This document shows, piece by piece, positions 1-25,469 of a DNA stretch of 25,469 nt. This DNA is from a virus. The notes under the pieces were generated by a model. It was not told where the DNA came from and did no database searches. It saw only the letters and a program-made list of their open reading frames with translations. The position numbers and the translations under genes were made by a program. Numbering within the stretch: the stretch's first letter is position 1; every line of letters begins with the position of its first letter. Location: positions 1-25,469 of the IMG/VR virus record IMGVR_UViG_3300021197_000580; one strand, given 5' to 3'.

Positions 1-1464
1 TTCCAAAAGGATATGGTAGGAACTATTCATTCCAATCGTTTCACTATATGTAGAATGCCGAGACAGTCTGGTAAGTCCACGACTATGGTTTCTTACATTC
101 TGCATTACGTTCTATTCAATCCAAGTATGAATGTTGCAATCCTTGCCAACAAAGCATCGACTGCACGAGACATTCTTGGTAGACTACAACTTGCATATGA
201 GAATCTTCCTAAGTGGTTACAACAGGGAGTTATGTCTTGGAACAAAGGTTCACTAGAACTAGAGAACGGTTCTAAGATTGTTGCATCTTCTACATCCTCT
301 AGTGCAGTTCGTGGTGGTTCATTCAACATGATATTCCTAGACGAATTTGCATTCGTTCCAACAAACGTAGCATCAGACTTCTTCAGTTCTGTGTATCCTA
401 CAATTTCATCTGGTAAGTCTACTAAGGTGATTATTGTTTCTACACCTAACGGTATGAACCTGTTCTATAAACTGTGGACAGACGCAGAGAATAAACGTAA
501 CTCATATAATATTATTGACGTACACTGGAGTGAAGTGCCAGGCAGAGATGATAAGTGGCGTGAAGAGACAATTGCAAACACTTCAGAAGAACAGTTCCAA
601 AGAGAATTTGAGTGTGAGTTCTTAGGTTCATCTAATACACTTATTCACCCATCCAAGATTAAGACTATGGCTTTCCAAAACCCAATCGAGTCAAATGCTG
701 GATTGGATATGTATGAAAGACCTAAACCACAGAATACATATGTTATGATAGCAGACGTATCCAGAGGTACGAATAACGACTACTCAGCGTTCATTGTGTT
801 CGATGTTTCTACTGTACCCTATAGGATAGTTGCAAAATATCGTGACAACGAAATTAAACCTATGCTGTTCCCTAATATCATACATGATGTTGCGAAAGCA
901 TACAATCAAGCATATGTAATGGTTGAGGTAAACGATATTGGTGAACAGGTTGCATCTGCTTTACAGTTTGACCTAGAGTACGAGAATCTTATCATGGCGT
1001 CCATGAGAGGACGGGCAGGACAGGTTGTAGGGGGTGGTTTCTCTGGAGGGAAGGCACAACTAGGTGTTAGAACCACTAAAGCAGTAAAGAAGATGGGTTG
1101 TTCTAATATCAAACAGATTATTGAAACAGACAAGTTAATCATCAATGATTACAATCTAATCAATGAGTGGAGTACGTTTATTCTTAAAGGACAATCGTAT
1201 GAAGCAGAAGAGGGTCACTGTGATGACCTTGCAATGTGTTGTGTATTATTTGGATGGTTGGTTCAACAGACCTATTTCAAAGAGTTGACTGATGATGACA
1301 TTCGTGCAAGAATGTATGCAGAACAACAAGGACAACTAGAACAGGATATGGCACCGTTTGGGTTTATGGACAATGGTATAGATGACCCACATGGAGAAAC
1401 TGTTATAGATGAGTATGGACAGAGATGGAGTCCAGTAGTACGCTCATACGATTCTAACTGGTAG
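1..1464 (+). CDS. 17: terminase large subunit gp17 (5' partial)
   Basis: ATPase and nuclease of the headful DNA packaging motor, acting at the portal of the prohead. The reading frame is open from base 1 (F-Q-K-D-M...), so the start lies upstream; compared with T4 gp17 about 140 N-terminal residues are missing. Visible in the fragment: Walker A-like R-Q-S-G-K-S-T at about residues 22-28, Walker B M-I-F-L-D-E at about 110-115, coupling motif S-T-P-N-G, then the RNase H-like nuclease domain with acidic residues in A-D-V-S-R-G, V-E-V-N-D and C-D-D-L-A. The ending near residue 488 of the fragment matches the family C-terminus. It is followed 14 bp later by a convergent HNH-like gene instead of directly by gene 18 as in T4. 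Family assignment is firm; catalytic residues are assigned by alignment from memory with T4. Confidence 0.97.
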   Translation, partial: FQKDMVGTIHSNRFTICRMPRQSGKSTTMVSYILHYVLFNPSMNVAILANKASTARDILGRLQLAYENLPKWLQQGVMSWNKGSLELENGSKIVASSTSSSAVRGGSFNMIFLDEFAFVPTNVASDFFSSVYPTISSGKSTKVIIVSTPNGMNLFYKLWTDAENKRNSYNIIDVHWSEVPGRDDKWREETIANTSEEQFQREFECEFLGSSNTLIHPSKIKTMAFQNPIESNAGLDMYERPKPQNTYVMIADVSRGTNNDYSAFIVFDVSTVPYRIVAKYRDNEIKPMLFPNIIHDVAKAYNQAYVMVEVNDIGEQVASALQFDLEYENLIMASMRGRAGQVVGGGFSGGKAQLGVRTTKAVKKMGCSNIKQIIETDKLIINDYNLINEWSTFILKGQSYEAEEGHCDDLAMCCVLFGWLVQQTYFKELTDDDIRARMYAEQQGQLEQDMAPFGFMDNGIDDPHGETVIDEYGQRWSPVVRSYDSNW

Positions 1465-1478
1465 AGAACTTAAAATCC

Positions 1479-1778
1479 CTACATAATATCAGTAATATCG
1501 TTTTCTAGTTTTAGATAACAATTTGCACAAACAACTTTAGATTCGTTGATTAATTGTAAGACTTCTTTCCTAGATTCTTCGTTTAATCCTTTTCTTTTAG
1601 TTAAAGTACGAACTTTGCCCTCATGGGGGTAAAATTGGAGACACGCAGTTTCAGACTCACCACAATATTCACAGGACTTTTCTCCTAGATATTCGTTGAC
1701 CCATATCTTTCGGGCTCTGTAATTGCGTTGTGAAACCTTTTTGATTGTTTCTTTGTACTTTTGATAGAATTCAGACAT
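1479..1778 (-). CDS. degenerate HNH-endonuclease-like small protein
   Basis: 99 aa and the only convincing minus-strand gene in the window. The pattern is that of small phage HNH proteins: C-E-Y-C at residues 36-39 and C-A-N-C at 84-87 would hold the structural zinc, with a helix-rich linker between them. The usual F-H-H motif after the first zinc knuckle reads F-Y-P-H (49-52), the His that normally follows C-A-N-C is Tyr88, and the terminal His of K-L-H is Glu. Nuclease activity is therefore doubtful. It sits convergent to gene 17 and divergent from gene 18, where T4 has nothing, as expected for a mobile homing-type insertion. A perfect late promoter lies directly upstream at 1784-1791. Alternative: a non-nuclease zinc-binding protein derived from HNH. 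The reading frame itself is intact. Confidence 0.75.
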   Translation of the reverse strand: MSEFYQKYKETIKKVSQRNYRARKIWVNEYLGEKSCEYCGESETACLQFYPHEGKVRTLTKRKGLNEESRKEVLQLINESKVVCANCYLKLENDITDIM

Positions 1779-1783
1779 ACATT

Positions 1784-1791
1784 TATTTATA
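1784..1791 (-). promoter_or_regulatory. late promoter TATAAATA (minus strand)
   Basis: The + strand reads TATTTATA, so the minus strand carries the exact T4-type late element TATAAATA. With the usual spacing (last A at about -6) transcription would begin at about 1778, the first base of the HNH-like ORF's ATG, implying a leaderless or nearly leaderless message. Confidence 0.65.
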
Positions 1792-1833
1792 TGTTTGGAA
1801 ACCTATAAAAAGTATAGTGAAGAAAAGGTTTCT

Positions 1834-1841
1834 TATAAATA
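1834..1841 (+). promoter_or_regulatory. late promoter TATAAATA for tail sheath
   Basis: Exact T4-type late element about 60 bp upstream of the gene 18 start. It is back to back with the minus-strand late element at 1784-1791, forming a divergent late promoter pair with 42 bp between the boxes. Confidence 0.85.
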
Positions 1842-1902
1842 TATTCGTAAGTTTGAGGAAACACAAACCTATTAGTAATGAAATTCTTTTAAGGAGATAA
1901 AG

Positions 1903-3906
1903 ATGGCATTTCAAGTATCACCTGGCGTTCTCGTCAAAGAGATTGATTTGACCAATGTTGTTCCTGCTGTAGCCAGTTCAATTGGTGCTATTGCTGGGGG
2001 GTTCTCAAAGGGCCCTGTCAGTCAAATAGTTCCAATCGGTTCAGAGGAAGAACTAGTGTCAATCTTTGGTAAACCTAACTCAACAAATTATGAGACTTGG
2101 TTTACTGCCGCTAACTTCCTTCAATACGGAAACGCTCTAAGAGTTGTTAGAACAGACGCTTCGTCTGCTAAAAACGCAACTGCAAACGGCGCCGGATTGA
2201 AGATTAATAACGACACAGATTATGAAAATAACTATGCTGGTGGACAAGCATCAGTAGGCAACTGGGGTGCAAAATTCCCAGGCACAGAAGGAAATGCTCT
2301 TGCAGTTTCTATTTGTGCAAACGCAACTGCATTTGAACAGAACCTTCCTTCTTCTAACCAGACAACTGGTGAAGATGCTGCTGGTTCAACAGTAATCGGA
2401 GTTGACGCTGGAACAGCATTTAGTGTGGGTGATATTATATCATTCTCATCTGCTGACGCATCATCTGATGCAACTCTATTTACTCATCTTGCTGGTGATG
2501 AAGGTAATCAATATGAAATTACTTCAATCTCTACACATAACCTAACAGTTAGGTTGTTGGATGACGTAAATGGTGCTGGTGTACAAGCAATCATTCCAGA
2601 TAACACGTTTATTCGTAGACGTTGGAAATTCTATGACTTGTTTGATTCTGCTCCAGGCACATCAACATACGCAACATCAAAAGGTATCACTTCTGATGAG
2701 ATGCACATTGTTGTACATGACAAAACTTCTGGTATCACTGGATTTGATTCAGATGTTGCTGGTCAGAGAACAAACGCTGTTCTTGAAACATATCCATTTG
2801 TATCTCAGGCTGGAAGTGCAAAGACTGTACAAGGTGGTTCAAACTTTTATGCAAACGTAGTGAACGTAGGTTCATCTTATGTTCGTTGGTTAGACCATGA
2901 CGGTACATTAACAAACGCTGGTGCTGACCTTGCTGCTGGTAATGCATACGCTTCTACTGCTGGTGATGCTGGTATTATTGACGATGCACTAACTGGTGGT
3001 GTAGACGCTGCACCTTCTATTGGTGAGTTGGAACTTGCATATGATAAGTTGAAAGACCCTGCTGTTGTTGACGTAAACCTTATTATGGCAGGAACTTGTC
3101 CTGCTGGTACAAGTGGTGTAACACACGCTACAATGATTATTGACTTCTGTGAAAGTCGTAAAGATTGTATCGGTTTCATCTCCCCTCGTAGGGCAGATGT
3201 TGTTGGTGTAACAACTGGTGCTGCACAGACAACTAATGTTAAAAATTTCTTTGATGGACTTGCAAGTTCATCTTATGTATCTTTTGACAGTGGTTACAAG
3301 TATATGTACGACAAGTATTCAGATGTATATCGTTACGTTCCTCTGAATGGTGATGTTGCTGGTCTTTGTGCAAACACTGACACTGTTGCTGACGCATGGT
3401 TCTCTCCTGCTGGTTATAACAGAGGACAGGTTCGTGGTGCAGTTAAACTTGCTTACAACCCAACTAAGGCGGAAAGAGATATTATCTACCCTGCTCGTAT
3501 TAACCCAGTTATTACACAGCCAGGTCAAGGTACTGTACTTTTCGGTGACAAAACTGCTCTTACAAGACCTAGTGCATTCGACAGAATTAATGTTCGTAGA
3601 TTGTTCCTTGTTCTTGAGAAAGCAATTGCAACCGCTGCTAAGTTCCAACTGTTTGAATTCAACGATGCATTTACACAGGCACAATTTAAGAACTTGGTAG
3701 AACCTTTCCTTAGAGATGTTCAAGGTAGAAGAGGTATTACAGACTTCTCAGTAGTTTGTGACGGCACCAATAATACTGGTGAAGTTATCGATAGAAATGA
3801 GTTTGTTGGTGATATCTTTATCAAACCTGCTCGTTCAATCAATTTCATAACACTGAACTTTATCGCCGTAAGAACTGGTGTTGAGTTTAGTGAGGTAGGA
3901 GGTTAA
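1903..3906 (+). CDS. 18: tail sheath protein gp18
   Basis: 667 aa, close to T4 gp18 (659 aa). This is the contractile sheath subunit surrounding the tail tube. The N-terminus (M-A-F-Q-V-S-P-G-V-L-V-K-E-I-D) and the segment A-A-N-F-L-Q-Y-G-N-A-L-R-V-V-R near residue 70 are typical of phage sheath proteins. The C-terminal conserved core ends with R-S-I-N-F-I-T-L-N-F-I-A-V-R-T-G-V-E-F, the usual polymerisation handshake region. The middle (about 90-360) is Ala/Gly/Asp-rich and probably the variable surface domain. Start ATG has a strong AAGGAG at 1891-1896. Late promoter at 1834-1841. Gene 19 follows after 2 bp, so both are probably on one late message. Confidence 0.96.
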   Translation: MAFQVSPGVLVKEIDLTNVVPAVASSIGAIAGGFSKGPVSQIVPIGSEEELVSIFGKPNSTNYETWFTAANFLQYGNALRVVRTDASSAKNATANGAGLKINNDTDYENNYAGGQASVGNWGAKFPGTEGNALAVSICANATAFEQNLPSSNQTTGEDAAGSTVIGVDAGTAFSVGDIISFSSADASSDATLFTHLAGDEGNQYEITSISTHNLTVRLLDDVNGAGVQAIIPDNTFIRRRWKFYDLFDSAPGTSTYATSKGITSDEMHIVVHDKTSGITGFDSDVAGQRTNAVLETYPFVSQAGSAKTVQGGSNFYANVVNVGSSYVRWLDHDGTLTNAGADLAAGNAYASTAGDAGIIDDALTGGVDAAPSIGELELAYDKLKDPAVVDVNLIMAGTCPAGTSGVTHATMIIDFCESRKDCIGFISPRRADVVGVTTGAAQTTNVKNFFDGLASSSYVSFDSGYKYMYDKYSDVYRYVPLNGDVAGLCANTDTVADAWFSPAGYNRGQVRGAVKLAYNPTKAERDIIYPARINPVITQPGQGTVLFGDKTALTRPSAFDRINVRRLFLVLEKAIATAAKFQLFEFNDAFTQAQFKNLVEPFLRDVQGRRGITDFSVVCDGTNNTGEVIDRNEFVGDIFIKPARSINFITLNFIAVRTGVEFSEVGG

Positions 3907-3908
3907 TT

Positions 3909-4421
3909 ATGAGTAGTATAGATAGATTTAAGGCGAATATCTCTGGTGGTGGTGCAAGAGCAAACCAATACATGGTTACTTTTGGTAATGCTGCTGGTGC
4001 AGTATTTGACCAAAAAACTCAGTTCTTGGTAAAGACTACACAGTTGCCAGGGCAGACTATTACAGAAATTCCTGTAAACTTTAGAGGAAGACAACTTTTC
4101 CTTGCTGGTGACAGGACTTTTGAAACATGGTCTACCACAGTGATTAACGATACGGACTTCCATATTAGAAAACAAATCGAAGCATGGATGAACAATATCA
4201 ATAATCTAGAAACCAATACAGGACTTAATGACCTTAGAGAATACAGTGCTGATTGTGTTGTTACACAATTAGACAGAGATAATAGAATTCTCAGAGAATA
4301 CAAATTGAAGTCTTGTTGGCCAACAATTCTCGGCCCAGTTGAACTGTCATATGACACAGTAAGTGATATTGAAACATTTGATATTACTTGGCGTTATATT
4401 GACTTTGAAATTACTGTCTAA
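3909..4421 (+). CDS. 19: tail tube protein gp19
   Basis: 170 aa, near T4 gp19 (163 aa). It stacks as hexameric rings to form the inner tail tube through which DNA passes. The tube-fold pattern is visible: N-Q-Y-M-V-T-F strand, P-G-Q-T-I-T-E-I-P loop, F-E-T-W-S-T-T-V-I-N-D strand, H-I-R-K-Q-I-E-A-W helix near 87-95, and a closing strand I-E-T-F-D-I-T-W-R-Y-I-D-F-E. The start follows the gene 18 stop by 2 bp and has AGGAGG at 3897-3902 inside the end of gene 18, consistent with translational coupling. A diverged paralogue is encoded at 9965-10519. Confidence 0.95.
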   Translation: MSSIDRFKANISGGGARANQYMVTFGNAAGAVFDQKTQFLVKTTQLPGQTITEIPVNFRGRQLFLAGDRTFETWSTTVINDTDFHIRKQIEAWMNNINNLETNTGLNDLREYSADCVVTQLDRDNRILREYKLKSCWPTILGPVELSYDTVSDIETFDITWRYIDFEITV

Positions 4422-4474
4422 ACTAGTTTTACAAACCTACTAAATAGTTAGGTAAAATTAGGAGAACTATTATT

Positions 4475-6001
4475 ATGGCTGAACTTTTTGGTTTCAGAAT
4501 CACAAAAGCAAATCAGGGTGGGAGTAGTGATGGATTCACTGCTCCCTCTACTGATGACGGCACCCTTGACGTAGTATCGGGCGGTGGACATTATGCATCC
4601 ATTCTTGATATGGATGGGCGTGACAGAAATGAAATAGATTTAATTAGACGATATCGTGATATTGCACAACAACCAGAGTGTGATAGTGCTATTGAAGATA
4701 TTGCAAACGAATCTATTGTCTCCGATGAAAGAGGACAATCGGTGGCACTTAGTCTTGATAGACTAGACCTTTCCCCAAAAATCAAATCTAAAATTCGTGA
4801 AGAGTTTGATGAAGTTTTGCGTTTGCTTGACTTTGATTCAAAAGGACATGACATTTTTAGACGCTGGTATGTAGATGGACGTATCTATTATCATAAGATT
4901 ATTGATACCAAGTCTCCTCGTAAGGGAATTAAAGAGGTTCGTTACATTGACCCTCGTAAGATTAAAAAGGTTAGAGAGACAAGAAAAGAACAAGACGGTA
5001 AATTGGGCATGGAAATGGTCAAAGGCGTTGAGGACTTCTATCTCTATAACGACAAAGGTTGGGAACAGAATACAGGAACATCTTCTGGTATTCGTATTAC
5101 TGCCGATTCAATAACTTATTGTCCTTCAGGACTTGTAGATATGCATAAAGGTACAGTCCTTTCATATCTCAATAAAGCAATTAAACCTGTCAATCAGTTG
5201 CGTATGATTGAGGATGCGTTGGTTATCTATCGTATCTCTCGTGCGCCTGAAAGACGTATCTTCTACATTGACGTTGGTAACTTACCTAAAGTCAAAGCAG
5301 AGGCTTACCTCAAAGACGTAATGAATCGTTATCGAAACAAGTTGGTGTATGATGCACGAACTGGTGAAATTCGTGATGATAGAAATCATATGTCTATGTT
5401 GGAAGACTTCTGGTTGCCTCGTAGAGAAGGTGGTAGAGGTACAGAGATTACAACTTTGCCAGGCGGTTCAAACCTTGGTGAGATTGATGATATCAAATAC
5501 TTCCAGAACAAACTGTATCGTTCATTGAATGTTCCTATCTCAAGATTGGAATCAGAATCACAGTTTTCTATTGGACGTTCTGATAACATCACAAGAGATG
5601 AGTTGAAGTTTACTAAGTTTGTACAGAAAATTCGTAAGAAGTTTACTCTACTATTCTTAGATATGCTTCGTACACAACTTATCCTTAAAGGTGTAATCGC
5701 AGAAGACGAATGGCCGATGATTAAGGAACTCTTGCAGTTTAACTTTATGCAAGACGGACACTTCACAGAACTGAAGAATGCAGAAATTCTACAGAATCGT
5801 GTTGACATTCTTGGTCAGATTGAAAGTTATGTTGGTACATATTTCTCTAAAGAATATGTGAAGAAGAATGTACTAAGAATGACTGATGAAGAGATTGAAG
5901 AAATCGATAAACAAATTAAAGATGAAAGTGGTAGTGAGATGGGCGCTCCAGAAGATGATGGAATGTTCGCTACTAATAATCCAGAATTAGGAGACAAATA
6001 A
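4475..6001 (+). CDS. 20: portal vertex protein gp20
   Basis: 508 aa (T4 gp20 is 524 aa). It forms the dodecameric portal ring at one head vertex, the nucleation site for head assembly and the docking point for terminase. Family features include Y-R-D-I-A-Q-Q-P-E-C-D-S-A-I-E-D-I near residues 60-77, the segment Y-I-D-P-R-K-I-K-K-V-R near 155-165, the crown/stem region with P-E-R-R-I-F-Y-I-D-V-G-N-L-P-K near 260, and L-N-V-P-I-S-R-L near 360. RBS AGGAGA at 4460-4465 sets the ATG. Its TAA overlaps the ATG of gene 67 by one base (TAATG), indicating coupled translation with the prohead core genes. Confidence 0.96.
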   Translation: MAELFGFRITKANQGGSSDGFTAPSTDDGTLDVVSGGGHYASILDMDGRDRNEIDLIRRYRDIAQQPECDSAIEDIANESIVSDERGQSVALSLDRLDLSPKIKSKIREEFDEVLRLLDFDSKGHDIFRRWYVDGRIYYHKIIDTKSPRKGIKEVRYIDPRKIKKVRETRKEQDGKLGMEMVKGVEDFYLYNDKGWEQNTGTSSGIRITADSITYCPSGLVDMHKGTVLSYLNKAIKPVNQLRMIEDALVIYRISRAPERRIFYIDVGNLPKVKAEAYLKDVMNRYRNKLVYDARTGEIRDDRNHMSMLEDFWLPRREGGRGTEITTLPGGSNLGEIDDIKYFQNKLYRSLNVPISRLESESQFSIGRSDNITRDELKFTKFVQKIRKKFTLLFLDMLRTQLILKGVIAEDEWPMIKELLQFNFMQDGHFTELKNAEILQNRVDILGQIESYVGTYFSKEYVKKNVLRMTDEEIEEIDKQIKDESGSEMGAPEDDGMFATNNPELGDK

Positions 6002-6177
6002 TGGAAAACGTAAAAGACTTCGTAAGTTCAATTGCGTCTGGTGATAACCTTGCCGCAGAAACACATTTCAATAATGCACTTGCAATGAAGGTGGGTGACG
6101 CACTGGAAACTAAAAGACAAGATGTTGCGAAAACATTCGTTACACATCATATCCCAGAGGTAGAAGATAGTGAGTAA
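6001..6177 (+). CDS. 67: prohead core protein gp67 homologue
   Basis: 58 aa (T4 gp67 is 80 aa), starting in the TAATG overlap with the portal gene. Its layout matches T4 gp67: an N-terminal amphipathic helix with F-V-S-S-I-A-S-G-D-N-L-A-A-E-T-H-F aligning to the T4 pattern of I-K-S-N-D-L-V-A-A-R-K-L-F, followed by A-L-E-T-K-R-Q-D-V-A-K-T-F-V aligning to I-K-E-E-K-I-A-I-A-R-N-F-L. Near the end I-P-E|V (51-54) fits the gp21 protease consensus (I/L)-x-E, at the same relative place as L-I-E in T4. The long acidic tail of T4 gp67 is reduced to E-V-E-D-S-E. It likely acts as a scaffold core component removed during head maturation. Confidence 0.85.
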   Translation: MENVKDFVSSIASGDNLAAETHFNNALAMKVGDALETKRQDVAKTFVTHHIPEVEDSE

Positions 6178-6418
6178 AACTCTCTCAGAGTTCAAACAGA
6201 ACTTACCAGAGAAAGATGAGCATAAGAAATCTAAGGAGTACAAGAAGTTGTCTCCTAAGATGAAGGATGCTATTGACGCAATTTTCAAGGAAATGGATGC
6301 TAAACCTTCAGATTTCCTAAATACTTTTGATAAAACAATAAATAGTGTTTCTAAGAAGTTCAAAGTTCCGAATAAGGCACTTATGGACTATTTTGAAAAA
6401 GAACTATTGTCAATTTAG
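6170..6418 (+). CDS. small protein at the gene 68 position, putative prohead core
   Basis: 82 aa, very Lys-rich and predicted almost all-helical. It begins with GTG at 6170, overlapping the end of gene 67 by 8 bp, so translation is probably coupled. Residues 1-30 are charged (K-E-Y-K-K-L-S-P-K-M-K); residues 43-80 form a more conserved-looking helical part with D-F-L-N-T-F-D-K-T-I-N-S-V and V-P-N-K-A-L-M-D-Y-F-E-K-E-L. In T4 the gene between 67 and 21 is 68, another core protein of 141 aa. I infer the core role from position and composition only; I see no clear sequence match to T4 gp68. Confidence 0.75.
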   Translation: MSKTLSEFKQNLPEKDEHKKSKEYKKLSPKMKDAIDAIFKEMDAKPSDFLNTFDKTINSVSKKFKVPNKALMDYFEKELLSI

Positions 6419-6428
6419 GAAGAATAAC

Positions 6429-6677
6429 ATGAAAATAATCGGAGCAGAAGAAGCACTTGCTACTAACGCAACTAGAGGAAAATCTCATACTGCACATTAT
6501 GTATTCAATGCTGGTTCACTTGCAGCGGTAACAATTAGAAACGCTGCAGACGATGGTGATACTGGTTCAGTTAGAATTAATGCAAACGCTGGTATGATTA
6601 TCCATACAGATATTGGTGTCGGATTTCGTGGTGCAACAGATTTCAAAATCACCCCAATAGTATCAGCGGGGTTCTAG
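6429..6677 (+). CDS. small beta-rich protein of unknown function in the head cluster
   Basis: 82 aa starting M-K-I-I-G-A-E-E-A-L. The ATG at 6429 is chosen because AGGAAG (6417-6422) lies 6 bp upstream; the frame is open further upstream but would run inside the previous gene. The sequence alternates short hydrophobic strands with Gly/Asp/Asn turns (A-A-V-T-I-R-N-A-A-D-D-G-D-T-G-S-V-R-I and G-M-I-I-H-T-D), suggesting a small all-beta domain. No signal peptide or membrane segment. Small beta proteins of this look occur in marine T4-like phages near capsid genes. A capsid decoration or head-stabilising role is conceivable from context, but nothing in the sequence proves it. Gene 21 follows after 4 bp. 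Confidence 0.8.
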   Translation: MKIIGAEEALATNATRGKSHTAHYVFNAGSLAAVTIRNAADDGDTGSVRINANAGMIIHTDIGVGFRGATDFKITPIVSAGF

Positions 6678-6681
6678 AAAA

Positions 6682-7329
6682 ATGAAACTTATTGCAGAAC
6701 AGATACAAGAAGTAGAATACATCACCGAAGCCAAAGAGGACGGTGGTAAGGATATGAAGATTCGTGGAATCTTCATGCAGGCAGACATGAAAAACCGTAA
6801 TGGTCGTGTCTACCCTATGGGCGTACTTCAAAAAGAAGTCGCTCGTTATAATAAAGAATTTGTTGCTGAAGGTCGTGCGTTTGGGGAACTGGGTCATCCA
6901 GAAGGCCCCACTGTCAATCTTGACAGGGTATCGCATATGATTACAAAACTGGAAGCTGATGGAAAGAACTTTATTGGTGAGGCGAAACTGCTCTCAACTC
7001 CAATGGGGGAAATTGCGAAAGCACTAATCAAGGATGGTGGAAAACTTGGTGTCTCTTCAAGAGGCATGGGGTCTATCGAATCTAAGAGTGGTGCTAATTA
7101 TGTGAAAGATGATTTTTATCTTGCCACTGCGGCAGATATTGTTGCAGACCCATCTGCACCTCAAGCCTTTGTTGAAGGGATTATGGAAGGTAAAGAATGG
7201 ATTTGGAACAACGGAATACTGAAAGAAGTTGATGTTGCCGAAATCAGGGATGAGATTAATGAGAATGTAAGACGCAAACAAAGTAATGTTTCCGCTCTTG
7301 CCTTCGCAAAATTCTTGTCAAAAATTTAA
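6682..7329 (+). CDS. 21: prohead core protease gp21
   Basis: 215 aa (T4 gp21 is 212 aa). Serine protease of the prohead core that, after shell assembly, cuts scaffold and capsid proteins next to (I/L)-x-E. The catalytic His is in E-L-G-H-P (His72) and the Ser in G-V-S-S-R-G (125/126), as in this herpesvirus-assemblin-like family; the upstream N-R-N-G-R-V-Y-P motif (38-45) is also typical. An internal I-T-E|A at 14-17 fits the enzyme's own consensus and may be the N-terminal autoprocessing site. Start ATG lies 4 bp after the preceding stop. The next gene (22) has its own late promoter just after the gp21 stop. Confidence 0.95.
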   Translation: MKLIAEQIQEVEYITEAKEDGGKDMKIRGIFMQADMKNRNGRVYPMGVLQKEVARYNKEFVAEGRAFGELGHPEGPTVNLDRVSHMITKLEADGKNFIGEAKLLSTPMGEIAKALIKDGGKLGVSSRGMGSIESKSGANYVKDDFYLATAADIVADPSAPQAFVEGIMEGKEWIWNNGILKEVDVAEIRDEINENVRRKQSNVSALAFAKFLSKI

Positions 7330-7333
7330 TCAT

Positions 7334-7341
7334 TATAAATA
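7334..7341 (+). promoter_or_regulatory. late promoter TATAAATA for scaffold gp22
   Basis: Exact T4-type late element starting 5 bp after the gene 21 stop and 32 bp before the gene 22 ATG. It would boost scaffold over protease, which is needed in far larger amounts. Confidence 0.85.
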
Positions 7342-7372
7342 TGTTGAGAAAACAAAACTCAAGGAGAAACCC

Positions 7373-8542
7373 ATGTCAGAACTAGACAAAACCATTGAGG
7401 AATTGGAAGCAGAAGTCAGTGCAGAGCTTGAAGAAGCAAAGCAACCAACTGATGGTGCCGCTAAAGCCGAAACAATGGACAAGCAAGAGGGTGACGTTGA
7501 AGATTTGGGCAAGGCTGTGGATAAACCAGAGTCAGGCGAAAGTATTGGTAAGAAAGCTGCTGCAAAAGTTTCTAAAGCTGCAGAACCAAAACCTAATGCA
7601 ACCAAAGAAGAAGCTGAACTCGCTGATGACGATGCAGAAGAAATCGTTGAAGGCAAAATGAAGAAAGCAGATATGCTCGCTGCAATGTATTCCGAAATGG
7701 AAAAAATGAAAGCGACAGATTTGAAAGCATCTTACGACAAGATGATGACAAAAGATGAGGAAGAAAAGAAAGAGGAGTCAGTTGACGAATCTACTCTTGA
7801 TGACCGTCTTGCATCAGTTGACGTATCAGAAGATGTGACTGCACTTACAGATGGTGAAGAACTATCTGAAGAGTTCAAAGAAAAGGCATCGACCATCTTT
7901 GAAGCTGCTGTCAAGTCTAAACTTCGTTCAGAAGTTGAAAGAATTGAAGAAGCAAAAGTGCAAGAAGTTGCTGAAGAAACAAACAGAATTCATACTGAAT
8001 TGACTGAAAAAGTTGATGCATATATGAACTATGTTGTAGAAGAATGGATGAAAGAAAATGAAATCGCAATCGAAAGAGGCCTTAAAGGTGAGATTGCAGA
8101 AGACTTCATTTCTGGATTGAAAAACCTTTTCACTGAACATTATATCGATGTTCCAGATGAGAAGTACGATATTCTGGGAACTCAATCTACAAAGATTGAA
8201 GAACTAGAAGCCAAACTGAATGAACAAATCGAGAAGTCTGCTTCACTGAAAAGTGAAAAAGATGTATTGGTAAGGGAATCAGTATTTGCAGAGGTTGCTT
8301 CGGACTTGGCTGACACTGAAGTCGAAAAGTTTAAGTCTCTTGCAGAAGATGTTGATTTTACAGATGAAGATGCCTTCAGAGGTAAACTTGACACGCTGAA
8401 GGAAAGTTATTTTCCGAAAGCAACAACTGTCGCTGAATCAGTGGATACTCCATCAGAAGATGCTGGTGAATCCTTCGATACAACTGGTGCTATGAGTGCT
8501 TATATGAGTGCGATTAGTAAAAATGTAAAGCGTGCAAAATAA
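7373..8542 (+). CDS. 22: prohead core scaffold protein gp22
   Basis: 389 aa, longer than T4 gp22 (269 aa). Major internal scaffold on which the gp23 shell assembles; degraded by gp21 afterwards. It is highly acidic and Lys/Glu-rich, with coiled-coil-like stretches at about 1-25, 185-230 and 265-300. The N-terminal 150 residues are low-complexity Ala/Glu/Lys, probably an expansion relative to T4. L-E-E|A at 19-22 fits the gp21 cleavage consensus. The start is the ATG at 7373 with AAGGAG at 7361-7366; the frame is open upstream to 7286 but that would overlap gene 21 and the late promoter. Identity rests on position between 21 and 23 plus composition and C-terminal pattern. Confidence 0.88.
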   Translation: MSELDKTIEELEAEVSAELEEAKQPTDGAAKAETMDKQEGDVEDLGKAVDKPESGESIGKKAAAKVSKAAEPKPNATKEEAELADDDAEEIVEGKMKKADMLAAMYSEMEKMKATDLKASYDKMMTKDEEEKKEESVDESTLDDRLASVDVSEDVTALTDGEELSEEFKEKASTIFEAAVKSKLRSEVERIEEAKVQEVAEETNRIHTELTEKVDAYMNYVVEEWMKENEIAIERGLKGEIAEDFISGLKNLFTEHYIDVPDEKYDILGTQSTKIEELEAKLNEQIEKSASLKSEKDVLVRESVFAEVASDLADTEVEKFKSLAEDVDFTDEDAFRGKLDTLKESYFPKATTVAESVDTPSEDAGESFDTTGAMSAYMSAISKNVKRAK

Positions 8543-8561
8543 CGGTTAAATAATCGTTTTT

Positions 8562-8569
8562 TATAAATA
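8562..8569 (+). promoter_or_regulatory. late promoter TATAAATA for major capsid protein
   Basis: Exact late element 31 bp upstream of the gene 23 ATG, followed by AAGGAG at 8587-8592. The arrangement copies that of gene 22. Confidence 0.88.
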
Positions 8570-8600
8570 TTATTAGAAAACTCAATAAGGAGAAATACAA

Positions 8601-9884
8601 ATGTTTCAAACAGAACATTTACAGGAAAAGTGGCAACCAGTCCTTGAACACAATGACCTTCCAGAAATTGCTGATTCATATCGTAAGGCTGTAACTACTG
8701 TTATCCTAGAAAACCAAGAAAAAGCACTTAAAGAGGACAAAGGTTTCCTCGGAGAAGCTGCTCCAACTAACGCAACCGGCAGTGCCGTAGATAACTGGGA
8801 TCCAATTTTGATTTCACTTGTCAGACGTGCTATGCCAAACTTGATTGCATACGATGTCGCTGGTGTACAACCAATGACAGGGCCAACTGGTCTTATCTTC
8901 GCAATGCGTTCAAGATACACTAACCAAGCTGGTGCAGAGAATCAGTATGCAGAAGCAGACTCAGATTTCTCAGGTGCTGGTACACAAGCTGGTACAAACC
9001 CTGCTGTTCTTAACGATGGTTCGCCAGGAACATATACTGGTGGTACTGGTATGACTACTGCTGCTGCAGAAGCACTTGGTGACTCTGCATCTAACTCTTT
9101 CGCTGAGATGTCATTCTCAATCGAAAAGAACTCAGTAGAAGCAAAGTCTCGTGCTCTTAAGGCAGAGTACACAATGGAACTTGCACAAGACCTTAAGGCA
9201 ATCCACGGTTTGGATGCTGAGACAGAACTTGCAAATATCCTTTCTTCTGAAATCTTGAATGAGATTAACAGAGAACTTATCAGAACAATCTATGTAACTG
9301 CAAAGCCAGGTGCTCAGGTTGATACTGCAACATCAGGTATCTTTGATATGGATGTTGACTCAAATGGTCGTTGGTCAGTTGAGAAGTTCAAAGGACTTAT
9401 GTTCCAACTTGAAAGAGATGCAAACGCAATCGCTCAAGAAACTCGTAGAGGTAAAGGTAATGTAATTATCTGTTCATCTGATGTTGCTTCTGCACTTCAA
9501 ATGGCAGGTGTACTTGATTACACTCCTGCTCTTAACAACAACTTGAATGTTGACGATGCTGGTAATACTTTTGCTGGTGTTCTTAACGGACGCTTCAAGG
9601 TGTACATTGACCCATATTCAGCAAACCAAGCTGCAAAACAGTATTACACTGTTGGATATAAGGGTACATCACCATACGATGCTGGTCTTTTCTACTGCCC
9701 ATACGTTCCATTGCAAATGGTTCGTGCAGTTGGTGAGAACACATTCCAACCTAAAATCGGTTTCAAGACTCGTTATGGTCTTACTGCAAACCCATTTGCT
9801 GGTGGTGCAACTGTCAGAAGTGGTGCTCTTACTGCTAACGACAACGTATACTACAGAAGAGTACAAGTTACTAACATCATGTAG
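8601..9884 (+). CDS. 23: major capsid protein gp23
   Basis: 427 aa, HK97-fold shell subunit; shorter than T4 gp23 (521 aa), as in marine relatives that lack the T4 insertion domain. The N-terminal propeptide (1-52) ends at L-G-E|A, a good gp21 cleavage site aligned with the T4 cut after residue 65. Other family signatures: P-N-L-I-A-Y-D-V-A-G-V-Q-P-M-T-G-P-T-G at about 79-97, M-R-S-R-Y at about 102, the S-F-S-I-E-K-N-S-V-E-A-K-S-R-A-L-K-A-E-Y-T segment near 171-191, and V-Y-I-D-P-Y near 335. Preceded by its own late promoter and AAGGAG, and followed by a strong terminator, so it can be expressed as a short abundant message. No gp24-type vertex paralogue follows in this window. Confidence 0.97.
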   Translation: MFQTEHLQEKWQPVLEHNDLPEIADSYRKAVTTVILENQEKALKEDKGFLGEAAPTNATGSAVDNWDPILISLVRRAMPNLIAYDVAGVQPMTGPTGLIFAMRSRYTNQAGAENQYAEADSDFSGAGTQAGTNPAVLNDGSPGTYTGGTGMTTAAAEALGDSASNSFAEMSFSIEKNSVEAKSRALKAEYTMELAQDLKAIHGLDAETELANILSSEILNEINRELIRTIYVTAKPGAQVDTATSGIFDMDVDSNGRWSVEKFKGLMFQLERDANAIAQETRRGKGNVIICSSDVASALQMAGVLDYTPALNNNLNVDDAGNTFAGVLNGRFKVYIDPYSANQAAKQYYTVGYKGTSPYDAGLFYCPYVPLQMVRAVGENTFQPKIGFKTRYGLTANPFAGGATVRSGALTANDNVYYRRVQVTNIM

Positions 9885-9907
9885 TAATAAATTCTCATTG
9901 AATTTAG

Positions 9908-9935
9908 AAAGGGACACTTCGGTGTCCCTTTTTTT
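9908..9935 (+). terminator. intrinsic terminator after gene 23
   Basis: GGGACAC (9911-9917), loop TTCG (9918-9921), GTGTCCC (9922-9928), extendable by three A-T pairs, then seven T residues at 9929-9935. The C-UUCG-G tetraloop makes it unusually stable. It closes the head gene block. Confidence 0.95.
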
Positions 9936-9938
9936 CGT

Positions 9939-9946
9939 TATAAATA
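9939..9946 (+). promoter_or_regulatory. late promoter TATAAATA for tube paralogue
   Basis: Exact late element 3 bp after the T-run of the terminator and 18 bp before the next ATG. Terminator and restart are fused into 40 bp. Confidence 0.85.
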
Positions 9947-9964
9947 GTATAAAGGAAGAATACT

Positions 9965-10519
9965 ATGGTAGCAATAAATCCACTCACAAGACAACCAACA
10001 AATATAGACTTTGCAAGAACTACTCAGTTCAAGTTTAGTCTACTGAAGATTCCTAATGTAGAGTACTTTACTACTACTGCAAATATCCCTGGCATATCAT
10101 TTACAGGGGACGCAGATATTAATACTCCATTCAAATCAATTGCAATGATTGGTGACACTCTAGATTTTGAAGACCTCACAGTAGAGTTTCTAGTAAATGA
10201 AGATTTATCAAACTACAGGGAAATTCACGAGTGGATGACAGGGATTGGATTCCCAGAACAAAGACCACAGTTTACAACTGCATTATCAGAAAATACTGGT
10301 ACTGCTGCTGGGGAAAATAATACAACTTCCCTATTGACAAGTGATGCAACTATGACTATATTGTCTAACAAGAACAATCCTATTCTTAGATGTAACTTTA
10401 GAAATTGTCACCCAAAGAGTTTATCTGCACTTTCGTTTAACTCTCAGTCTACGGACACAGAACAAATAACAGCAAGTGTAACCTTCAAATACGATTTATA
10501 CGAATTTGAAGTTTTATAA
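9965..10519 (+). CDS. tail-tube-like protein (gp19 paralogue)
   Basis: 184 aa. Aligns by eye with the gp19 of this same window over its whole length. Q-F-K-F-S-L matches Q-Y-M-V-T-F; A-N-I-P-G-I-S-F-T-G matches T-Q-L-P-G-Q-T-I-T-E; D-T-L-D-F-E-D-L-T-V-E-F-L-V-N-E-D matches D-R-T-F-E-T-W-S-T-T-V-I-N-D-T-D; and Y-R-E-I-H-E-W-M-T matches I-R-K-Q-I-E-A-W-M-N. The final strands also match. An extra T/S/G/N-rich insertion sits near 105-125. It is expressed from its own late promoter, away from 18/19. It could be a minor tube ring, a tube-baseplate connector (gp48/gp54-type) or a tail-completion protein; the sequence supports the fold but not the exact place. Start ATG with AAGGAAG at 9952-9958. Confidence 0.85.
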   Translation: MVAINPLTRQPTNIDFARTTQFKFSLLKIPNVEYFTTTANIPGISFTGDADINTPFKSIAMIGDTLDFEDLTVEFLVNEDLSNYREIHEWMTGIGFPEQRPQFTTALSENTGTAAGENNTTSLLTSDATMTILSNKNNPILRCNFRNCHPKSLSALSFNSQSTDTEQITASVTFKYDLYEFEVL

Positions 10520-10522
10520 ATA
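10515..10522 (+). promoter_or_regulatory. late promoter TATAAATA upstream of uvsY and candidate RNA
   Basis: Exact late element that overlaps the TAA stop (10517-10519) of the preceding gene. Predicted +1 at 10528, the first base of the structured RNA described next. Confidence 0.8.
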
Positions 10523-10527
10523 ACTAT

Positions 10528-10614
10528 GAGCAGAAGATGGTTGACTTGAACAATCTTTTTCTGAATTCCCAAGTTGGAATAATCTAGTAACGCAAGTTAC
10601 AACCCACTCTGCTC
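10528..10614 (+). ncRNA. candidate structured RNA or structured leader of uvsY
   Basis: 87 nt closed by a perfect 7-bp stem, GAGCAGA (10528-10534) with TCTGCTC (10608-10614), plus one more T-A pair outside. Inside it GGTTG (10539-10543) pairs perfectly with CAACC (10600-10604). Further local hairpins are possible: ATTCC/GGAAT (10565-10569 with 10576-10580) and GTAAC-GCAA-GTTAC (10587-10600) with a GNRA tetraloop; the last competes with the second helix for one base. No ORF of note is present. The predicted late transcription start coincides with the first paired base, and the closing stem is followed by AATTTTATT. It either is a free small RNA or a folded 5' leader of uvsY. It is not a canonical tRNA: no T-loop consensus and no 3' CCA. 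Confidence 0.55.
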
Positions 10615-10642
10615 AATTTTATTATTAGGATGTGAATACATA

Positions 10643-11071
10643 ATGACACTAGAAGAACTACAGGCAATTGCCGAAAAAGACCTAAAGATTGATGACCTAG
10701 AACTTGCGTCTGAATCAACCAGAAACGCTGCACTACATCAAAAATATCTAACATATCTAAACCACTTCAAGGGACTTCTTATTACAAAGAAGAAAGACCT
10801 CAAGCGTCTGAAACTTGACAAGTGGGAATACTTTACAGGGAAGTCAGACCCTCAAGTATATAGAGATAACCCTTTCGATTATAAAATCCTCAAAGCAGAC
10901 TTGCACATTTATCTTGATGCAGATGAAGACTTAGCAAAACAACAAGCACTTGTAGAATACTATGAAATGTGTGTGGATACTTGCGAGAGGTACATGAAGA
11001 ATATATCTGACAGACAATGGAATATTAAAAACGCAATTGCATGGAGAAAGTTTGAGAGTGGTGAAATCTAA
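10643..11071 (+). CDS. uvsY: recombination mediator UvsY
   Basis: 142 aa (T4 UvsY 137 aa). Helps load the UvsX recombinase onto gp32-coated single-stranded DNA in recombination-dependent replication. Matches T4 in layout: N-terminal L-E-E-L-Q-A-I-A-E-K-D-L-K-I-D, central K-K-D-L-K-R-L-K-L-D-K-W-E-Y-F-T-G-K, then a D-L-H-I-Y-L-D-A-D-E-D segment (about 90-100) and the C-terminal W-R-K-F-E-S-G corresponding to R-A-F-E-A-G in T4. Mostly helical. ATG at 10643 with AGGA at 10627-10630 (spacing rather long). Its 115-nt leader contains the structured RNA. It overlaps uvsW. No uvsX is in the window. Confidence 0.9.
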   Translation: MTLEELQAIAEKDLKIDDLELASESTRNAALHQKYLTYLNHFKGLLITKKKDLKRLKLDKWEYFTGKSDPQVYRDNPFDYKILKADLHIYLDADEDLAKQQALVEYYEMCVDTCERYMKNISDRQWNIKNAIAWRKFESGEI

Positions 11072-12539
11072 GGTCACTAAAAAGAATGAGGTCTACTTGA
11101 CAGTAGACGCAGAACCTTCTACCGCTCGAGCATTATCAGACTTCTTTACATTTGAAGTGCCAGGCGCTAGGTTTATGCCTGCATATCGTAATCGTATTTG
11201 GGATGGAAAAATTCGATTGTATTCTCCAGCAAATGGAGAACTATACATGGGGTTATTGCCCTATCTAGAAAAATGGTTGAAAGATTACGATGAACCATAT
11301 GAAATAAGTGAGGAACTGAAAGATGAGAAACAAATCGATAGACCCATTTTGGACGGATTCATACGACAACTTAATATTCGAGCAAGAGGAAAATCTATTA
11401 AACCTCGTGACTATCAAGTGGATGCAGTGGAGTATGCAATTAGAAATCATAGGGCTCTTCTTCTTAGTCCTACTGCTTCGGGCAAATCACTCATTATCTA
11501 TATCTTAGTAAGATATTATACTTTACGTCTTATAGATGAATTGAATGATAAGATACTTATACTTGTTCCCACAACATCACTGGTAGAACAGATGGCATCC
11601 GACTTTATTGATTATGGATGGCAAGAGGCACATATCCAAAAAGTATATAGTGGTCACGATAAGAATGTAACAAAAGATGTTGTTATATCAACATGGCAAT
11701 CTCTATATAAAATGCCTACTAGTTATTTCAATCAGTTTGGTATGGTTGTTGGAGATGAAGCACATTTATTCAAAGCAAAATCCCTTACATCTATATTAAC
11801 TAAAATGCATCAATGCAAGTACCGCTTTGGACTTACAGGAACGCTGGATGGTATGCAGACACATAGGTTGGTACTAGAGGGGTTATTTGGTACACTAAAT
11901 AAAGTTGTAACTACTAAAAAGTTGATTGACGAAAAAACACTATCGGATTTCAACATCAAAGCATTAGTCTTGACATATCCAGAAGCTGAGTGTAAACTAG
12001 TTAAAGGAATGAATTATCAGGATGAGATGGATTATATAGTTTCCCACACTGCTCGTAACGAGTTTATTCGTGACTTGACATTGAGACTGAAAAGTAATAC
12101 ACTAGTCTTGTTTCAGTATGTAGAGAAACATGGCAAAGTTTTACATGATATAATTAGTACAGAGACAGACAGGAAAGTGTTCTTTGTATATGGTGGAACG
12201 GACACACAAACAAGAGAAGATATTCGTGCAATTACAGAAAAAGAGAAAGACGCAATTATCATTGCCTCCTATGGCACCTTTAGTACTGGTATCAATATTC
12301 GTAATCTTCATAACATCGTGTTCGCAAGTCCAAGTAAATCCAGAGTTCGTGCCTTGCAATCGATTGGCCGTGGACTGCGTAGGAGTGAAAGTAAAGATAC
12401 CGCTACCCTCTTCGATATAGCAGATGACTTTACATATAAGTCTAAGAAGAACTTCACTATTAATCACTTTTTAGAACGAATAAATATATACAATGAAGAA
12501 CAATTCAACTATCAAATACAAAGGATAAAAATGAAATGA
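11061..12539 (+). CDS. uvsW: RNA-DNA / DNA helicase UvsW
   Basis: 492 aa (T4 503 aa). Superfamily 2 helicase that unwinds R-loops and branched DNA, remodels stalled forks and shifts T4 from origin-dependent to recombination-dependent replication. An N-terminal region (F-F-T-F-E-V-P-G-A-R-F) and W-D-G-K-I-R-L precede the motor. Motifs: Walker A P-T-A-S-G-K-S at about 137-143, D-E-A-H at about 232-235, L-T-G-T-L motif III near 258, A-S-Y-G-T-F-S-T-G-I near 405, and motif VI Q-S-I-G-R-G-L-R-R near 438. GTG at 11061 is chosen because it aligns with the T4 N-terminus and has GGAG at 11043-11046; TTG 11037 and GTG 11058 are in-frame alternatives. It overlaps uvsY by 11 bp and the next gene by ATGA. 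Confidence 0.95.
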   Translation: MKSKVTKKNEVYLTVDAEPSTARALSDFFTFEVPGARFMPAYRNRIWDGKIRLYSPANGELYMGLLPYLEKWLKDYDEPYEISEELKDEKQIDRPILDGFIRQLNIRARGKSIKPRDYQVDAVEYAIRNHRALLLSPTASGKSLIIYILVRYYTLRLIDELNDKILILVPTTSLVEQMASDFIDYGWQEAHIQKVYSGHDKNVTKDVVISTWQSLYKMPTSYFNQFGMVVGDEAHLFKAKSLTSILTKMHQCKYRFGLTGTLDGMQTHRLVLEGLFGTLNKVVTTKKLIDEKTLSDFNIKALVLTYPEAECKLVKGMNYQDEMDYIVSHTARNEFIRDLTLRLKSNTLVLFQYVEKHGKVLHDIISTETDRKVFFVYGGTDTQTREDIRAITEKEKDAIIIASYGTFSTGINIRNLHNIVFASPSKSRVRALQSIGRGLRRSESKDTATLFDIADDFTYKSKKNFTINHFLERINIYNEEQFNYQIQRIKMK

Positions 12540-12943
12540 CAGATGAGAAGATTACAAAGATTCTAAAACTGTCTAGTGGTGAGGAAATTATTGCCAGATT
12601 GATGGAAGAAACTCACCCCAAAACATTTGCCGTATCCCAACCGCTCAAATTATCTTCAGTTCCAAAAGCTACTAAGCATGGTATAGAAGAGGCGATATCT
12701 TTACAACGATGGATACACTTCTCTGAGGATAGTGTTTATGATATTCCTAAATCACAAGTTCTTGTCATTACAGGAGCTTCATTAGGATTAACTAAGTTTT
12801 ATGAACATTGTATTACTAGGATGGAAGTTGAGGATGACCTCTCCCCCTATCCTACAGACCGCCAATTGAGGTCGATTGAGGAAGAAGAAGATGAATTTGA
12901 TGACTTAGATGACTATAGAATCAGTTCTAAGTTATTACACTAG
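12536..12943 (+). CDS. Sm-like (LSm/Hfq-like fold) phage protein
   Basis: 135 aa. The N-terminal part follows the Sm-like pattern of a marine-phage family: I-L-K-L-S-S-G-E-E-I-I-A-R-L (strand-turn-strand), then F-A-V-S-Q-P-L-K-L, then a second half S-V-Y-D-I-P-K-S-Q-V-L-V-I-T. An Sm-like protein of putative cyanophage origin is known structurally; my assignment to that family is by pattern only. The C-terminus carries an acidic stretch (about 113-125, E-E-E-E-D-E-F-D-D-L-D-D) and R-I-S-S-K-L-L-H. Start ATG overlaps the uvsW stop (ATGA), so it is translationally coupled to the recombination genes. An RNA-binding ring role is plausible but unproven. Confidence 0.7.
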   Translation: MTDEKITKILKLSSGEEIIARLMEETHPKTFAVSQPLKLSSVPKATKHGIEEAISLQRWIHFSEDSVYDIPKSQVLVITGASLGLTKFYEHCITRMEVEDDLSPYPTDRQLRSIEEEEDEFDDLDDYRISSKLLH

Positions 12944-12992
12944 TTATCTGTATATCTATTCATTCTCAAACCCAGCATAGTAACTATACCCT

Positions 12993-13020
12993 CTTGTCAA
13001 GAGATTGTCAACAAGTTTTT
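12993..13020 (+). terminator. possible weak terminator after the Sm-like gene
   Basis: CTTGT (12993-12997) pairs with ACAAG (13011-13015), followed by five T residues (13016-13020). The loop is 13 nt and the stem only 5 bp, so it is weak; the location between the recombination operon and the gp55 promoter is appropriate. Confidence 0.35.
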
Positions 13021-13047
13021 GAAAATAAATTTAATTAGAATAAACTA

Positions 13048-13076
13048 TTGACATCCGGCACAAGATATAGTATTAT
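13048..13076 (+). promoter_or_regulatory. sigma-70-type promoter for gene 55
   Basis: TTGACA (13048-13053), 17-bp spacer, TATTAT (13071-13076); predicted +1 near 13083. It puts the late sigma factor under the host polymerase, as the T4 cascade needs. Confidence 0.85.
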
Positions 13077-13125
13077 GTATGAATAGTTGGGAATATACCC
13101 TTCAAACACTGTGGAAAGAATTATT

Positions 13126-13689
13126 ATGAAACCAAAACAAAAACCACACTATGTCAATAATAAAGATTTTTTAGAGGCAATGAAAGAGTGGAAAGATAAG
13201 TGTAAGGACGCAGAGGAACTTGGTGAACCACAACCGCCAGTGACTAACTACATCGGTGAGTGCTTCCTTAAAATCGCAAATCATCTATCATACAGACCAA
13301 ACTTTATTAATTACACATACAGAGATGAAATGATTTCTGATGGTATTGAAAACTGTCTACAATATTGTGGCAACTTCAATCCAGAGAAATCAAACAACCC
13401 ATTTGCTTATTTCACGCAAATCATATATTATGCGTTCATTCGTAGGATTCAAAAAGAAAAGAAACAACAACACATTCGTCACAAAGTGATTGAGAATATG
13501 AGTGTTGATGTTATGGCCATGGGAGAAGATATGGAACAGGCACAGTTCGTAGATTATCTACAGAAGAACTTTCTTCCTGCTGAGGCTGTTTATAAACCCA
13601 AAAAGAAAACTAAGAAAGAACCCAAAGGACTTGAAAAATTTTATGATGATACAGGTGAAGATGTAAATGAAGATAGCACTAATAACTGA
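13126..13689 (+). CDS. 55: late-promoter sigma factor gp55
   Basis: 187 aa (T4 gp55 185 aa). Small sigma-70-family protein that directs host RNA polymerase to TATAAATA late promoters, coactivated by the sliding clamp. N-terminal Y-V-N-N-K-D-F-L-E-A-M matches T4 Y-V-N-N-K-E-L-L-Q-A-I; the sigma region 2-like core is Y-R-D-E-M-I-S-D-G-I-E-N-C (about 67-79) and N-P-F-A-Y-F-T-Q-I-I-Y-Y-A-F-I-R-R-I-Q-K (about 94-113). The C-terminal end contains the expected acidic/hydrophobic tail with L-E-K-F-Y-D-D, comparable to the clamp-binding end L-D-F-L-Y in T4. Start is the ATG at 13126 with GGAAAG at 13112-13117; a TTG at 13087 in frame lies too near the predicted transcript start. It overlaps gene 47 by 23 bp. 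Confidence 0.94.
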   Translation: MKPKQKPHYVNNKDFLEAMKEWKDKCKDAEELGEPQPPVTNYIGECFLKIANHLSYRPNFINYTYRDEMISDGIENCLQYCGNFNPEKSNNPFAYFTQIIYYAFIRRIQKEKKQQHIRHKVIENMSVDVMAMGEDMEQAQFVDYLQKNFLPAEAVYKPKKKTKKEPKGLEKFYDDTGEDVNEDSTNN

Positions 13690-14731
13690 TACACACTTTG
13701 GTGCAAGAAATGATAACCTTGCTTTCAATGACTACTTTTATAAATTCTGGGAAGAGGTATTCTTTCCTTACATTGAAGAGAATAATATTGATACGGTTAT
13801 TCACTTGGGTGACGTTATGGACAGACGTAAGTTTGTTTCGTATAAGATTGCCCAGGATTTCCGTACAAGGTTTATTCAAAGATTTGTAGACAAAGGTGTT
13901 ACCCTTCACATGATGGTGGGTAATCACGACACATTCTATAAGAACACTAACGATGTTAACTCTCTTGCAGAACTTGTAGAGGGACGTTATCCAAAGATGT
14001 TCGTATATCCAGAAGCAACTACCGTTGAGTTTGACGGTACACCAATCTGTTTCCTACCTTGGATATGCCCAGACAATTACGCTCACACTATGGAACATAT
14101 CCAAGAAACCAAAGCACAAGTTTGCATGGGTCACTTGGAGATTAATGGTTTTGAGATGCACGCTGGTCATTTTGCAGAGGGTGGATACGATAAACAATTC
14201 CTAAGAAAATTTGATACAGTATTCTCTGGACACTTTCACAAGAAGTCTGATGACGGCCAAGTTTACTATCTTGGTAATACATATCAGATGACATGGAGTG
14301 ATAATGGTTGTCCTAAAGGTTTCCATGTCTTTGATACTGATACACGAGAACTAGACCGAATTGTTAATCCACATACTATATTTGAGAAAGTATATTATGA
14401 TGAAACAACTGGCAATTATTCTGACTATAATGTCTTGACATTGAAGGATAAATTTGTTAAGATAGTGGTTGTTAATAAAAAAGACTTTTATCAATTCGAT
14501 AAATTTATCGATAAAGTATTGTCTGAATCTGGAGCACATGAAGTCAAAATTGTAGAAGACTTTAGTGAGTTGGATGCAGAGAATGTTGATGATGCAATCA
14601 TAGAGAACGCTGAGGATACTATGACACTATTAGAACGATACATTGATGAACTAGATGTAACATTAGACAAGAAACGACTAACATCAATGATGAAGTCCTT
14701 ATATGTAGAAGCGAGTGATTTAGAACTTTGA
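13667..14731 (+). CDS. 47: recombination endonuclease subunit gp47 (SbcD/Mre11-like)
   Basis: 354 aa (T4 gp47 339 aa). Metallophosphoesterase nuclease working with gp46 on double-strand ends during recombination-dependent replication and host DNA breakdown. Metal-binding motifs in order: T-D-T-H-F-G (Asp8, His10), L-G-D-V-M-D-R (about 47-53), G-N-H-D (about 84-87), G-H-L-E (about 155), and G-H-F-H-K (about 191). A C-terminal region after residue 240 would bind gp46. ATG at 13667 lies inside the end of gene 55. The TGA stop overlaps the TTG start of gene 46. Confidence 0.96.
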   Translation: MKIALITDTHFGARNDNLAFNDYFYKFWEEVFFPYIEENNIDTVIHLGDVMDRRKFVSYKIAQDFRTRFIQRFVDKGVTLHMMVGNHDTFYKNTNDVNSLAELVEGRYPKMFVYPEATTVEFDGTPICFLPWICPDNYAHTMEHIQETKAQVCMGHLEINGFEMHAGHFAEGGYDKQFLRKFDTVFSGHFHKKSDDGQVYYLGNTYQMTWSDNGCPKGFHVFDTDTRELDRIVNPHTIFEKVYYDETTGNYSDYNVLTLKDKFVKIVVVNKKDFYQFDKFIDKVLSESGAHEVKIVEDFSELDAENVDDAIIENAEDTMTLLERYIDELDVTLDKKRLTSMMKSLYVEASDLEL

Positions 14732-16434
14732 TTATATTTAAGACAGTACGTTGGAAGAACTTTCTTTCAACAGGCAATCAATTTACAGAAATACAGTTGG
14801 ATAGAAGTCCAACTACACTTATTATTGGCGAGAACGGTGCTGGAAAGTCTACTGTTCTTGATGCGTTATGTTTTGGATTATTCAACAAACCATTTAGACA
14901 AATCTCTAAGAACCAACTTATCAATTCAGTTAATGGTAATGGTGCTGTAGTTGAAGTTGAGTTTGAGGTCGGTACTAAACACATTCGTGTACATCGTGGA
15001 ATCAAACCTAATAAGTTTGAAGTATATATAAACGGTACACTGATTAATCAAGATGCGAATGCTCGTGACTATCAGAAACATCTAGAACAGCAAATCATGG
15101 GATTGAACTATCGTTCTTTCACACAGGTTGTTATTCTAGGTTCTTCTACCTTTGTACCATTTATGCAATTGCCTACAAAGGCAAGGCGTGAGGTGGTAGA
15201 AGATATTCTTGATATCAAGATTTTCTCTCTAATGAATTTCTTACTCAAGAATAAGACTAAAGAACTAAACGAGGAAACTCGTAATGTCGAGTATCAATAT
15301 GACCTAACCAAAGAAAAAGTAACTCTGCAAGAAAAATTCATCAAGGAGGTGATAAACAACAAATCAGAGATAATTGCTGAAAACCAGCAAAAGGTATTCG
15401 ACAACAACTTTACTATTTCTGCAAGACAAGATGATATCAAATCACACGAGATAGACAAAGAAAAGTTATCATTTGATGCAGAAGATAAACTGAAGATTGA
15501 AACTAAACTAAGAAAACTCACCCAATCAGAAGCAGCACTTAAAAACAGAAAGTCAGAAAATGACCGTCAAATCGAATTTTTCCAGAACCACGATGAATGC
15601 CCGACTTGCGAACAATCAATCACGGATGCAACAAAGTCGCAGAAGATTGCAACACGAAATGAAAAAGTCACAGAACTTAACACAGCAATCGATAGTTGCA
15701 AAACCCTTGAAAGAGTTGAACAGGACAGACTAAATGTTATTCTAACTAATATTGAAACTATGAGACAGCATGATGTAGAGATTGCAAAGATTAAATCTAC
15801 TATTGTGCAGTTAGAAAAGTTTAATGCTCAATTAGAAAAAGACATTGCTAGTTATGAGAGTGGTTCTATATCAGAAGATGATAAAGAGAAACTTGCAAAA
15901 CTAAAAGGTCAGATTGAACTCATTGATGAACAGAAGTCTAAGTTGAAAGAAGATAAGTTTTACGTTGATGTTGCTCGTAATCTTTTACAAGACAGTGGTA
16001 TCAAGACTAAAATTATCAAACAGTATTTGCCTATTATGAATAAGTTGGTAAATACATATCTATCATCAATGGACTTCTTTGTCAACTTTAATATTGATGA
16101 AAATTTCCAAGAGACTATCAAGTCACGTTTTCGTGATGAATTCTCTTATGCATCATTCTCTGAAGGTGAGAAGATGCGAATAGACTTAGCGTTACTCTTC
16201 ACATGGAGAGCAATTGCAAAGATGAAGAACTCAACTAATACCAATCTTCTAATCCTTGATGAGATATTTGATTCATCTTTGGATGGAACTGGTACAGATG
16301 ATTTCCTCAAAATCCTTAATACGTTCTCAGACCAAAACGTATTTGTCATTTCCCATAAACAGGATATGCTTTTTGATAAGTTCAGAAGTGTTGTCCAATT
16401 CAAAAAAGAAAAAAACTTTAGTAAGGTAGTTTAA
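14728..16434 (+). CDS. 46: recombination endonuclease ATPase subunit gp46 (SbcC/Rad50-like)
   Basis: 568 aa (T4 gp46 560 aa). SMC-like ATPase partner of gp47. Walker A G-E-N-G-A-G-K-S at 34-41; R-P-type anchor region F-V-P-F-M-Q-L-P-T-K-A-R-R-E near 142-155; two coiled-coil arms around a zinc hook C-P-T-C at 291-294; K-D-S-G-I-K-type Q-D-S-G-I-K-T-K near 425; signature S-Y-A-S-F-S-E-G-E-K near 475; Walker B L-L-I-L-D-E-I-F-D near 510-518; and the switch His in V-I-S-H-K. The start is TTG at 14728, overlapping the gene 47 stop by 3 bases; no in-frame ATG lies near, and the N-terminus aligns with T4 gp46. Confidence 0.96.
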   Translation: MIIFKTVRWKNFLSTGNQFTEIQLDRSPTTLIIGENGAGKSTVLDALCFGLFNKPFRQISKNQLINSVNGNGAVVEVEFEVGTKHIRVHRGIKPNKFEVYINGTLINQDANARDYQKHLEQQIMGLNYRSFTQVVILGSSTFVPFMQLPTKARREVVEDILDIKIFSLMNFLLKNKTKELNEETRNVEYQYDLTKEKVTLQEKFIKEVINNKSEIIAENQQKVFDNNFTISARQDDIKSHEIDKEKLSFDAEDKLKIETKLRKLTQSEAALKNRKSENDRQIEFFQNHDECPTCEQSITDATKSQKIATRNEKVTELNTAIDSCKTLERVEQDRLNVILTNIETMRQHDVEIAKIKSTIVQLEKFNAQLEKDIASYESGSISEDDKEKLAKLKGQIELIDEQKSKLKEDKFYVDVARNLLQDSGIKTKIIKQYLPIMNKLVNTYLSSMDFFVNFNIDENFQETIKSRFRDEFSYASFSEGEKMRIDLALLFTWRAIAKMKNSTNTNLLILDEIFDSSLDGTGTDDFLKILNTFSDQNVFVISHKQDMLFDKFRSVVQFKKEKNFSKVV

Positions 16435-16435
16435 T

Positions 16436-16744
16436 ATGAAACAGAGTGAAAGATTTTATCAGTTGCTGGAAGAAATGAAAGCAACGCATGATGCAAAACG
16501 ACACGACTATGCAAGTACAGAAGATGTATTCGCAAACTTTAGAACGTGCGAGATGGCAGGAATTCCAGCATGGAAGGGATGTTGTGTTCGTATCGGTGAC
16601 AAGTTCAGTCGTATTATGGGGTTTGCAAAGAAAGAAAAACTAAAGGTTAAGGATGAAGGTATTAAAGATACTCTCATCGACATGGCAAACTATGCTCTTA
16701 TTGCACTTATTCTTTATGAGGAAGAAAACTCTAAGGATAAGTAA
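16436..16744 (+). CDS. Nmad1 (DUF1599)-like protein
   Basis: 102 aa, predicted all-alpha. The pattern H-D-A-K-R-H-D-Y-A near 18-26, F-A-N-F-R-T near 31-36, V-R-I-G-D-K-F-S-R near 50-58 and D-E-G-I-K-D-T-L-I-D-M-A-N-Y-A near 73-87 is that of the DUF1599 / nucleotide modification associated domain 1 family. This family has been linked by genomic context to phage nucleotide and DNA modification and resembles MazG-type all-alpha NTP pyrophosphatases; the biochemical activity is not established here. It starts 1 bp after gene 46 ends with AAGG at 16423-16426, and its TAA overlaps the ATG of the adjacent methyltransferase. Confidence 0.7.
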   Translation: MKQSERFYQLLEEMKATHDAKRHDYASTEDVFANFRTCEMAGIPAWKGCCVRIGDKFSRIMGFAKKEKLKVKDEGIKDTLIDMANYALIALILYEEENSKDK

Positions 16745-17325
16745 TGGCATTAGTAGTGGTAAAAAGATTATCACGCAATGCTGCAAGTGATGAGTGTTAT
16801 ACACCTTGTGACCAAGTACTTCCTATATTGGATTACTTGGACAAGGACAAAACTTATTACGAAGCCACGAGTGGTAAGTCATCCCAGATAGTTGATGGTT
16901 TCAATAAGTACGATTATAATATCGTACCTAGTAACAACAAAGACTTCTTCAGTTGTTCACCAGATGATGTCTATGACGGCATCATAACGAATCCACCCTA
17001 TAGTATCAAAGACAACTTTATTGAACATTGTTATATGTTGAGGAAACCCTTTGCATTATTTCTGCCTGTTGCATCTTTCCAAGGTGGACGCAGAGGACAG
17101 ATGTTTATGGACTATGGTATGTCTGCACTTGTGTATAACTACAGAGTAGACTTTACAGGCGGTGGTTCTCCACCATTCGGTAACGCATGGTTTATGTGGG
17201 GTTTCGATACTATGCCTGTCAACACTATCAAGTGGGTAAACAATCCAAAATTACGCAGTTCTACAGACGCTGTGACTACCAGACAAAATGAAATTAAATC
17301 GGATTTAACTGCATTTTTCTCTTGA
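16744..17325 (+). CDS. N6-adenine DNA methyltransferase-like protein
   Basis: 193 aa. N-P-P-Y at 83-86 is the catalytic motif IV of amino-methyltransferases. The N-terminal D-E-C-Y-T-P (16-21) is typical of small phage adenine methyltransferases. The AdoMet-binding motif I position reads Y-E-A-T-S-G-K-S-S (about 39-47) where D/E-P-x-x-G-x-G is expected, so cofactor binding may be altered. A Pro/Gly loop G-G-G-S-P-P-F-G-N-A-W near 139-149 follows. No target-recognition domain is obvious at this length. It overlaps the Nmad1-like gene by one base (TAATG). Its C-terminal codons TCT-TGA lie in a sigma-70 promoter. A cognate restriction enzyme is not present in the window, so it is an orphan. Confidence 0.75.
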   Translation: MALVVVKRLSRNAASDECYTPCDQVLPILDYLDKDKTYYEATSGKSSQIVDGFNKYDYNIVPSNNKDFFSCSPDDVYDGIITNPPYSIKDNFIEHCYMLRKPFALFLPVASFQGGRRGQMFMDYGMSALVYNYRVDFTGGGSPPFGNAWFMWGFDTMPVNTIKWVNNPKLRSSTDAVTTRQNEIKSDLTAFFS

Positions 17326-17350
17326 CATTTGTTATAAAAACAAGTATACT
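17322..17350 (+). promoter_or_regulatory. sigma-70-type promoter for the 66 aa gene
   Basis: TTGACA (17322-17327), 17-bp spacer, TATACT (17345-17350). The -35 box overlaps the methyltransferase stop codon TGA (17323-17325). Confidence 0.85.
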
Positions 17351-17380
17351 ATACTAGTAACAATGAGAAAGAGGTTTGAA

Positions 17381-17581
17381 ATGGCAGTCCATGTTTTCGG
17401 TATGACAGATGACCAGATACAACAAGTATCTCGTATTTGGGATATCGACTTTGTGCATCGGTGGCATGACCATCGTTCACATGGTGACATAGATTGGGAT
17501 ACTGACACTTTAATATTCGCTGGTCGAACTTCTGATGATAGAATATCTGATTGGAGTTGGCAAGACCACGAATTAAATTGA
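17381..17581 (+). CDS. small protein of unknown function
   Basis: 66 aa, rich in Trp, Asp and His (W-D-I-D-F-V-H-R-W-H-D-H-R, D-I-D-W-D-T-D-T-L-I-F-A and D-W-S-W-Q-D-H). I do not recognise the family. The ATG at 17381 is preferred over the one at 17363 because AGAAAGAGG (17365-17373) is well placed before it; the longer form would add six residues and leave almost no leader after the predicted +1. Sandwiched between two very similar strong promoters, so it is a short early-type unit. The His/Asp-rich part could bind metal. No signal peptide or membrane segment. Confidence 0.7.
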   Translation: MAVHVFGMTDDQIQQVSRIWDIDFVHRWHDHRSHGDIDWDTDTLIFAGRTSDDRISDWSWQDHELN

Positions 17582-17600
17582 AAAAAGTTCTAAAAACATC

Positions 17601-17629
17601 TTGACATTTGTTATTATAACGTATATAAT
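17601..17629 (+). promoter_or_regulatory. consensus sigma-70-type promoter for the DUF932 gene
   Basis: TTGACA (17601-17606), 17-bp spacer, TATAAT (17624-17629): a full consensus. The first bases after the -35 (TTTGTTAT) are the same as in the promoter at 17322. Confidence 0.92.
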
Positions 17630-17670
17630 GAATATACAAACTGAGAAAACAACTAGGAGAATATTATATT

Positions 17671-18630
17671 ATGGCACACGAACTTGAAATTGTAAATGGT
17701 AACGCTCAAATGGCATACGTTGGAGACTTACCTTGGCATGGACTTGGTACTAAGGTTGAACATGACCTTACCCCTGGCGACTTCCAAAAAGTTGCTGGTT
17801 TAGATTGGACTGTTGAGAAACAACCACTTGTTACTGCAACAGGTCTTCCAATCAAAAACAAAGAGGCGCTTGTACGTTCCTCTGACAACTCTGTATTGGA
17901 TGTTGTCGGTACAGGATGGAATCCAGTTCAGAACTCTGAAGCATTTGAATTCTTCCACGAGTATGTGATGGCAGGTGACATGGAAATGCACACTGCTGGT
18001 TCACTGAAAGATGGACAAATGGTCTGGGCACTTGCAAAGACTAAAGAATCATTTGAGTTGTTTAACGGTGATGTTACTGACAACTATTTTCTCTTTACTA
18101 ACCCACACCAATTTGGTAAGGCGATTAATATTCGCATGACACCAATTAGGGTGGTATGTAACAATACTCTTACACTGTCACTTTCTCAGAACGCTGATAA
18201 GATGCTTACGGTAAATCACCGTAAAGAATTTGATGCTTCTGAAGTTAAGGAACAGATGGGTATTGCTCGTGAGAAAATGGAACAGTATAAGTCGATGGCT
18301 GCACACCTTGGTTCAAAGAGGTATACTCCTGATAATGTAATCCAATACTTCAACGAAGTATTTGGTGCTCCTGCGAAAGAGAAAGTTGATGGTGTTCTTC
18401 CATTTACATCTCGTAATTCAAAAGGTGCATTTGAGAACCTAGATGTGCAGCCTGGTGCTGAGTTTGCTCAAGGTACTTGGTGGACTGCATTTAACTCTGT
18501 TACTAACATGACAGACCACTTGCAAGGACGTTCTAACGATGGTCGATTAGTTTCATCATGGTACGGACGTAACCGTAAAGTGAAGTTGAATGCACTAGAA
18601 AAAGCACTTGAGTACGCTGACGCTGCATAA
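17671..18630 (+). CDS. DUF932 phage/plasmid-like protein
   Basis: 319 aa. The start M-A-H-E-L-E-I-V-N-G-N-A-Q-M-A-Y-V-G and P-W-H-G-L-G-T-K-V (about 21-29), then V-G-T-G-W-N-P-V-Q-N-S-E-A-F-E-F (about 79-94), T-P-I-R-V-V-C-N-N-T-L (about 157-167) and the closing W-Y-G-R-N-R-K-V-K-L-N-A-L-E are hallmarks of the DUF932 / TIGR03299 family found on phages and plasmids. Its function is not known; a DNA-binding or mobile-element maintenance role has been guessed. AGGAGA at 17655-17660 sets the ATG. It has the strongest promoter in the window and a hairpin directly after its stop, so a high-level single-gene early message is likely. Confidence 0.85.
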   Translation: MAHELEIVNGNAQMAYVGDLPWHGLGTKVEHDLTPGDFQKVAGLDWTVEKQPLVTATGLPIKNKEALVRSSDNSVLDVVGTGWNPVQNSEAFEFFHEYVMAGDMEMHTAGSLKDGQMVWALAKTKESFELFNGDVTDNYFLFTNPHQFGKAINIRMTPIRVVCNNTLTLSLSQNADKMLTVNHRKEFDASEVKEQMGIAREKMEQYKSMAAHLGSKRYTPDNVIQYFNEVFGAPAKEKVDGVLPFTSRNSKGAFENLDVQPGAEFAQGTWWTAFNSVTNMTDHLQGRSNDGRLVSSWYGRNRKVKLNALEKALEYADAA

Positions 18631-18639
18631 AAAAGTTGA

Positions 18640-18663
18640 AGAGGGGGGTTGCAATACCCCTCT
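18640..18663 (+). terminator. G-rich/C-rich hairpin after DUF932, overlapping a promoter
   Basis: AGAGGGG (18640-18646) pairs with CCCCTCT (18657-18663). No T-run follows, so it is an imperfect terminator or a transcript-end protecting hairpin. Its 3' arm lies in the spacer of the putative promoter at 18649-18679. Confidence 0.5.
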
Positions 18664-18679
18664 CGGATACCTATATAAT
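18649..18679 (+). promoter_or_regulatory. possible sigma-70-type promoter upstream of hsp20
   Basis: A perfect -10 TATAAT (18674-18679) with a weak -35 TTGCAA (18649-18654) at a 19-bp spacer. Predicted start near 18686, giving a leader of about 155 nt to hsp20 that contains several hairpins. Confidence 0.5.
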
Positions 18680-18680
18680 A

Positions 18681-18772
18681 AGGGTGCTGTTCGTAAGTCG
18701 CCCTGTTGTCACAAACTAATGCTTACTCTGTGGCGCAAATTGGAGTTTGGTGGTTCTCCTCAAAAACCACCA
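18681..18772 (+). other. non-coding region with several possible hairpins before hsp20
   Basis: No credible ORF. Possible stems: GGGTG (18682-18686) with CGCCC (18699-18703) with one G-U pair, GTCACA (18708-18713) with TGTGGC (18729-18734) with one G-U pair, and TGGTGGTT (18748-18755) with AACCACCA (18765-18772). The last is an 8-bp perfect stem directly before a late promoter and lacks a T-run. It may be a structured leader or a small RNA made from the 18674 promoter. Confidence 0.4.
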
Positions 18773-18773
18773 T

Positions 18774-18781
18774 TATAAATA
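18774..18781 (+). promoter_or_regulatory. late promoter TATAAATA for hsp20
   Basis: Exact late element; predicted +1 near 18787, leaving a 56-nt leader to the hsp20 ATG. Together with the upstream TATAAT it suggests expression at more than one stage. Confidence 0.8.
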
Positions 18782-18842
18782 AAAGTGATATGCTGAATAA
18801 TCAGGTATCAAATGTATCTTGCTTTAATAAAGGAGAAAAAAC

Positions 18843-19274
18843 ATGAATACATCTTTAACTATTGACCCATCAAGGGTTAACACTTACTCTATCGGTTTCG
18901 ATAGACTTTTTGATTCGATGCTTAATCATCCATCAAAAAACTTTACTTACCCACCATACAATATCGTAAAACATAGTGATGATAATTACACTATTGAAAT
19001 GGCAGTTGCTGGTTTCTCAAAAGACGATATTGCAATTGAAACGAAAGACAATGCTCTTTTAGTTCAGTCAAAGGATTCTGGTGAGGATAAGACTGAAGTG
19101 GACACTCAAGAGTATCTTCACAAAGGTATTTCGCAGAGGTCATTCAAGAAAGCCTTTACACTTGCAGAAGACGTTTTTGTAAGGGGTGCCGATATGAAAG
19201 ACGGATTGCTTTATATCAATTTGGAAAGAATTATTCCAGAGGAGAAGAAACCTAAAGTGATTAAAATTAAATAA
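18843..19274 (+). CDS. hsp20: small heat shock protein Hsp20
   Basis: 143 aa. Alpha-crystallin-domain holdase that keeps unfolded proteins soluble. N-terminal arm with F-D-R-L-F-D-S-M-L (19-27), then P-P-Y-N-I-V-K (37-43) and the domain: Y-T-I-E-M-A-V-A-G-F-S-K-D-D-I-A-I (49-65), L-L-V-Q-S-K (72-77), Y-L-H-K-G-I-S-Q-R-S-F-K-K-A-F-T-L (90-106), and D-G-L-L-Y-I-N-L (119-126) standing at the usual x-G-x-L site. Ends with K-V-I-K-I-K in place of the usual I-x-I tail. Similar genes are frequent in marine T4-like phages, where they probably assist virion assembly. RBS AAGGAGA at 18830-18836; late promoter upstream, terminator downstream. Confidence 0.93.
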   Translation: MNTSLTIDPSRVNTYSIGFDRLFDSMLNHPSKNFTYPPYNIVKHSDDNYTIEMAVAGFSKDDIAIETKDNALLVQSKDSGEDKTEVDTQEYLHKGISQRSFKKAFTLAEDVFVRGADMKDGLLYINLERIIPEEKKPKVIKIK

Positions 19275-19279
19275 AGATG

Positions 19280-19315
19280 TGGGGGGATTATCTCTTGACA
19301 ATCCCCTCATTTTTT
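19280..19315 (+). terminator. intrinsic terminator after hsp20, overlapping the next promoter
   Basis: A 10-bp stem (19280-19289 with 19300-19309, one G-U pair; core GGGGATT/AATCCCC), 10-nt loop, then six T residues (19310-19315). The loop and first base of the 3' arm contain the TTGACA of the next promoter. Confidence 0.85.
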
Positions 19316-19323
19316 GGTATAGT
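19295..19323 (+). promoter_or_regulatory. sigma-70-type promoter for the DUF3310-clamp operon
   Basis: TTGACA (19295-19300), 17-bp spacer, TATAGT (19318-19323); predicted +1 near 19330. It is embedded in the hsp20 terminator. Confidence 0.85.
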
Positions 19324-19342
19324 ATGTATAAATTGAAATAGG

Positions 19343-19639
19343 ATGAAACAATTGAAATATAATAAAGAGATAGATTACAAATATTCAGAAGACAAGATTC
19401 TGGAAGAACTCAGGCAGTATATTGATAAAACATATTCTGCACATTATTCCCAAAACAAATTTCAAGCAACAGAATTCATCATGGACGGTGGACATGGAGA
19501 AGGTTTCTGTATCGGTAACATATTAAAGTATGCACAACGATATGGAAAAAAAGATGGCAAGAACAGAAATGACTTGCTAAAAGTGATACATTATGGTATA
19601 ATGTCACTACACAATCACGATAATTATGGAGACAAGTGA
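19343..19639 (+). CDS. DUF3310-like protein
   Basis: 98 aa. The C-terminal part G-F-C-I-G-N-I-L-K-Y-A-Q-R-Y-G-K-K-D-G-K-N-R-N-D-L (about 54-78) and K-V-I-H-Y-G-I-M-S-L (80-89) is the DUF3310 pattern (helix N-I-x-K-Y-x-x-R, K-x-G, D-L-x-K). This domain occurs in T7 gp1.7, a nucleotide kinase, and widely in marine phages; activity here is unknown. The predicted leader is only about 13 nt and AGG touches the ATG, so a TTG at 19352 (three codons later) with AGGATG as RBS is an alternative start. It is the first gene of the replication operon, ending 1 bp before the clamp gene. Confidence 0.75.
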   Translation: MKQLKYNKEIDYKYSEDKILEELRQYIDKTYSAHYSQNKFQATEFIMDGGHGEGFCIGNILKYAQRYGKKDGKNRNDLLKVIHYGIMSLHNHDNYGDK

Positions 19640-19640
19640 A

Positions 19641-20300
19641 ATGAAACTTAGTAATGATACACGAGAAGTCTTAAAGAACTTCTCAACAATTAATCAGAAT
19701 CTTCTGGTTAAAAACGGAAACGTAATTAATACGATGTCAGCAATGAAGAACATTGTATCAAGAGCAACTATCCCAGATACCTTTAATCAGGAGTTTGCAA
19801 TTTATGACTTGAATGAGTTCTTGTCTGCATTGTCTCTTTTCAAAGACCCATCTATGGCGTTCGATGAGAAAAGTGTAAAACTCAGTGAAGAGGGTGGTGG
19901 TTCAAAACTGACGTATATGTTCAGTGACCCATCTATCGTGACTGCACCAAAGACAGAAATCACTATGCCTTCTGTTGATGTTGAGTTCACATTTACCCAA
20001 GATACTTTCAATCAAATTCAGAAAGCATCTGCTGTACTTGGTGTTCCAGATGTAGTTCTCAAAGGAACTGCTGGTGGTGATATTACACTTACCACAACTG
20101 ACCGTAAGAATGAAACCTCTAATGACTTCAGTATTGTTGTTGGTGAGAACTCGCCTTCAGACTTTACTTACTTCTTCAAGGTTGAAAATCTTAAACTTCT
20201 TTCTGGTGATTATAAAGTAGAAGTATCCCAAAAGGGTATCTCTCGCTTTACTAATATGACAAAGGACGTAGAATACTTTATTGCTCTAGAAGCATCCTAA
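19641..20300 (+). CDS. 45: DNA polymerase sliding clamp gp45
   Basis: 219 aa (T4 gp45 228 aa). Trimeric ring that tethers polymerase gp43 and, in T4-like phages, also activates late transcription with gp55. M-K-L-S-N-D-T-R-E-V-L-K-N-F-S-T-I-N matches T4 M-K-L-S-K-D-T-T-A-L-L-K-N-F-A-T-I-N, fixing the start at 19641 with GGAGA at 19628-19632; an in-frame ATG at 19626 would lie inside the previous gene. Other matches: A-I-Y-D-L-N-E-F-L-S-A-L-S-L (about 53-66), D-P-S-I-V-T-A-P (about 96-103), and the end Y-F-I-A-L-E-A. Operon order 45-44-62-regA is as in T4. Confidence 0.95.
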   Translation: MKLSNDTREVLKNFSTINQNLLVKNGNVINTMSAMKNIVSRATIPDTFNQEFAIYDLNEFLSALSLFKDPSMAFDEKSVKLSEEGGGSKLTYMFSDPSIVTAPKTEITMPSVDVEFTFTQDTFNQIQKASAVLGVPDVVLKGTAGGDITLTTTDRKNETSNDFSIVVGENSPSDFTYFFKVENLKLLSGDYKVEVSQKGISRFTNMTKDVEYFIALEAS

Positions 20301-20317
20301 ACCAGAAGGAATATATT

Positions 20318-21256
20318 ATGAATGATGTGATGTTGTGGGTGGAGAAATACCGCCCATCAAAAATCAGTGAGTGTGTTCTCACTGATGACCTAAAGAAAAC
20401 TTTCCAGACATTTGTAGATGAAGGACATATTCCAAATCTACTTTTATCTGGTGGGCCAGGTGTCGGTAAGACAACAGTTGCAAAAGCAATGTTGAATGAA
20501 CTCGGCGCCACTTATATGATGATTAACGGTTCAGAGGAATCTGGTATTGATGTTCTTAGAAACAAGATTAAGAACTTTGCAAGTACTGTCTCTATGGATG
20601 GTAACCGTAAGTTTGTAATCTTGGATGAGGCAGATTATCTTAATCCTCAATCTACACAACCAGCGTTGCGTGGATTTATTGAAGAGTTCCACAAGAACTG
20701 TGGTTTCATCCTAACCTGTAACTTCAAGAACCGTATCATCGACCCTTTGCACAGTAGGTGTTCTGTTGTGGAATTTCGTATTCCATCATCCGAAAAACCT
20801 AAACTTGCTGGTGAGTTCTTTCATCGTGTACAAGATGTTCTTACAACAGAAAAAGTACAGTTTGAACCAAAGGCAGTTGCTGGTGTCGTAGAGAAACACT
20901 TCCCAGATTGGAGAAGAGTTCTAAACGAACTGCAAAGGTATTCTGCATCTGGTATGATTGACAGTGGAATTCTTGTCAATATCTCAGAAACGAATATGAA
21001 GGACTTGACAACTTTCCTCAAAGAGAAAGACTTCAAGTCTATTCGTAAATGGGTTGCAAACAACCTAGATAATGACCCTGCTCGTATGTATCGTAAAGTA
21101 TATGATACATTGTATGATGAAGTGCAACCACAAAATGTACCTCATCTTGTTCTCGCAACAGCAGACTACTCCTACAAATCTGCCTTTGTCGCTGACCAAG
21201 AAATCAATATGCTTGCTTTCATGGTTGAAATTATGACACAGGTGAATTGGAAATGA
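20318..21256 (+). CDS. 44: clamp loader ATPase subunit gp44
   Basis: 312 aa (T4 gp44 319 aa). AAA+ subunit that, with gp62, opens and loads gp45. W-V-E-K-Y-R-P-S-K-I near the N-terminus; Walker A G-G-P-G-V-G-K-T (45-52); Walker B with D-E-A-D (103-106); sensor 1 region L-T-C-N-F-K-N-R; arginine-finger S-R-C motif (146-148); sensor 2 area F-P-D-W-R-R-V-L-N-E-L (about 196-206). RBS AGAAGGA at 20304-20310. The stop overlaps the gene 62 start (ATGA). Confidence 0.96.
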   Translation: MNDVMLWVEKYRPSKISECVLTDDLKKTFQTFVDEGHIPNLLLSGGPGVGKTTVAKAMLNELGATYMMINGSEESGIDVLRNKIKNFASTVSMDGNRKFVILDEADYLNPQSTQPALRGFIEEFHKNCGFILTCNFKNRIIDPLHSRCSVVEFRIPSSEKPKLAGEFFHRVQDVLTTEKVQFEPKAVAGVVEKHFPDWRRVLNELQRYSASGMIDSGILVNISETNMKDLTTFLKEKDFKSIRKWVANNLDNDPARMYRKVYDTLYDEVQPQNVPHLVLATADYSYKSAFVADQEINMLAFMVEIMTQVNWK

Positions 21257-21645
21257 GTGGATATGAGTTAAAACATTATCTAAAATCTCTCAATGAAACA
21301 AAGGAGAATCTGTTAGAATCAGATGACCCTATGTGGGAGAAGAAGTACTCACCGTTCATCATTAACAAGTGTCTGGCACCGTTCAACGATACCATCATGC
21401 TTGTTAATGAGATGAACATGAGACACCACCTTGATTCAAAACTCCAATATGATTTTTTACTAAATACTATTAGGTCTAAGAAACGGTATGCACCTTGGGT
21501 AAAGGGTGACAAGTTGAAAGATTTAGAGTATGTAAAAGAGTATTTTGGATATAGTAATGAAAAAGCAAAAGCCGCTCTCAAACTACTTGATAATGAACAA
21601 ATTAATACTATCAAAGATAGTTTGAATAAAGGTGGAAGAAAATGA
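21253..21645 (+). CDS. 62: clamp loader small subunit gp62
   Basis: 130 aa, shorter than T4 gp62 (187 aa) but like the versions in marine relatives. Assigned from its place between 44 and regA and from P-F-I-I-N-K-C-L-A-P-F (about 34-44), the segment L-Q-Y-D-F-L-L-N-T-I-R-S-K-K-R-Y-A-P-W-V-K (about 64-84), which matches T4 F-N-Y-L-M-A-A-V-P-R-G-K-R-Y-G-K-W, and a helical C-terminus. Start at ATG 21253 overlapping the gene 44 stop as ATGA; a TTG at 21247 would add two residues. The stop overlaps regA as ATGA. Confidence 0.88.
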   Translation: MSGYELKHYLKSLNETKENLLESDDPMWEKKYSPFIINKCLAPFNDTIMLVNEMNMRHHLDSKLQYDFLLNTIRSKKRYAPWVKGDKLKDLEYVKEYFGYSNEKAKAALKLLDNEQINTIKDSLNKGGRK

Positions 21646-22046
21646 CAGAAATTGATTGGCATCCAGAAGCGATGCTAGAAGTAAAACTAAAAGAACCAGA
21701 TGACTTCTTAAAGGTTCGTGAAACATTATCAAGGATTGGTGTTGCCTCTCGTAAAGAGAAAAAACTATATCAGTCCTGCCACATTCTACACAAACAAGGA
21801 AAGTACTATATCGTACACTTCAAAGAATTGTTTGCTCTAGACGGCAAGGGTACAAACTTTAACGAAAATGATATATCAAGACGTAACTCTATCGCTAGTT
21901 TACTAGGGGATTGGGGACTGATTGAAATCATGGGTTCTGCTGAACCGAAAGCACCATTGTCACAAATCAAAGTGATTGCATTCAAAGAAAAGAATGAGTG
22001 GGTGTTAGAGACTAAATATAACATAGGTAAAAAAAGAGAAGCTTAA
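21642..22046 (+). CDS. regA: translational repressor RegA
   Basis: 134 aa (T4 RegA 122 aa). RNA-binding protein that blocks ribosome entry on many early phage mRNAs, including those of the clamp-loader operon in T4. Strong match: E-V-K-L-K-E-P-D-D-F-L-K-V-R-E-T-L-S-R-I-G-V-A (about 13-35), L-Y-Q-S-C-H-I-L-H-K (about 42-51), Y-Y-I-V-H-F-K-E (about 55-62), S-I-A-S-L-L-G-D-W-G-L-I-E-I (about 83-96), E-W-V-L-E-T-K-Y-N-I-G near the end. About nine extra residues precede the T4 start. Starts within the ATGA overlap with gene 62. In T4 gene 43 follows soon after regA; here two other genes intervene. Confidence 0.95.
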   Translation: MTEIDWHPEAMLEVKLKEPDDFLKVRETLSRIGVASRKEKKLYQSCHILHKQGKYYIVHFKELFALDGKGTNFNENDISRRNSIASLLGDWGLIEIMGSAEPKAPLSQIKVIAFKEKNEWVLETKYNIGKKREA

Positions 22047-22047
22047 A

Positions 22048-23424
22048 TTGACACAATCTTTTTCAAAATTCATTACAGAAGAAAAAACTGATGGAAACTA
22101 TAAGGTAGTTATTCTTTCAGTTGAGTCCGGCGATGTACGAAAGAACACTGCTGATAAATTTGAAAAAGAAGCAAAGAAGCTTGGATTAGATGTTATACTT
22201 TGTGATTTCAAAAATGCATCTTTAATATTTGATGATGGTAAATACATCATTAAGAATAAGGACGGCAGTATGCAAGTTAGTCCTAAAGATACTGTAGTTT
22301 TTGTAAGAGGTACACCCACACGAGATAGTCACTTAGACATGATATCAGAACTAGAACGAATTGGTATAACTTGTATTAACAGTAGAACCACTATTAGTAT
22401 TTGTGCTGATAAGTATCGTAGTTATGTTCGTCTAAAAGATTTCAGACTAGACCAACCAAAGACAGTTTTACTTCCATCAGAAAATGATATTGACGCTGCA
22501 ATGGAAGAGTTGGATTCTAAGTTTCCTATCATTCTAAAAACACTTAGAGGCGCTGGTGGGGTTGGAGTTTTATTTGTAGAATCAAAACGTGCATTGGATT
22601 CATTAGTACAGTTGATTTACAAACAAGACCCTGATACAGATATTCTCATTCAAGAATATATTAAAACTGATGGTGATATTCGTGTACTTATAGTTGGTTC
22701 TAAAATCATAGGTACAATGAAACGAGAAGTTGTTGAAGGTGATTTCAGAAGTAACTACACACAGGGTGCTGGTGTTAAGAAATATGATTTATCAGAAGAA
22801 GAAATCAGACAGTGTTTGATTGCCGCAAAAGCAGTCGATGGTGATTTTGTTGCAGTAGATTTTATTTCACATAAAGGTAAACCACACTTCTTGGAAGTGA
22901 ATAGTTCGCCAGGCACAGAAGGTGTAGAAGAAGCAAACTCTGGACTGAATGTTGCAAAAGAAGTTCTAGAGCATTATAAAGAATCAAAAAACAGATACAC
23001 TGTTCCTATCAGATGTGGATTTCACGAGATGGTTGATATCAAACCTTTCGGTGAAGTTGAAACTAAATTTGATACAGGAAACAGTGCTTACTCAGTTCTT
23101 CATGCTGAGGACATAAAAATTAATGGTAGTAAAATTACATTCACTACGTTTGGTGGACAGACCCTAACTACTAAACTTGTGAAAGATTATAAAGCGAGAA
23201 CTGGTGGCGGTGTTGATAAAAGGCCAGTCGTTCAGTTGGAAGTTGAATTCATGGGACACACACATCAATTGATGTTTGGTCTTGATGATAGAAGTAAAAG
23301 AGGAACTAGTGTTCTTCTAAATAGATTTGCCATGACGGAGATGAATGTTATGGTAGACCCCCAGAAGAAATTGATTATTACAACAATGAAAGGCGAAAAT
23401 AATGACACTACTGGAAGCGATTAA
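22048..23424 (+). CDS. RimK-type ATP-grasp ligase fused to RimB-type aspartyl protease domain, with capsid-targeting-like N-terminus
   Basis: 458 aa. Residues 1-12 (S-F-S-K-F-I-T-E|E at 4-12) resemble the T4 capsid targeting sequence and gp21 site. Residues about 18-310 are RimK-like: pre-ATP-grasp part with V-F-V-R-G-T-P-T-R, I-N-S-R-T-T-I-S-I-C-A-D-K (110-122), lysine and glycine loop K-T-L-R-G-A-G-G-V-G-V (164-174), Q-E-Y-I (202-205) and the metal site E-V-N-S-S-P-G (283-289). RimK adds glutamate to the C-terminus of ribosomal protein S6. Residues about 320-445 match RimB/ATP-dependent zinc protease (DUF785), a retropepsin-like domain: F-D-T-G-N-S-A-Y-S (341-349), R-P-V-V (392-395), L-D-D-R and L-L-N-R (423-426). 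TTG start at 22048, the only plausible one, 1 bp after regA; no in-frame ATG before residue 75. Stop overlaps the next gene. Confidence 0.9.
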   Translation: MTQSFSKFITEEKTDGNYKVVILSVESGDVRKNTADKFEKEAKKLGLDVILCDFKNASLIFDDGKYIIKNKDGSMQVSPKDTVVFVRGTPTRDSHLDMISELERIGITCINSRTTISICADKYRSYVRLKDFRLDQPKTVLLPSENDIDAAMEELDSKFPIILKTLRGAGGVGVLFVESKRALDSLVQLIYKQDPDTDILIQEYIKTDGDIRVLIVGSKIIGTMKREVVEGDFRSNYTQGAGVKKYDLSEEEIRQCLIAAKAVDGDFVAVDFISHKGKPHFLEVNSSPGTEGVEEANSGLNVAKEVLEHYKESKNRYTVPIRCGFHEMVDIKPFGEVETKFDTGNSAYSVLHAEDIKINGSKITFTTFGGQTLTTKLVKDYKARTGGGVDKRPVVQLEVEFMGHTHQLMFGLDDRSKRGTSVLLNRFAMTEMNVMVDPQKKLIITTMKGENNDTTGSD

Positions 23425-23623
23425 ACAACACAATGAAGGTAAGATTGCATTGCATAAAGCAAACATTGCAGTATACTTAAAGAACCCTGCTGGTATTGGA
23501 GAGCATTCTGATATTGCAGAAGCAGTGGAATCTGAACTAGTAAAGATTGCCAATGCTCAAGATATCATTGACATGGTAGATAAACACTTCACTACGGAAG
23601 AACAAATTTCACTTTTCTCTTGA
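23402..23623 (+). CDS. small helical protein of unknown function
   Basis: 73 aa, with the motif Y-L-K-N-P-A-G-I-G-E-H-S-D-I-A-E-A-V-E-S-E-L (25-46) that I recall from uncharacterised proteins of marine T4-like phages. Two or three amphipathic helices, no membrane segment or signal peptide. It starts in the last 23 bp of the RimK-RimB gene, so the two are probably coupled. Its last codons TTC-TCT-TGA lie in the -35 region of the polymerase promoter. Function unknown; a helper of its upstream or downstream neighbour is possible. Confidence 0.75.
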   Translation: MTLLEAIKQHNEGKIALHKANIAVYLKNPAGIGEHSDIAEAVESELVKIANAQDIIDMVDKHFTTEEQISLFS

Positions 23624-23648
23624 CACTGCCCTCTTTTTGTTATATAAT
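23620..23648 (+). promoter_or_regulatory. consensus sigma-70-type promoter for gene 43
   Basis: TTGACA (23620-23625), 17-bp spacer, TATAAT (23643-23648): a full consensus. The -35 contains the stop codon (23621-23623) of the preceding gene. Predicted +1 near 23655, a 20-nt leader to the polymerase. Confidence 0.92.
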
Positions 23649-23674
23649 GAGTACAGTTGATAAGAGGAAAAGTC

Positions 23675-25469
23675 TTGAATTTCTACACACACATCGCCCA
23701 ATGGGGCAACCAATTACTTGTTCGTGCCGTAAAGAATGGTGTTCGTTCTAACTTCAAAGTTAAGTACGAACCCACTCTCTACTATCCTGTGGGGAAACCC
23801 ACAGGGTGGACAACCCTAGAAGGTAAACACGTTGCACCGATGCCGTTCCTTTCTATTAAGGACGCAAAGGAACATTTGCAACAACGAGAGAATCAACCAC
23901 ACCTAGTGTATGGTATGACCTCGTTCCCATATACCTATCTCTCAGAAACTTATCCAAATCAGATTGAATATGACATTACCAAAATGCGTATTGTCACAAT
24001 CGATATTGAGGTTGAGTGTGAGAATGGTTTCCCTAATGCAGACCAAGCAGCAGAACCAATGCTGTCTATTACTATCAAGAACCATGATACTGGACGTATC
24101 AAGGTTTGGGGTTTGCACGACTACAAGAATGATAGAGAAGATGTTCAGTACATTCAATGTGCAACTGAACGTGAACTTCTTGCACAGTTTCTTGCTTGGT
24201 GGGAAAGTGACCACCCAGACGTAATCACTGGTTGGAATACAGAGTTCTTTGATATTCCCTATATCTGTAACCGTATCAAATCCCAAATGGGTGAAGATGC
24301 AATGAAACGTCTATCGCCTTGGGGTGTTGTAAACTCTAAGATGGTAAACTCTGGTTTTGGACGTAAAGACCAAGTGTATGATATTCTTGGTGTTGAAGAG
24401 GTTGACTATCTACAACTCTATAAGAAGTTTACTTACACAGGCCAAGAATCATATCGACTTGACCATATCGCTTTTGTAGAACTAGGCGAACGTAAAGACG
24501 AAAATCCTTTTGAGACTTTTCGTGAATGGTATACTAAAGACTATCAGTCGTTCCTTGACTATAACATCATGGACGTTGAACTAGTTGACCGTATTGATGA
24601 CAAGATGAAATTGTTGGACTTGATACTGACTATGACGTATGAGGCAAAGGTTAACATCTCTGATTCGTTTACGTCTGTTAAGTATTGGGATGTCCTAATC
24701 TACAATCACTTGCTCAAGAAAAAGATTGTTATTCCCCAGAAATCTTCCCAGATACATAAGAGTGACAAGTATGTTGGTGCATATGTGAAAGAACCACAAG
24801 TTGGTCAACACAAGTGGGTTATGTCTTTTGACTTGAACTCACTGTATCCACACTTGATTATGCAGTACAATATTTCTCCAGAGACTTTGCTTCCCAAGAC
24901 TATGGGTTTCAACAAAGACAAATCTGTTGATGAGATGTTGAACAAGAAACATGACTTGACACCACTAAAACCAGCGTCTGTAACTTGCACTCCAAATGGT
25001 GCATTATTCAGAACGAAGGAACAAGGTTTCTTGCCAGAGATGATGCAAGAGATGTACAATGACCGTACCATCTACAAGAAAAAGATGTTGACGGCAAAAC
25101 AACAATATGAAGATACCAAAGACCCCAAGTATCTAAACGATGTCAGTCGTTATCATAACATCCAGATGGCAAGAAAGATTTCATTGAACTCTGCTTATGG
25201 TGCGATTGGTAATGAATGGTTTCGTTATTATGACTTGAGGATTGCAGAAGGTATTACAACCTCTGGTCAGTTATCTATTCGTTGGATTGAACAATCTCTG
25301 AATGGGTATCTGAACAAGTTGCTAAATAGTACAGGAGTAGACTATGTTATTGCGTCAGATACGGATTCAGTATACATTAGGTTTGACGAACTTATTAATA
25401 AAGTGTTGCAAAAACGAGATAACGAGTCAGAGGATAACTATCGTGAACGGGCGGTGGACTTCCTTGACA
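23675..25469 (+). CDS. 43: family B DNA polymerase gp43 (3' partial)
   Basis: First 598 residues of the replicative polymerase with 3'-5' exonuclease; the frame is open to the window end. TTG start at 23675 with AGAGGA at 23663-23668, N-terminus N-F-Y-T-H-I-A-Q-W-G-N as in marine T4-like polymerases. Exo I V-T-I-D-I-E (Asp110, Glu112); Exo II G-W-N-T-E-F-F-D-I-P-Y near 185-195; Exo III Y-N-I-M-D-V-E near 295. Polymerase motif A S-F-D-L-N-S-L-Y-P near 384-392, motif B K-I-S-L-N-S-A-Y-G near 495-503, motif C S-D-T-D-S-V-Y near 560-566. No intron, intein or split point is seen in the visible part, though T4-like polymerases are sometimes interrupted. The thumb and C-terminal clamp-binding end lie beyond the window. 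Confidence 0.97.
   Translation, partial: MNFYTHIAQWGNQLLVRAVKNGVRSNFKVKYEPTLYYPVGKPTGWTTLEGKHVAPMPFLSIKDAKEHLQQRENQPHLVYGMTSFPYTYLSETYPNQIEYDITKMRIVTIDIEVECENGFPNADQAAEPMLSITIKNHDTGRIKVWGLHDYKNDREDVQYIQCATERELLAQFLAWWESDHPDVITGWNTEFFDIPYICNRIKSQMGEDAMKRLSPWGVVNSKMVNSGFGRKDQVYDILGVEEVDYLQLYKKFTYTGQESYRLDHIAFVELGERKDENPFETFREWYTKDYQSFLDYNIMDVELVDRIDDKMKLLDLILTMTYEAKVNISDSFTSVKYWDVLIYNHLLKKKIVIPQKSSQIHKSDKYVGAYVKEPQVGQHKWVMSFDLNSLYPHLIMQYNISPETLLPKTMGFNKDKSVDEMLNKKHDLTPLKPASVTCTPNGALFRTKEQGFLPEMMQEMYNDRTIYKKKMLTAKQQYEDTKDPKYLNDVSRYHNIQMARKISLNSAYGAIGNEWFRYYDLRIAEGITTSGQLSIRWIEQSLNGYLNKLLNSTGVDYVIASDTDSVYIRFDELINKVLQKRDNESEDNYRERAVDFLD

What the first reader, a model, noticed from the sequence alone, without database searches (positions are those of the whole stretch)
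22048..22083. RimK-RimB fusion starts with a T4-type capsid targeting sequence: a candidate injected ribosome-modifying enzyme
Seen: the N-terminus reads M-T-Q-S-F-S-K-F-I-T-E-E. Known: T4 internal proteins packaged in the head (IPI-III) begin with a capsid targeting sequence of the type M-K-T-Y-Q-E-F-I-A-E|A, cut by gp21 after (I/L)-x-E. The two align as aromatic-x-x-F-I-x-E|x, and the prohead protease gp21 is encoded in this window, with a matching L-G-E|A site in gp23. Inference: the enzyme is co-packaged, trimmed by gp21 after residue 11, and ejected with the DNA, so it could alter host ribosomal protein S6 (or another glutamylation target) before any phage gene is expressed. I know of no described injected RimK. 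Weak point: the gene lies in the replication operon and lacks an exact late promoter nearby.
Basis: partly seen in the sequence, partly recalled or inferred. Interest (0 to 1): 0.85.

Follow-up and report, generated by a model that had tools for sequence, protein, structure and literature searches.

The report
Phage-packaged glutamate ligase (RimK) with capsid tag
A common ocean virus of bacteria appears to pack an enzyme that can glue glutamate chains onto proteins inside its capsid, using a short N-terminal address tag that stays the same while the enzyme behind it is swapped, so the enzyme could act on the host cell as soon as infection starts.

Summary
The 458-aa ORF at 22048-23424 starts MTQSFSKFITEE, a 17-residue tail outside the RimK fold. 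In one gene the match to the T4 capsid targeting sequence (CTS) could be luck, but four tests support it. (1) The pattern F-x-x-[FY]-[IL]-x-E is kept in 228 of 236 phage relatives with complete N-termini (19 of 22 representatives below 70% identity), 3-5 residues after the start codon in all but one, while neighbouring residues vary. (2) The window phage is Melnitz-like (gp21 95%, gp23 91% identical), yet its RimK body is only 36% identical to Melnitz RimK; DNA identity holds through the tag codons, collapses right after them and recovers at the next gene. At least three enzyme bodies sit behind one tag. (3) In S-CREM2, a T4-like cyanophage with published virion proteomics, the same peptide starts the packaged SAM hydrolase, kinase and cytidylyltransferase, and lies at residues 18-24 of packaged Cas9 (Fisher p=0.008 for the strict peptide). 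(4) A RimK-retropepsin homologue was already detected in YerA41 virions. Packaging is therefore likely. Trimming by gp21, ejection and the target are unproven. S6 is doubtful: S6 in seven SAR11 genomes lacks a C-terminal glutamate.

The parts
22048..22083 (+). N-terminal peptide MTQSFSKFITEE: capsid targeting sequence, core F5-x-x-F8-I9-x-E11, proposed gp21 cut after E11
   Evidence: conserved in 228 of 236 relatives; low column entropy against the linker; same peptide on MS-proven virion proteins of S-CREM2
22084..22098 (+). Variable linker KTDGN; junction where the enzyme body has been exchanged relative to Melnitz
22099..22998 (+). RimK-type ATP-grasp alpha-L-glutamate ligase (residues 18-317); K122, K164, D271, E283 and N285 correspond to E. 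coli RimK K100, K141, D248, E260 and N262
   Evidence: Pfam RimK 7.2e-38; TIGR00768 170.4 bits against cut-off 143.4; VIA Z 31.2 to 7qys, RimK residue 1 aligned to window residue 18; invariance in 29 sequences
23002..23355 (+). Retropepsin-like aspartic peptidase domain of the RimB/Rlo group (residues 319-436)
   Evidence: PF05618 in 29 of 29 relatives; RloA3/RloA2 profiles; VIA Z 17.4 to 2pma and 17.0 to RloA2 9g59
23071..23079 (+). Catalytic D342-T343-G344 of the peptidase domain
   Evidence: invariant in A2; a DTG[NS] motif is present in all 166 long relatives
21642..22046 (+). regA, left flank of the cassette (90% identical to Melnitz RegA)
   Evidence: Pfam Translat_reg 9.9e-45
23402..23623 (+). 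73-aa conserved ORF (phrog_1811), right flank of the cassette
6682..7329 (+). gp21 prohead protease, cognate CTS-cleaving enzyme
   Evidence: Pfam Peptidase_S77 1.3e-31; 95% identical to Melnitz
7373..8542 (+). gp22 scaffold (core to which CTS cargo binds in T4)
   Evidence: Pfam T4_CASP 1.9e-70; TATAAATA at 7334
8601..9884 (+). gp23 major capsid protein with FLGE|A gp21 site after residue 52
   Evidence: Pfam Gp23 1.4e-149

Best explanation
The gene encodes a capsid-packaged effector. Residues 1-11 are a T4-type capsid targeting sequence that binds the gp22-based scaffold core during prohead assembly, and gp21 probably trims it. The cargo, a RimK-type glutamate ligase fused to a RimB/Rlo-type retropepsin, is then carried in the head and ejected with the DNA. 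In the new host the ligase would add glutamates to the C-terminus of a host protein while the peptidase trims such tails or stimulates the ligase. The tag is fixed in the locus while the enzyme behind it is exchanged by recombination, as expected for a host-facing effector. Shown here by sequence: the tag, its conservation, the swap, the domain folds and catalytic residues. Shown by others by MS: the same tag on virion proteins of a related phage, and a tagless homologue in virions. Inferred: packaging of this protein, gp21 cut, ejection, target.
For: Motif kept in 228/236 relatives, 3-5 aa after the start codon in 227/228, and in 19/22 representatives below 70% identity; entropy 0.62 bits at the four key positions against 1.85 in the linker and 1.50 over residues 19-312. 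The first aromatic is always F and the third key site only I or L, though the search pattern allowed more. The tag lies outside the RimK fold. Both architectures, with and without the peptidase, carry the tag. Body swap behind the tag at the regA-p73 locus. S-CREM2: strict motif at gene starts in 4/43 virion against 1/156 non-virion genes, p=0.008; loose motif 7/43 against 4/156, p=0.002. S-SCSM1 virion NMNAT starts MKSFLQFLKEA. T4 control recovers ipII and ipIII. YerA41 g112 homologue in virions.
Against: No virion proteomics exists for this phage, Melnitz or Mosig in the material I could read. P1' is often E, Q or D, not the A of IPII/IPIII and gp23. No conserved late promoter precedes the gene. 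T4 61.1 and uvsW.1 carry the same peptide and I found no evidence that they are packaged. Eight relatives lack the strict motif. YerA41 RimK is in virions without a CTS, and that proteome contains many enzymes that may be contaminants. The cargo target is unknown. The S-CREM2 test rests on five strict hits.
Confidence: 0.75

Rival explanations
1. RimK is an ordinary middle-expressed host-takeover enzyme made after infection; the conserved N-terminal peptide docks it to a phage complex in the cell (for example the replisome or the scaffold) and has nothing to do with packaging.
For: The gene sits between regA and gp43 in the replication operon without a conserved late promoter. T4 61.1 and uvsW.1 bear the peptide with no evidence found of packaging.
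Against: The peptide marks MS-detected virion proteins of unrelated fold in S-CREM2 and S-SCSM1, and matches the four experimentally mapped IPIII CTS positions. A RimK homologue is middle-expressed yet virion-associated in YerA41.
Confidence: 0.15
2. The protein is packaged through the CTS but works inside the prohead or on the phage's own proteins (for example glutamylating capsid or internal proteins), not on the host.
For: Hosts of the Mosig branch lack a canonical S6 acceptor, so the usual host target is missing. The RimK partner is unknown.
Against: RimK needs ATP and free glutamate, plentiful in cytoplasm. Frequent exchange of the body behind the tag suggests a host-facing target.
Confidence: 0.12
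3. The N-terminal similarity is shared ancestry or chance, not function.
For: Expected chance hits are 0.09 in the window and 0.2-0.5 per genome, so one hit is unremarkable. Within a clade, shared ancestry explains part of the identity.
Against: Key positions stay fixed while flanking residues and the body diverge to 36% identity. The motif is retained in loci where the gene has moved away from regA (L109, L227, L230, L233, L237).
Confidence: 0.03

Closest known systems
T4 internal proteins IPI, IPII, IPIII and Alt (CTS-tagged, gp21-cleaved, injected)
   Same: N-terminal 10-19 aa peptide of the type Y/F-x-x-F-I-x-E, cognate gp21 and gp22, cargo divergent behind a conserved tag. Alt is also an injected protein-modifying enzyme.
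   Different: Cargo is a glutamate ligase plus retropepsin, not an ADP-ribosyltransferase or a small basic inhibitor. P1' is Glu here. No virion evidence yet for this phage.
S-CREM2 virion-associated SAM hydrolase, APH-like kinase, cytidylyltransferase, Cas9 (Kyanoviridae)
   Same: Same peptide F-x-x-F-[LM]-x-E on non-structural enzymes, in the same viral family; their presence in particles is shown by MS (PMC10665884).
   Different: Different enzymes. That paper does not link their packaging to a CTS in the text I read.
YerA41 g112 / YerA41_066 RimK-like protein
   Same: RimK-retropepsin fusion in the same domain order, 33% identical, MS-detected in virions, middle expression class.
   Different: No CTS-like N-terminus; phage not of the T4 type.
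Bacterial RimK, RimB and the RimBK hybrid (Pseudomonas, Desulfotalea)
   Same: Same two enzyme families, glutamate ligase and retropepsin.
   Different: The hybrid has RimB at the N-terminus of RimK; here the order is RimK then peptidase. Bacterial forms have no CTS.
Cyanophage RimK (S-RIM12, S-RIM32, S-CAM8, phrog_2599)
   Same: RimK family, Kyanoviridae.
   Different: About 30% identical, start directly at the first strand (MKLWMLGNRL), no tag, no peptidase; different loci.

Membership tests
T4-type CTS-tagged internal protein | N-terminal peptide with the four IPIII positions (aromatic 4, F7, I8, E10) | tested here: met
   F5, F8, I9, E11; 228/236 relatives; positions from PMC9026906
T4-type CTS-tagged internal protein | Cognate prohead protease gp21 and scaffold gp22 in the genome | tested here: met
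T4-type CTS-tagged internal protein | Cargo differs behind a conserved tag | tested here: met
   three bodies, 36-45% mutual identity, behind MT[QE][SK]F-x-x-FI-x-EE at the regA-p73 locus
T4-type CTS-tagged internal protein | Cleavage by gp21 after (I/L)-x-E | tested here: inconclusive
   I-T-E present, but P1' is E; P1' varies. Needs N-terminal MS
T4-type CTS-tagged internal protein | Present in virions and ejected into the host | not testable with these tools
   indirect only: YerA41 homologue in particles, same tag on S-CREM2 virion proteins
RimK family alpha-L-glutamate ligase (TIGR00768) | Profile score above curated cut-off | tested here: met
   170.4 bits against 143.4
RimK family alpha-L-glutamate ligase (TIGR00768) | ATP/Mg-binding residues conserved | tested here: met
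   K122, K164, D271, E283, N285 invariant in 29 sequences, mapped by the alignment
S6-specific RimK (PRK10446 equivalog) | Score above equivalog cut-off | tested here: not met
   100.2 bits against 331
S6-specific RimK (PRK10446 equivalog) | Host S6 ends in glutamate acceptor | tested here: inconclusive
   seven SAR11 S6 proteins end in K, N or Y, so not met for SAR11; but the window phage's host is probably OM43-like and its S6 was not tested
RimB (NF052261) | Retropepsin fold with D-T-G | tested here: met
   VIA Z 17 to RloA and RloA2, Z about 9 to retroviral proteases; D342-T343-G344
RimB (NF052261) | RimB equivalog profile | tested here: not met
   no RimB hit for the window domain at E 0.01; RloA3 best at 38.4 bits, below its cut-off 210
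Bacterial RimBK hybrid | RimB domain N-terminal to RimK | tested here: not met
   order reversed here; hybrid order from PMC11957791

The most novel reading that the evidence does not exclude
A virion-delivered writer-plus-trimmer of protein polyglutamylation: abundant marine T4-like phages inject a pre-made glutamate ligase fused to a retropepsin that modifies a host protein other than S6 before phage genes are expressed, and they swap the enzyme behind a fixed packaging tag as hosts counter-evolve.
Probability: 0.45. Interest if true: 0.85.

Novelty: new variant of a known kind. Interest (0 to 1): 0.7.

Why it matters
T4 showed long ago that phages can inject enzymes that modify host proteins (Alt). 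If this reading holds, the same delivery route in very common ocean phages carries a glutamate ligase, a type of protein modification not previously tied to injected phage effectors in the literature I could search. It also gives a simple, checkable rule: in Kyanoviridae an N-terminal F-x-x-[FY]-[IL]-x-E predicts virion cargo. That would let one list candidate injected effectors from genomes alone.

Tried and rejected
Late promoter as support: six exact TATAAATA sites on the + strand lie near late-type genes (gp18, gp22, gp23 and others), but upstream of rimK there is only CTAAATA at 22012, inside regA codons; a TAAATA there is present in only 96 of 226 relatives, so it is not used as evidence. 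Chance test on single genomes: Mosig shows one hit (RimK), the window one (RimK), so single-genome enrichment is too weak. DUF6267 as a second cargo family: motif strict in only 44 of 78 complete relatives, so left as a lead. S6 as target: weakened by SAR11 S6 C-termini. Chance or ancestry alone: rejected by the body swap and the codon pattern; E11 invariance is by construction of the search pattern and is not counted. In the whole-model structure list only RimK-like and other ATP-grasp folds appear; the peptidase fold was found only after folding it alone. Foldseek against BFVD gave weak matches to other phage ATP-grasp and protease proteins. The supplementary table of YerA41 could not be opened; Table 3 in the main text was used.

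Full report
What was checked. The ORF at 22048-23424 (+) begins TTG and reads MTQSFSKFITEEKTDGNYKVVIL. The IPIII capsid targeting sequence of T4 was mapped by others: residues 4 and 7 direct targeting, 8 and 10 direct processing, and CTS propeptides are 10-19 residues long (PMC9026906). IPII and IPIII read MKTYQEFIAEA in the T4 record. The window peptide matches all four positions with a shift of one (F5, F8, I9, E11). gp21, gp22 and gp23 with FLGE|A are in the same window.

Is it more than chance? For one gene, not clearly: the motif is expected at about 0.09 gene starts in the window and 0.2-0.5 per genome. I therefore collected relatives. Of 236 with complete N-termini, 228 carry [FYW]xx[FYW][ILVM]xE, and in 227 of those 228 the first aromatic lies 3-5 residues after the start codon. 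Among 22 representatives below 70% identity, 19 keep it strictly. Mean column entropy is 0.62 bits for the four key positions, 1.85 for residues 12-18, 2.07 for 19-60 and 1.50 for 19-312. Within matching sequences the first aromatic is always Phe through two codons, the second is Phe or Tyr, and the third key site is Ile or Leu, while positions between change amino acid freely. The Glu is fixed by the way that set was chosen. The motif stays when the gene sits elsewhere than after regA (L109, L227, L230, L233, L237).

A tag with exchangeable cargo. The window phage is close to the OM43 phage Melnitz: gp21 95%, gp23 91%, gp44 and gp62 92%, RegA 90% identical. RimK is not: 36%, and Melnitz lacks the peptidase domain. 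Aligned DNA is about 85-90% identical through the end of regA and the tag codons, falls to about 50% right after FITEE, and returns to about 80% or more at the 73-aa ORF at 23402. A third body (L242 type, 40-45% identical to the other two) sits behind the same tag and an 89-92% identical RegA. So one packaging-type tag fronts at least three enzyme bodies at one locus. Of 226 proteins examined, 166 have the peptidase domain with DTG and 60 do not; tagged members occur in both groups.

Does the tag mean packaging in this viral family? S-CREM2 is a T4-like cyanophage of Kyanoviridae with a published virion proteome (PMC10665884, Table 3). Its non-structural virion proteins begin MKDFDSFLEE (SAM hydrolase), MKRFDAFLTEE (APH-like kinase) and MKNFSSFLTEA (cytidylyltransferase); Cas9 has LRFASFMAEA near its start, and two hypothetical virion proteins begin MKDLHSFLTEQ and MQTFSMFFSED. 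Over 199 annotated genes, the strict motif occurs in 4 of 43 virion genes and 1 of 156 others (p=0.008); a looser one in 7 of 43 and 4 of 156 (p=0.002). The virion-detected NMNAT of S-SCSM1 (PMC9602691) starts MKSFLQFLKEA, and P-SSM2 T4-GC190 starts MKSFSQFLTET; T4-GC190 is called an experimentally determined virion protein in PMC3037559. The count of strict hits is small, but the direction is consistent.

Independent sighting. The nearest RimK-retropepsin fusion outside the family, YerA41_066 (33% identical, annotated 'structural protein'), corresponds by gene order to g112 'Ribosomal protein modification protein*' in Table 3 of PMC7354516, where the star marks proteins found by LC-MS/MS in particles; it is listed as middle-expressed. 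It has no CTS and the phage is of another type, and that proteome holds many enzymes, so this is support and not proof.

The enzyme. Residues 18-317 are RimK: TIGR00768 170.4 bits against cut-off 143.4, VIA Z 31.2, rmsd 2.6 over 286 residues to P. syringae RimK, whose residue 1 aligns with residue 18 here. Residues 1-15 are modelled with pLDDT below 50. ATP and Mg ligands known for E. coli RimK (from general knowledge: K100, K141, D248, E260, N262) map to K122, K164, D271, E283, N285, all invariant. The C-terminal domain folded alone matches RloA2 and RloA peptidases (Z 17.0 and 16.6) and retroviral proteases (Z about 9). By profile it is nearer RloA3 than RimB, so 'RimB' is a loose name. The bacterial RimBK hybrid has the opposite domain order (PMC11957791).

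Mechanism, step by step. Tag, conservation, body swap and domains: shown here. Tag marks virion cargo in the family: shown by others' MS combined with my reading of their sequences. Packaging of this protein: inferred, likely. gp21 cut after E11: inferred; P1' here is Glu and is variable across relatives. Ejection and action on the host: inferred from T4 IPs. Target: unknown. S6 is doubtful for the SAR11-infecting branch, because S6 proteins from seven SAR11 genomes end in KK, QK, SN, KN or KY, and none of ten SAR11 genomes has a RimK above the family cut-off (these are partly incomplete genomes). Hosts of the window phage are probably OM43-like, given its closeness to Melnitz; their S6 was not tested.

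Against the finding. The gene lies in the replication operon without a conserved late promoter. T4 61.1 and uvsW.1 carry the same peptide and I found nothing on their packaging. No virion proteome of Melnitz or Mosig was available. The Melnitz paper does not mention RimK in the text searched. No paper found describes an injected RimK; only open-licence papers were searchable.

Verdict. The packaging idea is well supported, the S6 idea is not, and the cut site is open. It is a new variant of a known kind: CTS-delivered cargo with an unexpected enzyme.

Noticed in passing
L373:7704-12846, L373:3837-5081, L375:24608-25468 (S-CREM2): Virion-borne Cas9, SAM hydrolase, kinase and cytidylyltransferase of a cyanophage all carry the same N-terminal peptide: a possible general cargo tag of Kyanoviridae.
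   Followed up: partly
L029:18966-19130 (-) and T4 coordinate 114210 (+): T4 61.1 (MKTFKEFIKED) and the ORF at the end of uvsW (MLLEFKQFLYEA) carry CTS-like N-termini; packaging unknown to me.
   Followed up: no
L025:10951-12036 and L025:12029-13276 (Melnitz): Two adjacent unknown proteins, one DUF6267, start with CTS-like peptides (MQGFKTFLSEAK, MINFSKYITEDK); the motif is only partly kept in their relatives (21 of 28 and 44 of 78).
   Followed up: partly
window 18774-19274: hsp20 gene with an exact TATAAATA late-promoter-like site 69 bases upstream of its start.
   Followed up: no
L034:2962-3840 (S-RIM32): An untagged RimK lies just downstream of gp23 in a cyanophage, in the head gene cluster, without a CTS.
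   Followed up: partly
window 23402-23623: 73-aa ORF (phrog_1811) overlaps the 3' end of rimK and marks the right edge of the exchanged cassette.
   Followed up: partly
window 16744-17325: DNA methyltransferase-like ORF (phrog_799), without a match in Melnitz or Mosig at E 1e-4.
   Followed up: no
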